Shown piece after piece: positions 1 to 64,000 of a DNA stretch of 64,000 bases. The notes under the pieces were generated by a model. The model ran no database searches. It worked only from the letters and a program-made list of their open reading frames with translations, and was not told the DNA's origin. Numbering within the stretch: the first letter of the stretch is position 1; the number at the start of each line of letters is the position of its first letter. The stretch is from Micromonospora sp. WMMD882. GTDB lineage: Bacteria > Actinomycetota > Actinomycetes > Mycobacteriales > Micromonosporaceae. The translations under genes were made by a program, and so were the position numbers. Location of the stretch: contig NZ_CP114903.1 of the NCBI RefSeq assembly GCF_027497255.1, forward strand, positions 4,216,001 through 4,280,000, given 5' to 3'.

Positions 1-143
1 GCGGCGGTGGCGATGCCGAGCCGCAGCAGCCCGTGCCGGGCGGTCCACCGCAGCAGGGTGCCCGGCCCCACCGCCGGCCGCGCCGCCGAGCGGTGCGGGA
101 CGTCGTCCCCGGAGCGTCGACCCGTTGCGTCCACCGACACCAT
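1..143 (-). CDS. N-terminal fragment of an unidentified protein, cut by the window edge
   Basis: The complement of the first 143 bases is open from an ATG at 143 (with a GTG codon directly after it at 140) to the left edge, giving 47 residues. A purine-rich GAGAGGG lies just upstream and fits the GTG better. The fragment begins with a polar, Arg/Asp-rich leader and continues into LLRWTARHGLLRLGIATAA, a basic amphipathic stretch. It faces away from the NRPS at 581, so the two genes would be divergent. N-termini of this kind occur in actinobacterial cytochrome P450s and in membrane proteins, but the fragment is too short to choose. Coding status rests on frame openness and the RBS only. Confidence 0.4.
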   Translation of the reverse strand, partial: MVSVDATGRRSGDDVPHRSAARPAVGPGTLLRWTARHGLLRLGIATA

Positions 144-580
144 TCCCTCTCAGAACCGCTGGTTGGACGGCTTTGCCAGCGCATTGATCAACGTAATCTG
201 GTTGCACCGCGCCACCCGAATTACCACTTATACAGTAGTCGATGAATGTGGCGCAACCACCCAGCTTGCACGGCCACTGGACCCCGGTTTGTCCATATCG
301 ATTTCCGCCGATGACAGTGGGTCGCTCTTCGGGTACGCTGACCCCGTGTTATCAGCAGGGGGGACGGCGGCGTAACAAGAAAACGATCCAAAGGGTTGCG
401 CCACCCGCACGTCAGTAACAGGTAGCCGACTTCGCATGACCTCTGCCGTCGCGTGCTCCGTCCGTGGCGGCTGATTTCTACCGCAGCGCCGTCACCTGCG
501 CACTCGGCCGCCAAGGCGATCCTGGATGGTCGCCGGGCGGCCGGACCGGCGCGGGCGGCGAGCAGAAAGGTGACCAACTG
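144..580. other. Upstream region of the NRPS locus, no gene seen
   Basis: This 437-bp stretch separates the leftward fragment from the NRPS. It is noticeably less GC-rich than its surroundings around 180-260. It contains a TATACA at 229-234 that could be a -10 element and a TTGCAC at 202-207, but the 21-bp spacing is too long for a standard pair. No convincing reading frame with an RBS is present. It probably carries the divergent promoters and a long NRPS leader; that is inference. Confidence 0.4.
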
Positions 581-3500
581 ATGGAAGCGGGCCGGACGCC
601 GCTAACCACCTATCAATCAGACATCTGGGCAGCAAGTCGTTTATCTCCGGACCTTCCACAGTTTAACGTCTGCGGATACGAACAGTTCGACGGCCCGCTC
701 GACCACGCCCTTCTGCTGGCCTGCGTGGAGCAGGCGATAGATTTGAACGACGCGTTGCGGTTACGTTTCGACGAGAAGAACGGGCAGCCCTACCAATGGG
801 TGGATCCCGAGCCTGCGGCGGTCGAGGTTCACGATTTCAGCAGCGCCCCGGATCCGCGCCGGGCTTGCCATTCCTGGATGGCGCGGGCGTTCTCCCGACC
901 GTTCGACCTGCGTCGCGGCCGGCTGTACCGGCTGGCCCTGCTGCGGGAGAGCGGTTCCGTCACCTACGCGTACCTCAATGCGCACCACCTGGTCACCGAC
1001 GGCTGGGGCGCCCGGCTGCTGCTGCGCCAGGTCTGCGCCCGCTACGCGGCGGCCGTCACCGGGCAGCCTTCCGCCACCGCCGGCCCGGAGCAGGCCGGCG
1101 CCCCCTCGGTGGCGGACGCGGACGCGACGGCGGACCGTGCCCGCTCCTACCTGGAGCTGGCGCGGAAGATGGCCGACTACGCCGGATCCGACCAGCGACG
1201 ACGCGACGTCGGGCACTTCCGCGCCGCTCTCGCCGGGGTCACCCCGGCGCTGTTCCCCCGCCGGGCCACCGGCGGCTACCGGACCGGCCGGCACAGTTTC
1301 CCGCTGCGCCGGGAGCTCGTCGACCGGATCCGGGCCACCGGTCAGTCGCCGTTCACCTTCCTCGCGGCGGCCCTGGCGGTCTACCTGGGCCGGGTGCACC
1401 GCGCCGACCGGGTGGTACTCGGCGTGCCGGTGCTCAACCGGAGCACGTACGCGCAGCGGCAGACCGTCGGCCACTTCGCCAACGAGCTGCCGGTGCCGGT
1501 CGCGGTCCCCGGCGCCCGCACCATGAGCGAGGTCGCCGCCGAGCTGCGCCGGACCCTGCGCGCGTCACACCCCCACCAGCGGCTGTCCCGGGGTGAGCTG
1601 ATGCGGGAGGTCGTCCCGCCCGACGGGCCCCGTCAGCTCTACGACGTCACCCTCTCCTGGCTGCGCTGGCCGCAGCCGCTGCCGATCCCCGGCGTCACCC
1701 ACCGGACGGTGGGCGCGAGCCGGGTGCACGAGCAGGACGCCCTGGCCGTGCTGGTCAACGAGTACGACGACGGCACGCTGACGGTCGACCTCGACTACTC
1801 GCTCGACGTGTTCGACGAGGACTTCCCGGTCGAGGCGCTGGGCCGGCACCTGCGCACCCTCGTCGGCAACGCGCTCGACCGGCCCGACGAGCCGCTGGCC
1901 CGGATCCCGATGCTCACCGACGCCGAACACGACCAGGTCACCGGGGCGCACGACGGCGACGCCGTGGCCCAACCGGCCGGGGTGACGCTGCACGGTCTGT
2001 TCGAGGAGCAGGCGGCCCGCACGCCCGACCGGGTCGCCGTGGTGGTGGACGGCGGCGGGACGCTCAGCTACGCCGACCTCGACGCGCGCGCCAACCAGGT
2101 GGCGCAGGCGCTGCGCGCCGACGGCGTCGGCCGGGACGACCGGGTGGCCATCCTGGCCGAACGCGGGCCGGAGCTGCTCGCCGGGATCCTCGGCACGTTG
2201 AAGGCGGGCGGGGCGTACGTGCCGGTCGACCCCGACAACCCGCCGGCCCGGATCCGGTACCTGCTCGCCGACAGCGGCGCGAAGGTGCTGCTGACCTCCG
2301 GCACGCGCCTCGCGCCGGAGGTCCTGACCGGGGCTTCGCGCGGCCGGACCGGGACCGGCGACCGGGACGCCGTGCCGGGCCCGACCGTGCGCTGCCTCGA
2401 CACGCTCGGGGCGTGGCCGACCGACCCGGTCGCGCCACTCGCCCGGGCCACCGACCTGGCGTACGTCATCTACACCTCGGGATCGACCGGGCGACCCAAG
2501 GGGGTGATGGTCGAGCACCGTTCGGTGGTGAACCGGCTGGCCTGGATGCAGCGCCGGTATCCCCTGGACAGCGCCGACGTGCTGGTGCAGAAGACGCCCG
2601 TCACGTTCGACGTGTCGGTGTGGGAGCTGTTCTGGTGGTCGTTCGCGGGCGCCCGGCTCGTCCTGCCCCGCCCCGGCGCGCACCGGGACCCCCGCGCGCT
2701 GGCGACCACCATGGCCCGGCACGGCGTCACCGTCGTCCACTTCGTACCGTCGATGTTGGGGCCGTTCCTCGATCTGCTGGCCGGCGCGCCGGACCGGCGG
2801 CGGCAGGCCGGCTCGTTGCGGCTGGTCTTCGCCAGCGGTGAGGAGCTGCCCGCCCGCCAGGTCGACCGGTTCCACCGGACCTTCCAGCAGCCACCGTCGA
2901 CGCCGCCGGCCGGGACCGGGAACGCCGGCCCGGCCGCCGGGCCCCGGCTGGTCAACCTGTACGGGCCGACCGAGGCGACGGTGGACGTCTCGTACCACGA
3001 GTGCCACCCCGATCCGGACCGGCCGACCCGGCGGGTGCCGATCGGACGGCCGATCGACAACGTCCGGCTCTACGTGCTGGGCCGCGACGACCAGCCGCAA
3101 CCGGTGGGCGTGCCCGGTGAGCTCTGCGTCGCCGGGATCGCCGTCGCCCGTGGCTACCTGGGCCACGCCGGCGCCACCAGCGGGGCCGGTGGGGCGGATC
3201 CGTCCGCCAGGTTCGGTGTCGACCCGGTGCGGGGCGTCGGCCGGATGTACCGCACCGGAGACCTCGCCCGCCGGCTCGCCGACGGCAGCCTCGAATACCT
3301 CGGCCGCCTCGACGGGCAGGTGAAGATCCGGGGCAACCGGGTCGAGCCCGGCGAGGTCCGGCAGGCGCTCGCCGGCCACCCCGGGATCCGGGAGGCGGCG
3401 GTCGTCGCCCGCGCCTCCGCCGACCGGGGCGCTTACCTGGTCGGCTACTACGTGGCGGACGAGGAGATCGATCCGGTACGGCTGCGCGGCCACCTGCTGC

Positions 3501-6500
3501 GGCGCCTGCCGGATTACATGGTGCCCGCCCTGTTCGGTCGGCTGGACCGGCTGCCCCTCACCCCGAACGGCAAACTCGACGTCGCGGCGCTGCCCGCCCC
3601 CGGGGCGGAGCAGCGGCCGGCGCAGGAGCAGGAGCCCCGCGACGACGTGGAGCGGACGCTCGCCGAGATCTGGTCACGGGTGCTCGACCTGCCGTCGGTC
3701 GGAATCCACCAGGACTACCACGCCATCGGCGGTGACTCGATCCTGGCGTTGCGGGTGCGCGCCGAGGCGGAGCGGCACGGTCTGCGCTTCACCCTCGCCG
3801 ACCTGGCCGAACGGCCGACCGTCGCGGAGCTGGCGACCCTGGTGCGGCACGCCGCGCCGACCGACCAGCCCACCGTGGACGGCCCGTTCGCGCTGGTCAC
3901 CCCGCTGGACCGGGCCCGGCTCGGCGACGCCGAGGACGCCAGCCCCGCCACCGCACTCCAGCTCGGGCTCCTCTTCCACAGCAGCGAGCACGAGGCGGCC
4001 ACCGCCTACCACGACGTGTTCCGCTACTCGGTCCGGATGCCGTGGCACGAGGAGGCGTTCCGCGTCGCGTACGAGCGGCTGGTCGCCCGGCACCCGGGCC
4101 TGCGCTCCGCCTTCGACCTGGGGGGTTTCTCCGAGCCGTTGCAGATCGTGCACGCCCGGGTCGCCGGCGGTCTCGACGTCGCCGACCTGCGGGCCCTCGA
4201 CCCGGCGGCGGCCCGCGCCGAGGTGCTGGCGCACATGCGTCAGCGCCGCCACCACCGGTACGCCTTCGACCGGCCGCCGCTGTTCCTGTTCCGGGCGCAC
4301 CTGCTCCCGTCCGGCGTGGTCGACCTGGTGTTCAGCTTCCACCACGTGCTCCTGGACGGCTGGAGCGTGGCGACCGTCGTCGGTGACCTGTTCCGCGACT
4401 ACCTGCACCTGGTCGGCGCGGGCATCGAGGCGGTCGTCGAGACGGCGCTGCCCGGCCCGGCCGCGTACGCCGGGGCGGAACGCCAGGCGCTCGCCTCGGA
4501 GCCGGACCGGCGGTTCTGGGCCGACCGGCTCGCCGGCGCCGAACTCACCCAGCTCGACGGCTTCCGGCAGTACGAGCCGCCGGGCGGCGACGAGTCGCCG
4601 TCGCACCAGGTCCCCGTGCCGGCGGGGTTGGAGCAGCGGGTACGCGCCTTCGCCCAGGCGCACCGGCTGCCGGTGAAGTCGGTGTACCTCGCCGCCTACC
4701 TGCTGACGCTGCGGCTGTACTCGGGCGTCACGGACGTGACCGCCGGGCTGGTCACGCACGGTCGCCCGGAGCGGGCCGGGGCGGAGCGGACGGCCGGGCT
4801 CTTCCTCAACACGGTGCCGGTGCGGCTCGGGCCCGGGGCCGGGTCCTGGCTGGCGGCGGTCCGTCAGGCGCACCGGCAGGAGCAGGAGTGCCAGCCGTAC
4901 CGGCGTTACCCGCTGCACGCCATGCAACAGGACCGGGGCGGCGGGCCGGTGTTCGAGCTGGCCTTCAACTACGTGCACATGCACGTCCTCGCGCCGCTGC
5001 TCGACCTGCCCACGATCGAGCCGCTCGGCTTCGACGCCTGGGAGGAGACCAACTTCACGCTGCTGCTGAACGTGTTCGTCCATCCGGCGGAGCAGCGCGT
5101 CTCGTTGCGTGTCGACGCGGACCGCCGACGGATCACCCGGGCGCAGTCGGAGCTGATCGCCGACACGTACCTGCGGATCCTCGCCCGGATCACCGACCAG
5201 CCGGACGCCCCGCCGGACTTCGACTTCCTCGCCGGCCCGGTCCTGGTCGGCCCGGCTCTGGTCGGCCCGCCGACGACCGGGCAGACGACCGCCGGCCCGC
5301 CGACGACCGGCCCGGTGACGACCGCCGGGCAGGGGACGGTCGGGGCGCGCAGTGACGTCGTCCGTCGGCTCGCCGGGCACGTGCGACGGACCCCGGACGC
5401 CGTCGCGGTCGCCGCCGGTGACCGGCGGTGGACGTACGCGCGGTTCCAGCACGAGGTCAACCGGATCGCCTACGCGCTGGTCCGGGCCTGGGTCCGACCG
5501 GGCGACCTGGTCGGGGTCGCGGTGGGCCGCTCCCCCGAGATGATCGCCTCGATCTACGGCATCGCCCGCGCCGGCGCGGCCTGCGTGCCGCTGGACGTGA
5601 CCTACCCGCCGGAGCGGATCGCGGCGATGCTCGACCAGGCGCGACCGGTCCGGGTCGTCACCGACCGGCGGCACGCCGGGCTGGTCGGCGAGCCGGCGCT
5701 CACCCTCGTCGTGGAGGACCTGGGCGACGTCGCGCCGGCGCCGCTGCCCACGATCCGCCCGGACGACCTGCTCTACGTGCTCTTCACCTCCGGCTCCACC
5801 GGCGTGCCGAAGGGGGTGGCGATGACCCACGCCGCCCTCGACAACTACCAGGAATGGCAGGTCGCGGCGGTCAGCGGGGCGGCCGGGGGCGTCACCCTCC
5901 AGTTCGCGCCGCTCAGCTTCGACGTGTCGTTCCAGGAGATCTACACCACGATCAGCGCCGGCGGCGCTCTCCAGATCGTCGAGGAGCGGCAGCGGCGGGA
6001 CCCCTCGGCGCTGCTGCGGCTGCTCGACCGGGAACGCGTCGAGCGGGTCTTCCTGCCGTACGTGGCGCTCCAGCAGCTCGCCGAGACCGCGGTGACGCTC
6101 GGCATCCACCCCCGCGCGCTGCGGGTGGTGATCTCCTCGGGCGAGCAGCTCCGGGTGACCGCCGAGATCCGCCGGTTCGTCGCCGCCCTGCCGGCCGGCG
6201 CGGTACTGGAGAACCAGTACGGGCCGACCGAGACCCACCTGGTCACCGCGTACCCGATGGCCGGCGACCCGGAACGTTTCCCGAACCTGCCGCCGATCGG
6301 GCCGGGCATCCCCGGGGTCGACACGTACCTGCTGGACGACCGGTTGCGTCCGGTGCCGACCGGGGTCGTCGGGGAGCTGTACTTCGGCGGCGTCCAGGTG
6401 GCGCGGGGCTACCACCGGCAGCCCGTACTGACCAGCCAACGCTTCGTGCCCAACCCGTTCGGCCCGCCCGGCGACCGGATCTACCGCACCGGGGACCTGG

Positions 6501-8041
6501 CCCGGGTGCTGCCCAACGGCGACCTGGTCTGGCTCGCGCGCACCGACACCCAGGCCAAGATCCGGGGCTTCCGGGTGGAGCCGCTCGAAGCCGAGATAGC
6601 GATCATGAAACTGGTCGCGGCGCATCCGGGCCTGCGTGAGGCCGCGGTCGTGGTACGACGGCGGGACGACGTGGACGCCTTCCTGGCCGCGTTCCTCGTC
6701 GGCGACCCGGACCGGGTCGACCTGACCGCCCTGCGCCGCCGGCTCCGGGAGACGCTGCCCGAGCACCTGGTCCCCACCCGGTTCCACTGGCTGCCGCAGA
6801 TGCCGCTGACCCCGAGCGGCAAACGCGACGACCGCCGCCTGCGTGAGCTGCCGTTGGGCGTGGAGGCCACCCGGCCGGTGACGCCCCGCAACCGGTACGA
6901 ACACGTCCTCGCGGAGATCATCGCCGAGCTGCTGCACCTGCCGCAGGTCGGCGTCGACCACGACCTGTTCGAGCTGGGGGCCACCTCGCTCACCGCGATG
7001 CGCCTGGTCACGCTCATCGAGAAACGGTACGGCGTCGCCGTGCCGGTCACCGCGTTCGTCACCGCCCCGACCGTGTCCAGCCTCGCCGAGCTGCTGCGCG
7101 CGGGCGGCGCGGACCCGGCCTCGTTCGACCCGCTGGTGCCGATCCGCGCCAGCGGGGACCGACCGCCGCTGTTCCTGGTGCACCCGATCGGCGGCAACGT
7201 GCTGTGTTACCTCCCGCTCGCCCGGCACCTGCCCCGGGACCAGCCGGTCTACGCGCTCCAGGCGGCCGGTGTCGACGCCGGGACCGAGCCGAAGCGGTCC
7301 GTGCCGGAGCTGGCGGCCAGCTACCTCCAGGCGATCCGCCGGGTCCAGCCGCACGGCCCGTACGCGATCGGCGGTTGGTCGTTCGGCGGCATGGTGGCCT
7401 TCGAGATGGCCCGGCAGCTCGACCACGCGGCCCGGCAGCTCGACCCCCTGGCCCGGGGAGCCGACCGGTTGATCCTCATCGACCCGATCGCCAGGCGTCC
7501 CGGCGATCCGGCCCCGGTCGCCGACGACCTCCTGCTCGACTGGTTCTTCTGGGAGCTGATCCCGCTCGACCAGGACCGGCCGACGCTGGAGCCGATCCCG
7601 GCGAGCCTGACGTCCCATCAGGAACGGCTGGACTTCGTCGCCCGCCGGGCCGGCGCGGCCGGGGTGCTGCGCCCGGACGAGTCGCGGACGGCGGTCCGCC
7701 GGCTGTTCGAGGTGTTCAGGGCCAACTGGGAGGCGATCGTCACCTACCGGCCCGACGTCGTCGACCTGGACCTCACCCTGCTGCGGGCCGCCGACCCGCT
7801 GCCGTCCCTGCTCAGGCCGATGCACGACCTCGCCGGGACCCAGCACCTCGACCCGTGCAACGGGTGGGCCGGGCTCACCACCGGCCGGATCGACGTGTTC
7901 GACGTGCCCGGCGACCATCTCGCCCTGATGGACCCGCCGCACGTGGTGGAGGTGGCCCGCCGGATCACCGGGCTGCTGGCCGGCTCGTCCGCCCCGACGG
8001 CCGGTCGGGCCGGCGCCGACCCGGTGGGCGGTGGCCGGTGA
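581..8041 (+). CDS. Two-module non-ribosomal peptide synthetase, C-A-T-C-A-T-TE
   Basis: A 2486-aa multidomain enzyme. ATG 581 is chosen because AGAAAGG sits at 564-570; upstream codons of the same frame lack an RBS. Domains in order: condensation with HHLVTDG at residues 135-141; adenylation with YTSGSTG at about 631; carrier with GGDS (Ser1053); condensation with HHVLLDG at about 1254; a Pro/Gly/Thr-rich linker at about 1551-1586; adenylation with FTSGSTG at about 1735; carrier with GATS (Ser2136); and a thioesterase with GWSFGG (Ser2267) and a C-terminal GDH (His2446). The binding-pocket residues read from A1 (D,V,W,H,F,S,L,V,D) match the serine code of EntF. A2 reads roughly D,V,Q,V,I,S,Q,L,V, proline-like at some positions but not assignable. 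Because a C domain precedes the first A domain, the chain probably starts with an acyl group from elsewhere. The TE should release the product. Followed by a 4-bp overlap with the next gene. Confidence 0.95.
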   Translation: MEAGRTPLTTYQSDIWAASRLSPDLPQFNVCGYEQFDGPLDHALLLACVEQAIDLNDALRLRFDEKNGQPYQWVDPEPAAVEVHDFSSAPDPRRACHSWMARAFSRPFDLRRGRLYRLALLRESGSVTYAYLNAHHLVTDGWGARLLLRQVCARYAAAVTGQPSATAGPEQAGAPSVADADATADRARSYLELARKMADYAGSDQRRRDVGHFRAALAGVTPALFPRRATGGYRTGRHSFPLRRELVDRIRATGQSPFTFLAAALAVYLGRVHRADRVVLGVPVLNRSTYAQRQTVGHFANELPVPVAVPGARTMSEVAAELRRTLRASHPHQRLSRGELMREVVPPDGPRQLYDVTLSWLRWPQPLPIPGVTHRTVGASRVHEQDALAVLVNEYDDGTLTVDLDYSLDVFDEDFPVEALGRHLRTLVGNALDRPDEPLARIPMLTDAEHDQVTGAHDGDAVAQPAGVTLHGLFEEQAARTPDRVAVVVDGGGTLSYADLDARANQVAQALRADGVGRDDRVAILAERGPELLAGILGTLKAGGAYVPVDPDNPPARIRYLLADSGAKVLLTSGTRLAPEVLTGASRGRTGTGDRDAVPGPTVRCLDTLGAWPTDPVAPLARATDLAYVIYTSGSTGRPKGVMVEHRSVVNRLAWMQRRYPLDSADVLVQKTPVTFDVSVWELFWWSFAGARLVLPRPGAHRDPRALATTMARHGVTVVHFVPSMLGPFLDLLAGAPDRRRQAGSLRLVFASGEELPARQVDRFHRTFQQPPSTPPAGTGNAGPAAGPRLVNLYGPTEATVDVSYHECHPDPDRPTRRVPIGRPIDNVRLYVLGRDDQPQPVGVPGELCVAGIAVARGYLGHAGATSGAGGADPSARFGVDPVRGVGRMYRTGDLARRLADGSLEYLGRLDGQVKIRGNRVEPGEVRQALAGHPGIREAAVVARASADRGAYLVGYYVADEEIDPVRLRGHLLRRLPDYMVPALFGRLDRLPLTPNGKLDVAALPAPGAEQRPAQEQEPRDDVERTLAEIWSRVLDLPSVGIHQDYHAIGGDSILALRVRAEAERHGLRFTLADLAERPTVAELATLVRHAAPTDQPTVDGPFALVTPLDRARLGDAEDASPATALQLGLLFHSSEHEAATAYHDVFRYSVRMPWHEEAFRVAYERLVARHPGLRSAFDLGGFSEPLQIVHARVAGGLDVADLRALDPAAARAEVLAHMRQRRHHRYAFDRPPLFLFRAHLLPSGVVDLVFSFHHVLLDGWSVATVVGDLFRDYLHLVGAGIEAVVETALPGPAAYAGAERQALASEPDRRFWADRLAGAELTQLDGFRQYEPPGGDESPSHQVPVPAGLEQRVRAFAQAHRLPVKSVYLAAYLLTLRLYSGVTDVTAGLVTHGRPERAGAERTAGLFLNTVPVRLGPGAGSWLAAVRQAHRQEQECQPYRRYPLHAMQQDRGGGPVFELAFNYVHMHVLAPLLDLPTIEPLGFDAWEETNFTLLLNVFVHPAEQRVSLRVDADRRRITRAQSELIADTYLRILARITDQPDAPPDFDFLAGPVLVGPALVGPPTTGQTTAGPPTTGPVTTAGQGTVGARSDVVRRLAGHVRRTPDAVAVAAGDRRWTYARFQHEVNRIAYALVRAWVRPGDLVGVAVGRSPEMIASIYGIARAGAACVPLDVTYPPERIAAMLDQARPVRVVTDRRHAGLVGEPALTLVVEDLGDVAPAPLPTIRPDDLLYVLFTSGSTGVPKGVAMTHAALDNYQEWQVAAVSGAAGGVTLQFAPLSFDVSFQEIYTTISAGGALQIVEERQRRDPSALLRLLDRERVERVFLPYVALQQLAETAVTLGIHPRALRVVISSGEQLRVTAEIRRFVAALPAGAVLENQYGPTETHLVTAYPMAGDPERFPNLPPIGPGIPGVDTYLLDDRLRPVPTGVVGELYFGGVQVARGYHRQPVLTSQRFVPNPFGPPGDRIYRTGDLARVLPNGDLVWLARTDTQAKIRGFRVEPLEAEIAIMKLVAAHPGLREAAVVVRRRDDVDAFLAAFLVGDPDRVDLTALRRRLRETLPEHLVPTRFHWLPQMPLTPSGKRDDRRLRELPLGVEATRPVTPRNRYEHVLAEIIAELLHLPQVGVDHDLFELGATSLTAMRLVTLIEKRYGVAVPVTAFVTAPTVSSLAELLRAGGADPASFDPLVPIRASGDRPPLFLVHPIGGNVLCYLPLARHLPRDQPVYALQAAGVDAGTEPKRSVPELAASYLQAIRRVQPHGPYAIGGWSFGGMVAFEMARQLDHAARQLDPLARGADRLILIDPIARRPGDPAPVADDLLLDWFFWELIPLDQDRPTLEPIPASLTSHQERLDFVARRAGAAGVLRPDESRTAVRRLFEVFRANWEAIVTYRPDVVDLDLTLLRAADPLPSLLRPMHDLAGTQHLDPCNGWAGLTTGRIDVFDVPGDHLALMDPPHVVEVARRITGLLAGSSAPTAGRAGADPVGGGR

Positions 8042-9600
8042 CGCCGGTGGGAGACGGAGCGCCCCGACGCCCCCGGACGCCGGTGGACGCGCCCACGACC
8101 GAGGTACGGCGGGCGCTGAGCCCGCTCGAACGCTGGTACTGGATCGCCGACCAGATCTCACCGCTCAACGTCGTCGCCCGCGTCCAGGTGCGCGGGCCGC
8201 TGCCGGACGGGCTGCTGCGCGACGCCCTGGACCGGCTGCGCCGACGGCACCCGCTGCTGCGGGTGGCGATCGCCGCCACGCCGGACGGACGGTCCCCCCG
8301 GTTCGTGCCGACCGACCGGCCGATCCCGCTGCTCCGGCTGGCCGGAGCCGGACCGGCCCGGCCGACCCCGGCACCGGGCCCGGCGGACACCTCGGAGCCG
8401 GGCCCGGCGGACACCTCGGAGCCGGGCGGGGCGGACCCGGCGGCGGCGGACTGGGCGCGGCGGGTCGACGAGCACGAGCTGGTCGACCGGGTCGACTGGC
8501 GCGCCGGTCCACTGTGCCGGGCCGTGGTGCTGACCCGGGCCGCCGACCCGCCCGACGACGAGACGCACGACCTGCTGCTGACCATGCCGCACTGCGTGGC
8601 CGACGGCACCACCGTGCTCTCCCTGCTGCGCCAGTGGATCGACCTGGCCGCCCGGGCGCACGACGCCACCACCACCGCCGGAGCGGGCGGATCGGCCGAA
8701 CCGGACCGGGCAGCCCGGACCGGCGAGCCGGCGCTGCCCGGCTGCGAGGCGATGTTCCCCCGTCGGTACCGGGGGCTGCTCGGGACGCTGCGGTTGCGCC
8801 GGCTGCTGCTCCGGGACCTCTACCTGGTACGCCGGCTGCGGCCGGCCCGGGTCGTGCCGGACCGCTTCGTGCCGTTCACCGAACGGCGTACCCGGCTGCT
8901 CGCCCGGACCCTGACCGGGGAGCAGGTCGAGGCGCTGGTGGCGGCCTGCCGCCGGGAGGGGACCACGGTGCACGGCGCGCTCGCGGCGGCGATGGTGCTG
9001 GCCGTCGCCACCGAGGCCGGTCGACCGGCGTCGGGGCACGTGACGATCGGCTCCCCGGTCACCTTCCGCGCCGCGCTGGAGCCCGCCGTGTCCGCAGCGG
9101 CCGTCGGCGCGTACGTCGCCACCGTGCCCACCTTCGTCGGCTACCGACCGGGCGCGTCGCTCTGGCAGCTCGCCCGCGCGATCAGCGACGACCTCACGCG
9201 ACGCCGCCGCACGGGCAGCCACTTCGCCATGGTCGACCTGGTCGGGCTCTCCGGTCCGAGGTCGGTCCGGGCCAGCGGGCGGTTCGTCGGGACGATGGAA
9301 CGGTCCGGTCCGGTCAACCTGTGCCTGTCCAACATCGGCCGGTACGAGTTCCCCGACCGGGTCGGCCCGTGGCGGCTCTCCGGCGCCCAGTTCGTCGCCG
9401 GGCTCTCCGTGTGCGGCTACTTCGTCGCCACGGTGAACACCAGCCACGGGCAGCTCTTCTGGAACTTCACCTACGTGGCCGACGCGCTGTCCCCGCGCCG
9501 GGCGACCAGCCTGGTGGCGGCGAGCGTCGACGCGGTGCTCACCGCGACCGGCTGCCGGCCGACGGTCGGGACGCCACCGACGGAGAGGAGCCGAACATGA
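8038..9600 (+). CDS. Condensation-domain-like acyltransferase (PapA-type)
   Basis: 520 aa from GTG 8038, which overlaps the NRPS stop as GTGA. The chain opens with a segment typical of condensation-fold acyltransferases (LSPLERWYWIADQ). It carries the catalytic signature HCVADG at residues 185-190, an HxxxDG motif, and a C-terminal half with a DFGWG-less latch region. Free-standing enzymes of this fold (PapA5 and relatives) esterify or amidate a hydroxyl or amine with an acyl group from a carrier or CoA. In this locus it could acylate the NRPS product or its Ser side chain; that role is inferred from position. A run of GPADTSEPG repeated twice near residues 116-135 is a low-complexity insertion. 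It is followed by an ATGA overlap with the SDR gene. Confidence 0.8.
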   Translation: MTPVGDGAPRRPRTPVDAPTTEVRRALSPLERWYWIADQISPLNVVARVQVRGPLPDGLLRDALDRLRRRHPLLRVAIAATPDGRSPRFVPTDRPIPLLRLAGAGPARPTPAPGPADTSEPGPADTSEPGGADPAAADWARRVDEHELVDRVDWRAGPLCRAVVLTRAADPPDDETHDLLLTMPHCVADGTTVLSLLRQWIDLAARAHDATTTAGAGGSAEPDRAARTGEPALPGCEAMFPRRYRGLLGTLRLRRLLLRDLYLVRRLRPARVVPDRFVPFTERRTRLLARTLTGEQVEALVAACRREGTTVHGALAAAMVLAVATEAGRPASGHVTIGSPVTFRAALEPAVSAAAVGAYVATVPTFVGYRPGASLWQLARAISDDLTRRRRTGSHFAMVDLVGLSGPRSVRASGRFVGTMERSGPVNLCLSNIGRYEFPDRVGPWRLSGAQFVAGLSVCGYFVATVNTSHGQLFWNFTYVADALSPRRATSLVAASVDAVLTATGCRPTVGTPPTERSRT

Positions 9601-10532
9601 CACGCGGAGCCGGGCGGTTCACGCCGGCGGGCCGTACGGTGGTGATCACCGGCGCGTCGTCCGGCCTGGGCCGGGCGGCGGCGCTGCACCTGGCGGCGGT
9701 CGGTTTCCAGGTCTTCGCCGGGGTGCGTGCCGCCGCCGACGGCGAACGGCTGCGCGCCGAGTCGCCCGACGGTCGGCTGCGTCCGCTGCGGGTCGACGTG
9801 ACCGAGCCCGAGCAGATCCGGCAGGCGGTCGACGAGGTGACCCGGCGGCTCGACGGCGCGGGGCTCTGGGGGCTGGTGAACAACGCCGGCGTGGTCCAAC
9901 CCGGCCCGCTGGAGTGCCTCCCCGCCGACCAGCTCCGCCGGCAGTTGGACACGAACGTGATCGGCCAGGTCGAGACGATCCAGGCGTTCCTGCCGCTGCT
10001 GCGGGTCGGCCGGGGCCGGATCGTCAACGTCACCTCGGGGCTCGGCCGGGTCGCGCTGCCGTACCTGGGCGCGTACGCGGCGGCTCAGTTCGCCAAGGAG
10101 GCGATCAGCGACAGCCTGCGGCGCGAGCTGCGGCCGTACGGCGTCACGGTCTCGGTGGTGCAACCGGGCGCGATCCGTACCCCGATCTGGGAGAAGGTCG
10201 ACCGGGCCGGCGAGGAGGTCATCGCCGACGTGCCGGAAGCGACGGCGGCGCTGTACCGGGTGCCGTTCCGGGCCTTCCTGCGCCGCAACGCCGACCAGGT
10301 CCGCCGCAGCCGGACCACCCCCGAGCAGTACGCCCGGACGGTGGCCCGCGCCCTGACCGCCGCCCGGCCGAGGACCCGCTACCCGGTCGGGCCCGACGTG
10401 CGGCTCGCCAGCCTGGCGGCCCGGCTGCTGCCGGACAGCCTGATCGACCGGAACCTCACCGCGCTGACCCGGGCCGACCCGTCGCCCGCCGCCCGGCCCA
10501 GCGACCCCGTGCCCACCGACTTCGAAAGGTGA
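9597..10532 (+). CDS. Short-chain dehydrogenase/reductase family protein with Gln in place of the catalytic Lys
   Basis: 311 aa from ATG 9597, preceded by GGAGAGGAG and overlapping the previous stop. It has the TGASSGLG nucleotide-binding motif near the N-terminus, the NNAGV motif, a Ser at 147 and a Tyr at 160. The residue four after the Tyr, normally the catalytic Lys of YxxxK, is Gln164 (codon CAG); a Lys occurs three residues later. Classical SDRs oxidise or reduce hydroxyl/keto groups with NAD(P)H. Loss of this Lys usually weakens or abolishes redox chemistry, so this member may be a binding protein, use the shifted Lys, or have altered chemistry. In the NRPS operon it may tailor the acyl or peptide part. 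Confidence 0.85.
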   Translation: MTRGAGRFTPAGRTVVITGASSGLGRAAALHLAAVGFQVFAGVRAAADGERLRAESPDGRLRPLRVDVTEPEQIRQAVDEVTRRLDGAGLWGLVNNAGVVQPGPLECLPADQLRRQLDTNVIGQVETIQAFLPLLRVGRGRIVNVTSGLGRVALPYLGAYAAAQFAKEAISDSLRRELRPYGVTVSVVQPGAIRTPIWEKVDRAGEEVIADVPEATAALYRVPFRAFLRRNADQVRRSRTTPEQYARTVARALTAARPRTRYPVGPDVRLASLAARLLPDSLIDRNLTALTRADPSPAARPSDPVPTDFER

Positions 10533-10537
10533 CCGAC

Positions 10538-11029
10538 GTGGACACCGACCAGCAGCGCCGGACGCAGGCGCAGGAGCTGTTCGCCCGCAACCTCGACCTC
10601 ATCACCGCCGGCCGGATCCGGGAGTGGGTGGAGCTGTTCGCGCCGGACGGCGTGCTGGAGTTCCCGTACCCGCTGCCGGGGGTGCCGTCCCGGTTCGTCG
10701 GGCACGACGAGCTGTACGCGCACATGAAGGACTTCCCGAAGCAGCTCGACGTCCGCTTCTCCGGCCTCACCTTCCACGAGACGACCGATCCGGACCTGGT
10801 GGTCGCCGAGTTCGTGGGCGAGGGCCGGGGCGTGGCCACCGGGCGGCCGTTCCACCAGGTCTACATCTCGGTGGTGCGTTTCTCCGACGGCCGCATCGTG
10901 CACTTCCGGGATTTCTGGAACCCGCTGGCGACCATCCGCGCCGCCGCCTCGGTCACCCACGCCTGGCGCGCCCTGGTCGCGTCCGTCCGCCGGGGATCCC
11001 GGCAAGATGGTGCTACTGCCCGGCAGTAG
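10538..11029 (+). CDS. SnoaL/ketosteroid-isomerase-like (NTF2-fold) protein
   Basis: 163 aa from GTG 10538. This start has GAAAGG eight bases upstream; a GTG at 10529 that overlaps the SDR stop is the alternative. The sequence shows the usual NTF2-like pattern: an N-terminal helix (ARNLDLITAGRIREWVELFAPD), the stretch VLEFPYPLPG, and a C-terminal beta strand run with RIVHFRDFWNP. Such proteins are isomerases, cyclases, hydroxylase partners or ligand-binding subunits. Here it is the last gene of the NRPS operon and may act on the released product. The 3' end lies inside a large hairpin, so the last residues are encoded by the terminator arm. Confidence 0.75.
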   Translation: MDTDQQRRTQAQELFARNLDLITAGRIREWVELFAPDGVLEFPYPLPGVPSRFVGHDELYAHMKDFPKQLDVRFSGLTFHETTDPDLVVAEFVGEGRGVATGRPFHQVYISVVRFSDGRIVHFRDFWNPLATIRAAASVTHAWRALVASVRRGSRQDGATARQ

Positions 11030-11081
11030 TGGCCTCCGCGGCCGTCGAGGCCACTACTGCCCCGATGTAGCGGGATCTTGC
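11001..11081. terminator. Nested hairpin between convergent operons
   Basis: A perfect 15-bp stem pairs 11022-11036 with 11047-11061. An outer pair GGCAAGAT (11001-11008) and ATCTTGCC (11074-11081) encloses it. CTACTGCC/GGCAGTAG occurs three times, including a local palindrome at 11013-11029. The structure overlaps the end of the SnoaL-like gene and lies just before the end of the CHAT gene on the other strand, so it suits a bidirectional terminator. No U tract follows, as is common in actinobacteria. Confidence 0.65.
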
Positions 11082-11116
11082 CCGATGGGTGGGGTTGCTC
11101 CACCGGACCAGCAGGC

Positions 11117-14080
11117 TCAGGGGCCCATGTGGACGTACGCCAGCCAGTCGTACGTCTGGTCAGGAAAACGGTGCCGCAGTGTCCGTATGGCATCGTCGAG
11201 TGCCTGCGCAGCCTGCCGACTGTCCTGGCCGTACCGGGTGAAAGCGGCGTAGAACTCCTCGGTGAGCTGGGCGGCGGCCTGATCGAGGACGTTCCACAGG
11301 GTGCCGACGACATGCCGGTAACCGGCGAGTTGCAGTGCCGAGGCGAGGTGGACCGGCTCGTCGGAGAACGACATGTCGGTCGCCGCGGTCTGGCAGGCGG
11401 CCAGGACGGCCAACTCACCACGCCCGGCGCCTTGGCGCAGCAGGTCCGCCACGGTGAGTCGACCGTCGGCGAGCAGCAGACTGCTGGCCAGGGGGTCCGT
11501 GGGATCGGTCGCGGCGTGGCAGGCGAAGTGCAGGAATTCGCTGTCCCGCATCGCGGCCAACACCGCCGCCCGGGTAGCGCTGGCGTCAGTCAACGAGGTC
11601 AAGTTACCCGGAAACCGCTCGACGAGCGTCCGGAGGTCTCGTTCGACCGCGGGCAGCACGTGAAGGCCAGGGGTTTTCTCCAGCGCGACCGCAACCATCC
11701 GTGGGTCGACTCGGGTGCCCGGTCGGGACTGTCGAGCCTGTAGGAGTGCCCGCAGGGTCGGGGTGTACGAGGAGATCACGAGATCCGGCACGGAGCCGCG
11801 TGGTTCGTCCTCCCGACCCGCGGCGTGCAGTGGCAGCAGCGCCACTTCCCCGGCAGGGCACCACCACAACCGTGGACGCTTCCCGGTGTCAGGGTGCCCC
11901 TGCAGGCCGAGCCGGGCGAGCACCGGCCCACTGATGGCGTCCCAGAGCCAGGTGAGTACCCCGCGGAGCTCGGATCGGTCGGCCCGCATCCGCTGGGAAG
12001 CGGCGATGAAGTCGGCCGTCACGGCGCGTACCGCTTCCGGGGTCGCCCTCGGCAGTGGCACGACCTCCAGCACGCCGTCCGTGATCAGCAGCGCGTCGGA
12101 TCGGTGACGGCTCACGTTGATCATCACCACCGGACCTTCGTCCCCGACCCCGAGCAGGTCGAAGGCCCGGGGCGGGCGTAGAAAGTCCGCGAAGCCGGGG
12201 AGCTCACGGATCCGTGACAGGAGATGATTCCATTCCCGGGCGAGTTGGAACCGGCGGTCGGCTTGCCGGATCGCCGCGAACCGCTCGTCGGGTGATGCCT
12301 CCGCCGGCGGCGCGATCAGGTCGTCCCGGAGTCGCACGAACCGGTCCGCCAACTCGGGATGTCGGGCGGCGAGTGGTGTCACGTCGGAGCGCAGTTGGAG
12401 TTCCCGTTCGAGTGAGATGTTGCGGCCCTGTTCCCACAGTTCCAACGCACGATGCGTTTCCCCACTGTGCAAAGCGCTCGCGACCGCGTCGGCGGTCAGT
12501 CCCTGGAACGCATGGGAGAAGCGGAGAGCCTGCGGGCTGAGGCCGCCCGACACCAGAAGCTGGACCAGCGTCGTCGCCGTGGTGAACCCCGTGACCGCCT
12601 CGGCGAAATCGCCCCTTTCGGCTGCCAGCCGCGCCCATCCCCGGGCAGCAGCAAGGCGAACTGCCGGCCAACCGATGTCTTGCCGGGCAGCCTCACGCAG
12701 GAGCGGTAGGGCCTCGTCCGACCGCCCATGAGCCTGGAGCGTGCCGGCCAACGTCGCCAACCGGTCGGCTCGGTCCGGGTGATCATGAGGAGTGGTCCGC
12801 GCCGCCTCCGCCGCCGCCGCGACCGCCCGATCAAGATCATCGACGTTTCCGGTCACCTCGTGCCGGCCAGCCAGGGCGACGGCGAGATTGGAGAGATAAC
12901 GAGCCCGATCCGGATGCCCCTCGGCGACACCCACCGCCTCCGCCGCCGCCGCGACCGCCCGATCAAGATCATCGACGTTTCCGGTCACCTCGTGCCGGCC
13001 AGCCAGGGCAAGGGCGAGATTGGAGAGATAACGAGCCCGATCCGGATGCCCCTCGGCGACACCCACCGCCTCCGCCGCCGCCGCGACCGCCCGATCAAGA
13101 TCATCACGTCGACGGGTGGCGCCGTACCGCTGTCGTAGCGCGACACTGAGGTTCGACCACTGGTCGGCTCGACCGTCGTCGGCAGCCGCAAGCTCCAGCC
13201 AGCGCACAGCTTCATCCAGACTCGGCAGATGACGATCGTGGCGGAAACGGCTCAGCCTGACCAGGCCGAGGTTCGTCGCCAGGTCGGCAGGCGGCTTTTC
13301 ACCGAAGCCGATGGCCGACACAGCCGCCTGGGCAAGCCGGACCGCTTCGTCCAGGTCCGCGAAGCGTGCGAGCCGCTCGTAGCGGTCACGGATCATGAGA
13401 CTGAGGTGCGAGAAGCGGTACCCCGCCGCCAGGTCGTCGAGGGCCCCGGCCCGCAGCGACGCGCGTGCCGCGTCGACGGCGGCATGGAGATCGGACAGAT
13501 CGTCGCCACGACGATACGACTCGTACCTCGCCAACGCGAGAAGATGCAGGCCGCGGGCGTGACCAACGGACCGGGACTCGACGCCCGGGTCGTCCTCGAA
13601 GGCACCCCAGGCGTGCTGAAGAAAAGTGATCGCCGTGTGGAGCACCTCGGGGTCCGGGCTGTCCCAGTAGTCGGCGAGCAGACGTTCGCCGAGGACGCCC
13701 CATTCCGTTCGGTGGGGGTCGGGACGTGACGGGTGTCCGTCGTCGTCCTCCCCGGCGTCACCCGACGGACGGAGCAGTTGGCGGACAGCCACCGGCATCA
13801 GGTCTGCCCGGTTGTTATCCACCTTGGCGAACAGATCCAGCGACCGGTCCAGCTCCCGCTCGTCGTCCGGCTCCGGCAGCAGCAGATACCGATACCAGTG
13901 GAGCAGGCCAGCCGTGGCCAACACGTCGTCCCGCTCAGGGCTGCCCGGCTCGGCCAGCTCGACGAGCCGGGCAGCGTCGGCCACCGGTCCCCGCCCCAGA
14001 ATCAGGGCGGGGTCCCGACCCGTCGCGTACTCGTCGAGCACACGACGCAGCGAGGCCAGTGACGGAGTCGGTTCTGTCAC
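11117..14080 (-). CDS. TPR-CHAT protein, putative caspase-like cysteine protease
   Basis: 987 aa from GTG 14080, with GGGAG about seven bases upstream. The N-terminal two thirds are helical and contain tetratricopeptide-like repeats, two of them almost identical 44-residue copies. The C-terminal part is a CHAT (caspase HetF-associated with TPRs) domain. His855 lies in HFACHA and Cys896 in LAACQTA, the His-Cys dyad of the family, and GTLWNV follows. CHAT proteins are clan CD peptidases; several act in bacterial conflict or cell-death systems, with the TPR part sensing or binding partners. It is the last gene of an operon with an ECF sigma factor. Substrate unknown; possible targets are the small operon proteins or the sigma factor. 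No signal peptide or TM helix, so it is cytosolic. Confidence 0.88.
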   Translation of the reverse strand: MTEPTPSLASLRRVLDEYATGRDPALILGRGPVADAARLVELAEPGSPERDDVLATAGLLHWYRYLLLPEPDDERELDRSLDLFAKVDNNRADLMPVAVRQLLRPSGDAGEDDDGHPSRPDPHRTEWGVLGERLLADYWDSPDPEVLHTAITFLQHAWGAFEDDPGVESRSVGHARGLHLLALARYESYRRGDDLSDLHAAVDAARASLRAGALDDLAAGYRFSHLSLMIRDRYERLARFADLDEAVRLAQAAVSAIGFGEKPPADLATNLGLVRLSRFRHDRHLPSLDEAVRWLELAAADDGRADQWSNLSVALRQRYGATRRRDDLDRAVAAAAEAVGVAEGHPDRARYLSNLALALAGRHEVTGNVDDLDRAVAAAAEAVGVAEGHPDRARYLSNLAVALAGRHEVTGNVDDLDRAVAAAAEAARTTPHDHPDRADRLATLAGTLQAHGRSDEALPLLREAARQDIGWPAVRLAAARGWARLAAERGDFAEAVTGFTTATTLVQLLVSGGLSPQALRFSHAFQGLTADAVASALHSGETHRALELWEQGRNISLERELQLRSDVTPLAARHPELADRFVRLRDDLIAPPAEASPDERFAAIRQADRRFQLAREWNHLLSRIRELPGFADFLRPPRAFDLLGVGDEGPVVMINVSRHRSDALLITDGVLEVVPLPRATPEAVRAVTADFIAASQRMRADRSELRGVLTWLWDAISGPVLARLGLQGHPDTGKRPRLWWCPAGEVALLPLHAAGREDEPRGSVPDLVISSYTPTLRALLQARQSRPGTRVDPRMVAVALEKTPGLHVLPAVERDLRTLVERFPGNLTSLTDASATRAAVLAAMRDSEFLHFACHAATDPTDPLASSLLLADGRLTVADLLRQGAGRGELAVLAACQTAATDMSFSDEPVHLASALQLAGYRHVVGTLWNVLDQAAAQLTEEFYAAFTRYGQDSRQAAQALDDAIRTLRHRFPDQTYDWLAYVHMGP
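12802..13105. repeat. 132-bp tandem repeat coding for TPR units
   Basis: Two nearly identical 132-bp units, plus the start of a third, lie in the CHAT gene; the marker GATCAAGATCAT recurs at 12829, 12961 and 13093 at exact 132-bp spacing. The unit is 44 codons and in frame, so copy-number change would keep the protein intact. The two full copies differ at only a couple of bases. Confidence 0.9.
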
Positions 14081-14144
14081 CAGCGCTCCCGGTCGCCTGA
14101 AGCGACGCCATGGATGGCGATGCCGACCCCGGGCGACCGCATTT

Positions 14145-14402
14145 TCATGCCCGACTCGGCGTAGGGCGGTCCCCGGTCCACCGGGTCTCGTCCACCGGGT
14201 CGCCGCCGGCGGCACGGTCACGGCGACGGTGTGCCACATCCTCCGCCACCTCACGGACGATGGCATCGAGGTCGTCCACCGCGGGAGCGGCAGCCGTTTC
14301 GAGCCCATAACCGCGACGCAGTGCCTCGAGCTTGAGCTCGGTGAGGTTCCGCTTGAGCTGGATCAGCCTCTCCCGGGCCGACGTCTCAACGTTGTCGTTC
14401 AT
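14145..14402 (-). CDS. Small hypothetical protein between sigma factor and CHAT protein
   Basis: 85 aa, ATG at 14402, three bases after the sigma factor stop and 64 bp before the CHAT start. The first half is a charged helix (RERLIQLKRNLTELKLEALRRG). A second helical stretch, VDDLDAIVREVAEDVAHRRRD, is followed by a Pro/Arg-rich tail. No membrane segment. The family is not recognised. Its place between the sigma factor and the protease and its helical, charged nature would suit an adaptor, an anti-sigma factor or a protease substrate; these are guesses. Confidence 0.7.
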   Translation of the reverse strand: MNDNVETSARERLIQLKRNLTELKLEALRRGYGLETAAAPAVDDLDAIVREVAEDVAHRRRDRAAGGDPVDETRWTGDRPTPSRA

Positions 14403-14405
14403 CGT

Positions 14406-15113
14406 TCAGTCCTCCCCGCCGAGGCCGATGTTCCGCCGCAGCCGACCGACGCCGCGCTTGATGTGGTGGTCGACGGAACGGAGCGACATGCCCAACTCGT
14501 CCGCGATCACCTGCCGCTCGTACCCGAGGACGAACCGGGACCACAGCACTCTGTTCTCGGGTTCTGGAAGTTCACGAATGGCGAGCAGCCACGCCCGGGC
14601 TTCCCACTCGTCGATCCGAGCCACGAGCAGTTCACGCTCCTGCTCCCGGGTCTTCCGTCGTCGTTCCCCACGGAACACGTCCTGCGCGGCTCGGATCGCC
14701 ACGGTCCGGAGCCACGCGTACGGGCTGAGCTTCGTGGCGAGTTCGTCACGGTGCTCGAACGCCTTGAGGAACGTCGCCTGCGCCACGTCCTCCGCCAGCA
14801 CGCGGTCACCCGCGCAGTACGAGTACAGGGCGCCCACCAGCCGGTCGTAGTAGGTCACATAGAACTCGTCGAAATCGAAGGCCGTGCGGTGCTCAGGGGC
14901 GGCCTCCGGCAGCCGGATCTCACCTCTGACGGCATCGCCCGACTCGTTGGTGATCACCCACCGAGGTTGCTGGTCGACGACCCCGGGCGAGGGGAGAACC
15001 GCCATTCCGAGATCCCTGGAGACGCCGGTACCGTCCCCGGGAGGGCTCGGTTGTCCGGCCGCTGACTCATCCGGTTCCGGTTGCTCCCCTGGAACGTTGG
15101 ATTCGACGTTCAC
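14406..15113 (-). CDS. ECF-type RNA polymerase sigma factor
   Basis: 235 aa from GTG 15113, overlapping the preceding stop as GTGA. About 75 unusual N-terminal residues (Pro/Gly/Asp-rich) precede region 2 (FYVTYYDRLVGALYSY, then EDVAQATFLKAFEHRDEL). Region 4 ends in a helix-turn-helix (VIADELGMSLRSVDHHIKRG). This is the minimal sigma-70 layout of ECF factors, which redirect RNA polymerase to a stress regulon. No ZAS-type anti-sigma gene is next to it; instead there is a one-TM protein upstream and a TPR-CHAT protease downstream, so its release could depend on proteolysis. The long N-terminal extension could be regulatory. Confidence 0.88.
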   Translation of the reverse strand: MNVESNVPGEQPEPDESAAGQPSPPGDGTGVSRDLGMAVLPSPGVVDQQPRWVITNESGDAVRGEIRLPEAAPEHRTAFDFDEFYVTYYDRLVGALYSYCAGDRVLAEDVAQATFLKAFEHRDELATKLSPYAWLRTVAIRAAQDVFRGERRRKTREQERELLVARIDEWEARAWLLAIRELPEPENRVLWSRFVLGYERQVIADELGMSLRSVDHHIKRGVGRLRRNIGLGGED

Positions 15114-15391
15114 GACTTCTCCTGTTCCGTGTCGGGCATCGTCACGGACGGGCTACGCCGGATGACCAGGCTGGGCCCACCGGTCACGGAGTGCCGCAGC
15201 TCCGTGTCCGGGTGTAGAGCAAGGTTAGCCATCCGGCGCTGCTCCCGAACGATCTCGACCGTCGCACGCGCCCGCGCGCAACGCTCGATGAGCCTCACGA
15301 CCGGAGCCCGGGCCAGCGCTCCCGCTACGACCATGATCAAGATCAGGAGGGCGATGGCCCACCCGGGGAGCGATGCGAGATCTATCGCCAC
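15110..15391 (-). CDS. Small single-pass membrane protein, first gene of the sigma-CHAT operon
   Basis: 93 aa from GTG 15391, with GGAGGGTGG about eight bases upstream. It has one clear transmembrane helix near the N-terminus (LPGWAIALLILIMVVAGAL) followed by a basic cytosolic stretch (RLIERCARARATVEIVREQRR) and a polar tail. The stop overlaps the sigma factor start. Family not recognised. As the only membrane protein of the operon it could anchor or sense for the sigma factor, in the manner of an anti-sigma factor, but it lacks a recognisable zinc-binding HxxxCxxC motif. Confidence 0.75.
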   Translation of the reverse strand: MAIDLASLPGWAIALLILIMVVAGALARAPVVRLIERCARARATVEIVREQRRMANLALHPDTELRHSVTGGPSLVIRRSPSVTMPDTEQEKS

Positions 15392-15610
15392 GACAGAACC
15401 ACCCTCCGACTCGACTGCCGTTCGCCCAGAAGACGCTCGGCGCGAGCAAAACGCGCAAAGTCGGCCCGGATGACTGGCGACGGACCACATGCGACAGGTT
15501 GAGCCTCCACAGTGTTCTGCCGACGACCGACCGACGGAGAGTCCTCCCAACGCACAGCCACCGCCCCACCGGCCTGCTTCCGGTGGGGCGGTGGGCTGCT
15601 CCGGGGTGCT

Positions 15611-16678
15611 TCAGCCGGCGGCGCAGGACCGGATCTGCGGGCGGGCGCCGCTGTTGCCGTTCATCATCGTGGTGAAGCCGAAGGTGTTGCCGCTGCCGTT
15701 GGACCGCATCGTCATCACCTGACCGCTGCTGTCCCAGCTCGGGGCGCCGTTCCAGGTGGTGGTGATCCGCTGCGGCGCGGTGACCGCCACGACGACGGTC
15801 CAGTTGGCGGCGCCCTGGACGGTCACCGAGGTGTTGTACCTGTCGCCCCAGACGTTGGGGGTCGTCGCGGTCGCGGTGCAGCCGCCGCCGGGCGGCGGGG
15901 TGGTCGGGTTGCCGGTCGGCGGCGGGGTGGTGGGGTTGCCGGTGGGCGGCGCGGCGCCGTCCGGGGCCACCGCCCGGCCGGTGCTCGGCGAGATCATCCC
16001 GGGGCAGAGGTTGCGGCTGGTCAGGTTGGCCATGATCTGCGGAATCGCGCTCCGGGTGTTCGCGATGCCGTCGTGCATCAGGATGACCTGGCCGGCCTGG
16101 AGGCGGCTGGCGTTGGCGACGATCTGGCTGACGCTCGCGTTGTTCCAGTCCTGGGAGTCGACGTCCCAGAGCACCTGACGCATGCCGAGCGACGAGGCCA
16201 CCGACTGGAGGGTCGAGTTGGTCTCCCCGTACGGCGGGCGGAACAACTGCGGCCGTACGCCGGTCGCGGACTGGATCGCCGCGCTGGTCTGGGAGAGGTC
16301 CGACTGCATCTGGCTCTGGCTCATCGACGTCATGTGCGCGTGGTTCCAACTGTGGTTGGCGACCCACATGCCGGCGTCGACCTGGGCCCGCGCGGCGGAC
16401 GGGTTGCCCTGCACGTTCTGCCCGACGTTGAACATGGTGGCCCGTGCGCCGTTGGCGCGCAGCACGGACAGCAGTTGACCGGTGGCGCCGTTGGGCCCGT
16501 CGTCGAAGGTGAGGCCGACGTACCCGTTGCAGGCGGCGGCGCTGGACGGGGTGGCGGCGACGGCGAGCCCGGCCGCGCCCAGCGCCACCGTGGTGGCGAG
16601 GACGGCGAGCCGGGCGAGGCGGCGGGGTTGCCGTGCGATGGTGGTCGGCCCGTACGGGCTGCCGGTTCTGCCGAGCAT
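15611..16678 (-). CDS. Secreted polysaccharide deacetylase (CE4) with C-terminal carbohydrate-binding module
   Basis: 355 aa, ATG 16678 with GGAGAGG upstream. A Sec/Tat-type signal peptide ends near ATPSSAAA. The CE4 (NodB) domain spans about residues 50-230 with all five motifs: TFDDGP, HSWNH, RPPYGE, DVDSQDW and LMHDG. These supply the Asp-His-His metal site and the catalytic Asp and His. A linker with repeated TGNPTTPPP leads to a C-terminal domain of about 90 residues, bounded by Cys residues and rich in Trp/Thr/Asn, that resembles CBM2. The enzyme should remove acetyl groups from chitin, xylan or peptidoglycan outside the cell; the CBM points to a plant or fungal polymer. Likely controlled through the inverted repeat at 16751-16774. 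Confidence 0.9.
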   Translation of the reverse strand: MLGRTGSPYGPTTIARQPRRLARLAVLATTVALGAAGLAVAATPSSAAACNGYVGLTFDDGPNGATGQLLSVLRANGARATMFNVGQNVQGNPSAARAQVDAGMWVANHSWNHAHMTSMSQSQMQSDLSQTSAAIQSATGVRPQLFRPPYGETNSTLQSVASSLGMRQVLWDVDSQDWNNASVSQIVANASRLQAGQVILMHDGIANTRSAIPQIMANLTSRNLCPGMISPSTGRAVAPDGAAPPTGNPTTPPPTGNPTTPPPGGGCTATATTPNVWGDRYNTSVTVQGAANWTVVVAVTAPQRITTTWNGAPSWDSSGQVMTMRSNGSGNTFGFTTMMNGNSGARPQIRSCAAG

Positions 16679-16750
16679 GCCGGGATCCTCTCCGATCGAC
16701 GGATGTGAATCGAAGTATTGCCATGGCGTTTCCGACAGGTCAACGAGTTC

Positions 16751-16774
16751 CGGAAACTTCCGAACAAGTTTCCG
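16751..16774. promoter_or_regulatory. Inverted repeat in the CE4/M43 divergent promoter region
   Basis: CGGAAACTT (16751-16759) and AAGTTTCCG (16766-16774) form a perfect 9-bp inverted repeat with a 6-bp spacer. It lies about 75 bp upstream of each divergent start. TTTCCGA-like half sites also occur at about 16730-16736. GAAA...TTTC palindromes are known upstream of secreted polysaccharide-degrading enzymes in actinomycetes, so an operator for the CE4 gene is plausible. Function is inferred. Confidence 0.5.
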
Positions 16775-16846
16775 AAATTCTGCCCCGGCCAGGTCGGATC
16801 AACGACTTGACCCGCGCGGCAACTCGGCGCGGCGGAACAATTGGTC

Positions 16847-17863
16847 ATGGCCCAACCGTCCGAGTTCCCGCGCCGTCCGTGGTGCGGCACCATGCCGGCC
16901 CACCGCCGGCTGCTCGACACCGTCTCCGGGTACGCCGAGGCGCGCACCCGGGTCGAGACGTTCACCCACCGGGAGGCCCGCCGTGGGCGGGGGCGGCTCG
17001 GTCAGGTCGTCGCCCTGCCCGTGGTGGTGCACGTGGTGTGGCACGAGGAGGCGCAGAACATCCCCGACGAGCAGGTGACCAGCCAGCTCGCCGTACTCGA
17101 CGCCGACTTCCGGGCGGTCAACCCGGACGTCGCCGCGGTGCCCGCCCCCTGGCAGCCGCTCGTCGCCGACACCCGGATCACGTTCACCCTCGCCGACACC
17201 GACCCGGACGGCCGGCCCTGCGCCGGCATCACCCGTACCCGCACCGACGTCGCCGCCTTCGGCACCGACGACGAGGTCAAGTCGGCCGCCACCGGCGGGG
17301 TGGACGCCTGGCCGGCGGACCGCTACCTCAACATCTGGGTCTGCCCGCTCGGTGGCGGCCTGCTCGGCTACGCGCAGTTCCCGGGCGGCCCGGCCCGTAC
17401 CGACGGGGTGGTGGTGCTGCACTCCGCGTTCGGCACCACCGGCACGGCGGCGGCCCCGTTCGACGGCGGTCGCACCCTCACCCACGAGGTCGGGCACTGG
17501 CTCAACCTGCGTCACATCTGGGGCGACGACGGTGACGGGTGCAGCGGCAGCGACTTCGTGGCGGACACCCCCAACCAGGCCGGACCGAACTACGGCAAGC
17601 CGGCCTGGCCCAAGCTGAGCTGCGACAACGGCCCGCACGGCGACATGTTCATGAACTACATGGACTACACCGACGACGCGGCGATGGTGATGTTCACCGC
17701 CGGGCAGGCCGCCCGCATGGCGGCCTGTCTGGCCGGGCCGCGCGCCAGCCTCGGCACGGCAGCCGCCACCGCCGGCACGGTAGCCGCCGTCCCGTCCGCC
17801 ACGGCAGCCGCCGGCCCGGCAACCAGCGGCGAAACGGCCGGCCCGGCGATACTTGACGCATGA
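16847..17863 (+). CDS. M43-family zinc metalloprotease
   Basis: 338 aa from ATG 16847 with GGCGGA ten bases upstream; a TTG two codons earlier is possible. The active-site helix [11 protein letters not shown] gives the HExxHxxxxxH zinc site, and MNYMDY is the Met-turn, both typical of pappalysin-like (M43B) metzincins. The upstream region contains the family pattern [19 protein letters not shown] and LNIWVC. Cys residues in the catalytic region ([16 protein letters not shown]) could form a disulfide. No signal peptide is visible in this start, although most relatives are secreted. The last 40 residues are a low-complexity Ala/Thr/Gly tail. The stop overlaps the next gene (ATGA). Confidence 0.88.
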
Positions 17864-18228
17864 CCGAGCCGCCGGTTCCGCTGTTCCGCCGTTGGGTGCA
17901 CATCCGGGAGGAGGACCGGTCGGGGGTACGCGCCTACCGGGCCGCCGACCGTCCGGTCCCACCCGGTCGGGGCCGGACGAGCATCGAGTTCCACCCCGAC
18001 GGCACGTTCGTCGACGCCCGGCCCGGTCCGACGGACGCGCCGGCCCCCGAGCACGGCCGGTGGCAGCCGGTCGGGGCAGGTCAGCTGCGGGTGAGCTACC
18101 CGGACGGACGCGGCGCCGTCACCTTCGAGATCGTCTCGGTGGACGACGCGGTGCTCCAGCTCCGACCGCTGCCCCCCGACGTCGCCCCCGCCCCGGACGG
18201 GCCCGCCCCTCCCGGCCGCGAAACGTAG
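17860..18228 (+). CDS. Small hypothetical protein coupled to the M43 protease
   Basis: 122 aa, ATG overlapping the protease stop. The middle part alternates short beta-like stretches ([50 protein letters not shown]), a pattern seen in lipocalin-like or META-like small beta-barrels. The tail is Pro-rich. No signal peptide or TM segment. The translational coupling suggests a partner of the protease, perhaps an inhibitor, but no family is recognised. Confidence 0.7.
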
Positions 18229-18311
18229 GTGGTCGCCTGATCAGAACCGCGACGGTTGGGTAGGGGTGAGAACATGCGCTCTACTCACGGACGATCCCCG
18301 GGCCGACCATC

Positions 18312-19337
18312 GTGACCGCCGGGACCTGGCCGCTCCTGCCCAGCGTGGTCGCGCTGCTCGTCGCGCTGGTGGTGATCCTGTTCGCCGGGCAGTCGTTGGT
18401 GCGCACGGCCGACGAGCTGGCGGACCGCACCGGCATGGGCGAGGCGGTCGCCGGGGCCCTCCTGCTCGGCGCGGTGACCTCGCTGCCCGGCATCGCCACC
18501 ACGGTCCTCGGCTCGGTACGGCAGGACGCCGAGTTCGCGCTGGCCAACCCGATCGGCGGCATCGCGGTGCAGACGGTGTGGCTGGCCATCGCCGACCTGC
18601 TCTACCGCCGGTCGAACATCGAGCACGCGGCGGCGTCCCTGGAGAACGTCATGCAGGCGATCGTCCTGGTGGCGTTGCTCTGCCTGCCCGTGGTGGCGTA
18701 CGCGACCCCCGAGCTGACGGTCCTCTGGGTGCACCCCGCGAGCCTGCTGATCCCGGTCGTCTACCTGTACGGCCTGGTGCTGCTCCGCCGGTTGCGCCGG
18801 GAACCGATGTGGTTCGCCCGCCGCACCGCCGACACCCGCGAGGACGTGCCGGCGACCGGGACGTCCGGGCTGAGCGTCCGTCGGCTCTGGTTCCGACTGG
18901 CCGCGCTGGCGGCTGTGGTCGCCGCCACCGGCTACCTGATCGGTCAGGGCGGCCTCGGTGTGGTGGCCGCTACGGGGCTGCCCAGCGGCTTCGTGGGCTT
19001 CACGCTGACCACGGCGGTCACCAGCCTGCCGGAGCTGGTCACCCTCGTCGCGGCCATCCGGATCGGGGCGTTGACCCTGGGCATCGGCAACATCCTCGGC
19101 GGCAACGCGTTCGACTCGCTGATGATCTTCCTCGCCGACGCCACCTACCGCCCCGGCTCGATCTACTCCGAGGCCAACCTGTCCGGACTGCTGTTCACCG
19201 GGATGACCACCCTGATGACCGCCACGCTGGCCGCCGGTCTGATCCTGCGCGAGCGCCGGGGCATCGGGTTCGAGGGGGCGGCCATCCCGCTCATCTACCT
19301 GTCCACCGTCGTCCTGCTGCTCCTCCGGCCCGGCTGA
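18312..19337 (+). CDS. Sodium/calcium exchanger family (CaCA) membrane protein
   Basis: 341 aa from GTG 18312. About ten hydrophobic helices in two homologous halves. The alpha-repeat signatures are visible as GALLLGAVTSLPGIATT in the first half and GFTLTTAVTSLPELVTLV plus GNILGGNAFDSLMI in the second. The second half keeps the acidic residue expected for ion binding (SLPE), whereas the first repeat has Gly at that place (SLPG), which may change ion selectivity. It should exchange a cation such as Ca2+ for Na+ or H+ across the membrane. Monocistronic by spacing (83 bp upstream, 73 bp downstream). Confidence 0.85.
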   Translation: MTAGTWPLLPSVVALLVALVVILFAGQSLVRTADELADRTGMGEAVAGALLLGAVTSLPGIATTVLGSVRQDAEFALANPIGGIAVQTVWLAIADLLYRRSNIEHAAASLENVMQAIVLVALLCLPVVAYATPELTVLWVHPASLLIPVVYLYGLVLLRRLRREPMWFARRTADTREDVPATGTSGLSVRRLWFRLAALAAVVAATGYLIGQGGLGVVAATGLPSGFVGFTLTTAVTSLPELVTLVAAIRIGALTLGIGNILGGNAFDSLMIFLADATYRPGSIYSEANLSGLLFTGMTTLMTATLAAGLILRERRGIGFEGAAIPLIYLSTVVLLLLRPG

Positions 19338-19410
19338 GCGCGGCGATGCCGCGATAACGCCGACGAAACCACCCAGACCCGCCTACCGTTACCGGGCAGG
19401 AGGACATGCC

Positions 19411-20625
19411 GTGAAACCGGTCCGTCGGATGTCCGCCCGCCTCGCCGAGGTCCGGGCCAGCTTCTGGCTGGTGCCGGCGCTCTTCGCGGTGGGCGCGGTG
19501 GGCGCCGCCATCGGCTTGTCGCTGCTGGAGTTGCAGCTGGACATCGCCGTCGACTGGCTCCTGCCCAGCGGCCCCGCCGGGGCGCGGTCGCTGCTGTCGT
19601 CGATCATCACCGCGATGATCTCCTTCACGGCGCTGGTCTTCTCGATCACCGTCGTGGCCCTGCAACTCGCCAGCAGCCAGTACTCCCCCCGGGTGTTGCG
19701 CACCTTCCTCCAGGACCGGATCATCCAGGCCACGCTCGGCACGTTCGTGGCCACCTTCCTGTTCGCGATGGTGGTGCTCGCCGCGCTGCCGGCCCGCGAG
19801 GAGGCCCGGCTGCCCGAGCTGTCACTCGCGGTGTCGATGGCCCTGGTGCTCGGCAGCACCGGCATGTTCCTCTACTACCTGCACCACATCACGCAGGTCA
19901 TGCGGGTGTCGCACATCATCACCTCGATCGGCGCGCAGACCCGGGACACCATCGCGGCGCACCTGCCCGAGACCGGGCAGCCGGAGCCGTCGCCCCTCGG
20001 TGACGTCGTACAGGTCGTGCGGACCGAGCGCCCGGGCATGGTGGTGACCGTGGACACCGGTCGACTCGCCCGGCTGGCCGCCGGGCACGGCTGCGCGCTC
20101 AGCGTCGTACCCGTACCGGGCGACTTCGTCACCGCGGGGGCGCCGCTGCTGCGCGTCCACCGGGTCGGGGACGCGCCCGTCCGGTCGTTGCCGGTCGACC
20201 AGCTCGTCGCGGGCGTGACGATCGGCCCGGAACGCTCACCCGGGCAGGACGTCGGTTTCGGCTTCCGGCAACTGACCGACATCGCCGAGCGGGCGCTCTC
20301 CCCGTCCACCAACGACGTGACCACGGCGACCCGCGCCGTGCAGGAGGCCCACGACCTGCTGCGCCGGCTCGCCACCCGACCCGACGGGGCCCACCTCGTA
20401 CGGGACGACTCCGGGACGGTCCGGGTACGCGTCGACCGGCTCCCCTTCGACACGTACCTGGCGATGGTCGTCGACGACGTGCGGGCCGCCGCCGGGGACC
20501 AGCCACGGGTCAACCGGCTGCTGGACGCGGTGCTGACCGACCTGGCGTCCGTCGCCCTGCCGGCCCATCTGGGGGCGGTGCTACGTCGGACGGGCGGCGG
20601 TCAGTCGCCGAGCAGGCCGGCGTGA
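19411..20625 (+). CDS. DUF2254 family membrane protein
   Basis: 404 aa from GTG 19411 with CAGGAGGAC upstream. Four hydrophobic segments occupy the first 160 residues (starting FWLVPALFAVGAVGAAIGLSL). The stretch FTALVFSITVVALQLASSQYSPRVLRTF is the family hallmark. The remainder is a soluble domain with the conserved GQDVGFGFRQLTDIAERALSPSTND region. Family function is unknown. Its last 25 bases overlap the end of the convergent response-regulator gene. Confidence 0.85.
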   Translation: MKPVRRMSARLAEVRASFWLVPALFAVGAVGAAIGLSLLELQLDIAVDWLLPSGPAGARSLLSSIITAMISFTALVFSITVVALQLASSQYSPRVLRTFLQDRIIQATLGTFVATFLFAMVVLAALPAREEARLPELSLAVSMALVLGSTGMFLYYLHHITQVMRVSHIITSIGAQTRDTIAAHLPETGQPEPSPLGDVVQVVRTERPGMVVTVDTGRLARLAAGHGCALSVVPVPGDFVTAGAPLLRVHRVGDAPVRSLPVDQLVAGVTIGPERSPGQDVGFGFRQLTDIAERALSPSTNDVTTATRAVQEAHDLLRRLATRPDGAHLVRDDSGTVRVRVDRLPFDTYLAMVVDDVRAAAGDQPRVNRLLDAVLTDLASVALPAHLGAVLRRTGGGQSPSRPA

Positions 20626-21242
20626 CCGGCCAGGGCGGCGGCCTCGGCCCGGCTGCCCACCCGCAGTTTGCGCAGCAGCGCGGCGGTCATCCGCTTCACG
20701 GTGCGCTCCGAGACGTGCAGGTGCTCACCGATGTCGACGGTGCCGTACCCGGAGGCGATCAGGCGGAGCAGGTTCCGCTCGTCCGGGTCGAGGTCGACGG
20801 CGGGCACGTGGGTCGGCCGCAGCAGGCTGCGTAACAGCTCACCCGGCAGGACGGCCCACCCTTCCAGGATGGCCAGCAGCGGCGGCAGCAGCTCCTCCGG
20901 CTCGGCGGTCTTCGGCAGGAATCCCTCGGCCCCGGCGCGCAGGGCCGCCAGGGCCGGCGCCGGATCGTCCGCGCCGGACATGGCGACCACCCGTACCCGG
21001 GGACTGGTCCGCCGGATCGCGGCGACCGCCCGGACGCCGCCGGGCGGAGGCATGTGCAGGTCGATCAGCGCCACCTCGGGCTGGCACCGGCTGACCAGGG
21101 ACGCGGCCGACGAGGCGTCGCCGGTGCTGCCCACCACCTCGGTCCGGCCCTGCGTCGCGGCCGGCAGGAGCAGCGCCAGCCCGCGCGCGAACAGCGGATG
21201 GTCGTCGACGACCACCAGCCGGAGGACGGCCGGAGCGGGCAT
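20601..21242 (-). CDS. NarL/LuxR-type response regulator
   Basis: 213 aa, ATG 21242 with GGAAGAGAG upstream. The receiver domain has the acidic pair VVDDHPLF, phospho-acceptor Asp61 in LIDLHMP, and the Lys of FLPKTAEP. The C-terminal LuxR-type helix-turn-helix contains the typical ASGYGTVDIGEHLHVSERTV stretch. Divergent from the histidine kinase at 21308 with 65 bp between them, so the two probably form one two-component system. Targets unknown; Mn catalase is the nearest downstream gene on the other side. Confidence 0.9.
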   Translation of the reverse strand: MPAPAVLRLVVVDDHPLFARGLALLLPAATQGRTEVVGSTGDASSAASLVSRCQPEVALIDLHMPPPGGVRAVAAIRRTSPRVRVVAMSGADDPAPALAALRAGAEGFLPKTAEPEELLPPLLAILEGWAVLPGELLRSLLRPTHVPAVDLDPDERNLLRLIASGYGTVDIGEHLHVSERTVKRMTAALLRKLRVGSRAEAAALAGHAGLLGD

Positions 21243-21307
21243 GCCTGCTCTCTTCCCGAGCGGGTAGCAAACATGCCGACGTACCCGGACGAGGGGAGTG
21301 GTGGCGG

Positions 21308-22063
21308 ATGGGCGGTCGGCGCGGATCGTGGCGTCCCGGGCGGAGACGACAACGGGCCGGCGGAAGTCGGGCCGGCGGCGGGAGCCGGAACGCCGTGGCC
21401 GGGCCGCCCGCCGTCGACTCCGCCCTGATGCTGCGTCTGCTCTGCCACGAGCTGCGCACCCCGGTCACCACGCTCACCGCGCTGACCCGCGCGCTCGCCG
21501 ACGACGACCACCCGCTGCCCGACGCCACCCGGCGGGCAGCCGCCCGCCTCGCGTACGACCAGGCCGTACACCTGGAGGGGTTGGTGCGGAAGGCGGCGGC
21601 CGGCAGCGGCGCGCCGACGGCCGGCGGACGACCGGCGGACCACGTCGTCCCGCTGGCGGAGATCCTCGCCGGGGTGAGCCTGCTGGTGCCCGCCCACCGC
21701 CGGTCGACCCACGTCACGCGGCGGGCCGCCGCCTGCCCGGTGCCGGCCCGGCGGGCCCGGCAGGTGTTCGGCAACCTGGTGGAGAACGCGCTCCGGCACG
21801 GCCCGCCGGACGGCGCCGTCGGCATCCACGCCGAGCTGTGGCGCGGCGAGCTCAGCGTCCTGGTCACCGACGAGGGGCGGGTCGACCGGTCCCTGACGGC
21901 GGCGCTGCGCCGCCGGACCCCGGGCGAGGGACCGTCCGGTCTGGGGTTGTGGCTGGTCAGACGGCTCGTCGCCGTGGACGGCGGACGAATCCGGCTGCAC
22001 CGGCTGCGCCCGTACGGGGTGGCGCTGGAGGTGCTGCTGCCCCGGACGGGTCCGCGGGCCTGA
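21308..22063 (+). CDS. Short cytosolic sensor histidine kinase
   Basis: 251 aa, ATG 21308 with GAGGGGAG nine bases upstream. It has the dimerisation box LCHELRTP with His47, the ATP-binding N box NLVENALRHG and the G2 box GLGLWLVRRLV. There is no transmembrane or PAS-like sensor region; the 40 residues before the H box are only basic and Gly-rich. It therefore probably senses a cytosolic cue or depends on a partner. Pairs with the divergent response regulator at 20601-21242. The G1 box is degenerate (VTDEGRVDRS rather than DxGxG), so kinase activity may be reduced. Confidence 0.85.
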   Translation: MGGRRGSWRPGRRRQRAGGSRAGGGSRNAVAGPPAVDSALMLRLLCHELRTPVTTLTALTRALADDDHPLPDATRRAAARLAYDQAVHLEGLVRKAAAGSGAPTAGGRPADHVVPLAEILAGVSLLVPAHRRSTHVTRRAAACPVPARRARQVFGNLVENALRHGPPDGAVGIHAELWRGELSVLVTDEGRVDRSLTAALRRRTPGEGPSGLGLWLVRRLVAVDGGRIRLHRLRPYGVALEVLLPRTGPRA

Positions 22064-22148
22064 CCCCGGGGGGACAGCGGTTGGCCCACCCGGGTCACGA
22101 CGGTGGGAACAGCTCGGTGCCAGCAACCGCACCGAGGAGGACCGACCG

Positions 22149-23018
22149 ATGTTCAGCCACCTGAAGGAACTGCAGTTCGAAGCCAAGCCGGACGGCCCGG
22201 ACGCCGCGTTCGCCCGTCGGCTCCAGGAGATCCTGGGCGGCAAGTGGGGCGAGATGACAGTCGCCAACCAGTACCTCTTCCAGGGCTGGAACTGCCGGCT
22301 GCCGGGCAAGTACAAGGACCTGCTGCTCGACGTGGGCACCGAGGAGATGGGCCACGTCGAGATGATCGCCACGATGATCACCCGCCTGCTGGAGAACGCC
22401 CCGCTGTCGTTGCAGGAGGCGGCCGACCACAACCCGATGGTCGGGGCGATCTACGGCGGCTCGAACCCGGCCCACTTCATCCACGGCGGCGGCGGGGCCT
22501 TGGCGGTGGACAGCGCCGGGGTGCCCTGGAGCGGCAACTTCATCACCGCCAGCGGCAACCTGATGGCCGACTTCCAGCTCAACGTGACCGCCGAGGCGCA
22601 GGGCCGACTCCAGGTGTCCCGGCTGTTCAACATGACCGACGACCCGGGTGTCAAGCAGATGCTGCGGTTCCTGCTGGCCCGGGACACCATGCACCAGAAC
22701 ATGTGGATGGCGGCGATCGAGCAGCTCAAGGAGGACGGCCTGGAGGAGATGCCGGTGCCGGAGGCGTTCCCCGACTCGCAGGAGTTCACCGCCGAGTTCA
22801 GCTACACCTACCTCGACTTCTCCGCCGGGCAGGACGCCGCGGAGGGCCGGTGGGCGTCCGGGCCGGCCCCGGACGGCAAGGGCGAGTTCCGCTACGAGCC
22901 CAACCCCCGCGCGAACGCTCCCGAGCCCGTGCTCGCGCCCGGCGACCCCCGCCTGTACGGCACCAACCCGGGCATGGTCCAGGGCGTCGTGAACACGGTC
23001 AAGGACAAGCTGGCCTGA
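22149..23018 (+). CDS. Manganese catalase
   Basis: 289 aa from ATG 22149, strong GGAGGACC-type RBS. A ferritin-like four-helix protein: GTEEMGHVEMIATMI and ARDTMHQNMWMAAIEQL carry the Glu/His ligands of the di-manganese site, and FQGW and ASGNLMADF are family hallmarks. Length matches non-haem catalases. It disproportionates hydrogen peroxide in the cytosol. The next gene looks like a heavy-metal/Mn transporter, a sensible neighbour for a Mn enzyme. Confidence 0.93.
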   Translation: MFSHLKELQFEAKPDGPDAAFARRLQEILGGKWGEMTVANQYLFQGWNCRLPGKYKDLLLDVGTEEMGHVEMIATMITRLLENAPLSLQEAADHNPMVGAIYGGSNPAHFIHGGGGALAVDSAGVPWSGNFITASGNLMADFQLNVTAEAQGRLQVSRLFNMTDDPGVKQMLRFLLARDTMHQNMWMAAIEQLKEDGLEEMPVPEAFPDSQEFTAEFSYTYLDFSAGQDAAEGRWASGPAPDGKGEFRYEPNPRANAPEPVLAPGDPRLYGTNPGMVQGVVNTVKDKLA

Positions 23019-23077
23019 CCACCGGGTGTCGGGCCGCCCGGGCGGCCCGACACCTCCCGTACCGGAGGAGGTGGGTC

Positions 23078-24169
23078 GTGACCGAGCTCGTGGTCCGTCC
23101 GCTCGCGGACGCGTTCATGCAGGTGGGCGTGTACGTGGCGGTCATGGTGGCGCTGTTCGGCTGGTTGCGGTGGCGGCACGGCGACACGGTCACCGACGCG
23201 CTGGCCCGACGTCGCCGGATGGGGCCGGTGGCGGGGGCGCTGCTCGGCGTCAGCCCCGGCTGCGGCGGGGCGATCATCCTGATGCCGCTGTACGCCCGGC
23301 GGAAGGTCTCCTTCGGTACGGTGGTCGCCGCGCTGGTCTCCACCATGGGAGATTCCTCCTGGGTGGTGCTCGCCTGGAACCCGGTCTTCGCGTTGCAACT
23401 GCACGCCCTGCTCTTCGCGGTGGGCCTGGCCACCGGGTACGTCGTCGACGCCCTCGGTATCGACCCGGCGAGATCGGCCCGGCCCCGCCGGGCTCGCCGT
23501 CCCCTCGCCACCTCCGCTGCCCGCCCCTCCCCGCCCGTCGGCGTACGGGCGTTCGGTGGACTGTTGCCCCGCGCGCCCACCTCGACCGCGTTCTGGGGGC
23601 TCACCACCCCGGCGTTCGCCCTGTCGGTGCCGGTGGTGTTCCAGCTCGTCGACCCGGCGATGCTCACCCTCGGTGGCGTGGACCCGTACCTGGCGCTCGG
23701 GCTGCTCGGCACCGTGACCGCGGTCCTGATCTTCGCCGCCGGCCGGGGGCGGCTCGCGGACGACAGCCTGGAGACCGCCCGGCCGCAGTCCCTCGCCGCC
23801 ACCCTGCGGCACAGCGCCCACGAGGCGTCGTTCGTCACCGTCTGGGTCGCCGTCGCGTACCTGGGGTGGCAGGTGTTGACCACCACGACCGGCTTCGACG
23901 GCTCACAGCTCGCCCTGACCGGCCTGCTCGGCGTGCTGGTCGGCGCGGTCGTCGGGTTGGTTCCCGGGTGCGCCGTGCAGATCGTCTTCACCGGTCTCTA
24001 CGTCAGCGGCGGGCTGCCCCTGCCCACCCTGGTCGCCAACGCCATCAGTCAGGACGGCGACGCGTTGATCCCGCTCGCCGCGCTGCGCCGGCGCTCGGCG
24101 CTGGTGGCCACCGTGATCACCACCGTGCCGGCGGTGACGGTGGGCGCCGCCCTGCTCGTTCTGCTCTGA
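23078..24169 (+). CDS. Putative manganese/heavy-metal exporter (10-TM, ArsP-2-like)
   Basis: 363 aa from GTG 23078 with GGAGGAGG upstream. About ten membrane helices in two related halves, each with a Gly/Cys/Pro motif: GVSPGCGGAIILMPLY in the first and GLVPGCAVQIVFTGLY in the second. Each is followed by a conserved acidic step, STMGDSSW and ISQDGDALIPL. This is the layout of the family annotated as putative Mn transporters or heavy-metal exporters. A cytosolic Arg/Pro-rich loop separates the halves. Next to Mn catalase, it may adjust Mn levels. Substrate inferred. Confidence 0.75.
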   Translation: MTELVVRPLADAFMQVGVYVAVMVALFGWLRWRHGDTVTDALARRRRMGPVAGALLGVSPGCGGAIILMPLYARRKVSFGTVVAALVSTMGDSSWVVLAWNPVFALQLHALLFAVGLATGYVVDALGIDPARSARPRRARRPLATSAARPSPPVGVRAFGGLLPRAPTSTAFWGLTTPAFALSVPVVFQLVDPAMLTLGGVDPYLALGLLGTVTAVLIFAAGRGRLADDSLETARPQSLAATLRHSAHEASFVTVWVAVAYLGWQVLTTTTGFDGSQLALTGLLGVLVGAVVGLVPGCAVQIVFTGLYVSGGLPLPTLVANAISQDGDALIPLAALRRRSALVATVITTVPAVTVGAALLVLL

Positions 24170-24204
24170 CAGTTCCCGTCCCGGCCCGACCCGAGGGAGA
24201 CCTG

Positions 24205-24570
24205 ATGATCGTCCCGATGGCCCGTACCCGCCGGAAGATGGCCGCCTTCGCGGCGCTGGCGGTGCTCGCCGCGCTCGCCGGCCTGCCCGGGGCGACGGTC
24301 GCGGCGCTGGCCGCGACCGTGCTCGCGATCCCGCTGGCGGTGGCGCTGGCCGGCGGTCGGCCACTGCTGAAGGAGCTGCTGCCGGGGCGGCTGTCGGAGC
24401 CTGTCGAGCTGCCCCACCTGCGCGTCCATCCCTCGGCGCGACACCCGCCGTCCGACCGACCAACCCGGCCACCTCCAGGAGCCAGTGCCCCGGCCAGCCC
24501 CTGTCGAGCTGCCCCGGCTGTGCGCCCACCCCTCGGTTCCTCGCCGTACCCGGCGGATGCCGGAAAGTAG
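24205..24570 (+). CDS. Small hydrophobic protein with low-complexity tail
   Basis: 121 aa, ATG 24205 with GAGGGAGA upstream, 35 bp after the transporter. Residues 12-50 are two hydrophobic stretches (AAFAALAVLAALAGLPGATVA and following), so probably a membrane hairpin. From about residue 65 the frame runs through a repeated GC-rich sequence, and the protein becomes Pro/Arg/Ser-rich without recognisable structure. The first half looks genuine; the tail may result from repeat insertion. No family recognised. Confidence 0.5.
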   Translation: MIVPMARTRRKMAAFAALAVLAALAGLPGATVAALAATVLAIPLAVALAGGRPLLKELLPGRLSEPVELPHLRVHPSARHPPSDRPTRPPPGASAPASPCRAAPAVRPPLGSSPYPADAGK

Positions 24571-24644
24571 GGGGAAAGCAGCCGGTCGACCGCCTCCAAG
24601 CGGCGTCCGGGACCAGTGGGCGCACAGCCGGGGCAGCTCGACAG
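24401..24644. repeat. Three-copy repeat with a 29-bp inverted pair
   Basis: CTGTCGAGCTGCCCC begins related 36-bp copies at 24401 and 24501. A third copy lies inverted at 24616-24644. The copies at 24501-24529 and 24616-24644 are perfect 29-bp inverted repeats with 86 bp between them, so transcripts could fold into a long hairpin. The first copy differs at several positions. Resembles a REP/MITE-like element; identity not established. Confidence 0.7.
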
Positions 24645-24938
24645 CCTCCCTCCAGGTGATACCGGGCCAGCGTCGGCCGTGGCCTGACCCGGCCCGACCC
24701 GACCTGACCCGGCCCGGCCGACCCGGCCTGACCCGGCCTGACCCGGCCCGGCCCGGCCTGACCCGGCCTGCGTGCCCTTGCCGGTCCGCCAGACCGACAC
24801 ACCCCACATCCCGACCGCCGGGCCCGCGAGCCCCGCCGGACACGCCCCGCCCGCCGGAGACGCACGCCACCGCCGGAGGGGCACGTCGCCGGCCCCCTGG
24901 GCGGCGCGTGCCCGGCGAGGGGCGTTAGCGTTCCGGGC
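24571..24938. other. Gene-free repeat-rich stretch before sua5
   Basis: After the inverted copy at 24616-24644 come about 100 bp built from imperfect CCTGACCCGG/CCCGGCC decamers (24676-24775), then ordinary GC-rich sequence to the Sua5 start. No reading frame here has an RBS or protein-like composition. The Sua5 promoter should lie in the last 60 bp; a TTAGCGT at 24925 is the only AT-richer spot. Confidence 0.5.
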
Positions 24939-25934
24939 ATGAGCGCGAAGTCCGCGCCGGTGCTGCCGGCGGCGACCGGGGTGGCCGAGGCCGCCGCCGT
25001 GCTGCGGGCCGGCGGGCTGGTCGCCTTTCCCACCGAGACCGTGTACGGCCTGGGCGCGAACGCGCTCGACGGGCACGCCGCCGCGCGGATCTTCGCGGCG
25101 AAGGCCCGACCGAGCTTCGACCCGTTGATCACCCACCTGGCCGACCCCGCCGAGTTGGCCGGGCTGGTCGGCGCGGTGCCGTCCCTGGTCGCGGCGCTGG
25201 CCGAGCGGTTCTGGCCGGGGCCGTTGACGTTGATCGTGGCGCGGCCGGCGGCCGTACCGCCGATCGTCACCTCCGGGCTGGCCACGATGGCCGTCCGGGT
25301 GCCGGACCATCCGGTCGCCCGGGCGTTGATCCGGGCCGCCGGGGTGCCGGTGGCCGCGCCCAGCGCGAACCGGTTCGGCATGCTCAGCCCCACCCGGGCG
25401 GAGCACGTGGCGGCGGGGCTGGGCGACGCGGTGGACCTGATCGTCGACGGCGGCCCGACCCGGTGCGGCATCGAGTCCACGATCCTGGACGCCCGCGGCG
25501 ACCGGCCGGTGGTGCTGCGGCTCGGCGCGCTGCCGGTGGAGGCGCTGGTCGAGGCGGTCGGCCCGGTCGACGTACGGCCGGGCAGCTCCGGCCAGCCGGT
25601 CGCGCCGGGCGGCCTGGCCGCGCACTACGCGCCCCGGACCCCGCTGCGGCTGGTCGACCCGCCGCCCTCGGCCACGGCCCCCCGGCCGGACGACCACACG
25701 CGCGGCTACCTGGCGTTGCGGGAGCGGCCGGCGCAGCCGTACGGGGCGGTGGAGGTGCTCTCGCCCGACGGTGACCTGACCGGGGCGGCGGCCCGCCTCT
25801 TCGACGCCCTGCACCGGCTGGACGCGACCGGGGTGACCGAGATCCTCGCCGAGCGGGTGCCGGAGGCCGGTCTCGGCCGGGCGATCAACGACCGGCTGCG
25901 CCGGGCCGCCGCCACCTGGCAGCCGCCCGCCTAG
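24939..25934 (+). CDS. L-threonylcarbamoyladenylate synthase, Sua5 type
   Basis: 331 aa, ATG 24939. The YrdC-fold domain fills residues 1-205 with PTETVYGLGANA, KARPSFDPLITHL (Lys/Arg site) and APSANRFGMLSPT. The C-terminal Sua5 domain begins after the conserved GxxxxHYAP element (GGLAAHYAPRTPLRL). The enzyme makes threonylcarbamoyl-AMP from Thr, bicarbonate and ATP for the t6A37 modification of ANN-decoding tRNAs. It is normally near-essential. The 3' end overlaps the convergent GH65 gene by 4 bp. Confidence 0.92.
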   Translation: MSAKSAPVLPAATGVAEAAAVLRAGGLVAFPTETVYGLGANALDGHAAARIFAAKARPSFDPLITHLADPAELAGLVGAVPSLVAALAERFWPGPLTLIVARPAAVPPIVTSGLATMAVRVPDHPVARALIRAAGVPVAAPSANRFGMLSPTRAEHVAAGLGDAVDLIVDGGPTRCGIESTILDARGDRPVVLRLGALPVEALVEAVGPVDVRPGSSGQPVAPGGLAAHYAPRTPLRLVDPPPSATAPRPDDHTRGYLALRERPAQPYGAVEVLSPDGDLTGAAARLFDALHRLDATGVTEILAERVPEAGLGRAINDRLRRAAATWQPPA

Positions 25935-28390
25935 ACGTCGTCCCGGGGCCGGCGGGGCCGGGGACGGCGGCCGGGTGGGGCGGTGGGCTCCGGGCCCGGG
26001 TCGGGCGGCGTCGGCAGTGGGCGTACGCACGGCGTGCCCCCGGTGACCCGGACCCGTTCGCCGTCGTGCCACAGGTCGACGCCCGCCTCCGGGCCGGCCC
26101 CGGGCAGCTCGTAACGGACCTCGTCGGCGGTGATCGTCACCCGTAGCCGTTGCCCGTGCCGGAGCAGACTGAACGCCAGTCGGCTGATCCGCCGGGGCAG
26201 CCGGGGCACGAACGACAGCTCGCCCCGGTCGTCGCGCAGGCCGCCGAACCCGTGCACCAGCGCGATCCACGCGCCGGCCAGGGCGGCCAGGTGCAGCCCG
26301 TCGCCGGTCTTGTCGCCGAGGTCCTCCAGATCCTGGAGCACCGACTCGGCGAAGTGGTCGTACGCGAGGTCGAGGTGGCCGACCTCGGCGGCCAGCACCG
26401 CCTGGGCGGGTGAGGAGAGCGACGAGTCACGGACGGTGCGGGCCTCGTAGTAGGCGAAGTTGCGGGCCTTCTCCTCGGCGGTGAAGTCCCCGGGGCTGCG
26501 CAGCATGGCCAGCACCAGGTCGGCCTGCTTGACCACCTGCCGGCGGTACAGCTCCAGGTACGGAAAATGCAGCAGCAGCGGGTAGTCCTCGTCGGGGTCG
26601 GTGTCGGCGAAGTTCCACTCGGGCAGGTCGGTGAACCCGGCCGACTGCTGGTGCACGGCGCGCTTCGGGTCGTACGGCAGGTGCACCGCGTCGGCGGCGG
26701 ACCGCCAGCCGGCCACCTCGGCCGCGTCCACGCCGAACCGGGCGGCCACGTCGGGGTGGGCCTCGGCGGCGTCGGCGGCACCGCGCATGTTCCGCCGGGC
26801 CATCAGGTTGGTGAAGACGTTGTCGTCGATCAGCGCGGTGTACTCGTCCGGCCCGGTCACGCCGGGCAGGTGGAACGTCCCGCTGTCGGACCAGTGGCCG
26901 AAGCCGTGCCAGAGCCGGGCCGTCTCGACCAGCAGCTCCAGCCCGGTCTCGGTGAGGAAGTCGGTGTCCCCGGTGGCCGCCACGTAGCGCAGCACCGCGT
27001 CGGCGACGTCGGCGTTGACGTGCATTCCGGCCGTCCCCGCCGGCCAGTAGCCGGAGCATTCCCGGCCGCCGATGGTGCGCCACGGGAACGTCGCCCCGGT
27101 CAGCCGCAGCTCGGCCGCGCGGGCGCGGGCCTCGGGCAGGTGGGCGTGCCGCCAGCGCAGCGCCGAGCGGGCCATCGCCGGGGCGACGTAGGTGAGCACC
27201 GACAGCACGAACCCCTCGGTGTCCCAGAGGACGTGCCCGTCGTAGCCGTTGCCGGTCAGCCCCTTCGCGGGGATCGTCCGGTCGCCGTCCGCCCGCCCCG
27301 CCTGGAGCAGGTGGAACAGGGCGAACCGGGTGGCGAGCTGGAGCTCCGGGTCACCGTCGAGGACGACGTCCGCGGTGGTCCAGGCGGCGTCGAAGGCGGC
27401 CCGCTGCTCGGCGACCAGGGCGTCCCAGCCGACCGTACGCGCCTCGGCGGCGGCGGCCGTCGCCCGCTCGGCCAGCTCCCGCGCCGCCGGCTCGACCACG
27501 TCGGCCCCGCCGCCGGTGTCGGCGCTGTCGGCGCTGTCGGCCCCGCCGTCGGTGTCGGTGTCGGTGTCGACCGGGGCGTACTCGTGCCCGGTGAACCGGG
27601 TCAGGGTGATCCGTTGGCCGGGTCGCAGCGGCCCGGCCAGGGTGAGGCGGAGCCGGTCGGGCTCGCTGTCGGTGGCGGTGGCGGTGGTGTCCGGGGCGTC
27701 CACCAGGTCCGCCACGGCCACCGCGACCCGCTGCCCGCTGCGCCCGGTGCGGTGCGCCAGCACCCCGTCCAGCCCTTCGCGGCGGTGCAGCTCGGCGATC
27801 AGCGGGTCGTCGAGGATGGTGGCCGCCCGTGGGTCGTCGGCGCGGTCCGGCACCCCCTGGTTGGCGACCAGGTCGGCGCAGATCCGCACCTCGACGGGGC
27901 CGTCCAGCGGCTCGACCTGCCAGGTGACGGCGGCCACCGGCCGGCGGGCCAGGGAGACCAGGCGGGTGCTGCGTACCCGTACCCCGTGGCCGGCCGGGGA
28001 GATCCACTCGGTGTGTCGTTCCAGCAGCCCGGCCCGCAGGTCGAGGACGCGTTCGTGGTGGCGCAGCGTGCCGGTGCGGATGTCCAGCGGCTCGTCGCCG
28101 ACCCAGAGCCGGATCAGCGCCGCGTTCGGCACGTTGACCACGGTGTCGCTGGTCTCCGGGAAGGCGTACCCGCTCTCGGGATAGTCGATCCCGTGCCGTT
28201 CGTGGAAGCCGTTGAGGTAGCTGCCCGGCATGCCGTACGGCTCGCCCTCGTCGAGGTTGCCGCGCCAGCCCAGCCACCCGTTGCCGAGCGCGAAGATCGA
28301 CTCGGTCTCGGCGAGGCGGTTCAGGTCGGCCTCGGTCCGGCGGATCCGCCAACGGTCGTCCGGCTGGTCGGTGTCGATGGTGACGGGCAC
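25931..28390 (-). CDS. Glycoside hydrolase family 65 protein (disaccharide phosphorylase type)
   Basis: 819 aa from GTG 28390 with AGGAGG eight bases upstream. N-terminal beta-sandwich (starting at the RIRRTEADLNRLAETESIFALGNGWLGWRG-like region), helical linker, and an (alpha/alpha)6 barrel. VLWDTEGFVLS, WRTIGGRECSGYWPAGTAGMH and GVTGPDEYTAL are family hallmarks, with the general acid at Glu516. KQADLVL matches the phosphate-site region of maltose, trehalose or kojibiose phosphorylases. A phosphorolytic enzyme releasing beta-glucose 1-phosphate is therefore more likely than a hydrolase; the substrate cannot be read. A charged Asp/Gly-rich insertion lies near residues 275-305, and the C-terminal 30 residues are Pro/Arg-rich. 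Confidence 0.88.
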   Translation of the reverse strand: MPVTIDTDQPDDRWRIRRTEADLNRLAETESIFALGNGWLGWRGNLDEGEPYGMPGSYLNGFHERHGIDYPESGYAFPETSDTVVNVPNAALIRLWVGDEPLDIRTGTLRHHERVLDLRAGLLERHTEWISPAGHGVRVRSTRLVSLARRPVAAVTWQVEPLDGPVEVRICADLVANQGVPDRADDPRAATILDDPLIAELHRREGLDGVLAHRTGRSGQRVAVAVADLVDAPDTTATATDSEPDRLRLTLAGPLRPGQRITLTRFTGHEYAPVDTDTDTDGGADSADSADTGGGADVVEPAARELAERATAAAAEARTVGWDALVAEQRAAFDAAWTTADVVLDGDPELQLATRFALFHLLQAGRADGDRTIPAKGLTGNGYDGHVLWDTEGFVLSVLTYVAPAMARSALRWRHAHLPEARARAAELRLTGATFPWRTIGGRECSGYWPAGTAGMHVNADVADAVLRYVAATGDTDFLTETGLELLVETARLWHGFGHWSDSGTFHLPGVTGPDEYTALIDDNVFTNLMARRNMRGAADAAEAHPDVAARFGVDAAEVAGWRSAADAVHLPYDPKRAVHQQSAGFTDLPEWNFADTDPDEDYPLLLHFPYLELYRRQVVKQADLVLAMLRSPGDFTAEEKARNFAYYEARTVRDSSLSSPAQAVLAAEVGHLDLAYDHFAESVLQDLEDLGDKTGDGLHLAALAGAWIALVHGFGGLRDDRGELSFVPRLPRRISRLAFSLLRHGQRLRVTITADEVRYELPGAGPEAGVDLWHDGERVRVTGGTPCVRPLPTPPDPGPEPTAPPGRRPRPRRPRDDV

Positions 28391-28568
28391 CCACAGCCTC
28401 CTGGTCGTTCACCTGTTCGAAGGGCCATTGCAGCACGCCTGCCTGGGAGCCGGCTGAGACGAAGGTCGGGGACGGCTTCTCACTTTCGCACAGCGCGCCG
28501 AAGTCCGCCGGTTTCCACCATGCGTGGGGCGGCGAACGGGTAGAGCGGTTGACGGGGGTGGTGGTGAC

Positions 28569-29186
28569 GTGGCCGAGGTGGTTCCGGGGTTCAGCGTCGA
28601 GTGGTACCAGGACGTCGTCGAGGTGGCCGACCGCAGCCCGGAGCCGGTGCGCTGGTTCGCCGCGCACTTCACCGAGGGCTCCGTCGTGCTGCTCGGCCTG
28701 CTGCTGCTCGCGGCGGCGTGGCGGCGGTTCGGCGGCCCGGCCCGGGACCGGGCGGCGACGCTGGTCGCGCCGGTCGCGGTGCTGCTCGCGTACGGGTCGA
28801 GCGAGTGGCTCAAGACGGTGGTGGACCAGGAGCGGCCCTGCCGGGGGCTGACCGGCCTGACCATCGTCGCCGGGCACTGCCCGCCGAGCGGTGACTGGTC
28901 CTTCCCGAGCAACCATGCCACGACCGCCGGCGCGTTGGCTGCCGCGACCGTCCTGCTGTGTCCTCGGCTGGGATGGCTCGCGGTGCCGTTGGCGCTGCTG
29001 GCCGCCGCCTCCCGCACCTTCGTGGGCGTGCACTATCCGCACGACGTGCTGGCCGGCGTGCTGCTGGGCGCGCTGGTCGTCACCGCGCTCCTGCTGACCC
29101 TGCCGGGGCCGGTCGGCCGGCGCCTGCCGCCTGGTCGGGCCCCGGACGGCGGGGCGCGCGGGTTCACCGGGGCGGGTCGCCGGTGA
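28569..29186 (+). CDS. PAP2-family phosphatase (membrane)
   Basis: 205 aa from GTG 28569; upstream in-frame codons are possible but have weaker context. Hydrophobic helices at about residues 35-50, 60-80 and three more after 110. The three catalytic motifs are complete: KTVVDQERP (KxxxxxxRP), PSNH and SRTFVGVHYPHD (SRxxxxxHxxxD). Such enzymes dephosphorylate lipid phosphates such as undecaprenyl pyrophosphate or phosphatidic acid at the outer face of the membrane. It is divergent from the GH65 gene with about 180 bp between them. Confidence 0.85.
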   Translation: MAEVVPGFSVEWYQDVVEVADRSPEPVRWFAAHFTEGSVVLLGLLLLAAAWRRFGGPARDRAATLVAPVAVLLAYGSSEWLKTVVDQERPCRGLTGLTIVAGHCPPSGDWSFPSNHATTAGALAAATVLLCPRLGWLAVPLALLAAASRTFVGVHYPHDVLAGVLLGALVVTALLLTLPGPVGRRLPPGRAPDGGARGFTGAGRR

Positions 29187-29756
29187 GCGAGGCCGGGGGC
29201 GACCCGCGAAGCGGGCGGGCCGCCGGTGAGCCACGCCAGGGCGAACACACACAGTAGTTTCACGATCGCGCATCGCCGCTGGCCGGGGCCAGCCGACCCG
29301 GTCGGCCCGCCCGGCCCTGACCTGCGCCGTCACGGCCGGCCACGGCCTCCCCGTCGGGCCCTCCCGAGCGGCGGATCCGTTGTCCCGTACGGCCTGAGGG
29401 GCGCGGGCGGGAGCACGGCGGGTCGTCGCCGGCCGGGACGGCGGAGCGGGCGTGTCCGGTCGCCCGAGCCGGGTCGGGACGGTCGGGTCGACCAGCCCCC
29501 ACCAGTGACGCACAGTATTCGTACCAATTGCCTCTGTTGCATCGGCTGCGGTCAGCCTATGCTCGCCCATTGGGTGGGACCGACAGGCGGCCGACGGGTC
29601 GCCCGACAATCGGACAAAAGATCCGCAAAGAATGACGCAGTATCCGTAACCGCAAATTCTGATAGATGATCAAGAAATCCGGACGGGGGCATCCGGACGC
29701 GCTGCCGCATGCCCGGAAGCCGACCGGACGGGGCTTTCCCACAAGGAGGGGCGGCG
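29187..29756. other. Long intergenic region upstream of the Tad operon, with direct repeats
   Basis: 570 bp without a credible gene. From about 29500 it becomes markedly AT-richer than the rest of the window. Two similar elements, TGACGCACAGTATTCGTA (29506-29523) and TGACGCAGTATCCGTA (29633-29648), may be binding sites. A TTGCAT (29537) and TATGCT (29558) could form a promoter with tight spacing. The region most likely carries the Tad promoter and control sites. Confidence 0.5.
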
Positions 29757-30323
29757 TTGCGCGCACGGCGGTTCAGGCGCTCGATGGCCGGGTTCCTCGC
29801 GCTCGTGGTGATCGTTCTCGGCGCCGCCTGCGCCGCGGATCCCGAGCGGTCCGGCCGGGCCACCACGGAACGACCGACGGCCGATCCGCAGAGTCGGAAA
29901 GCCGACGAGGCGGCAGCCGAAAAGGCGGCCCTCGCGGCCTACGCCGGATATCTGGCCGTCTCCCGGGTGGCCAGCGAACGCAGTGATCCACACCATCCCG
30001 ACCTGGCCAAATACCTGGCTGATCCACTTCTGACCAGGGTGCGGCTGACAATTCGCGAAGCGAAGGAGCACGGTGCCATGCGTACCGGAACGCTCGTTTC
30101 CGACCCGACCGTGACCTCGGTCAGCCTGGACACCGTCCCGGTGACCGTGGACATCCAGGACTGTCTCGACGCGACGAAGTACCGGCTGGTCTACGCGAAG
30201 ACCCGCAAGGTGGTCCCCGGCTCCGGCGCGGGACGCCACCTGGCGACGGCCACCGCGACCCGCTACCCCGACGGCCGCTGGCTGATCAACGCCAGCGTGG
30301 CCCACCAGGACCAGCCATGCTGA
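29757..30323 (+). CDS. Lipoprotein, first gene of the Tad pilus operon
   Basis: 188 aa from TTG 29757, chosen because AAGGAGGGG ends six bases upstream. Basic N-terminus, hydrophobic core and lipobox LGAAC with Cys25. The mature part starts with a charged helical segment (KADEAAAEKAALAAYAGYLAVSRVA) and continues as an NTF2-like mixed domain (TVTSVSLDTVPVTVDIQDCLDATKYRLVY). It should be anchored to the outer face of the membrane. Followed by an overlap with the next gene, so it belongs to the Tad operon; its exact role is unknown. Confidence 0.8.
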   Translation: MRARRFRRSMAGFLALVVIVLGAACAADPERSGRATTERPTADPQSRKADEAAAEKAALAAYAGYLAVSRVASERSDPHHPDLAKYLADPLLTRVRLTIREAKEHGAMRTGTLVSDPTVTSVSLDTVPVTVDIQDCLDATKYRLVYAKTRKVVPGSGAGRHLATATATRYPDGRWLINASVAHQDQPC

Positions 30324-31336
30324 CCTGGGCAGACGGCGGCGCTCCGACCCGGTCCGGGCGGGTCGGGGCGCCGCACCGGCCGATCATCGCCCACGACCGG
30401 TCCCAGGCCGACGCCGGTCGTCGGGTCGGGGCGCGGCGCCGGCTGGTCACCGCCCTGTTCGCGGCGGCCACGGCGACGCTGCTGGCGCTGGCCGCCACGC
30501 CCGCGCCCGCCCTGGCCGGGCCGGGCGTCGACTGCCCGGTCGGCCAGACCGACTGCAGCATCTGGGACGACGTCCCCGGCCGTCCGGGCAACGACGGCGG
30601 CGGCAGCGACGGGGGCGGCGACAGCGGCGGCGGCAAGGCCGGCAAGTGCCAGTGGAACGGCCGGGAGATCCCCTGCTACGACGACGTCCTCGGCTGGTTC
30701 AACAACAGTGACGGCTGCTACTACAAGCTCGCCAGCCCGCAACCCCCGGAGACGCCGGACGGACAGCAGGCGTACGTCGCCACCTGCAACGGCGGCGACC
30801 TGAGCGACCAGCGGCAGGTGTTCCGGGACGCCCCGCCGCCCGGTTTCGGCGCGCCGCCGGACCCGGAGGAGATCGCGCTGCGCCTGCTCGCCTCGATCGA
30901 CCTGCGCCATCCGCGCATCTCGGTGGCCCCCCGCAAGAGCCAGGGCCCCGGGCTGGTCGGGCTGCCGGTGTGGATGTGGGCGAACTCCGGCGTCAACTAC
31001 TTCGGCCCGCTGTCCGCCAGCGACACCGAGGGCGGGGTCACCGTGCGTATCGATGCGGCGGTCACCCACGTCGTCTGGAACATGGGCAACGGCGTGAAGG
31101 TCACCTGCGCCGAGCCGGGCACCCCGTACTCACCGACCGGGCCGCACGCCGGCGGGCCCTCCCCCGACTGCGGCTACCCCACCGGTTACCCGAAGGCCGG
31201 CACGTACGTGGTCAGCGCCGTCACCCACTGGAACGTGCACTGGGTGGGCGGTGGCCAGAGCGGCGACATCCCGGTCACCCGGGGCAGCGGAAACGCCGAA
31301 ATCCAGATCAACGAGCTTCAGGTGGTGACCGAGTGA
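30317..31336 (+). CDS. Secreted protein of the Tad operon
   Basis: 339 aa, ATG 30317 overlapping the previous stop. A long n-region of about 45 residues precedes a hydrophobic stretch and a cleavage site near APALAGPG. After a Gly/Ser/Asp-rich linker (residues 94-110) comes a Cys-rich domain: CQWNGREIPCYDDVLGWFNNSDGCYYKL, then later WMWANSGVNYFGPLSASDTEGG and AVTHWNVHWVGGG. No family recognised beyond similarity in layout to actinobacterial proteins found next to tad genes. Extracellular or cell-wall location expected. Confidence 0.75.
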   Translation: MLTWADGGAPTRSGRVGAPHRPIIAHDRSQADAGRRVGARRRLVTALFAAATATLLALAATPAPALAGPGVDCPVGQTDCSIWDDVPGRPGNDGGGSDGGGDSGGGKAGKCQWNGREIPCYDDVLGWFNNSDGCYYKLASPQPPETPDGQQAYVATCNGGDLSDQRQVFRDAPPPGFGAPPDPEEIALRLLASIDLRHPRISVAPRKSQGPGLVGLPVWMWANSGVNYFGPLSASDTEGGVTVRIDAAVTHVVWNMGNGVKVTCAEPGTPYSPTGPHAGGPSPDCGYPTGYPKAGTYVVSAVTHWNVHWVGGGQSGDIPVTRGSGNAEIQINELQVVTE

Positions 31337-31998
31337 GTCTGGCGACGCGGAACGGGCCCGGCCCGGGGCCGGTGGACGCCCCGGTGGCCCCGCCCAAGGT
31401 GGTCCGCCAGCGACGGATGCGCCCCGGCCTGCTCGGGCTGGCGGTGCTGCTGATCGCGCTGGGCGGCCTGGGCGCGGCCTTCGCGGTCACCTCGGTCCGG
31501 GCCACCGGGACGTACCTGGCGATCGCCCGGCCGGTCGCGGTCGGCGCCGAACTCAGCCGGGACGACCTGATGTCGGTCCAGGTGGCCGGCGGCCAGGGGT
31601 TGAAGCCGATCGACGTCGACCGGATCGACGAGATGCTCGGCAAGCGGGCGGCGGTCACCCTCACCCCAGGCACGCTGCTCACCGAGGCCCAGCTCACCGA
31701 CGAGCCGATGCTCGGCTCGGGGCAGCAGCAGTTGGCGCTCGGCGTCAAGCCGTACGGGGTGCCGTCCCGCAAGCTGCGCCCCGGCGACAAGGTGCAGCTC
31801 ATGAGCATGCCGGCGAAGACCACCGACGGCCGTACGACGAGCTCGTCGACCCGGTTCAACGCCACCGTCGTCGACAGCGACACCTCGGACACCAGCATCG
31901 TCACCGTCTACCTGGTGCTGGCCACCCGGGACGTGCCGGCGGTCGTCGCGCTCGCCGCCGAGCAGCGGGTCGCCATCGTGCTGACCGGGTCGGTCTGA
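31333..31998 (+). CDS. SAF-domain protein (CpaB/RcpC-like) of the Tad operon
   Basis: 221 aa from GTG 31333, GTGA overlap. One N-terminal TM helix (GLLGLAVLLIALGGLGAAFAV). A SAF domain follows (TYLAIARPVAVGAELSRDDLMSVQV, then AVTLTPGTLLTEAQLTDE). The C-terminal part has the RcpC-like stretch LRPGDKVQLMSMP. In Tad/Flp systems CpaB/RcpC proteins assist pilus assembly outside the inner membrane. Without an outer membrane here, it probably sits on the outer face of the cytoplasmic membrane. Confidence 0.8.
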   Translation: MSLATRNGPGPGPVDAPVAPPKVVRQRRMRPGLLGLAVLLIALGGLGAAFAVTSVRATGTYLAIARPVAVGAELSRDDLMSVQVAGGQGLKPIDVDRIDEMLGKRAAVTLTPGTLLTEAQLTDEPMLGSGQQQLALGVKPYGVPSRKLRPGDKVQLMSMPAKTTDGRTTSSSTRFNATVVDSDTSDTSIVTVYLVLATRDVPAVVALAAEQRVAIVLTGSV

Positions 31999-32000
31999 GC

Positions 32001-32801
32001 ATGGCGATCATCGCGCTGGCCTCCGCCAAGGGCTCGCCGGGGGTGACCACCACGGCGTTGGCCTGCACGCTGAGCTGGCACCGCCGGCTGGTGCTGGCCG
32101 AGTGCGACCCGGCCGGCGGCTCGGTGCTCGCCGGCTACCTCGGCGGGACGCTGGACGGCCCCCGGGGCATCGGGGAGCTGGCCGTCGGGGAGCTGCGCGA
32201 CGGCAGCCTGGAGGCGATGTTCTGGTCGCAACTGGTCGACCTGGACGCCCCGAAGCGGGAGCGGCTGCTGCTGCCCGGCGTGGTCGACCCGGCCCAGGCG
32301 GGCAGCGTCACCCCGCTCTGGCAGCGGTTCGCGGACTTCTTCACCAGCCTGGAGCAGGGCACGCCGCCGTACGACGTGCTCGTCGACTGTGGCCGGCTGG
32401 CCGTGACCGGCGCGCCGTGGCCGGTGCTGCGGGCGGCGGCGGTGGTGCTGGTGGTCACCCGGGCCACCCTGCCCGACATCTCCGCCACCCGGTCGTTGCT
32501 GCGCTCGATGGAACGGGACTTCACCGAGCACCGGGTGCCGGCCGGCTCGGTACGGCTGCTGGTGGTCGGGGACGGCCACGGCACCGGCGAGATCAGCAAG
32601 GCCCTCGGGGCGCCGGTGATCGCCCGGCTGCCGCACGACCCGCGTACCGCCGGGGTGTTGAGCCTGGGCGGGACGATCCGCGCCGGCCGGCAGCTCATGC
32701 GGGCGGCCGGCGCGCTGGAGGTGCCGGTCGGCGCGCTGCTGGACCGTCGGCGGGCCCGGCTGAGCTGGCCCGCCGGTCAGGGGGTGCCGCATGCGGTTTG
32801 A
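32001..32801 (+). CDS. ParA/MinD-like protein (TadZ/CpaE type) with degenerate Walker A
   Basis: 266 aa, ATG 32001. The N-terminus IIALASAKGSPGVTTTALACTLSW has the shape of a deviant Walker A box (KGGxGKTT). The signature Lys10 is kept, but the second Lys is Val15. AECDPAGGSVLAGYLGG is the switch I region and VLVDCGR the Walker B-like strand. TadZ/CpaE proteins place the pilus machine at its cellular site and are often poor ATPases. Its C-terminus overlaps the next start by 11 bp. Confidence 0.82.
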   Translation: MAIIALASAKGSPGVTTTALACTLSWHRRLVLAECDPAGGSVLAGYLGGTLDGPRGIGELAVGELRDGSLEAMFWSQLVDLDAPKRERLLLPGVVDPAQAGSVTPLWQRFADFFTSLEQGTPPYDVLVDCGRLAVTGAPWPVLRAAAVVLVVTRATLPDISATRSLLRSMERDFTEHRVPAGSVRLLVVGDGHGTGEISKALGAPVIARLPHDPRTAGVLSLGGTIRAGRQLMRAAGALEVPVGALLDRRRARLSWPAGQGVPHAV

Positions 32802-34590
32802 GCCGGTGTCACAGGATCCGCGCACCCAGCCGCCGGCGGTCACCTCGACGACGCCGCCGCTGGCCGCGCCGAACGGCCACCGGCACGCGCCCGCCCCGAA
32901 CGGCCACCGCCCGCCGGCCGCCCCGGACGGCCAGCCGCGCCCGGCCGGCGCCGACGGGCGTCCGAACGCGCCCGCCCCGAACGGGCAGCCGCGCCCGACG
33001 GGACCCCACGGCCACCCGCACGGCCACAGCCACCCGCACGGCCACAGCCACCCGCACGGCCAGGGGCGCCCGCAGGGCCACCCCGCCGCGCCGCACAACG
33101 GCCAGGGTTACCCGGCCGCGCCGAACGGTCACGGGCAGCCGGGCCCGAACGGCGGGCATCCCGGCGCGAACGGGACGGCGCTGGCCCCGGCCGCCGCGCC
33201 GCCGCGCCCCCGGGTCGACTTCACCCTCGTCCGTGAGCTGCGCCGGGAGCTGAGTGAACGGCTCACGCTGTGGCAGCGCGGCCGGGAGTTCACCGTCGCC
33301 GAGGAGGACGTGGAGCGGGCCCGGATCGCGGTCGCGGTGGTCGCCGAGTACGCCGACGCGGTGCGCCGGGCCGGCACCCCGCTCACCGCCGACGAGGAAC
33401 GGCAACTGCTCAACCAGGTGACCGCTGAGCTGGTCGGGCTGGGGCGGCTCCAGACGCTGCTTGTCGACCAGAGCATCGAGGAGGTGCACATCCTCGGCTG
33501 CGACCAGGTGCGGGTGACCCGGCACGGCGGCGGCGTCGACTGGGTCGACCCGATCGCCGACAGCGACGAGGAGCTGGTGGAGATCCTCCAGGCCGCCGCC
33601 CGCCGGGCCGGGGCGACCGAGCGTTCGCTGTCCACCTCGAAGCCCACCCTGGACCTGCAACTGCCCGACGGCAGCCGGTTGGCCGCCGTCTACCTGGTCA
33701 GCCGCCGCCCGTACGCGGTGATCCGTAAGCACAACACGCTGGACGTCAGCCTCGACGACATCGCCGGTTTCCGGGGCGACCTGGACGAGATGATCGACGT
33801 GCTGCTGCGGGACTTCCTCCGCGCCGCCATGCGCGCCGGGCTGAACATCATGGTCGCCGGGCTGGCCGGGGCGGGCAAGACGACGGTGGTCCGGGCGCTG
33901 ATGGACGAGATCCCGCCGGACGAGCCGTTCGTGCTGCTGGAGGAGAGCCGCGAGCTGCTGCCGGCCCGCCGGGACATCAAGCACCGGGCGGTGATGAGCT
34001 TCGAGGCCCGGGAGGGGCACGGTGAGCGCGGGCTCGACGGTCGACCGGCCGGCGAGGTCAGCATCGCCGACCTGATCCCGGTGTCGCTGCGGATGGGCGT
34101 GCTGCGCATCGTCGTCGGCGAGGTCCGCTCCCGGGAGATCGTGCCGATGCTCCAGGCGATGACCACCAGCCGGGGCTCGATGTGCACGATCCACGCCCGT
34201 ACCCCGGCCGGGGTCACCGAACGGATCATCGAGCTGGCCCTGTCGCACGGCCGGGAGATGACCGTCGACCAGGCCCGCCGGATGGCCGGCAACGCGCTCG
34301 ACCTGATCGTCTACGTGACCGTCGAGGACGAGACCGCGATCGGGGGCCGCAAGCACCGGTTCGTCTCCCACGTGGAGGAGGTCATCGGGGCCGGCGAGGG
34401 CGCCCGGATCACCACCACCGAGGTCTTCGGTCCCGGACCGGACGGCCGGGCCGTACCGAAGCACCTCCCCGAGCGGGTACGCGAACAGCTCCTCCGGGTC
34501 GGCTACGACGCCCGGTTGCTCAGCCGGTACATCGAGGCCGGCACGGGCGCGTGGCGGCGGGCCCGGCACACCCGGCTGGTGCGGCGGTGA
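32791..34590 (+). CDS. tadA: TadA/CpaF secretion ATPase with His/Pro/Asn-rich N-terminus
   Basis: 599 aa, ATG 32791. Residues 1-135 are low complexity: repeats of PNGHRPP, PNGQPRP and, from about residue 73, a run of HPHGHS units. The rest is a standard type II/IV secretion ATPase: N-terminal domain with VDQSIEEVHILGCDQV, Walker A GLAGAGKTT (Lys363), the Asp box with LLEESREL, Walker B RIVVGEVRS and the His box TIHARTPAGV. It powers pilus assembly at the inner face of the membrane. Order tadZ-tadA-tadB-tadC is the classic one. Confidence 0.93.
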   Translation: MRFEPVSQDPRTQPPAVTSTTPPLAAPNGHRHAPAPNGHRPPAAPDGQPRPAGADGRPNAPAPNGQPRPTGPHGHPHGHSHPHGHSHPHGQGRPQGHPAAPHNGQGYPAAPNGHGQPGPNGGHPGANGTALAPAAAPPRPRVDFTLVRELRRELSERLTLWQRGREFTVAEEDVERARIAVAVVAEYADAVRRAGTPLTADEERQLLNQVTAELVGLGRLQTLLVDQSIEEVHILGCDQVRVTRHGGGVDWVDPIADSDEELVEILQAAARRAGATERSLSTSKPTLDLQLPDGSRLAAVYLVSRRPYAVIRKHNTLDVSLDDIAGFRGDLDEMIDVLLRDFLRAAMRAGLNIMVAGLAGAGKTTVVRALMDEIPPDEPFVLLEESRELLPARRDIKHRAVMSFEAREGHGERGLDGRPAGEVSIADLIPVSLRMGVLRIVVGEVRSREIVPMLQAMTTSRGSMCTIHARTPAGVTERIIELALSHGREMTVDQARRMAGNALDLIVYVTVEDETAIGGRKHRFVSHVEEVIGAGEGARITTTEVFGPGPDGRAVPKHLPERVREQLLRVGYDARLLSRYIEAGTGAWRRARHTRLVRR

Positions 34591-34639
34591 GCCCGGCGTC
34601 GCCGTCGACGGCGGACACGTACCGACCGGGGGTGGTCCG

Positions 34640-35545
34640 GTGATCGCGAACATCGAGCTGATCGCCATGGTCTCCGGGGCGGCCTGCGTGGCCGGGCTGG
34701 TGCTGGCGGTGGTCGCGCTGGTCGGCACCACCCGGCCGGCGCCCGCGCCCGGTCGCGCCGGCGGGAACGGGCTGCGCCGGCTCTGGCTCGGCTCCGGCCC
34801 GAGCCGCCGGGAGCAGCGACGCCACCAGGCCCTGCTGGTGGGCGCGGCGCTGGCCGGCGCGCTGGCCTTCCTGCTCACCGGGCTGCCGGTGGTCGGGCTG
34901 CTGGTCGCCGTGGCGGTGCCCGGCACGCCGTGGCTGTTCTCGGTGGGCCGGGCCGAGCAGCGGGCGATCGCCCGGATCGAGGCGGTCGGCGAGTGGACCC
35001 GTCGACTCAAGGACATCTCCGCCACCGGCCAGGGCCTCCAGCAGGCCATCATCGGCACGGTCGCCACCGTGCCGCCGGAGATCGACGAGGAGGTACGCCT
35101 GCTCGCCGCCCGGCTCCAGGCCGGTTGGCTGGCCCGGCCCGCCCTGCTGGCGTTCGCCGACGACATCGGTGACCCGGTCGCCGACCAGGTGGTGGCGGCG
35201 CTGATCCTGCACCTGACCGACCGGGGCGAACGCCTCGGCGACGTGCTCGGCTCGATCGCGAGCGCGGCGACGGCCGAGGTGGCCACCCGCCGGGAGATCG
35301 AGGCCAAACGCACCCAGCCCCGGTTCGCGGTCCGCTTCCTCACCGGGATGACCCTGGCCACCATCGCGTACGGGCTGGTCAACCGGGAGTACATCCGCCC
35401 GTACGGCACGCCGACCGGGCAGTTGGTGATGGTCGTGCTCGGGGCCGCGTTCGTCGCGCTGCTGGTATGGGTGCGGTCGATGAGCCAGCCGCCGACGCCG
35501 ACCCGGTTCCTGCCCGCCCCGGACCCGGAGGACGTACTGGCATGA
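34640..35545 (+). CDS. tadB: TadB-like pilus platform protein
   Basis: 301 aa from GTG 34640, 49 bp after tadA. Hydrophobic segments at about residues 5-28, 67-95, 234-252 and 262-280 flank a cytosolic type II secretion F-like domain, which includes WTRRLKDISATGQGLQQAI and VVAALILHLTDRGERLGDVLGSIA. TadB and TadC together form the inner-membrane platform that couples the ATPase to pilin extraction. The stop overlaps the tadC start (ATGA). Confidence 0.88.
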   Translation: MIANIELIAMVSGAACVAGLVLAVVALVGTTRPAPAPGRAGGNGLRRLWLGSGPSRREQRRHQALLVGAALAGALAFLLTGLPVVGLLVAVAVPGTPWLFSVGRAEQRAIARIEAVGEWTRRLKDISATGQGLQQAIIGTVATVPPEIDEEVRLLAARLQAGWLARPALLAFADDIGDPVADQVVAALILHLTDRGERLGDVLGSIASAATAEVATRREIEAKRTQPRFAVRFLTGMTLATIAYGLVNREYIRPYGTPTGQLVMVVLGAAFVALLVWVRSMSQPPTPTRFLPAPDPEDVLA

Positions 35546-36414
35546 TCCTCAACTGGCAGCTCACCCTCGCCGTCAGCGGCGGCGCGGTGGTCGGGCTCGG
35601 GGTCTTCCTGATGGTCCGGGAGCTGCTGCCGGCTTCCCCGGCGCTGGGTCCGGCGCTGCGCCGGCTGCACCAGCCGCCGACCGTCGTCCGGCCGTCCGCG
35701 TCCGCCGCCCGCAGCCCGGAGTGGCTGACCGGCGCGGCCCGCTGGCTGCGTCCGCCACACCGGCAGCTCGCGCTGATCGGCCAGACCCCCGAGCAGTACG
35801 CCCTCTCGGTGCTGCTGTCCGCCCTGATCGGTGTCGCCACGCCCACCCTGGCCGGCGCCTTCCTGGCGATGATGGGCGTCGGTCTGCCGTTCGTGGTGCC
35901 GGTGCTGGGCAGTCTCGGGGCGGGGTTCCTGTTCGCCCTGGTCGCGCACCAAGCGGTGGTGCAGAAGGCCGACCGGGCCCGGGAGGAGTTCCGGCTGGCC
36001 GTCTGCGCCTACCTGGACCTGGTCGCGCTGCAACTGTCCGCCGCGCACGGGCCGGTGCAGTCGCTGGAACGCGCCGCCGAGGTCTGCGACGGCTGGGTCT
36101 TCGAGCGGATCCGCGAGGCGCTGCGGATCGCCCAGATGCAGATGCACTCCCCCTGGGAGGAGCTGCGTGACCTCGCCGACAAGATCGGCATCCCGGAGCT
36201 GGGCGACGTCGGCGCGATCATGCGCTCCTCCGGCAGCGAGGGCGCGCAGGTGCACGACACCCTGCGCAGCCGCGCCGACGCCCTGCGCGACCAGATCCGT
36301 ACCGACGACCTGGCCAAGGCCGAGGCGGTCACCAGCAAGTTGGACATTCCGGGCTCGCTGCTGGTGTTCGTTCTGCTCGGCTTCGTCGTCTATCCCTTCC
36401 TGGCCCGCCTCTAG
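35542..36414 (+). CDS. tadC: TadC-like pilus platform protein
   Basis: 290 aa, ATG 35542 overlapping tadB. One N-terminal helix, two central ones (LSVLLSALIGVATPTLAGAFL and the next) and a C-terminal helix (LLVFVLLGFVVYPFL). The type II secretion F-like domain runs from about residue 140 to 270, with the characteristic FRLAVCAYLDLVALQLSAAHG and IPELGDVGAIMRSSGSEGAQV. Partner of TadB in the membrane platform. Confidence 0.88.
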   Translation: MILNWQLTLAVSGGAVVGLGVFLMVRELLPASPALGPALRRLHQPPTVVRPSASAARSPEWLTGAARWLRPPHRQLALIGQTPEQYALSVLLSALIGVATPTLAGAFLAMMGVGLPFVVPVLGSLGAGFLFALVAHQAVVQKADRAREEFRLAVCAYLDLVALQLSAAHGPVQSLERAAEVCDGWVFERIREALRIAQMQMHSPWEELRDLADKIGIPELGDVGAIMRSSGSEGAQVHDTLRSRADALRDQIRTDDLAKAEAVTSKLDIPGSLLVFVLLGFVVYPFLARL

Positions 36415-36451
36415 ACCCCCGAAACCCCTCCCCGAACGAAGGAGCACCCCG

Positions 36452-36643
36452 ATGACAATCGTCAACCGCCTGCACATCGCCGTGACAAACCGGCTGGCCG
36501 AGCTGCGCCAGGCCGGTGACCGGGGCGACAGTCCCGTACCGACCGCCGTGATCATCGCCGGCCTGGTGGTCGCGGCGACGGCCGTCACCGGCCTCGTCCT
36601 CTCCAGGGCCAACCTGTGGATGGACTCCATCGCCACCCCGTAG
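36452..36643 (+). CDS. Short pilin-like peptide (candidate Flp-type major pilin)
   Basis: 63 aa, ATG 36452 with GAACGAAGGAG upstream. A polar N-terminal half with RLAELRQAGDRGDSP precedes one hydrophobic helix, VPTAVIIAGLVVAATAVTGLVL, and a short tail. Size, single helix and location between tadC and the TadE-like genes match a Flp pilin. Unlike typical Flp pilins, there is no Glu five residues after the Gly cleavage site, so processing by a TadV-type peptidase may differ. No prepilin peptidase gene is in the window. Confidence 0.65.
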   Translation: MTIVNRLHIAVTNRLAELRQAGDRGDSPVPTAVIIAGLVVAATAVTGLVLSRANLWMDSIATP

Positions 36644-36662
36644 GGACAAGGTGGTGATTCGA

Positions 36663-37091
36663 ATGCGCGTAGCCGGTCGCCGGGCGGTCGAGGCCGTCCG
36701 GCGACGGCTCGTGCCCGGCGCGGCCGACCGGGGGGCCAACCCGGTCGAGCTGGCCGTGGTGATGCCGGCGATCCTGCTGCTGCTGTTCGGCTCGATCCAG
36801 GTCGCCGCCTGGTTCCTGGCCCGGTCCACCGCCCTGCACGCCGCGCAGAGCGGGGTGAACGCGCAACGCGTCCACGACGCCCCGGGCGGAGCGGGCGTGG
36901 CACGGGCGCAGGCGTTCCTGACCGCCGCCGGGGACTGGCTGGCCGACCCGCAGACGAGCTGCGTCGACGGGGACGACCAGGTCACCTGCACGGTGACCGG
37001 CAAACCGCTCTCCGTGGTACCCGGATTGAGCCTGACCGTGTCGCAGACCGCGCACGGCACGGTGGAACGCTGGACGGAGGCCGGCGGATGA
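36663..37091 (+). CDS. TadE-like pseudopilin
   Basis: 142 aa; ATG 36663 is preceded by AAGGTGGTG, six bases away; upstream GTG codons are possible. A basic leader is followed by the prepilin-type site GANPVELAVVMPAILLLLF, with Glu at +5 after Gly and then the hydrophobic helix typical of TadE. The soluble C-terminal part has two Cys residues (TSCVDGDDQVTC), which may pair. TadE-type minor pilins are needed for Flp pilus assembly. Overlaps the next start. Confidence 0.85.
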   Translation: MRVAGRRAVEAVRRRLVPGAADRGANPVELAVVMPAILLLLFGSIQVAAWFLARSTALHAAQSGVNAQRVHDAPGGAGVARAQAFLTAAGDWLADPQTSCVDGDDQVTCTVTGKPLSVVPGLSLTVSQTAHGTVERWTEAGG

Positions 37092-37660
37092 GCCGGCGGT
37101 GGATCACCACGGCCGCCCGCCGACGCGTCGCCCGGCCCGGGGCGACGGCGGCCCGCCGTGGTGGCGGCGACCACCGGGGTTCGGTGGCGGCCCGCCGTGG
37201 TGGCGGCGACCGGGGCTCGGTGGCGGTGGAGACGGCCGTGCTCGCGCCCGCGTTCATCGCGTTGATGGTGCTGGCCGGGGTGGCCGGCCGCACGGCGGTC
37301 GGCGCGGAGGCGGTCGAGGCCGCCGCGCACGACGCCGCCCGCGCCGCGTCGATCTCCCGGGACGCGGACAGCGCCCGCGCCGCCGCCGCCTCCGCCGCCG
37401 CCCAGCAGCTCGACTGGCAAAAGCTGAGCTGCACCGGCACCCCCACGCTGGCCTTCTCCGGCTCGGTGGGCGGGTCGCCGACCAGCTTCGAGCTGGCGTA
37501 CCAGGCGGCGCCGGGGCAGCCAGCCGCCGTCACGGTGCAGATCACCTGCCTGGTCTCGTTCGCCGACATCCACCTGTCGACCCTGCCCGGCATGCCGGGC
37601 GGGCGGCAGGTGACGGCGAGCTTCACGTCCCCGCTGGACAGCTACCGGAGCCGGGGATGA
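37088..37660 (+). CDS. Second TadE/TadF-like pseudopilin with duplicated leader
   Basis: 190 aa, ATG 37088. The N-terminal leader contains a duplicated segment, ARRGGGDHRGSVA then ARRGGGDRGSVAVE, so the candidate cleavage motif GSVA occurs twice. Only the second copy has the +5 Glu (GSVAVE) and is followed by the hydrophobic helix TAVLAPAFIALMVLAGVAG. The C-terminal domain is extracellular-type with two Cys residues. Translationally coupled on both sides. Confidence 0.82.
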   Translation: MSRRWITTAARRRVARPGATAARRGGGDHRGSVAARRGGGDRGSVAVETAVLAPAFIALMVLAGVAGRTAVGAEAVEAAAHDAARAASISRDADSARAAAASAAAQQLDWQKLSCTGTPTLAFSGSVGGSPTSFELAYQAAPGQPAAVTVQITCLVSFADIHLSTLPGMPGGRQVTASFTSPLDSYRSRG

Positions 37661-38088
37661 ACGGCCGTCGACGCGCCGGCCGGGACGCGGGACGGGTGAG
37701 TCTCTTCCTCGCGGTGTCCATGGTCGGCGTACTCATGATCATCGCGTTGGCCTTCGACGGGGCCGGTCAGCTCCGCACCGCGCACCGGGCCGACAACCTG
37801 GCCGCCGAGGCGGCCCGCACCGGCGGTCAGGCCATCGACCGGGCGCAGGCCATCAACGGCGGCCCCAAGGAGATCGACGAGGCCGCCGCCAGCGTCGCCG
37901 TCGCCAGCTACCTCTCCGCCGCCGGCGTCACCACCCACTCGGTGAGCTTCCCCGTCGTCGACGGCGAGAAGCGCATCACCGTCCAGCTCACCCTCACCTA
38001 CGACAGGTACCTGCTCGGCTTGTTCGACATAACCGACTCCGTGACCGTCTCCGGCGAGGCGACCGCACGCGCCGTCACCGGACCGTAG
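37657..38088 (+). CDS. TadG-like pilus assembly protein
   Basis: 143 aa, ATG 37657 overlapping the previous stop. N-terminus RRAGRDAGRVSLFLAVSMVGVLMIIALAFDGAG is the typical TadG/TadE-like signal anchor with a single helix, here without +5 Glu. The following region AHRADNLAAEAARTGGQAID is common in this family in actinobacteria. A beta-rich C-terminal part follows. Located after the two TadE-like genes, in the usual order. Confidence 0.78.
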   Translation: MNGRRRAGRDAGRVSLFLAVSMVGVLMIIALAFDGAGQLRTAHRADNLAAEAARTGGQAIDRAQAINGGPKEIDEAAASVAVASYLSAAGVTTHSVSFPVVDGEKRITVQLTLTYDRYLLGLFDITDSVTVSGEATARAVTGP

Positions 38089-38102
38089 GAAGGAAGGCCG
38101 CG

Positions 38103-39182
38103 ATGGCCGCAGCTCGTTCCGCCGTACGGCGGACCGGCCAGGTGCTCACCGGCTTCAGCGCGCTCGTCGTGCTCTGCGCGGTGCTGGTGGGCGCCCCGAT
38201 CGCCCTCCTCGCGCTGGCCGGGAACCCGCTGCCCGCCGAGGTGCCCACCCTGGAGTCCGTCAGTTCGGCGCTGACCAGCCGGGACGACGGGCAGCTCTTC
38301 CTCCGGGCGTTGGCGGTGCTGGGCTGGTTCGGCTGGGCGACCTTCGCCTTCTCGGTGCTGGTGGAGCTGGTCGCGCTGGTGCTGCGCCGGCCCACCCCGA
38401 AGCTGCCCGGGATGCGCAGTCAGCAGCGGGCGGCGGCGGCGCTGGTCGGCTCGGTCGCCCTGATCATCGCGGCCAGCCCGGCGGCGACCGCGGCCACCGC
38501 CACGTACGGGCCCGCGTACGCGTCCGCGCCGGCCGCCTCGACGACGCTGGCCATGGGCGCGCCCGGCACCGCCCAGCCGCCGCCGACCACCGCCGTCGCG
38601 CGGGGCGTGGCCCCGCCGGTCGCCGGCACCGCCGACCGTCCGTTGACCGCCGAACCCCAGGTGTACCGGGTGGCGAAGGGCGACTACCTCGGCGAGGTCG
38701 CCGAACGGTACCTGGAGGACTTCCAGAGCTACCGGGTGCTGGTGAAGCTGAACAGGCTCGGCGACCCGGACCGGATCCACCCCGGCCAGTTGCTGAAGCT
38801 GCCCGAGCAGGCCAGCGACAGCGGCGTCCGGGCGCACGCGACGGGTCGGGTGGTGGACCGGCCCAGCCCACGGCCCGCCCAGCCCGTCCCGGACGAGGTG
38901 GCCCCCGACGAGGAACGGGTCGTCCCGGAACGCGGCACGCCCGGTCGGGCGACGGTGCCGCCGACCACCCAGTGGCCGCAGGAGGAGGAACCCCCGATGA
39001 CGGTGGGGGCGGCCCGCTCGGGCCCGGAGGACCGGGTCAACCGTCCGCTGGCGGTCTCGGCGGTGCTGGCGGTGGCGAGCATCGTCGGCGCGCAGATCGG
39101 CGCGGTGTTGGGCCTGCGTCGCCGCCCGGCGACGCCCGGCGGCGGTCGCGGCCTCAACAGCGGCCGGCACCGCCGCGGCTGA
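38103..39182 (+). CDS. LysM-domain membrane protein, end of the Tad operon
   Basis: 359 aa, ATG 38103 with GGAAGGAAGG upstream. Helices at about residues 15-40, 63-83, 101-122 and 312-335. Between the third and fourth lies a LysM domain (VYRVAKGDYLGEVAERYLEDFQSYRVLVKLN, then DPDRIHPGQLLKLP). LysM binds peptidoglycan GlcNAc, so the protein could link the pilus machine to the wall. A Pro/Glu-rich linker follows. Proteins of this layout often close actinobacterial tad loci. The hairpin at 39212-39250 ends the operon. Confidence 0.82.
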   Translation: MAAARSAVRRTGQVLTGFSALVVLCAVLVGAPIALLALAGNPLPAEVPTLESVSSALTSRDDGQLFLRALAVLGWFGWATFAFSVLVELVALVLRRPTPKLPGMRSQQRAAAALVGSVALIIAASPAATAATATYGPAYASAPAASTTLAMGAPGTAQPPPTTAVARGVAPPVAGTADRPLTAEPQVYRVAKGDYLGEVAERYLEDFQSYRVLVKLNRLGDPDRIHPGQLLKLPEQASDSGVRAHATGRVVDRPSPRPAQPVPDEVAPDEERVVPERGTPGRATVPPTTQWPQEEEPPMTVGAARSGPEDRVNRPLAVSAVLAVASIVGAQIGAVLGLRRRPATPGGGRGLNSGRHRRG

Positions 39183-39211
39183 CCCCCGCCCGACCCGGCT
39201 GACCCCGCCCG

Positions 39212-39250
39212 GGCCCGGCGACAGACACCGGCCCGCCGTCGCCGGGCCCG
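39212..39250. terminator. Hairpin between the Tad operon and the Rieske gene
   Basis: GGGCCCGGCGAC (39212-39223) pairs perfectly with GTCGCCGGGCCC (39239-39250), a 12-bp stem with a 15-base loop, placed between two convergent genes. Likely a bidirectional terminator. Confidence 0.7.
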
Positions 39251-39316
39251 GTGGATCGTCGCCCGGCCCGGCCGGCGCCGGCGGTCGCGCCGCCGGCTGG
39301 GCAGGTACCGGGCGGC

Positions 39317-40171
39317 TCAGGGCAGGCGGGTCTGCAACACGCCGTCGACGACCCGGGTGGTGAGCATCTGCTGGTCGTTGGCGGCCGGCCCGTGCACCAC
39401 CTTTCCCCCGTCGTTGAGCCGGAAGGCGCTGCCGTGCCACGGGCACACCACGCACGGGTGCCCGTCGATCTGGCGGACCTCGCCCTGGCCGAGCGGCCCG
39501 CTCTGGTGCGGGCAGCGTTCCAGCATGACGGTGACGTCGTCGCCGTGCCGGTAGAGGATCACCGACACGTCGTCGACGTCCCGGGTGACCAGTTGCCGGT
39601 CCGGCAGGTCGGCCAGGTCGGCGACCGGATGCCAGCCGTCGCCGATCAGGTGCGCCTCGGAGACGCTCTGGTTGACCTGCGCCCCCTGCTTGTACGCGAG
39701 GTGCCCGCCCAGGTACGCGCCGCCTCCCGCCGCGCCGAGCCCCAGGTACGCCAGCGTCCGCCCGAGGCCGTGCCGGCCGGTCAGCCGGGCCGCCAGCGAA
39801 CCGGCGTAGCAGGCCAGCCCGACGGTGTTCGCCGCGGCGTGCGCCAGCCCCACCCGACGCTGGTCCCGGTTCAACGCCGCCCAGTCGTTCAGCCCGGCGA
39901 CGGCCGCCGGGACGGCGCTGACCGTGCCGACCGCCACCAAAGCGGTGGCGGCCCGACGCTGACCGGGCAGCAGGTCGACGACGGCGGCGCTGATCCACGC
40001 TCCGACCGGCACCTGCACCATCGCCGGGTGCAGCGGATGCCCGAGCCATACTCCGTGCAGCAGGTCACGGACCCGCTGCGGGCGGAGGGTGGCCAGGACC
40101 GCCCGTTGCAGGCGGTCGCCCACCCGGTCCAGCGCGGACGCCTGCTCGATCCTCGTGGTGATTGCTCGCAC
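39317..40171 (-). CDS. DUF2231 membrane domain fused to a Rieske [2Fe-2S] domain
   Basis: 284 aa from GTG 40171; an upstream start in the same frame at 40240 is possible but has poorer context. The first 160 residues carry the DUF2231 hallmark LGHPLHPAMVQVPVGAW and four hydrophobic helices. Residues 190-284 form a Rieske domain with CPHQSG (CxH) and CPWHGSAF (CxxH) binding the cluster. It is therefore a membrane-bound iron-sulfur protein, probably an electron carrier to an unknown partner. Divergent from the broken EamA gene. Confidence 0.85.
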   Translation of the reverse strand: MRAITTRIEQASALDRVGDRLQRAVLATLRPQRVRDLLHGVWLGHPLHPAMVQVPVGAWISAAVVDLLPGQRRAATALVAVGTVSAVPAAVAGLNDWAALNRDQRRVGLAHAAANTVGLACYAGSLAARLTGRHGLGRTLAYLGLGAAGGGAYLGGHLAYKQGAQVNQSVSEAHLIGDGWHPVADLADLPDRQLVTRDVDDVSVILYRHGDDVTVMLERCPHQSGPLGQGEVRQIDGHPCVVCPWHGSAFRLNDGGKVVHGPAANDQQMLTTRVVDGVLQTRLP

Positions 40172-40320
40172 CTGTTCCGACTTCCCGCTCCGCCGGCCGG
40201 CAAACCGGGCGACGGTGCCGAGCTGGCCGCCGGGCCCCACCCGGGACGCCCGTCACGTCACCGACCAGGGGGGCCGGATGGTGGAAATCCGCTCGCCGCG
40301 CCTCGTCCGGGCGGGAAATC

Positions 40321-41218
40321 GTGACCGGCAGGTACGCGCACGTCCTCCGGCCGGAGCCGGCCGCCCCCACCGCCGCCGCCCGGCTCGTCGCGGCGGTGGG
40401 CCGGCCGGACGCGGTGCCACCGCCGTTGCTGATGCTGCTCGGGATGCTCTCCACCCAGCTCGGCGCGGCCGTGGCGAAACATCTCTTCGGCAGCACCAGC
40501 CCGGGTGGCACGACCACGCTGCGGCTCGGTCTGGCCGCGTTGATCCTGCTCGCGGTGACCCGTCCCGGGCTGCGGTCGGGCTGGCGCGCCGGCGGCCTGG
40601 TGGTCGGGTTCGGGCTGATGCTGGCGCTGATGAACCTCAGCTTCTACGCGGCCCTGCACCGGGTGCCGCTGGGCGTGGCGGTGACGGGCGGTCAGCCGGC
40701 GGGCGCCGGGCGCCCGGGGGTTGGCGCTGGGTATGGCGGTGGGCGGGCTGGCCGTACTGCCGTTCGGCGTGGCCGGCAGCGGCGCCGAGCTGCTCGACCC
40801 GTGGATCCTGCTGCTGGGGGTGGGCGTGGCGCTGCTGTCGTCGGTGTTGCCGTACTAGGCGGAGATGGTCGCGCTGCGCCGCATGCCGGCCCGGGTCTTC
40901 GCGGTGCTGCTGAGCCTGGAGCCGGCGATCGGCGCGCTCGTCGGTCTGGCGCTGCTCGGCGAGGTGCTGGGCTGGTCGCAGTTCCTCGGGGTGGCCGCCG
41001 TGGTGGCCGCCGCGCTGGGGGCCACCCTGGTCCGTCCCGCCCGTCCCGCCCGCGCCGACCGACCCGACCCGACCCGGGCTGACGGACCCGACCGCCCCGA
41101 CCGGCGGGGCCTGCCCGACCGGCCCGGCGGGGCCGTGGGCCGGGCCGCTGGCGGGGTCGCGGGCCGGGGCGGCATCCTGGTCCGATGGGCGTACGTGTCG
41201 AACGCGACGGACCGGTGA
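40321..41218 (+). pseudogene. Broken EamA/RhtA-type transporter gene
   Basis: From GTG 40321 one frame codes the N-terminal half of an EamA transporter (MLLGMLSTQLGAAVAKHLF, GLMLALMNLSFYAALHRVPLGVAV). Near 40685 similarity stops and moves to another frame from 40721 (LALGMAVGGLAVLPFG). That frame then meets TAG at 40856, in the middle of the normally conserved PYSLEMVALRR region, and continues as EMVALRRMPARVFAVLLSLEPAIGALVGLALLGE. So there is a frameshift, a deletion of about 20 residues and a premature stop. Intact relatives are ten-helix metabolite exporters. The 3' end overlaps the following crotonase gene. Confidence 0.82.
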
Positions 41219-41952
41219 CCACGGTGATCCTGGACCGCCCGGAGGTACGCAACGCGGTCGACGGACCGACCGCGCGGGCGCTGGCCGACGCGTTCCGCGC
41301 CTTCGACGCCGACCCGACCGCCGCCGTGGCGGTGCTCTGGGGGGCCGGTGGCAGCTTCTGCTCGGGGGCCGACCTCACGGCGATCGGCACGCCGCGCGGC
41401 AACCGGGTCGAGCCGGACGGGGACGGACCGATGGGGCCCACCCGGATGACGCTCGGCAAGCCGGTGGTCGCCGCCGTCTCCGGGTACGCCGTGGCCGGCG
41501 GCCTGGAGTTGGCGCTCTGGTGCGACCTGCGGGTCGCCGAGTCCGACGCGGTGTTCGGGGTCTTCTGTCGACGGTGGGGCGTGCCGCTGGTCGACGGCGG
41601 GACGGTCCGGCTGCCCCGGCTGGTCGGGGAGAGCCGGGCGATGGACCTGATCCTCACCGGCCGTCCGGTGCCGGCCGACGAGGCGTACGCGATGGGGTTG
41701 GTGAACCGGCTGGTCGAGCCGGGCACGGCCCGCGCGGAGGCCGAGCGGCTGGCCGCCGCGATCGCCGGCAGCCCGCAGCGGTGCCTGCGCAACGATCGGG
41801 CGGCCGTGCTGGCCGGCGCGGGCCGTCCGGAGCCGGACGCGCTGGCCGTCGAGCTGGCCTACGGTCTGGACTCGCTGACCGAGGCCGGCGCGGGCGTCGC
41901 CCGGTTCACCGCCGGCGCCGGCCGGCACGGCACGCCGGCCGGCGACGGTTGA
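41185..41952 (+). CDS. Enoyl-CoA hydratase/isomerase (crotonase) family protein
   Basis: 255 aa, ATG 41185. Crotonase fold with oxyanion-hole segments FCSGADLTAIG and GYAVAGGLELALWCDLRVAE, which keeps the first catalytic Glu. The position of the second catalytic Glu (GQPE in hydratases) reads FGVFCRRWG, so true hydratase activity is doubtful and another acyl-CoA reaction is likely. The stop is directly adjacent to the stop of the convergent flavoprotein. Confidence 0.85.
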   Translation: MGVRVERDGPVTTVILDRPEVRNAVDGPTARALADAFRAFDADPTAAVAVLWGAGGSFCSGADLTAIGTPRGNRVEPDGDGPMGPTRMTLGKPVVAAVSGYAVAGGLELALWCDLRVAESDAVFGVFCRRWGVPLVDGGTVRLPRLVGESRAMDLILTGRPVPADEAYAMGLVNRLVEPGTARAEAERLAAAIAGSPQRCLRNDRAAVLAGAGRPEPDALAVELAYGLDSLTEAGAGVARFTAGAGRHGTPAGDG

Positions 41953-43395
41953 TCAGCCGACGTCGGCGAGGGCGGTCTGGATGGCCCGGTGGAAGGTCGG
42001 GTACGCGTAGATCATGTGCCTGAGCTGGCTGACCGGGACGGCCGCGTGCACCGCCACCGCCAGCCCGGACAGCACCTCGCCGCCGGCCGGGCCGGCGGTG
42101 GTCGCCCCGACCAGCACGCCCCGGTCGGCGTCCACGACGAGCTTGACGAAGCCGCCGTCGCCGACCTGGTGGATCCAGCCCCGGGTGGACGACGACAGCG
42201 GCGCGTACCCGATCCGGACGTCGACGCCCCGGTCCCGGGCCTGCCGTTCGGTGAGGCCGACCGCGCCCACCTCGGGGTCGGTGAAGGTGACCCGGGGCAG
42301 CGCCCGGTAGTCGGCGCGCGGCACGTCCACGCCGGCCGCGCCGGCCGCCCCGCCGGCGGCCCGGGCGGTGCCGCTGGCGTCCGGGGCGGTGTCGGCCCGG
42401 CCGACCCGGTCGAGCAGGTCCCGCACGACGATGTCCGCCTGGTACATCGCGACGTGCGTGAACGCGCCCTCGCCGGTGACGTCGCCGACCGCCCAGAGCC
42501 GGTCGACGACCCGCAGCCGGTCGTCCACCGGCAGGTACCGCTGACCGGGGTCGACGCCCACCGTGTCCAGGCCCAGCTCGTCCAGGTGCGCCCGCCGTCC
42601 GGTGGCGACCAGCAGCCGCTCGCCGGTGAGCGTCGTCCCGTCGGCGGCCCGGACGGTGAAGCCGGTGGCGTCGTGGTCCACCCGTTCGACCGCCACCCCG
42701 GTCCGGATGTCGACGCCGTCGGCGCGCAGCGCGGCGGCGGCCACCTCGGACGCCTCCGGCTCCTCGACCGCCAGCACCCGGTCGGACCGCTCGATCACCG
42801 TGACCCGGACGCCGAACCGGGCGAAGACCTGCGTCAACTCCAGCCCGATCGCGCCGCCGCCGAGCACCAGCAGCGACGCGGGCAGCTCGGCCACCTCGAT
42901 CGCCTCCCGGTTCGTCCAGTACGGCGTGTCGGCGAGCCCGTCGAGCGGCGGGACGGACGGGCGGGTGCCCACGCCGACGACGATCCCGTGCCGGGCCTGG
43001 AACACCTGGTCGCCGACGCGTACCCGGTCGGGCCCGTCGAGCCGCCCGGCGCCCCGGACGAACCGGCCGCCCCGGTCGGTGAAGCGTTTCACGGCGACGC
43101 TGTCGTCCCAGTTGTCGGTGGCCTCCTCGCGGATCCGTCGGGCCACCGGCGTCCAGTCCGGTCGCACCTGGGCGGAGCCGGCCAGCCCGTCGACCCGGCG
43201 GGCCTCGGCGAGCGCGTTGGCCGCCCGGATCATCATCTTGCTGGGGATGCACCCCCAGTACGGGCACTCGCCACCGACCAGGCCGCTGTCGATGCCGACG
43301 ACGTCGAGGCCGGCCCCGGCGAGTCGCCCGGCCACCTCCTCGCCGCCCACTCCGAGCCCGACCACGATCACGTCCACCTGCTGCGGCTGCGTCAC
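41953..43395 (-). CDS. FAD-dependent pyridine nucleotide-disulfide oxidoreductase
   Basis: 480 aa from GTG 43395. FAD-binding VIVVGLGVGGEEVAGRLA, redox disulfide GGECPYWGCIPSK (CxxxxC), NAD(P)-binding VLGGGAIGLELTQVF, the second FAD motif LWAVGDVTGEGAFTHVA, and a C-terminal dimerisation domain with IYAYPTFHRAI. The His of that last segment is the usual acid-base His. Layout fits dihydrolipoamide dehydrogenase, mercuric or mycothione reductases; the exact substrate cannot be told. An insertion rich in Ala/Gly lies near residues 335-355. Confidence 0.88.
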   Translation of the reverse strand: MTQPQQVDVIVVGLGVGGEEVAGRLAGAGLDVVGIDSGLVGGECPYWGCIPSKMMIRAANALAEARRVDGLAGSAQVRPDWTPVARRIREEATDNWDDSVAVKRFTDRGGRFVRGAGRLDGPDRVRVGDQVFQARHGIVVGVGTRPSVPPLDGLADTPYWTNREAIEVAELPASLLVLGGGAIGLELTQVFARFGVRVTVIERSDRVLAVEEPEASEVAAAALRADGVDIRTGVAVERVDHDATGFTVRAADGTTLTGERLLVATGRRAHLDELGLDTVGVDPGQRYLPVDDRLRVVDRLWAVGDVTGEGAFTHVAMYQADIVVRDLLDRVGRADTAPDASGTARAAGGAAGAAGVDVPRADYRALPRVTFTDPEVGAVGLTERQARDRGVDVRIGYAPLSSSTRGWIHQVGDGGFVKLVVDADRGVLVGATTAGPAGGEVLSGLAVAVHAAVPVSQLRHMIYAYPTFHRAIQTALADVG

Positions 43396-43452
43396 CCCGC
43401 CAGCATTCCGCACCGCGCCGGGCCGGACCAACCCGACCACTAGCAGGCTTCC

Positions 43453-43462
43453 CTTATATAAG
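43453..43462. promoter_or_regulatory. AT-rich palindrome upstream of the SRPBCC gene
   Basis: CTTATATAAG is a perfect 10-bp palindrome 23 bp upstream of GTG 43486, in one of the few AT-rich spots. It can serve as a -10 region, as an operator, or both. SRPBCC genes of this type are often controlled by ArsR-like repressors, but no arsR gene is adjacent. Confidence 0.45.
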
Positions 43463-43485
43463 TCAGCTCTGATAGGTTCCCGGTC

Positions 43486-44124
43486 GTGAAGGACATCTTC
43501 GACGAACTGGCCGCCACCCACCGCGAGCTGGGCCGGGGCGACCTGCCGGCCGGCGAGGCGTACACGGTCGTGCTCCGCCGCAGCTACCCCGCCGAGATCG
43601 AGGACGTCTGGGACGCCCTCACCCGCCCGGAGCGGCTGTCCCGCTGGTTCCTGCCGGTCACCGGCGACCTACGACCCGGCGGCCGGTACCAGTTGACCGG
43701 AAACGCCGGCGGCGAGATCCTCGACTGCGAGCCGCCCCGACGGCTGCGGGTGTCCTGGTTGTTCGGCCCGGACGCGAAGGACGGCGCCAGCGAGGTCGAG
43801 GTGCGCCTCACCCAGGACCCGGCCGGCGACACCGGCTTCGAGCTGGTGCACTCGGCGGTCGTCGACGAGACCTTCTTTCCCACGTACGGCCCGGGGGCCA
43901 CCGGCGTCGGCTGGGACCTGGCCCTGCTCGGCCTGGCCATGCACCTGGCCGGTCAGGAGATCGGCGACCCGGCCGCCTTCGAGTCGTCCCCCGAGGCCCG
44001 CGAGCTCAGCCGACGCAGCGCCACCGCCTGGGGTGAGGCCCACCTCGCCGCCGGCGGCGACCCCGACCAGGTCGCGGCGGCGGTCAAGGCCACCACCGCG
44101 TTCTACGTGCCCGACCCGTCCTGA
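43486..44124 (+). CDS. SRPBCC (AHSA1-like) domain protein
   Basis: 212 aa from GTG 43486. The AHSA1/START-like pattern is clear: VVLRRSYPAEIEDVWDALTRPERLSRWFLP, then LRPGGRYQLTGNAGGEILDCEPPRRLRVSW, and a C-terminal long helix with GVGWDLALLGLAMHL. These proteins bind hydrophobic ligands in a deep cavity; the physiological ligand is not known. It stands alone, unlike many relatives that follow an arsR gene. Confidence 0.85.
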   Translation: MKDIFDELAATHRELGRGDLPAGEAYTVVLRRSYPAEIEDVWDALTRPERLSRWFLPVTGDLRPGGRYQLTGNAGGEILDCEPPRRLRVSWLFGPDAKDGASEVEVRLTQDPAGDTGFELVHSAVVDETFFPTYGPGATGVGWDLALLGLAMHLAGQEIGDPAAFESSPEARELSRRSATAWGEAHLAAGGDPDQVAAAVKATTAFYVPDPS

Positions 44125-44297
44125 CGCGCCGGCCGCCCGACTCCCCGGCCCGAAGCGGGCCCTGACGCCGAGCCGCGCGCCCGGCCTGACACCGACCCGC
44201 GTGCCCAGCCCCAGGTGCCCGACCCGGATCGCCGGCCCCGTCCGGGCAGCGGGAAATGCCGGCGCGCGGAGCGCCCCCGACCGCCTACCGTGACAGC

Positions 44298-45365
44298 GTG
44301 CGCCCCCAGTTCACGGCGGTCCGCGACTGTTTCCACGAGCTGCTCGACTCCGGGCAGGAGACCGGCGCGGCCCTCGCGGTCTGGCACGACGGGGCGCCCG
44401 TGGTCGATCTGGTCGGCGGCACGACGGGGGCGACCAGATCGGCCTGGCGGCCGGACACCCTGGTCGACGTGTACTCGGTCGGCAAGCCGGTGGCCGCGCT
44501 CTGCCTGCTGCTGCTCGTCGACCGGGGCCGCCTCGACCTGGACGACCCCGTCGACCGGCACTGGCCGGGCTTCCGCACGCCGGCCACCGTCCGGCAGGTG
44601 CTCACCCACACCGCCGGGCTGCCGGCCTTCCCGGTGACCCGGCCGGCCGCCGCGCTCGCCGACTGGGCGCTGCTCTGCGCCGACCTCGCCGCCGCCGAGC
44701 CGGAATGGCCGCCCGGGTCCGTCGCCGGCGAACACGCGCTGACGTACGGGCACCTGGTCGGCGAGCTGGTCCGGCGGGTGGACGGCCGCCCGATCGGCCG
44801 GTTCCTCGCCGACGAGATCGCCGGCCCGTGGCGGCTCGACCTCGGTTTCGCGCTCGCCCCGGCCGACCAGCGCCGGTGCGCCGACCTGTCGTACCGGACG
44901 CCGGACTGGCCGGTGACCACGCTCGGCGTACCCGGGTCGTTGCGGGCCCGGGCGCTCGGCAACCCGGACGGCTGCCTGGACCTGGCGGTGGTGAACAGCC
45001 CGCTGTGGCGCGGCGCGGCGGCGCCGGCGGTGAACCTGCACGCCACCGCCACCGGGCTGGCCCGCCTCTACGCCGGCCTGCTCGCCGGCGGCGTCCTGGA
45101 CGGCGTCCGCCTGTTCACCTCCGGCCTGGTCGCCGAGGCGATCCGCACCCAGTACGACGGCCCGGACCTGCTCCTCGACCAGCCGACCCGGTGGAGCCTG
45201 GGCATGCAGGTGGAGGACGACGGGAGCTGGGGCATGGGCGGGGTCGGCGGCAGTTGCGCCTGGGCCGACCCGGTACGCGGCTACACGTTCGCCTACACCA
45301 CCGCCCGGCTGGCCGACTTCGACCGCGTCGAAGCCCTGACCGACGCCCTGCACTCCTGCCTCTGA
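44298..45365 (+). CDS. Serine beta-lactamase/esterase family protein (class C fold)
   Basis: 355 aa from GTG 44298. SxxK motif SVGK with Ser60 and Lys63; LTYGHLVGELVRR contains the Tyr motif as YGH rather than YxN; GMGGVGGS lies where KTG/HTG occurs. The motif pattern and the stretch VRQVLTHTAGLPAF match the EstB/beta-lactamase-like esterases rather than true antibiotic lactamases. No signal peptide, so it is probably a cytosolic esterase or peptidase. Confidence 0.85.
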   Translation: MRPQFTAVRDCFHELLDSGQETGAALAVWHDGAPVVDLVGGTTGATRSAWRPDTLVDVYSVGKPVAALCLLLLVDRGRLDLDDPVDRHWPGFRTPATVRQVLTHTAGLPAFPVTRPAAALADWALLCADLAAAEPEWPPGSVAGEHALTYGHLVGELVRRVDGRPIGRFLADEIAGPWRLDLGFALAPADQRRCADLSYRTPDWPVTTLGVPGSLRARALGNPDGCLDLAVVNSPLWRGAAAPAVNLHATATGLARLYAGLLAGGVLDGVRLFTSGLVAEAIRTQYDGPDLLLDQPTRWSLGMQVEDDGSWGMGGVGGSCAWADPVRGYTFAYTTARLADFDRVEALTDALHSCL

Positions 45366-45430
45366 GCCGACTGGTGATCCCCGCTGCGGGGCAGGAGTAT
45401 CTTCGCGCCGCCCGAGGGTGATCGACTCCC

Positions 45431-45480
45431 TTCCCGGAAACAGGGGCGTCACCGGCGAACGATGCCCCTACTTCCGGGAA
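45431..45480. terminator. Bidirectional hairpin between convergent genes
   Basis: TTCCCGGAA (45431-45439) pairs with TTCCGGGAA (45472-45480), and AGGGGC (45442-45447) with GCCCCT (45464-45469), separated by matched two-base bulges. It lies between the beta-lactamase-like gene and the TetR gene, which converge. Confidence 0.7.
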
Positions 45481-45521
45481 ATGGCAGCTCAGCCCGGCCC
45501 AGCCGCCCGGCCGGTCGCCGG

Positions 45522-46103
45522 TCAGGGGGTCGGCGTCGGGCCGTAGAGCAGGTCGAGGTGGGCGTCCAGCGCGTCCAACGCCTGCTCGGCGGAGTACTGC
45601 CCGCCGAGCAGGTAGACGCCCAACCCTTCCATCAGCGCCAGCAGGCCGGCCGCCCCGGCTGCCGCGTTCCGGGGCGGGAGCAGGCCGGCGACGAACTCGG
45701 TGAGTTGCCTGGTGTCCTCGCGCAGGCCGGGCGCGACCCCCGGCCGTACGGCGGTGTAGGCGAGGAACGCCAGCGCCACCCGTCCGTCGTCGCGGGTCCG
45801 CGCGTCGAGCGGCAACAGCGCGGCGATCATCGTACGCAGCAGCAGCCGGGGGGACGGGTTCCCGCCCAGTCCCGCCACCGCCTCGGTCACCCGGATCTGG
45901 CTGCGCTCCCGGACCACGGCCAGGGCGAACGCCATCATCTCGTCCTTGGTACGGAAGTAGTGCTGGACCATCCCGGCGGACACCCCGGCCTCGGCGGCCA
46001 CGTGCCGGAGGCTGACCGCCTCCAGGCCCTGCTGAGCGGCGACCCGTGTCAACGCGTCCGCGATGAGGGAGCGTCGCTGGAGATGATCGACCTTCTTGGG
46101 CAT
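45522..46103 (-). CDS. TetR-family transcriptional regulator
   Basis: 193 aa, ATG 46103. N-terminal helix-turn-helix VSLRHVAAEAGVSAGMVQHYF followed by a ligand-binding helical domain of usual length. It starts 19 bp after the stop of the rifampin-phosphotransferase-like gene on the same strand, so they are probably one transcript and the regulator may control it. Candidate operators are the near-palindromes upstream of 48552. Confidence 0.88.
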   Translation of the reverse strand: MPKKVDHLQRRSLIADALTRVAAQQGLEAVSLRHVAAEAGVSAGMVQHYFRTKDEMMAFALAVVRERSQIRVTEAVAGLGGNPSPRLLLRTMIAALLPLDARTRDDGRVALAFLAYTAVRPGVAPGLREDTRQLTEFVAGLLPPRNAAAGAAGLLALMEGLGVYLLGGQYSAEQALDALDAHLDLLYGPTPTP

Positions 46104-46122
46104 GGCCTCGATCGTCGCACGG

Positions 46123-48552
46123 TCAGTGGGCGGTGACCGTGCCGGCGGCGCCGTCCACGGTGACGAGCTGACCGGTGACGATGGTCCGTGTCGCGTCGGG
46201 CACGCAGATGACGGCGGGGATGCCGTACTCCCGGGCGACGGTGGGGCCGTGTGCCATGATCGCGCCGGTTTCGGTGACCAGCGCCGCGGCGGTGAGGAAC
46301 AGCGGCGTCCAGCCGGGGTCGGTGGTCGCGGCGACCAGGATCTCCCCGGGCTCGACGTGGGCGGCGGCCGGGTCGTGCACCACCCGGGCCGGGCCGGTCA
46401 CCCGGCCCGCCGACGCGCCGACGCCGGTCAGCGCGCCGTCGGGGGCGCGCTCCGCCGGCAGTACGGTCTCGACGTCGGTGCCGTCGGAGAGCAACGCCAC
46501 CGGCACGGACCGACGGCGCGACTCCCTGCGGTGGGTCGCCCGGCGGGAGGCGACGGTGGCCCGGTGGTCGACGCGTTCGTGCACCGCGTCGCGCGCCTCG
46601 TCGAGGGTCAGGAACATGACGTCGTCCGGTTGCTCCAGCAGCCCGGCGTCGTGCAGGTCGGCGCCGACGAGCAGCAGTTGCCGACGGGTCTCCCGCAGCG
46701 GGTACAGCCCGGCGAACTTGCCGGCCTCGCGCAGGCCGGCCAACGACCGGGCCCGGCGCAGCAGGAACCCGGCCGCCGTGCCGCGCACCGGCCGCCGGCG
46801 GCGGGCCCGCCTGACCAGCTCCGCCAGGGTGGCCTCGGCCGTCGTGGCGGCCTGTTGGAAACGCTGGTCGGGCCCCTGCTCGGGATCGGTGATCCGCAGG
46901 TAGTTGGCGAGCGCCGCGAAGACCGGGGCGGGGTCCTCCGCCCAGCGCGGCACCCCGAGGTCCACCTCGGCGACGCCGCGGTGACCGTAGGCGTCCAGGA
47001 ACCCGGCCATCCCCACGTCGGGCAGCGTCCCGCCCAGGTACCGCGCGGCCAGCTCGTCCGGCGGGGTGTCGAGCAGCAGCCGACGGTGTTCGCCCGCGCC
47101 CTGGGCGATCCGCCACAGCGCGAGGTTCATCTCGATGGTGACGTTGTGCGGCATCCCGCCCAGCACGGTGTGGATCTCGTCCTGGCTGGCGATGCCCTTG
47201 AGCAGCGACGCCGGCAGCACGGAGGCGAGCATCCCGGCGACGATCGGCCACATGATCGCGTCGGCCCGGTCCTCGGACTGCCGCTGGAGGAACCGGAGCC
47301 GGTCGGCGGCGGTCCGTAGGTCGGCGGGGGCCGCCGACCGTACCCTGATCTCCTCGACCGCCTGGCGCAGACGGATCCGCGCCGCGTCGGGACGCGCCAA
47401 CGCGCGGAGGATCCCCACCACCGCGCGGCCGGCGGTCCGCAGGGACGCCTCCGGCCGGCCGCTCCCGCCGTTGCCGCTGGTCGGCGCGAATCGTGGGTCC
47501 GCCAGGACGTGCTCCATCACCCGTTGAGCCCGTGGGCCGAAATCGACGGCCATGAGCTTGACGAGTCGTTTGCGTGACGATCTGCTACGGGCCAGGTCGG
47601 TCAGGTCACCGTAGAGGCGACCGCCGATGTCCACGATCTCGACCCGGACGCCGAGCGCGGCGAGCATCGCCGCGATCTGGGACCGCAGGGTCGACATGCC
47701 CATCGGGGTGACCGGTTGCCGCATCCCCTGGACGTGGCCGAACTCCAGGTAGATCCGGGGGCCGGGCTTCCCGGTCGCCGGCGGGAGCGGGTACAGGCTG
47801 GTGATCGGCCGTGACTGCAACAACCACAGCACGCCGTCACCGTCGAACGCCCACTCCACGTCCTGCGGGCGCCCGAAGTGGTCCTGCAACCGCTCACCCG
47901 TCGTCCGCAGCTCCGCGAGCTGGGCGGATGTCAGGCAGCCCGGGTCGGCCCGAACCTCGCGGCCGGTAGCGGCCCGGTGGGGCTGTCGGGGCGTCCCGTC
48001 GAGGACGTAGTGGTCCACGGTGGCCGCCCCGTCGACCACCGTGGTGCCGAGGCCCGGCGTGGCGTCGACGGTCATCTCGTCGCGCCGGCCGGTCAGCGGG
48101 TTCGCGGTGAAGAGCACCCCGGCCACCGAGGGAGCGACCATGCGCTGCACGACGACAGCCATCCGCGCCGCCCGGTGGTCGATCCGGTGGGCGTCGCGGT
48201 AGGCGGTGGCCCGGACGCTGTGCAGCGATTCCCAGCACTTCCGGATCGCGGCGATCAGCTCGTCGACGCCTGTGACGTTCAGGAAGGTGTCCTGCTGGCC
48301 GGCGAAGCTCGCCTCCGGCAGGTCCTCGGTGGTCGCGCTGGAGCGCACCGCCACCGGCCCCGCGCCGAGCTCCTGGTACGCGGTGACGATCTCCGCCTGC
48401 GGGACGACCCCGAGCCGGTGGGCCTCGGCGGTGACGCAGAACCCGTCGGGCACCCGCTCGCCGTGGCGGATCAGCTCGCCGAGCCCGGCCGCCTTGCCGC
48501 CGACCAGCTCGACCGACTGGGCGGCGGCCCCGGACAACGGGATCACGTGCAC
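46123..48552 (-). CDS. PEP-utilising/rifampin phosphotransferase-like enzyme
   Basis: 809 aa from GTG 48552 with GGGGAAGG upstream. The ATP-grasp domain covers residues 1-270 (GGKAAGLGELIRHGERVPDGF, VAVRSSATTEDLPEASFAGQQDTFLNV, VEWAFDGDGVLWLLQSRPIT). A large central domain follows (residues about 290-690). The C-terminal swivelling phosphohistidine domain has TGAIMAHGPTVAREYGIPAV, whose His is the phospho-acceptor. This order is that of rifampin phosphotransferases, which inactivate rifamycins with ATP, rather than of PEP synthase with a TIM barrel. Resistance role inferred; an uncharacterised phosphotransfer to another compound is possible. Followed by a TetR gene. Confidence 0.85.
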   Translation of the reverse strand: MHVIPLSGAAAQSVELVGGKAAGLGELIRHGERVPDGFCVTAEAHRLGVVPQAEIVTAYQELGAGPVAVRSSATTEDLPEASFAGQQDTFLNVTGVDELIAAIRKCWESLHSVRATAYRDAHRIDHRAARMAVVVQRMVAPSVAGVLFTANPLTGRRDEMTVDATPGLGTTVVDGAATVDHYVLDGTPRQPHRAATGREVRADPGCLTSAQLAELRTTGERLQDHFGRPQDVEWAFDGDGVLWLLQSRPITSLYPLPPATGKPGPRIYLEFGHVQGMRQPVTPMGMSTLRSQIAAMLAALGVRVEIVDIGGRLYGDLTDLARSRSSRKRLVKLMAVDFGPRAQRVMEHVLADPRFAPTSGNGGSGRPEASLRTAGRAVVGILRALARPDAARIRLRQAVEEIRVRSAAPADLRTAADRLRFLQRQSEDRADAIMWPIVAGMLASVLPASLLKGIASQDEIHTVLGGMPHNVTIEMNLALWRIAQGAGEHRRLLLDTPPDELAARYLGGTLPDVGMAGFLDAYGHRGVAEVDLGVPRWAEDPAPVFAALANYLRITDPEQGPDQRFQQAATTAEATLAELVRRARRRRPVRGTAAGFLLRRARSLAGLREAGKFAGLYPLRETRRQLLLVGADLHDAGLLEQPDDVMFLTLDEARDAVHERVDHRATVASRRATHRRESRRRSVPVALLSDGTDVETVLPAERAPDGALTGVGASAGRVTGPARVVHDPAAAHVEPGEILVAATTDPGWTPLFLTAAALVTETGAIMAHGPTVAREYGIPAVICVPDATRTIVTGQLVTVDGAAGTVTAH

Positions 48553-48644
48553 GAGAGCCTTCCCCTCTATGCAATACGCCTGCATTGAATAGCACGGTAC
48601 CCGTTTCACGATACGACTGCAACGTTAAAAGCGCTCAGCGGACT

Positions 48645-48696
48645 GATCACCGATATGGCGGTGTCCCGTCGATCGGATACCCCCGTATCGGTGATC
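48645..48696. promoter_or_regulatory. 11-bp inverted repeat between photolyase end and the phosphotransferase start
   Basis: GATCACCGATA (48645-48655) and TATCGGTGATC (48686-48696) are perfect inverted copies separated by 30 bases. They lie 93-144 bp upstream of the phosphotransferase start and just after the photolyase stop. They can be a long-loop terminator of the photolyase transcript or an operator pair for the TetR protein. Confidence 0.5.
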
Positions 48697-48718
48697 TGGG
48701 GTGGATCATGGGGCGCGA

Positions 48719-49933
48719 TCAGGCCAGCCAGCGGCGGACGTAGGCGCCGTCCGGGTCGTAGCGGGCGGCCTGGCGGTCCGGGTTGAAGCGACGGTACGGC
48801 TTGGTGTCGCTGCCGGTGCCGGCCACCCACTGCCAGTTGCCGGCGTTGTTCGCCACGTCCCCGTCGAGCAGCCAGCGTCCGAACACCGCCAGCCCGGCCC
48901 GCCAGTCCAGCCCGAGCTGTTTGGTCAGGTAGGAGGCGGTGATCAGCCGGGCCCGGTTGTGCATCCAACCCTCGGCGCGCAACTGCCGCATGCCGGCGTC
49001 GACGATCGGCACGCCGGTGCGGCCCTCGGTCCAGGCGGCCAGCGCGTCCGGGTCGTCCCGCCACGCCTCGGTGGCCCCGCGCCGGTAGGCGAGTCGGCCC
49101 ATCCCGGGGAACGCGGCGGTGGCCTGGTAGAAGAAGTCCCGCCAGCAGAGCTGCCGCACGAACGGGCCGGCGGTCGGGCCGGTCGGGTCACCGGCCCGGT
49201 TCGCCACGGCCAGCGGCGAGAGACAACCGAAGCGCAGGTACGGGCTGAGCCGGCTGGTGCCGTCGCCGGCCAGGTCGTCGTGCCGGTCGTCGTACCGGTC
49301 GAGGGTGGGCAGCCAACCGTCCATCCGGCGGCGGGCGACGCTCTCCCCGCCCGGGGCGGCGTCCGGTGACTCGCCTTTCGGCACGGCCGGCAGCCGGCCG
49401 ACGCGTACCCCGTCGGGGAGGGTGATCCGGTCGGGGGCGGCGAGTTCGGCGCGGCGGGCGACGCCGAGCCAGGCCCGGTGGTACGGGGTGAACACCCGGT
49501 AGTGGTCGCCGCCGCCGGTGGGGCGTACCGCGCCCGGGTCGATCACGGTGAGGCCGGGGAAGAGCCGCAGGCGCAGCCGGCGCCTGTCGCACTCGTCGCG
49601 GAGGCGGCGCTCCCGGCGGCGGGCGTAGCGGCTGACGTCGGCGGAGAGGCCGACGCCTTCGGCGTGCGTCTCATCGGCCAGCCGGATCGTCTCGGCGACC
49701 GGGTCGCCGTGCCGGACCACCAGGTCACCGCCGCGTTCGCGGAGCGCCGCGCGCAGGTCGGCGAGGCTCTGGTGGAGGAACCGGTCGCGGTTCGGGGAGC
49801 GTCCGGCCAGCGCCGGGTCGAGCACGTAGAGCGGGACCACCCGGTCGAACGCCGCGCAGGCGGTGGCGAGCGCCGGCTGGTCGTGCACCCGCAGGTCGCG
49901 GGTGAACAGCACGATCGCGGTACGGCCGGTCAC
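48719..49933 (-). CDS. phr: Deoxyribodipyrimidine photolyase (class I cryptochrome/photolyase family)
   Basis: 404 aa from GTG 49933, overlapping the crtB stop as GTGA. N-terminal antenna domain (VLFTRDLRVHDQPAL), then the helical FAD domain with LSPYLRFGCLSP, LCWRDFFYQ, TGVPIVDAGMRQL, GWMHNRARL and NNAGNWQWVAGTGSD. The Trp and Asn residues of the last motif belong to the FAD/CPD pocket. It repairs UV-made cyclobutane dimers using blue light. Co-transcription with crtB suggests a light-stress regulon. Confidence 0.93.
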   Translation of the reverse strand: MTGRTAIVLFTRDLRVHDQPALATACAAFDRVVPLYVLDPALAGRSPNRDRFLHQSLADLRAALRERGGDLVVRHGDPVAETIRLADETHAEGVGLSADVSRYARRRERRLRDECDRRRLRLRLFPGLTVIDPGAVRPTGGGDHYRVFTPYHRAWLGVARRAELAAPDRITLPDGVRVGRLPAVPKGESPDAAPGGESVARRRMDGWLPTLDRYDDRHDDLAGDGTSRLSPYLRFGCLSPLAVANRAGDPTGPTAGPFVRQLCWRDFFYQATAAFPGMGRLAYRRGATEAWRDDPDALAAWTEGRTGVPIVDAGMRQLRAEGWMHNRARLITASYLTKQLGLDWRAGLAVFGRWLLDGDVANNAGNWQWVAGTGSDTKPYRRFNPDRQAARYDPDGAYVRRWLA

Positions 49934-50850
49934 GTCGCCGGGGCGGGCGTCGGGCCGGGAACGTCCACCGGGGTGCCGGCCCGGGTGAGCAGCGCCCGGG
50001 TGGCGACCGCCAGCCGGCGGCGTTGCGGGACGACCGCCCGCCGGGCGAAGACGTCGTAGCCCTGGGCGGCCACCTCGTCGAGGATCCCGCCGTAGAGCGC
50101 GTACGCGGTCCGCATGCACGCCTGCGAGGCCGGCTGGAGCAGGACGATGCCGGGCGCGGCGGCCTCGTAGTGGGCCTGGGCGCGGCTGGTCTCGTACTCG
50201 ATCAGCTCGCGGATCTTCGGGGTGGCCCGGCCCCGCGCCCGCGCCTCGACCAGGTCCTCCCGGGTGACGTCGAACTTGGCCAGGTCGTCGTCGGGCAGGT
50301 AGGTGCGGCCCCGGTCGAGGTCCTCGGCGACGTCCCGGATGAAGTTGGTGAGCTGGAAGGCGAAACCCAACTGGCGGGCCGGTTCCCGGGCGGCGGCCGG
50401 GTCGGGGCTGCCCAGGATGGGCAGCATCATGGTGCCGATGACGGCGGCCGAGCCCTCCATGTAGTCGAGCAGGTCGTCATAGGTGGGGTAGGCGGTGACG
50501 GTGAGGTCCATCGCCATGCTGCGCAGGAACGCGGCGAAGTCGGCGCGGTCCAGGTCGAACACGGCGATGGTGTGCAGCACGGCCGGCAGCAGCGGGTCGT
50601 CGACGGGCGCGCCGTGCAGGCCGGCGAGGAACCGGCCGGACCACTCGTCGAGCCGGGCGGCGCGCTCGGTGGGCGGCAGGTCCTCGGTGCGGTCGACGAT
50701 CTCGTCGGCGTACCGGGTGAATCCATACAAAGCGTGAACATGCCGTCGTTTCCACGCGGGCAGCAGCCGGGTGGCGAGATAGTAGGTGCGGCCGTGCCGC
50801 TCGTGCAGCGCACGGCACCGGTCGTAGGCAGCGGCAAGGTCCGTGTCCAC
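49930..50850 (-). CDS. crtB: Phytoene synthase
   Basis: 306 aa from GTG 50850 with GAGGGAGAG upstream. Trans-isoprenyl diphosphate synthase fold with the two Asp-rich motifs DEIVD and DVAEDLDRGRTYLP, and YMEGSAAVIG between. It joins two geranylgeranyl diphosphates head to head to phytoene. Divergent from crtE with a 65-bp control region; followed by the photolyase in an overlapping arrangement. Confidence 0.93.
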   Translation of the reverse strand: MDTDLAAAYDRCRALHERHGRTYYLATRLLPAWKRRHVHALYGFTRYADEIVDRTEDLPPTERAARLDEWSGRFLAGLHGAPVDDPLLPAVLHTIAVFDLDRADFAAFLRSMAMDLTVTAYPTYDDLLDYMEGSAAVIGTMMLPILGSPDPAAAREPARQLGFAFQLTNFIRDVAEDLDRGRTYLPDDDLAKFDVTREDLVEARARGRATPKIRELIEYETSRAQAHYEAAAPGIVLLQPASQACMRTAYALYGGILDEVAAQGYDVFARRAVVPQRRRLAVATRALLTRAGTPVDVPGPTPAPAT

Positions 50851-50864
50851 CGGCTCTCCCTCGA

Positions 50865-50903
50865 AATCGACGCACCAATCGACGCAACTCGTAACCCTAG
50901 GGT
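50865..50903. promoter_or_regulatory. Tandem repeat and palindrome in the crtB/crtE promoter region
   Basis: AATCGACGCACC and AATCGACGCAAC form a 12-bp direct tandem repeat (50865-50888), followed by the palindrome ACCCTAGGGT (50894-50903) 12 bp before the crtE ATG. CarH-type regulators are known to bind tandem direct repeats in crt promoters, so this is the best operator candidate for the MerR/B12 protein at 54296. TAGGGT could also serve as a -10 box for crtE. Confidence 0.55.
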
Positions 50904-50915
50904 ACGCTCGGCCGC

Positions 50916-52070
50916 ATGGCCAACGACGCAGTTGCCGGCAATACGCTCCGCACCGCGCCGATCCGGCCGACCGGGGCGGACGATCCGGTGAACGCGGTGC
51001 TCACCGCCTACACGAGGGATTTCGTCCGGGCCGTCGAGGAGACGCTCGCCGGATTCCTCGACCGGGAGATCGACGCCCTGACGGAAATCGACGCGGGCAT
51101 GGGGGAGTTCGCCGCCACCGCCCGGGGCCTCGTGCTCACCGGCGGCAAACGCGTCCGTCCGACCTTCGCGTACTGGGGGTGGCGCGGCGTCGCCGGAACG
51201 GCGGCCGACCCGGCGCCGGTGCTGCCCGCGTTCTCCGCCCTGGAGCTGCTGCACACCTTCGCCCTGGTGCACGACGACGTGATGGACGCCTCCGCCACCC
51301 GGCGCGGCCGACCGACCGCGCACCGGGCCGTGGCCGACCAGCACCGGGCCGCCGGGCGACGCGGTGACGCCGACCGGTTCGGCGAGGCGGTGGCCGTTCT
51401 CCTCGGCGACCTCTGCCTGGTCTGGGCCGACCGGCTGCTCTCGCACGCCGGTCTGCCGCCGGCCCGGCTGGTGGAGACCCGGCGCTGCTACGACCAGATG
51501 CGGGTGGAGACCATCGCCGGGCAGTACCTCGACATGCTCGGCGAGAGCGACGCGGCGAACTGGTCACTGGACCGGGCGCTGCGGGTGACCCGGTACAAGA
51601 CCGCCAGCTACACGGTGCAGCACCCGCTGCTCTACGGGGCCTGCCTGGCCGGCGCCTCCTCCGACGCGCCGCTGGTCGCCGCGTACACCCGGTACGGGCT
51701 GGCGGTCGGTGAGGCGTTCCAGCTCTGCGACGACCTGCTCGGCGTCTACGGCGACCCCGCCGTCACCGGCAAACCGGCCGGGGACGACCTGCGCAGCGGC
51801 AAGCCGACGGTGCTGCTGATGCTGGCCCGGCAGCTCGCCACGCCGGCCCAGCGCGGGCGGCTCGACCGCACCGGCGACGACGTCGGCGCGGACGACGTGG
51901 CCGGGCTGGCCGAGCTGGTGGCCGCGACCGGCGCGGTCGAGCAGGTGCAGCGGATGATCGACGAGCGGGTGTCCGAGGCGCTGGCCGCGCTCGACGCCGC
52001 CCCGATCGACGAGCCGGCCCGCTCGGCGTTGGCCGGCCTCGCCGCCGTCACCACCCACCGGTGGGCATGA
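50916..52070 (+). CDS. crtE: Polyprenyl diphosphate synthase, probably geranylgeranyl type
   Basis: 384 aa, ATG 50916. First Asp-rich motif LVHDDVMD, second LCDDLLGVYGD, with GGKRVRP as the allylic substrate contact. Family length is about 350, the extra being N-terminal. Residues before the first Asp motif (ALELLHTFAL) have aromatic and small side chains compatible with a C20 product, but product length cannot be fixed from this. It supplies GGPP to CrtB. Confidence 0.88.
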   Translation: MANDAVAGNTLRTAPIRPTGADDPVNAVLTAYTRDFVRAVEETLAGFLDREIDALTEIDAGMGEFAATARGLVLTGGKRVRPTFAYWGWRGVAGTAADPAPVLPAFSALELLHTFALVHDDVMDASATRRGRPTAHRAVADQHRAAGRRGDADRFGEAVAVLLGDLCLVWADRLLSHAGLPPARLVETRRCYDQMRVETIAGQYLDMLGESDAANWSLDRALRVTRYKTASYTVQHPLLYGACLAGASSDAPLVAAYTRYGLAVGEAFQLCDDLLGVYGDPAVTGKPAGDDLRSGKPTVLLMLARQLATPAQRGRLDRTGDDVGADDVAGLAELVAATGAVEQVQRMIDERVSEALAALDAAPIDEPARSALAGLAAVTTHRWA

Positions 52071-52111
52071 TGAACGCTCTCTTCACGAGGAACACGGGAA
52101 AGGGGAACGGC

Positions 52112-53596
52112 GTGCGCACCGTGGACGGACGTACCGACCGTGTCGTCGTCGTCGGCGCGGGTCTCGGCGGCCTGGCCTGCGCGTTGCACCTGGCCGGCAG
52201 CGGCCGGCAGGTGACCGTGCTGGAGCGCGAGGCGGTGCCCGGGGGCCGGGCCGGCCGGCTCGCCGTCGACGGGTACGAGTTCGACACCGGCCCGACCGTG
52301 CTCACCATGCCGGAGCTGATCGCCGAGGCGCTCGGCGCGGTCGGCGAGGAGCTACGCGACTGGATGGAGCTGACCCCGCTCGACCCGGCGTACCGGGCGT
52401 ACTACCCGGACGGCTCGACGCTCGACGTGATCACCGACACCACCCGGATGGCCGCCGAGATCAGCCGGGTCTGCGGCCCCCGCGAGGCCGACGGGTACCT
52501 GCGCTTCGTCGACTACGCCCGCGGGCTGTGGCGGCTGGAACGGGCCGACTTCATCGAGCGCAACCTCGACGCCCCCACCGACCTGCTCACCGGCAACCTG
52601 CTGAAACTGTTGGCCGGCGGGGCGTTCCGCCGCCTGCAAACCAAGATCAACCAATTCTTCCGGGATCCCCGTACCCAGCGGATCTTCTCCTTCCAGGCCA
52701 TGTACGCCGGGCTCGCGCCGCACGACGCGCTGGCCATCTACGCGGTCATCGCGTACCTCGACTCGGTGGCCGGGGTCAGCTTCCCGCGCGGCGGCATCCA
52801 CGCCGTCTCCCGGGGGATGGCCGGCGCCGCCGAGAAGCACGGCGTCCAGATCCGGTACGGCACCACGGTGACCCGGGTCGAGACCGCCAACGGCCGGGCC
52901 ACCGGCGTGCTGACCGCCGACGGCGAGCGGATCCCGGCCGACGTGGTGGTGCTCAACCCGGACCTGCCGGTCGCCTACCGCGACCTGCTCCCCCCCACCC
53001 GGCAGCGCCGGCTCACCTACTCGCCGTCCTGCGTGGTGCTGCACGTCGGCTCCAAGCAGGGGTACTCGCAGATCGCCCACCACAACATCCACTTCGGTCG
53101 CAAGTGGAAGGGCACCTTCGACGAGGTGATCCGGCGCGGCGACCTGATGACCGACCCGTCGCTGCTGGTCACCAACCCGAGCCGGACCGACCCGTCGGTC
53201 GCGCCCGCCGGACGGCACACCTACTACGTGCTCGCCCCGGTGCCGAACCTCGACCGGGCCCCGTTCGACTGGCGCGGCGGCCTGGCCCGGCGTTACGCCG
53301 ACGAGCTGGTCGCCACCCTGGAGGAGCGCGGTTACGTCGGCTTCGCCGACGGCGTCGAGGTCCGCGAGATCGTCACCCCGGCCGAGTGGGCCGACCAGGG
53401 CATGGCCGCCGGCACCCCGTTCGCCTCGGCGCACAGCCTCTTCCAGACCGGGCCGTTCCGCCCGTCGAACCTGCACCGCACACTGTCCAACGTGGTTTTT
53501 GTAGGATCAGGCACCCAACCGGGGGTGGGGGTTCCCATGGTCCTCATCTCCGGCAAGCTCGCCGCCCACCGCGTCACCGGAGGTGCCCGCCCGTGA
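52112..53596 (+). CDS. crtI: Phytoene desaturase
   Basis: 494 aa from GTG 52112 because GGGAAAGGGGAA lies just upstream; ATG 52067, which overlaps the crtE stop, lacks an RBS. FAD-binding VVVVGAGLGGLACALHLAGSG, then GGRAGRLAVDGYEFDTGPT, and the C-terminal VGSGTQPGVGVPMVLISGKLAA signature of CrtI enzymes. It inserts double bonds into phytoene, giving lycopene or a related product. Overlaps the next gene (GTGA). Confidence 0.92.
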   Translation: MRTVDGRTDRVVVVGAGLGGLACALHLAGSGRQVTVLEREAVPGGRAGRLAVDGYEFDTGPTVLTMPELIAEALGAVGEELRDWMELTPLDPAYRAYYPDGSTLDVITDTTRMAAEISRVCGPREADGYLRFVDYARGLWRLERADFIERNLDAPTDLLTGNLLKLLAGGAFRRLQTKINQFFRDPRTQRIFSFQAMYAGLAPHDALAIYAVIAYLDSVAGVSFPRGGIHAVSRGMAGAAEKHGVQIRYGTTVTRVETANGRATGVLTADGERIPADVVVLNPDLPVAYRDLLPPTRQRRLTYSPSCVVLHVGSKQGYSQIAHHNIHFGRKWKGTFDEVIRRGDLMTDPSLLVTNPSRTDPSVAPAGRHTYYVLAPVPNLDRAPFDWRGGLARRYADELVATLEERGYVGFADGVEVREIVTPAEWADQGMAAGTPFASAHSLFQTGPFRPSNLHRTLSNVVFVGSGTQPGVGVPMVLISGKLAAHRVTGGARP

Positions 53597-54306
53597 CCTC
53601 CCGTGAGAGCCACCTGGTCGAGCCGGCCTCCCGTGAGGCGCACCTGGTCGAGCTGGTCGACGACGTCGGCCGGCCGCTCGGCGCGATCAGCGTCGCCGAG
53701 GCGCACCAGCCGCCGGGCCGGCTGCACCGGGCGTTCTCGGTGCTGCTGGTCGACCCGGCCGGTCGGGTGCTGCTGCAACGCCGGGCCGCCGCCAAGACCC
53801 GCTTCCCACTGCGCTGGGGCAACTCCTGCTGCGGCCACCCCGGGCCGGGCGAGTCGCTCACCGACGCCGCCAACAAGCGGCTGGCCGAGGAGCTCGGCGC
53901 CGGGCCGTACGACCTCACCGAGGTCGGCGTGTACGTCTACTACGCCGAGGACCCGGCCACCGGTCGGGTCGAGTTCGAGTACGACCACGTGCTGCGCGCC
54001 GAGGTGCCGGCCGACCTGCCGCTGCGCCCCGACGAGACGGAGGTCGCCGAGGTGCGTTGGGTGGACCCCGTCCTGCTGGAGGCGGATCTCGACGCCGACC
54101 CCCGCGCGTACGCCCCGTGGCTCGGTGGCGTGGTGAACCGCCTGCTGCGACCCGCCGGACCCGCCCCCGGCCGGGTCGGGCCCGCCACCGAACCCGCCGC
54201 CCGGCCCGCCACCGAACCCGCTGTCGGGGCCACCGGAGCCGAACCCGTCCCCGACCGCGCCGGCGTTCCGGCGGACGACGCGCCGGAGCGGCCGGGTGGC
54301 CGATGA
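53593..54306 (+). CDS. idi: Isopentenyl-diphosphate isomerase, type 1
   Basis: 237 aa from GTG 53593. Nudix-fold IDI-1 with RWGNSCCGHPGPGE (catalytic Cys) and RVEFEYDHVL (catalytic Glu region). The core ends near residue 185; about 50 further residues are a Pro/Ala/Thr-rich repeat tail (TEPAARPATEPAVG). It interconverts IPP and DMAPP to feed CrtE. Its end overlaps the regulator start by 11 bp. Confidence 0.9.
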   Translation: MTSRESHLVEPASREAHLVELVDDVGRPLGAISVAEAHQPPGRLHRAFSVLLVDPAGRVLLQRRAAAKTRFPLRWGNSCCGHPGPGESLTDAANKRLAEELGAGPYDLTEVGVYVYYAEDPATGRVEFEYDHVLRAEVPADLPLRPDETEVAEVRWVDPVLLEADLDADPRAYAPWLGGVVNRLLRPAGPAPGRVGPATEPAARPATEPAVGATGAEPVPDRAGVPADDAPERPGGR

Positions 54307-55228
54307 GGCGCTGAGCGCCGGAGCCGTCGCGCGCCGGCTCGGCGTCGCGGTCACCACGCTGCGTACCTGGCACCAACGTTACGGGCTCGGCCCCAGCGAG
54401 CACCTGCCCGGCCACCACCGCCGCTACACCCCGGCCGACCTGGCCCGGCTGGAGATCATGCGGCGGCTGACCGCCGAGGGGGTCACCCCGGCCGAGGCGG
54501 CCCGGTGGGCCCGCCAGTCACCGACCGAGGTGCTGCCCCCGCCCCGCCGGGGCGCCCCCGGCGTCCGGGACGGGGGCGGCGCGACCATCCCGGTCGGTCG
54601 GGCCGGACCGGCCGCCCGGGGCCTGGCCCGTGCCGCCATGCGGCTGGACCAGGCCGCCGTATGCCGGGTGATCGAGGACTCGATCGCCGCCTCCGGCGTC
54701 GTCGCCACCTGGGACGGTCTGCTGCGGCCGGTGCTCGTCGGCATCGGTGAGCGGCACGCCGCGACGTCCGGCCTGATCGACGTCGAGCATCTGGTCTCCC
54801 GGTGTGTGTCCGAGACGTTCGCGGCGGTCACCCGGCGCAACGCCGCCACCGGCCCGGCGCGCGTCCTGCTCTCCTGCGCCGACGAGGAACAGCACACCCT
54901 GCCGTTGGAGGCGCTCGCCGCCGCGCTGGCCGAGGCCGAGGTGGGCTACCGCATGCTGGGCGCGCGGGTGCCGGTGGCGGCGCTGGTGGAGGCCGTCGTC
55001 CGGACCGCCCCGGCGGTCGTGGTGGTCTGGGCCCAGATCCGGTCGACCGCCGAGCCGGCCCAACTCGCCGCGCTGCTCGCAGTGCCCCGCCGGCCGCTGC
55101 TGGTGCTCGCCGCCGGCCCCGGCTGGCGGGACGACGCGCTGCCGGCCGGCGTGGTCCGCCCGACGAGCCTGGCCGAGGCCGTCTCCCTCGCCCTGGCCCT
55201 CCAGATGCAGGTCAGAGACCCGTCCTGA
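54296..55228 (+). CDS. MerR-type regulator with B12-binding domain (CarH/LitR-like)
   Basis: 310 aa from GTG 54296. MerR DNA-binding domain at residues 7-75 (SAGAVARRLGVAVTTLRTWHQRYG). A helical bundle and a cobalamin-binding Rossmann domain follow. Against T. thermophilus CarH, Glu164 and His165 match E141/H142, and His200 (EEQHTLPLEAL) matches the lower ligand H177 at the same spacing. The W131 position is His154 and H132 is Ala155. CarH proteins bind adenosylcobalamin, tetramerise on DNA in the dark and fall off in light. Here it would repress the crt operon of which it is the last gene. Confidence 0.85.
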   Translation: MADEALSAGAVARRLGVAVTTLRTWHQRYGLGPSEHLPGHHRRYTPADLARLEIMRRLTAEGVTPAEAARWARQSPTEVLPPPRRGAPGVRDGGGATIPVGRAGPAARGLARAAMRLDQAAVCRVIEDSIAASGVVATWDGLLRPVLVGIGERHAATSGLIDVEHLVSRCVSETFAAVTRRNAATGPARVLLSCADEEQHTLPLEALAAALAEAEVGYRMLGARVPVAALVEAVVRTAPAVVVVWAQIRSTAEPAQLAALLAVPRRPLLVLAAGPGWRDDALPAGVVRPTSLAEAVSLALALQMQVRDPS

Positions 55229-55359
55229 CCTGCGGGCCGGGCGACATCCGGAGGATGGACCGGGTCGCCGGAACGCGGGCGACCGGAGGTGACTGTCCAA
55301 TAGAGAGCGCGTAACGTCGGGTGGCCCGCGAATCCCCGGACCCCTCGGGAGCGACCACG

Positions 55360-56178
55360 ATGACGCGCCGCGCGCTGGCGATGGCCGGTGCCGCCCTGTT
55401 ACTCCTGCTCACCGGCTGCGGTGGCCTCGACCAGCACAGCTCGGCGGGGCAGCCCGCGCCGATCTTCTCCCGCCCCGCCGGGTCGACGGAGCCCGCCGCG
55501 CCGACGCCGCAGCCGACCGGTGACCCCCCGCCCGGCGCGCCACCGGGCACCAGTCCCCGCCCCAGACCGAAGACCAGCCCCGGGCCGCTGCCGCCGGGGC
55601 TGCGCCGCAGCACCGGGGTGCGGGGCGTCGCGTTGACCTTCGACGACGGCCCCGATCCGGCGTGGACACCGAAGGTCCTGGACGCGTTGCGTACGGCGAA
55701 GGCGCCGGCCGTGTTCTGCGTGGTCGGCGCCCGGGTCGAGCGGCACCCCGCCCTGGTGGCCAGGATCGTGCGGGAGGGGCACCAGCTCTGCAACCACAGT
55801 TGGCGGCACGACGTGGCGTTGGGCAGCCGGCCCAAGTCGCAGATCCGCGCCGACCTGGACCGGACGAACCGGGCGATCGAGCAGGCCGTCCCGGGGGCCG
55901 AGGTCCGCTTCTACCGGCAGCCGGGCGGCCGGTGGACGCCGGCGGTGGTCGCGGTCGCCGAGGAGCGGGGCATGGAGTCGCTGCACTGGAACGTCGACCC
56001 GCAGGACTGGGCGAAGCCACCGGCGAAGCAGATCGTGGCCCGGGTGAGCGCCGGCCTCCGTCCCGGCGCGGTCGTCCTGCTGCACGACGGGGGCGGGGAC
56101 CGGGCCGCGACGCTGGCCGCCTGCCCCGCGGTGATCGGCGAGATCAAGCGCCGGTACGGCTTCGCCAAGCTGAAGTGA
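55360..56178 (+). CDS. Polysaccharide deacetylase (CE4) lipoprotein
   Basis: 272 aa, ATG 55360 with GGGAG eight bases upstream. Lipobox LTGC with Cys20, then a Pro/Thr-rich linker to residue 85. CE4 domain: LTFDDGPDP, NHSWRHD (HxxxH), FYRQPGGRW, NVDPQDW, LLHDGGG. All metal and catalytic residues are present; motif 3 has RQPGG instead of RPPY. Membrane-anchored outside, it probably deacetylates peptidoglycan or another wall sugar. Confidence 0.9.
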   Translation: MTRRALAMAGAALLLLLTGCGGLDQHSSAGQPAPIFSRPAGSTEPAAPTPQPTGDPPPGAPPGTSPRPRPKTSPGPLPPGLRRSTGVRGVALTFDDGPDPAWTPKVLDALRTAKAPAVFCVVGARVERHPALVARIVREGHQLCNHSWRHDVALGSRPKSQIRADLDRTNRAIEQAVPGAEVRFYRQPGGRWTPAVVAVAEERGMESLHWNVDPQDWAKPPAKQIVARVSAGLRPGAVVLLHDGGGDRAATLAACPAVIGEIKRRYGFAKLK

Positions 56179-56330
56179 CCCCGCTGACCTGTGGTTTCGT
56201 GGCAGCCTGCCCGGCTGGCCATACCGGTTTGGTCCACCGCCGGATCATCACGTATGCTTTCGAAGCCTCCGGCGGGGCCGGATGGGAGCAAGTCCGCTAA
56301 GAGTTGCGAGTGTGCAATGATGGCGGGGCC

Positions 56331-56403
56331 GCCCTCATCGTCTAGCGGCCCAGGACGCCGCCCTTTCAAGGCGGTAGCACGGGTTCGAATCCCGTTGGGG
56401 GCA
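56331..56403 (+). tRNA. tRNA-Glu (TTC)
   Basis: 73 nt without encoded CCA. Acceptor GCCCTCA/TGGGGGC with one G-T pair, anticodon loop CTTTCAA (TTC) on a 5-bp stem, T arm with GGTTCGAATCC. First of three tRNA genes in a cluster. Confidence 0.95.
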
Positions 56404-56437
56404 CGATCCGGCGCAAGCCGGAGGCAGTAACGAGCTA

Positions 56438-56511
56438 GGTCCTGTGGAGCAGTTGGAGTGCTCGCCGCCCTGTCAAGGCGGAGGTCGCGGGTTCAAGTCC
56501 CGTCAGGACCG
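56438..56511 (+). tRNA. tRNA-Asp (GTC)
   Basis: 74 nt followed by an encoded CCA (56512-56514). Acceptor GGTCCTG/CAGGACC, anticodon stem CCGCC/GGCGG with loop CTGTCAA (GTC), T loop TTCAAGT. Confidence 0.95.
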
Positions 56512-56520
56512 CCAACGCTG

Positions 56521-56545
56521 ACGCCGCGTGCTTCTCGCGCGGCGT
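56521..56545 (+). terminator. Hairpin after tRNA-Asp
   Basis: ACGCCGCG (56521-56528) pairs with CGCGGCGT (56538-56545), followed by TCTG. Placed directly behind tRNA-Asp, so it likely ends the Glu-Asp transcript. Confidence 0.6.
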
Positions 56546-56614
56546 TCTGCGTAGGCGGGTAGTCGACCCGTCCGGCGGCACACGCGTCGCCGGGGGGTAA
56601 CATGACCCGGGTAC

Positions 56615-56688
56615 GGCCAGGTAGCTCAGTTGGTACGAGCGTCCGACTGAAAATCGGAAGGTCGGCGGTTCGACCCCGCCCCTGGCCA
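56615..56688 (+). tRNA. tRNA-Phe (GAA)
   Basis: 74 nt. Acceptor GGCCAGG/CCTGGCC, D arm AGCTCAGTTGG, anticodon loop CTGAAAA (GAA), T arm GGCGGTTCGACCCCGCC. CCA is not fully encoded. Third gene of the cluster. Confidence 0.95.
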
Positions 56689-56711
56689 CATAGCCTTTCG
56701 CCGGGCTACAG

Positions 56712-56748
56712 GAAGCCCCTCGTCCGTGGCAACACGGTGAGGGGCTTC
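56712..56748 (+). terminator. Strong two-tier hairpin after tRNA-Phe
   Basis: GAAGCCCCTC (56712-56721) pairs with GAGGGGCTTC (56739-56748); inside it CCGTG-GCAA-CACGG forms a tetraloop stem. About 24 bp behind tRNA-Phe: an intrinsic terminator. Confidence 0.8.
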
Positions 56749-56990
56749 GCTGCGTTCCGGTCGTTCCCGGGCCGGCGGTGAGACACCCACCAGGTTCCAC
56801 CCGTCCAGGCCGTCCGATGGCTCGCCGGCCACGCGGTTTACCGACTTGTAATCAACGCCCTGGCCGCCGGGCCGACAGCGTGAGCGGACGGATTCTGTCG
56901 GTGATTGTCCGCTTTTCGGCAGGTCACCGGCCCATTCCACCGGTCAGAAGGTCGCTGCGTGGCGCGGCGGCAGCCGGTAGGGTCCGGCCT
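56749..56990. other. Upstream region of the SRPBCC gene, no gene seen
   Basis: Contains a small hairpin AGCGGAC (56883-56889)/GTCCGCT (56907-56913) followed by TTT, which could be a terminator or attenuator, and ordinary GC-rich sequence up to ATG 56991. No integrase, attachment duplication or other gene is visible beside the tRNA cluster. Confidence 0.5.
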
Positions 56991-57506
56991 ATGGGAGAGA
57001 TCGCTGAGCCGGATGCCGTCCGTCAGGATGTCGACCGGTTCTCGCTCCGCAGCACTCTTCTCGTTCCCGCCTCCCCCGAGGAGGCATTCACCGGCTTCAC
57101 CGACCTGACCAACTGGTGGGTCGCCGAGTACACCTGGTCCGGGCCGGACTTCCTCACCGAGCTGGGCATCGAGCCCCGGGCCGGCGGCATGCTCTACGAG
57201 ATCGGGCCGCACGGCTTCCGTTCGGACTGGGGCCGCGTGCTCACCTGGGAGCCGCCCGGCCGCCTGGTCTTCATCTGGCAGATCGGCCCCGACCGGGTGC
57301 CCGTGCCGGACCCGTCCAAGGCCAGCGAGGTGGAGGTGCTGTTCCGGGCCGACGGCCCGGAACGGACCCGGGTGGAGGTCGAGCACCGGCACTTCGACCG
57401 GCACGGCAGCGCGGCGGAGGGCTACCGGCAGGCGTTGACCGCCGGCTGGCACGAGATGCTCACCCGCTACCTGCACTCGCTCCGCAGCCGCCCGCAGCCG
57501 GCCTGA
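56991..57506 (+). CDS. SRPBCC (AHSA1-like) domain protein
   Basis: 171 aa, ATG 56991. Typical pattern: STLLVPASPEEAFTGFTDLTNWW, then GGMLYEIGPHGFRSDWGRVLTWEPPGRLVFIWQI and a C-terminal helix after GWHEMLTRYLHSL. Binds an unknown hydrophobic ligand. Monocistronic. Confidence 0.85.
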   Translation: MGEIAEPDAVRQDVDRFSLRSTLLVPASPEEAFTGFTDLTNWWVAEYTWSGPDFLTELGIEPRAGGMLYEIGPHGFRSDWGRVLTWEPPGRLVFIWQIGPDRVPVPDPSKASEVEVLFRADGPERTRVEVEHRHFDRHGSAAEGYRQALTAGWHEMLTRYLHSLRSRPQPA

Positions 57507-57527
57507 TCCGGCCTGATCTCCGTCCAC

Positions 57528-57591
57528 GACCGGGCCGCGCCGGCTCACGGCCGGCCTGACCCCGCCCACGGCCGGCTGTGCCGGCCCGGTC
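57528..57591. terminator. Hairpin between convergent genes
   Basis: GACCGGGCCG (57528-57537) and CGGCCCGGTC (57582-57591) form a 10-bp stem around further CGGCCG-type pairings. It overlaps the last bases of the DUF2786 gene and follows the SRPBCC gene. Confidence 0.5.
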
Positions 57592-58303
57592 AGCTCCGGC
57601 CCAGGGCACGGCGGGTCGGTCCGGCCACCGTACGGTCGCCCAGGTCGGCGCGGCGGCCGGCGCTCGCCCCCGAGTGGTACCCGTCGCCGGCCAGCCGGCG
57701 CGGCGCGGCGGCGCGCAGCCGGGGGTAGACCTCGGTCAGCCGGCGCTGGACCCGCTCCGAGCGGTCCACCAGGACCAGCGCCACCGACGGCGCCCCGGCC
57801 CCGGTCGCCCCGGCGACCGCCTCCTCCTCGGCGGCGAGCAGCCGCTCCCCGACCACCCGGGCGAACCCGGCCAGCCACGAACGGCGGAACGCCGCGGCGT
57901 GCGCGCCCGGTGGCACCACCGCCCCGGCCAGGCCGTGCGCCGCCTGCACCAGCAGCGAGGTGAACAGCAACTCGACGCGCGCCAGGTCACTGGCGAAACC
58001 GAACAGGTGCATCGCGTACCCGTCGTCCTGCCGCCGTCGTACGCAACGGCAGCGCAGCGGGTCCGCGACCGCCGCGAGCAGGTCGGCCTTGTCCCGGGCG
58101 TACGGGGCGACGACGTCCACCATGCGGTCACCCACCGGGTCGGTGGCCGGGTCCCGGGCGGCCAGCAACGCCCGGTCGACCCCGTAGCGGGCGATCAGCT
58201 CGGTCGCCTTGGCGGTGCAGGCCGCCGACTCGGCGGGGGTGCAGGCCGGGTCCTCCGCCTTGGCGAGCAGCTTGCGCACCTTGCTGAGCATCGCGTCGGA
58301 CAT
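57590..58303 (-). CDS. DUF2786-family protein
   Basis: 237 aa, ATG 58303. The N-terminal 45 residues (MLSKVRKLLAKAEDPACTPAESAACTAKATELIARYG) are the DUF2786 signature. The rest is a mixed domain with FGFASDLARVELLFTSLLVQA. Relatives occur in phage and actinobacterial genomes without known function. Basic Arg-rich tail. Divergent from the secreted-protein gene at 58504. Confidence 0.82.
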   Translation of the reverse strand: MSDAMLSKVRKLLAKAEDPACTPAESAACTAKATELIARYGVDRALLAARDPATDPVGDRMVDVVAPYARDKADLLAAVADPLRCRCVRRRQDDGYAMHLFGFASDLARVELLFTSLLVQAAHGLAGAVVPPGAHAAAFRRSWLAGFARVVGERLLAAEEEAVAGATGAGAPSVALVLVDRSERVQRRLTEVYPRLRAAAPRRLAGDGYHSGASAGRRADLGDRTVAGPTRRALGRS

Positions 58304-58503
58304 GCCCCAACAGCTATCACACCCGGCCCGCCGGCCCGCTGCGGCACGACGCGTCCGGACCACGGCCCGGACGGCGGGGCAGCGGGGTGCGGTATCGATC
58401 AGTACGATCGTCACGTTCCGCGAAACGGGCGGGCGGGACGAGGCGGCAGACCGGCTGCGACGACCGTTCGACCCACCACCGTCACCCCACGGTTGGAGAA
58501 ACC

Positions 58504-58953
58504 ATGTCGTCCCCGGTCGCTCGTCTGCTGGCCGCCGTCACGGCGATCGCGCTGATCACGATCCCCACCACCACCCAGGCCGCGCCGCCGCCGACCGTCG
58601 TCGGGCCGGAGCAGGCCACCGCCCCCGGGCAGAACCTCGGCGCGACCTCGACCTGCTACGGCACCACCAGCCGCTCCTACTTCCAGACCGGCGGCTGGGG
58701 CGGGCAGGCCGGCCCGTACCGGACGACCAGCCGGTGCGTCGACATCAACGTCCGCAACGCGAGCGCCTTCAGCACCCAGGCCTGCGTGATCTTCATCGAC
58801 CGAACCAGCAACTGCAACTACTGGACGTACCTGCCGGCGTACTCCGGCTGGACGGTCGTCGCGACCAACGTCAAGGACGGGGTCAACTTCAAGGTCCGCT
58901 TCTCGAACAACTACTACCAGTACGAGTCGCTGACCGCGTACCACGCCTACTGA
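58504..58953 (+). CDS. Small secreted protein, unknown family
   Basis: 149 aa, ATG 58504 behind GGTTGGAGAAACC. Signal peptide with cleavage near TTTQAAPP. The mature part of about 120 residues has four Cys residues (STCYGTTS, TSRCVDIN, QACVIF, SNCNYW), which could make two disulfides, and is rich in Tyr, Asn and Thr in alternating beta-like runs. Resembles small actinobacterial secreted beta-proteins; no enzyme motif. The 3' end overlaps the convergent gene by 7 bp. Confidence 0.8.
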   Translation: MSSPVARLLAAVTAIALITIPTTTQAAPPPTVVGPEQATAPGQNLGATSTCYGTTSRSYFQTGGWGGQAGPYRTTSRCVDINVRNASAFSTQACVIFIDRTSNCNYWTYLPAYSGWTVVATNVKDGVNFKVRFSNNYYQYESLTAYHAY

Positions 58954-59351
58954 GCGGTGGGCGGGCGGTCCGGCCCGTAGAGGGTGGCGACGGCCGAGCC
59001 GGCCAGGGTGAGCAGGCAGTCGGGCAGCAGCCCGTCGGCGATCGCCGCCCCGAACAGCGCCTCCCCGGTGTCCGGGTCGCGGTTGGCGTACGCGCTGAGG
59101 AAGCGGGCCACCCAGCGGGTGTCGTAGTTGGCCTGGTCGATGCCGGGGAAGTCCAGCGCGGCCGTGCCGGACGGCAGCGCGTCGCCGACCATCGTCGCGG
59201 CCAGGCACCAGGCGACCCCGTACGCCCCGGCCACGCCGGACCGGTCCACCACCGAGTCGAAGGTGTCCACCACCGCGTCGCCGTCCCCGGCCAGGGCCGA
59301 ACGGAGGACGGCTGCCGCGTCGTCGAACGTCTGCTGCGGTACGTCGGTCAC
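58947..59351 (-). CDS. Small hypothetical cytosolic protein
   Basis: 134 aa from GTG 59351 (in-frame upstream sequence lacks protein-like composition). Predicted helical with FDDAAAVLRSALAGDGDAVVDTFDSVVDR, then YGVAWCLAATMVG, ANYDTRWVARFLSAYANRD and ALFGAAIADGLLPDCLLTLAG. Repeated helix pairs suggest an alpha-helical scaffold. Family not recognised. Confidence 0.7.
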   Translation of the reverse strand: MTDVPQQTFDDAAAVLRSALAGDGDAVVDTFDSVVDRSGVAGAYGVAWCLAATMVGDALPSGTAALDFPGIDQANYDTRWVARFLSAYANRDPDTGEALFGAAIADGLLPDCLLTLAGSAVATLYGPDRPPTAQ

Positions 59352-59480
59352 GCGGCGAACAGTACGGGACTGCGTCAAGTGACGAAAGCACAACGGGGTC
59401 ACGCCGCCACGCTCCGTGTCGAACGGCCCGGACCAGCGCAACAGCCCGCATCCACGGTCCCACGCGCGCCGACGACAGGC

Positions 59481-59486
59481 TAGTGT
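59481..59486 (+). promoter_or_regulatory. Candidate -10 box of the substrate-binding protein gene
   Basis: TAGTGT (59481-59486) lies 35 bp upstream of ATG 59522, and GAGGGGG at 59508-59514 is the RBS. No clear -35 is visible. Confidence 0.35.
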
Positions 59487-59521
59487 GCGCAGCGGACCTT
59501 CGCCTGAGGGGGACGACGACC

Positions 59522-60874
59522 ATGCTCGGATCACGCGGCTCGCGGATGGCCACGCTGGCCGCCTGCGCGGCGCTCCTGCTCACCACCGGGGCGTGCGGGA
59601 CGGACCAACAGCAGCCGGAAGAGGGCGACACCCACCAGGTGCGCCTCTACGGCACCGACGGCAACATGCTCAACACCTACCCGGGTGAGCTGAAGGACCG
59701 GGCCCACCTGGTCGACGGCATGAAGGGCACCACGCCGCTGACGCCGCTGCCGGAGGACTTCAAACGCCGGCTGCGGGCCGTCGACCCCGAGTTGAAGGAC
59801 TTCCTCTACGCGGCCGAGTCGTACGACGCGGTGCTGATCAGCGCGCTCGCCGCCCAGCTCGCCGGCCGTACCGCCCCGGCGGCCGTCGCGAAGCAGATCA
59901 ACGGCGTCACCAACGAGGGCCAACGCTGCGAGGACGCCGCCGGCTGCCTGGAGCTGGCCCGGGCCGGTCAGGACATCGAGTACCGCAGCGTCTCGATGAC
60001 CCGGGCCGGTTTCACCGACGCCGGTGAGCCGGCCACCGCCAGTTACGGCACCCTGCACTTCGACGACCAGCGGCTCAACGACGGCAAGACCGAGTTCGTG
60101 GGCGCCGGTGACGAGTCGGCGGCGAGCACCAAGGCCCCGCCGAAGGGCTTCCGGCAGCGCGGCAAGGTGCCGGCCAGCAGTGGCGCGCCGCTCGTCCTCG
60201 GTGGGCTGCTGCCCCGCACCGGCGCGCTCGCGCTGGCGTACCCGCCGCTGGCGGCCGGGGCCGCGCTGGCCGTACGGGAGATCAACGCCGCCGGCGGGGT
60301 GCTCGGCGAGCCGGTGGTCTGGCTCGACGGCGACGACGGCACCGCCCCGAACGTCGCGAAGGCCACCGTGGCGTCGCACCTCCGCGAGGGGGCGCACGTC
60401 ATCATCGGCGCCGGCGCGTCCGGCATCTCGATGGCCGTGCTGCCGGAGGTGGTGGCGGCCGGCCGGATCCTGTTCTCCCCGTCGAACACCGACTCCGCCC
60501 TGACCGAGGTGGACGACAAGGGCCTCTACTTCCGTACCGCGCCGCCGGACAGCCTCCAGGGGCGGGCGCTGGCCGACGTGATCCTGCGGGACGGCCCCCG
60601 CAAGGTGGCGCTGGTGGCCCGCAAGGACTCGTACGGCGAGGGCCTTCAGGGTTTCGTCCGCACCGAGCTGGAACGGGCCGGTCTCGGAGCCGACGCGGTC
60701 CGGCTGCTCACCTACGAGCCGCCGGCGGACGCCGACGCCCCGCCTGTCGACTTCAGCGCCGGCGCCCGCGAGATCAAGGAGTTCGGCGCGGACGCGGTGC
60801 TGCTCATCGGCTTCGCCGAGTCGGCGGCGGTGATCCTCGCCCTCGACGACGCGGACGTGCCGGTCCAGCCGTGA
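59522..60874 (+). CDS. Lipoprotein of the Leu/Ile/Val-binding (type I periplasmic) family, apparently circularly permuted
   Basis: 450 aa, ATG 59522 with GAGGGGG upstream; lipoprotein signal ending in TTGAC, Cys25. Residues 39-200 match the C-terminal module of ABC substrate-binding proteins of the LivJ type (LYGTDGNMLNTY, MKGTTPL, DPELKDFLYAAESYDAVLISALAAQLAG, CLELARAGQDIEYRSVS, GEPATASYGTLHF). After a linker (200-221), residues 222-450 match the N-terminal module (LVLGGLLPRTGALA, AVREINAAGGVLGEPVVWLD, IIGAGASGISMAVLPEV, GRILFSPSNTDSALT, GLYFRTAPPDSLQGRALA) and end at DDADVPVQP, exactly where the C-module normally starts. So the two halves are swapped. No permease or ATPase genes are near. 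Possibly a sensor or binding protein rather than a transporter part. Confidence 0.85.
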   Translation: MLGSRGSRMATLAACAALLLTTGACGTDQQQPEEGDTHQVRLYGTDGNMLNTYPGELKDRAHLVDGMKGTTPLTPLPEDFKRRLRAVDPELKDFLYAAESYDAVLISALAAQLAGRTAPAAVAKQINGVTNEGQRCEDAAGCLELARAGQDIEYRSVSMTRAGFTDAGEPATASYGTLHFDDQRLNDGKTEFVGAGDESAASTKAPPKGFRQRGKVPASSGAPLVLGGLLPRTGALALAYPPLAAGAALAVREINAAGGVLGEPVVWLDGDDGTAPNVAKATVASHLREGAHVIIGAGASGISMAVLPEVVAAGRILFSPSNTDSALTEVDDKGLYFRTAPPDSLQGRALADVILRDGPRKVALVARKDSYGEGLQGFVRTELERAGLGADAVRLLTYEPPADADAPPVDFSAGAREIKEFGADAVLLIGFAESAAVILALDDADVPVQP

Positions 60875-60932
60875 CCGTCCGGGGCGGTCGACACCGGCCG
60901 CCCCGGACCCACCCGCTCAACGGACCCACCGC

Positions 60933-61676
60933 CTACCGGGAACGCCGCCGCTCCAGGAAGTCCGTCATCCGCCGGCGTTTCTCCTCGTCCTCGAAGAGCA
61001 CCGCCTGGCTGACCAGGTCGAGCTGCGGATGGGCCGCCGCCGGGGCGTCGACGGCCAGCTTGGTCAGCCGCAACGCCAGCGTCGACCCCTTGGCCATCTC
61101 GTCGAGCAGGCCGTGCGCGCAGTCGAGCAGGTCGGCCGGCTCGGGCACCACCCGGTTGACCAGGCCGATCCGCAGCGCCTCGTCGGCGTCCACCCGCCGA
61201 CCGGTGAACAGCAGCTCCTTGGCCCGGGCCTCGCCGACCAGCGCCGGCAGCCGGTACGTCGCGCCCGCGCCGGCCAGGATGCCCAGCCGCACCTCCGGCT
61301 GACCGAACACCGCGCGCGCCGTGCACACCCGCAGATCGCAGGCGTACGCCAGCTCCGCGCCGCCGCCCAGCGCCGGCCCGTCGACGGCCGCCACGGTCGG
61401 CAGCGGCAGCGCCCGGATCCGGGCGAACGCCGCCGAGTTGATCGCGGCGAGCGCGTCCAACCGGCCCCGCTCGCGGAGCTGGCCGATGTCCGCCCCGCCC
61501 GCGAAGATGCCGTCGACGCCCCCGGTGAGCAGCAGCAGCCGGGGGCGGGCCTCCAGCTCGGCGCACACCTCGTGCAGCTCGCGGATCAGGTCCGCGTCGA
61601 TGGCGTTGCGTTTCTCCGGCCGGGCCAGCGTCACCACCAGCCGGTCCGGCCGCTCCTCCACCCGCAACCCGCTCAC
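60933..61676 (-). CDS. Enoyl-CoA hydratase
   Basis: 247 aa from GTG 61676. Crotonase fold with FAGGADIGQLRERG, GPALGGGAELAYACDLRV and FGQPEVRLGILAGAGATYRLP, keeping both Glu residues needed for water addition. It probably hydrates 2-enoyl-CoA in fatty-acid or phenylacetate-type degradation and is likely co-transcribed with the 3-hydroxyacyl-CoA dehydrogenase upstream, across the tandem repeat. Confidence 0.9.
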   Translation of the reverse strand: MSGLRVEERPDRLVVTLARPEKRNAIDADLIRELHEVCAELEARPRLLLLTGGVDGIFAGGADIGQLRERGRLDALAAINSAAFARIRALPLPTVAAVDGPALGGGAELAYACDLRVCTARAVFGQPEVRLGILAGAGATYRLPALVGEARAKELLFTGRRVDADEALRIGLVNRVVPEPADLLDCAHGLLDEMAKGSTLALRLTKLAVDAPAAAHPQLDLVSQAVLFEDEEKRRRMTDFLERRRSR

Positions 61677-61885
61677 CGTGCTCGCCTTACGGGGCTCGCA
61701 AGCTCGCTCCTCGCGCTCACCGTGCCCGCCTTCCGTTCGCGACTGCGGGGCTCGCTCCGCTCACTCCTCGCGCTCACCGTGCCCGCCTTCCGTTCGCGAC
61801 TGCGGGGCTCGCTCCGCTCACTCCTCGCGCTCACCGTGCCCGCCTTCCGTTCGCGACTGCGGGGCTCGCTCCGCTCACTCCTCGC
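61671..61885. repeat. 57-bp tandem repeat, three copies plus a degenerate one
   Basis: Identical units at 61715-61771, 61772-61828 and 61829-61885, preceded by a shorter variant (61671-61714) that contains the start of the enoyl-CoA hydratase gene. Each unit includes the inverted motif CTCGC...GCGAG-like CTCGCTCCGCTCACTCCTCGC. 57 is a multiple of three, so the minus strand stays open through it with 19-residue repeats, but composition (Ser/Arg/Glu) is not protein-like. Confidence 0.9.
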
Positions 61886-61887
61886 GC

Positions 61888-62745
61888 TCACTGTTTCACG
61901 CCGCCTTCCCAGTGGTAGAAGCCCTGGCCGGACTTCTTGCCCAGCCGGCCCTGGGCGACCATCTCCACCAGCAGCTCCGGCGGCGCGAACCGGTCGCCGT
62001 AGGCGGCCTGGAGGGTGCGGGCGATGTCGAGGCGGACGTCCAGTCCGACCAGGTCGGTCAGCTCCAGCGGCCCGACCGGATGCCGGTAGCCGAGCACCAT
62101 CGCCTTGTCGATGTCGGCCGGGGCGGCCACCCCGTCGGCGACCATCCGGATCGCCTCCAGCCCGAGCGTGACGCCGAGCCGGGAGGTGGCGAAGCCGGGC
62201 AGGTCGCGTACCACGACGGGATCCTTGCCCAGCCGGCGCGCGAGGGCGACGGCCGCGGTGGTGGTCTCCGTCGTGGTGGCCGGGCCGACCACCACCTCCA
62301 GCAGCGTCATCGCCCAGACCGGGTTGAAGAAGTGCAGCCCGAGGAAGCGTTCCGGGCTCGGCAGCCCCACCGCCAGCTCCCCGATGGAGATGCTGGAGGT
62401 GTTGCTGCCCAGCAGGGCGGGGCGCAGCGCGGCAGCCTCGGCGAGCACGCGCCGTTTCAGCTCCAGTCGCTCCGGCACCGCCTCGACCACCACCCCCGGC
62501 CCGGCGGGCACCTCGGCCAGCGAGGCGCGCAGCGTCAGCCGGTCACGGCCGGCCGCCGCCGCGTCGGCGTCGAGCCGGCCACGTCGGACCGCCCGGTCCC
62601 AGAGCGCCGCCAGCGCGGCCGGGGCCTCGGCGGCCCGACCCCGGTCCACCTCCACCAACTCGACGGCGTGGCCCGCGCCGGCCGCCACGTACGCGATGCC
62701 GAGCCCCATGGTGCCGGCCCCGACGACGACGAAACGATCGTTCAT
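61888..62745 (-). CDS. 3-hydroxyacyl-CoA dehydrogenase
   Basis: 285 aa, ATG 62745. NAD-binding VVVGAGTMGLGIAYVAAGAG, then SNTSSISIGELA, the catalytic His in GLHFFNPVWAM, and the C-terminal helical domain with DLPGFATSRLGVTLGLEAIRMV and GLDVRLDIARTL. Single-function short form (PaaH/FadB2 type). Oxidises 3-hydroxyacyl-CoA to 3-oxoacyl-CoA, the step after the hydratase downstream. Confidence 0.92.
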   Translation of the reverse strand: MNDRFVVVGAGTMGLGIAYVAAGAGHAVELVEVDRGRAAEAPAALAALWDRAVRRGRLDADAAAAGRDRLTLRASLAEVPAGPGVVVEAVPERLELKRRVLAEAAALRPALLGSNTSSISIGELAVGLPSPERFLGLHFFNPVWAMTLLEVVVGPATTTETTTAAVALARRLGKDPVVVRDLPGFATSRLGVTLGLEAIRMVADGVAAPADIDKAMVLGYRHPVGPLELTDLVGLDVRLDIARTLQAAYGDRFAPPELLVEMVAQGRLGKKSGQGFYHWEGGVKQ

Positions 62746-62836
62746 GTGCCGACCCTATGGCAGCTCCACGCGGACGGGCAGGCGTGGGGGCCGGCGGATC
62801 CGGGTACAGCGCCCCCAACCGAGGGAAGGACGATCG

Positions 62837-63115
62837 ATGAGCGAGACGACGGAGACGCCGGCGACGGTGGAGACCCGGGGCGACGAGCGGGTGGACCTGC
62901 TCCGCGCGGACACCAACAACGACGGGAAGACCGACGTCTGGGTGGTCGACACCGACGGTGACGGTCGGGCCGACCTGTTCCAGTTCGACACCGACGGCGA
63001 CGGCAAGGTCGACATCACCATGGTCGACATCGACGAGGACGGCACCCCGGACGAGGTGGTCGACGGCGACGGCGGCCTCCCACCCCAGCAGCTCCCCCCG
63101 ACGGTCCAGGTCTGA
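62837..63115 (+). CDS. Small acidic DxDxDG-repeat protein
   Basis: 92 aa, ATG 62837 with GGGAAGGA upstream. Four consecutive repeats of about 13 residues: DTNNDGKTDVW, DTDGDGRADLF, DTDGDGKVDIT, DIDEDGTPDEV, each with the Asp ladder of EF-hand/thrombospondin type 3/dockerin calcium loops. No signal peptide, so it would be cytosolic unless exported by another route. May buffer or sense Ca2+. Family assignment by motif only. Confidence 0.8.
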   Translation: MSETTETPATVETRGDERVDLLRADTNNDGKTDVWVVDTDGDGRADLFQFDTDGDGKVDITMVDIDEDGTPDEVVDGDGGLPPQQLPPTVQV

Positions 63116-63124
63116 CCGACGTGA

Positions 63125-63171
63125 GGAAGGGCCCCCTCCTGTACGCGAGGCGTCAGGACGAGGGCCCTTCC
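63125..63171. terminator. GGAAGGGCCC hairpin, bidirectional
   Basis: GGAAGGGCCC (63125-63134) pairs with GGGCCCTTCC (63162-63171), with a second stem TCCTG/CAGGA inside. It follows the DxDxDG gene and overlaps the end of the convergent methyltransferase gene. Confidence 0.75.
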
Positions 63172-63950
63172 CGACGTCGCAGGCGGAGGGTGGCGAGGTA
63201 GTACGGGGCGTCCCGGTCGTCGACGTCGTCGAGCGTCCAGGCGGTGCCGTCGACCAGGGTGGCCAGCTCCTCGACCGAGCAGACCAGATAGTCGAACCAC
63301 GGGGTGCCCAGCTCCCGGTACCGCAGCCGCAGCCGCAACTGCCCGCCCAGCCGACCCTGCCGCCGGTTCCGCTCGTGGTAGCCGGTGTGCACCGGGTCGC
63401 GGGTGCCGTACGGGTCGGTGCCCTGCGCGATCACCTGCGCGCCGGGGCGGGCCAGCGCCGCCAGCGCGGCCAGGAAGGCGGGCGCCCGGTCCGGTCCCTC
63501 GATCAGCCCGAGGTTGTTGCCGAGCAGCAGGAACGTGTCGTACCGCCGCCCGTCGGCGACGTGCGCGTCGACCGTGCCGTGCACCAGGTCCCGTACGCCC
63601 CGGCGGCGGCACACCGCCAGCGCCCCGGCCGAGGTGTCCAGCCCGGTCACCGGTACGCCCTGCTCCTGGAGCAGCAGCGCGATCCGGCCGGCCCCGACCC
63701 CGACGTCCAGGGTGGCGCCCCGGACCCGCGCCACGGCCCGGTGGTCGTACGGCGGCCAGTCCTGCGGGGCGGCGAGGTAGTGCGCGGCCGGGGCGCCGTT
63801 GATCAGCCCGTCGTCCCGTTCGATGATCTCGATGACCGGTCGGGGCGACCGCCCGCCGACCAGCGGCCGGGGGCCGACCCCGGTGTGCACCGCGAACGCG
63901 TCCCGGACCACCTCGCCGAACACGTCACCGAGCTGCGGTTCGTGCGTCAT
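63153..63950 (-). CDS. Class I SAM-dependent methyltransferase
   Basis: 265 aa, ATG 63950. Motif I ATLDVGVGAGRIALLLQEQG and the acidic end of strand 2 in VTGLD, then FLLLGNNLGLIEG (motif IV region) and a beta-rich C-terminal part. Substrate unknown; the pattern LLGNNLGL occurs in small-molecule methyltransferases. The last 6 codons lie within the terminator hairpin. Sequence beyond 63950 is upstream of this gene. Confidence 0.85.
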   Translation of the reverse strand: MTHEPQLGDVFGEVVRDAFAVHTGVGPRPLVGGRSPRPVIEIIERDDGLINGAPAAHYLAAPQDWPPYDHRAVARVRGATLDVGVGAGRIALLLQEQGVPVTGLDTSAGALAVCRRRGVRDLVHGTVDAHVADGRRYDTFLLLGNNLGLIEGPDRAPAFLAALAALARPGAQVIAQGTDPYGTRDPVHTGYHERNRRQGRLGGQLRLRLRYRELGTPWFDYLVCSVEELATLVDGTAWTLDDVDDRDAPYYLATLRLRRREGPSS

Positions 63951-64000
63951 GCCGGCACGTTATCCGCCACCGCCGCCGACGACCGTCGGGGCGTCGCGGC

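What the first reader, a model, noticed from the sequence alone, without database searches (positions are those of the whole stretch)
59522..60874. Circularly permuted Leu/Ile/Val-type substrate-binding lipoprotein
Residues 39-200 align in order with the C-terminal module of LivJ-like binding proteins and 222-450 with the N-terminal module. The permuted ends join perfectly: the protein stops at VPVQP and begins (mature) with VRLYGTDGN, which are contiguous in normal members. The new N-terminus still has a lipoprotein signal. No transport genes are nearby, so it may be a stand-alone sensor or scavenger. I know of no described case of this exact kind.
Basis: partly seen in the sequence, partly recalled or inferred. 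Interest (0 to 1): 0.72.

Follow-up and report, generated by a model that had tools for sequence, protein, structure and literature searches.

The report
Circularly permuted amino-acid-binding lipoprotein
A bacterial surface protein of the kind that normally catches amino acids for an importer is built here with its two halves in swapped order, and this swap seems to have arisen more than once in the same protein family and been kept across many actinobacteria.

Summary
Confirmed. The 450-aa protein at 59522-60874 is a natural circular permutant of a Peripla_BP_6 (LivJ-type) substrate-binding lipoprotein. A profile built only from normal-order relatives matches it in two adjoining pieces in swapped order; rotation fuses them into one 377.8-bit match, and shuffling the front half removes the gain. 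AlphaFold2 gives one confident two-lobed fold (pLDDT 90.4), its elements in the same cyclic order as in a modelled normal-order relative.

It is no assembly artefact: 99 of 150 sampled genomes of the family have it. Two other families of the order share the cut. Other Actinomycetota have a second permuted form cut about 24 positions later; 336 permuted entries (298 distinct) fall into two separate cut classes. Normal-order relatives separate the classes on the tree, so at least two permutations is the best reading (AU p 0.015 and 0.044; all permuted forms as one clade, p about 0.001).

Relatives of either order mostly sit beside livFGMH; the Micromonosporaceae permuted copies do not (no cognate match in 63 stretches from about 55 places). 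Permuted type I binding proteins were known (TpMglB-2), but in another family with another cut.

The parts
59522..60874 (+). Gene for the permuted substrate-binding lipoprotein (450 aa plus stop)
   Evidence: Pfam; homologues
59522..59596 (+). Signal peptide and lipobox, ending at Cys25
   Evidence: Sequence; Cys25 invariant in 64 permuted homologues; that this is a lipobox rests on the recalled motif
59630..60109 (+). Residues 37-196: the part that is C-terminal in normal-order relatives (profile 221-365 matches residues 37-184)
   Evidence: secondary structure
59639..59653 (+). Residues 40-44: new first strand, next to Asp46 (aligned with LivJ Glu226)
   Evidence: Model; Asp in 28 of 28 and 13 of 13 permuted and 46 of 47 normal rows
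60110..60184 (+). Residues 197-221: linker joining the old C-terminus to the old N-terminus
   Evidence: Junction comparison; model
60185..60871 (+). Residues 222-450: the part that is N-terminal in normal-order relatives (profile 4-219 matches residues 224-446)
58947..59351 (-). Divergent small gene of unknown function (about 134 aa, start at 59351 assumed), next to the permuted gene in every sampled genome that has both
   Evidence: 97 of 97 genomes, within 1.8 kb; no Pfam match above cut-off, no NCBIfam or PDB match

Best explanation
The gene encodes a complete type I (Venus-flytrap) substrate-binding lipoprotein of the LivJ/HAAT kind whose chain is circularly permuted. SHOWN by computation: the chain starts at a strand that lies at profile position 221 of the normal protein, runs to the old C-terminus, passes a new linker of about 25 residues, and then runs from the old N-terminus to profile position 219. 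The predicted fold is one two-lobed unit like that of a normal relative, and residues aligned with the amino-acid pocket of LivJ are kept although the parts of the chain that supply them have changed order. INFERRED: it binds an amino acid or close analogue between the lobes. INFERRED from homology: the lipid tether now hangs from the C-terminal lobe, not the N-terminal lobe, so the protein faces the membrane differently. INFERRED: this permuted form arose once, from a normal-order binding protein that served a livFGMH importer; a second form with another cut arose separately elsewhere in Actinomycetota. In Micromonosporaceae the gene lost its importer neighbours; most likely it now feeds a paralogous Liv importer or acts as an orphan receptor.
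For: Profile from 43 normal-order relatives only: two adjoining pieces, fused by rotation, gain lost on shuffling. AlphaFold2 of the permuted protein, pLDDT 90.4 and pTM 0.86; of a normal Rhodococcoides relative, 87.7 and 0.83; element lists agree in cyclic order apart from one short helix and one helix split in two. Foldseek covers 229 columns of a LivJ-like chain with the permuted model (4n0q_B, TMt 0.53) and 378 with the normal one (4n0q_A, TMt 0.77). Residues aligned with LivJ S79, T102, Y150, E226 are S, T, Y, D in 41 of 41 permuted rows (LivJ roles recalled). Cut classes: 210 entries at profile 218-225 and 126 at 242-244, none between, among 336 permuted of 477 examined; 186 and 112 distinct. 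Tree: this cut class one group 98/89, sister to normal-order Rhodococcus-type proteins 100/98. AU tests. Importer linkage.
Against: No ligand, structure or expression data. Rotation did not fuse the two pieces for P0124 and L194. Separate origins of the two cut classes rest on borderline AU values (0.0146, 0.0443), with groups tested after a first tree had been seen. In the tree of the N-module alone this cut class is not held together (2 changes), and its support was only 93/58 in the second tree. Splitting the class between Micromonosporaceae and the other families is not rejected (p 0.23 and 0.374; 0.321). The lobe to which the tether is attached is read from homology and recalled LivJ lobe boundaries, not measured on coordinates.
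Confidence: 0.8

Rival explanations
1. One single permutation lies behind all permuted members; one lineage later shifted its ends by about 24 residues, and normal-order Rhodococcus-type proteins regained the old order or sit wrongly on the tree.
For: AU values against one clade of this class plus the main second class are only 0.0146 and 0.0443. Both classes occur beside the same kind of importer cluster.
Against: The two cut classes do not overlap, and no member carrying the strand at both ends was found: one search flagged 12 overlaps among 336 entries, and all 12 lack the DGN strand motif before the front module. Holding all permuted forms together is rejected (p 0.00106, 0.000798). Rhodococcus-type normals are sister to this class with 100/98.
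Confidence: 0.2
2. Assembly error, or a chance fusion of two unrelated binding-protein fragments.
For: None found; only L071 is broken, into two ORFs in the same order.
Against: Same order in 99 of 150 family genomes and 240 of 240 proteins; the two pieces match adjoining, non-overlapping parts of one profile; one confident fold.
Confidence: 0.01
3. In Micromonosporaceae the protein is an orphan receptor that signals or scavenges on its own or with the divergent small protein, not a feeder of an importer.
For: No cognate livFGMH match near it in 63 stretches from about 55 places; the cognate LivF orthologue (71-72% identity) is found in 3 of 16 genomes, and those three also have a paralogue of the partial-match type (shown to be normal-order for G047 and G015; G064's was not fetched); divergent small gene in 97 of 97 genomes that have both.
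Against: Paralogous permeases are plentiful (16 PF02653 matches in the window genome), and orphan binding proteins often feed them (recalled). The small gene also occurs in 20 genomes without a listed permuted gene, so the link may be shared descent of a locus.
Confidence: 0.35
4. In Micromonosporaceae the protein still delivers its ligand to a paralogous LivHMGF importer encoded elsewhere.
For: Pocket residues kept; permuted relatives in other families sit beside livFGMH (9 of 9 loci); paralogous permeases and ATPases in the genome.
Against: No genetic link to any importer found; a long stem branch (0.62) separates Micromonosporaceae from the importer-linked permuted proteins, which suggests a changed role.
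Confidence: 0.45

Closest known systems
LivJ / Leu-Ile-Val-binding proteins (Peripla_BP_6, PF13458; e.g. PDB 4n0q, 3ipc, 1usg)
   Same: Family by Pfam and PDB sequence search; fold of both lobes; aligned pocket residues
   Different: Chain order is permuted, with the ends at profile position 219/221 of the normal order; in Micromonosporaceae no cognate livHMGF beside it
TpMglB-2 (Tp0684) and its 'Type Ic / Cluster Bc' subclass (PMC4990184)
   Same: Naturally permuted type I binding lipoprotein with many homologues; precedent for the kind of thing
   Different: Glucose-binding MglB relative; its cut lies in the N lobe between strands 3 and 4 and adds a fourth hinge crossing (passages seen); ours is PF13458 and cut elsewhere
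Glycine-betaine-, molybdate-binding proteins and CysB (circular-permutation family of CPSARST, PMC2395249)
   Same: Binding proteins related to each other by circular permutation
   Different: Other binding proteins, under 24% identity, related by structure (passages seen); here both orders occur among much closer relatives (41-51% per module between the window protein and L099, up to 68% between L099 and f90 permuted proteins)
Normal-order Rhodococcus / Rhodococcoides binding protein beside livFGMH (L099, P0243)
   Same: Nearest normal-order relatives on the tree; same profile, pocket residues and cysteines
   Different: Normal order; importer genes next door

Membership tests
Peripla_BP_6 / LivJ-type (HAAT) type I substrate-binding protein | Sequence match above the Pfam gathering score | tested here: met
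   PF13458, 102 bits against cut-off 31.7; 114.6 bits when rotated
Peripla_BP_6 / LivJ-type (HAAT) type I substrate-binding protein | Both lobes of the type I fold present | tested here: met
Peripla_BP_6 / LivJ-type (HAAT) type I substrate-binding protein | Normal linear order of the two modules | tested here: not met
Peripla_BP_6 / LivJ-type (HAAT) type I substrate-binding protein | Amino-acid pocket residues (LivJ S79, T102, Y150, E226; roles recalled) | tested here: met
   S300, T323, Y371, D46 in 41 of 41 permuted rows (Glu replaced by Asp)
Peripla_BP_6 / LivJ-type (HAAT) type I substrate-binding protein | Encoded with LivHMGF importer genes | tested here: not met
   Micromonosporaceae permuted: no cognate match in 63 stretches, about 55 distinct places (2 weak ABC-ATPase matches); other permuted 9 of 9; normal 17 of 18 stretches, 16 of 17 places
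Peripla_BP_6 / LivJ-type (HAAT) type I substrate-binding protein | Binds an amino acid and closes on it | not testable with these tools
   Needs purified protein
Type Ic / Cluster Bc (TpMglB-2-like permuted binding proteins) | Natural circular permutation of a type I binding lipoprotein | tested here: met
   definition from PMC4990184 (passages)
Type Ic / Cluster Bc (TpMglB-2-like permuted binding proteins) | Cut in the N lobe so that its first three strands come last | tested here: not met
   Here the normal N-terminal 219 or so profile positions come last
Type Ic / Cluster Bc (TpMglB-2-like permuted binding proteins) | Sequence homology to MglB sugar-binding proteins | tested here: inconclusive
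   No MglB-type Pfam family among the hits up to E 1 (that MglB belongs to another Pfam family is recalled); no direct comparison with TpMglB-2 was made

The most novel reading that the evidence does not exclude
One binding-protein family of a single importer was circularly permuted at least twice, possibly three times, in Actinomycetota at two nearby points. The permuted forms replaced the normal one beside the same importer, so chain order is freely exchangeable there. In Micromonosporaceae the permuted, differently tethered form was cut loose from the importer and became a conserved orphan receptor paired with a new small divergent gene.
Probability: 0.4. Interest if true: 0.78.

Novelty: new variant of a known kind. 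Interest (0 to 1): 0.62.

Why it matters
Circular permutation of binding proteins is used in biosensor design. Here nature offers close pairs of normal and permuted forms (module identities of about 40-68%), with two cut points, in one family and often beside the same kind of importer. That makes it directly testable whether chain order or tether position matters for ligand binding, lobe closure and hand-over to an ABC importer, and whether permutation arises repeatedly. It also warns annotators: the named hits are called 'ABC transporter substrate-binding protein' or the like, and to Pfam the window protein looks like a truncated match.

Tried and rejected
Misassembly: rejected (same order in many genomes). 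Both halves matching the same module: rejected (adjoining, non-overlapping profile ranges). Search of the front half alone for a significant family or PDB match: nothing significant, although it scores 144.2 bits against the family profile. Search for duplication intermediates with the strand at both ends: one search flagged 12 overlaps, but all 12 lack the DGN strand motif before the front module, so no intermediate. Two proteins of 729 and 734 aa (P0122, P0143) looked like duplications, but the extra length lies before the lipoprotein signal. Trees of each half alone are weak (212 and 123 columns): the N-module tree splits this cut class, the C-module tree does not. Third origin (L093): holding all of the second class together is not rejected (p 0.0525, 0.148), so I do not claim it. 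VIA-align rows covered mainly residues 220-450, as expected for a sequential aligner; nothing is concluded from families not listed. Functional link to the divergent gene: adjacency 97 of 97, but the gene also occurs in 20 genomes without a listed permuted gene, so not claimed. Families f87 and f90 are unnamed by the tool and I did not identify them. Rows dropped before counts: one search thinned 242 rotated proteins to 74 by identity; one search left out 15 listed near-copies or paralogues and L170 (a copy of L099); one search left out four long-branch rows (L081, L088, L091, L119) and eight near-copies.

Full report
WHAT IS THERE. The gene at 59522-60874 (+) encodes 450 aa. Pfam sees only residues 225-445, as profile positions 3-214 of 343 of Peripla_BP_6; NCBIfam's best hit is a LivJ-type subfamily, far under its cut-off, on residues 243-388. 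Rotating the protein lets PF13458 run to position 312 with 114.6 instead of 102 bits and lets 4n0q (a binding protein solved with leucine) align over most of its length. A profile built from 43 normal-order relatives, with no permuted protein in it, matches the native chain in two pieces: profile 4-219 on residues 224-446 (231.1 bits) and profile 221-365 on residues 37-184 (144.2 bits). Rotated, the two become one match of 377.8 bits. Shuffling residues 38-205 twenty times before rotating brings the score to 231.7 on average (maximum 233.6). Of the four permuted proteins rotated there, P0123 also fused (516.8 bits), while P0124 and L194 kept two pieces (366.1 and 168.7; 338.7 and 176.7 bits), their best rotations scoring only 368.5 and 339.1; I think their long linkers split the match, which I did not test.

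HOW COMMON. The best 120 homologues match 96-100% of the query; a second search with six outside members scored 7093 proteins at E 1e-60 or better among 7999 candidates, of which the best 120 were listed. All 240 listed are permuted; the order of the unlisted ones is unknown. Among 150 family genomes, 123 have any match at E 1e-20; from the rows printed, 99 genomes carry 112 full-length or nearly full-length permuted genes. Nine partial matches of that family that I fetched (L073-L081) are normal-order. Permuted members with the same cut also occur in two other families of the order (f90 and f87, unnamed by the tool).

TWO CUT POINTS. Of 477 protein entries examined, 141 are normal-order and 336 permuted. 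Of these, 210 have the normal N-terminal module ending at profile 218-225 (ours) and 126 at 242-244; none lie between. Some proteins are in twice: by their last 250 residues 186 and 112 are distinct. The second class begins after the YGxDGNMGN segment and ends with it; named hits include Ilumatobacteraceae, Microthrixaceae and Salsipaludibacter albus. Within the first class the new linker looks alike between families: GDESAASTKAPP in the window protein, GDESKASTATVQAPP in the f87 protein L209, GDEANATTDEGPA in f90 and GNEKNATTEQPV in L087 (compared by eye). This suggests one origin for that class.

HOW MANY PERMUTATIONS. Proteins were rotated into normal order and trees built. First tree (74 rows): this class 100/100, sister to a normal-order Rhodococcus-type protein (L099). 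Second (88 rows): this class 93/58. Third (86 rows, one more family, long-branch rows dropped): this class 98/89, sister to normal-order Rhodococcus-type proteins 100/98; the main second class 100/98; L093 elsewhere. AU tests: this class plus the main second class as one clade, p 0.0146 and 0.0443; all permuted as one clade, 0.00106 and 0.000798; all of the second class as one clade, 0.0525 and 0.148; trees that split this class, 0.23 and 0.374 and 0.321. At least two origins is the best reading, at borderline support; three are possible. Half trees are weak, and the N-module tree does not hold this class together.

NEIGHBOURS AND FUNCTION. In other families the binding protein, whatever its order, mostly lies by a livFGMH cluster, usually pointing towards it. 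In f90, PF02653 permeases lie within about 6 kb in the six genomes checked, and the cluster holds ABC ATPases and permeases of the LivF, G, M, H kinds with an ANTAR response regulator on the other side (Pfam). tblastn of the f90 LivFGMH proteins matches 3 of 3 f90 loci, 6 of 6 second-class loci (in L121, which ends at 9.6 kb, only LivH well), 10 of 10 normal Micromonosporaceae stretches (9 places; L073 and L133 are one) and 7 of 8 other normal loci. It finds no cognate match in 63 permuted Micromonosporaceae stretches of 8-21 kb. These stand for about 55 places, since several genomes are in twice and the window genome gave two flanking stretches; two of them (L065, L087) give only 26-33% ATPase matches. 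The orthologous LivF (71-72%) is in 3 of 16 Micromonosporaceae genomes searched; in the other 13, the window's included, the best match is 38-46%. Those three (G047, G064, G015) also show a partial-type match, which is normal-order in the two fetched (G047, G015). So in Micromonosporaceae the permuted protein lacks its ancestral importer neighbours, and in those 13 genomes no close orthologue of that LivF was found. The protein keeps Ser300, Thr323, Tyr371 and Asp46, aligned with LivJ Ser79, Thr102, Tyr150 and Glu226, in 41 of 41 permuted rows, and two cysteines (136, 142) in 88 of 88 rows (LivJ roles recalled). An amino-acid-like ligand is therefore likely; the ligand itself is unknown.

A NEW PARTNER? 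A gene of about 134 aa, 58947-59351 (-), lies divergently beside the permuted gene in 97 of 97 genomes that have both (median gap 174 bp, largest 1808); two genomes have only the permuted gene, one of them (G059) at a contig end, and 20 only the small gene among the rows listed. It has no Pfam match above cut-off and no NCBIfam or PDB match. Of 30 loci it is found in 26. In the nine longest of those loci (L134-L140, L207, L208) it is kept in 8, against 4 for the enoyl-CoA hydratase and 5 for the hydroxyacyl-CoA dehydrogenase. This hints at, but does not show, a functional pair.

WHAT IS KNOWN. TpMglB-2 of Treponema pallidum is a permuted type I binding lipoprotein that binds glucose and changes shape; its authors named the subclass Type Ic / Cluster Bc and suggested that tethering might explain the topology (PMC4990184, passages). 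Its cut is in the N lobe. CPSARST reported betaine- and molybdate-binding proteins and CysB as a permutation family at under 24% identity (PMC2395249, passages). The general models, duplication and fission-fusion, are in PMC3320104 (passages). A survey of binding proteins does not use the word stem 'permut' in its main text (PMC9602780). The listings of searches (25 of 287 shown; 21 of 21; 20 of 48; 7 of 7; 17 of 17) showed no report of permuted LivJ-type proteins; most subscription papers are not held, so this is no proof of absence in print.

VERDICT. It is a new variant of a known kind: a permuted type I binding protein in a new family, with new cuts, in both orders among close relatives, and probably arisen more than once.

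Noticed in passing
58947-59351 (-): Gene of about 134 aa without a Pfam match above cut-off and without NCBIfam or PDB match, divergent from the permuted gene in 97 of 97 genomes with both, and also listed in 20 genomes without it.
   Followed up: partly
about 62837-63115 (+): Short ORF tail with repeated DTDGDGK/R-type Asp-rich motifs resembling calcium-binding repeats (by eye); its host frame is 62105-63115.
   Followed up: no
48719-54306: ORFs that look, by eye, like carotenoid/isoprenoid genes (phytoene-synthase-like, polyprenyl-synthase-like, desaturase-like, IPP-isomerase-like) with a photolyase-like one; not scanned. A MerR/B12-binding regulator follows at 54296-55228 (Pfam).
   Followed up: no
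56331-56689 (+) and 57489-57585 (-): tRNA-Glu, tRNA-Asp and tRNA-Phe in a row and a tRNA-His on the other strand.
   Followed up: no
L200:4302-4922 (+); matches in L201, L206, L133, L202, L127, L128, L203, L132: A response regulator with an ANTAR domain lies beside the livFGMH and binding-protein cluster in permuted and normal loci alike.
   Followed up: partly
L071:2641-3989 (+): In Micromonospora sp. ATA32 the permuted gene is split into two ORFs (decay or sequencing error).
   Followed up: no
G018:C22, G052:C5, G072:C10, G110:C27 and others: Several Micromonosporaceae genomes carry a second permuted copy that is not beside the small divergent gene.
   Followed up: no
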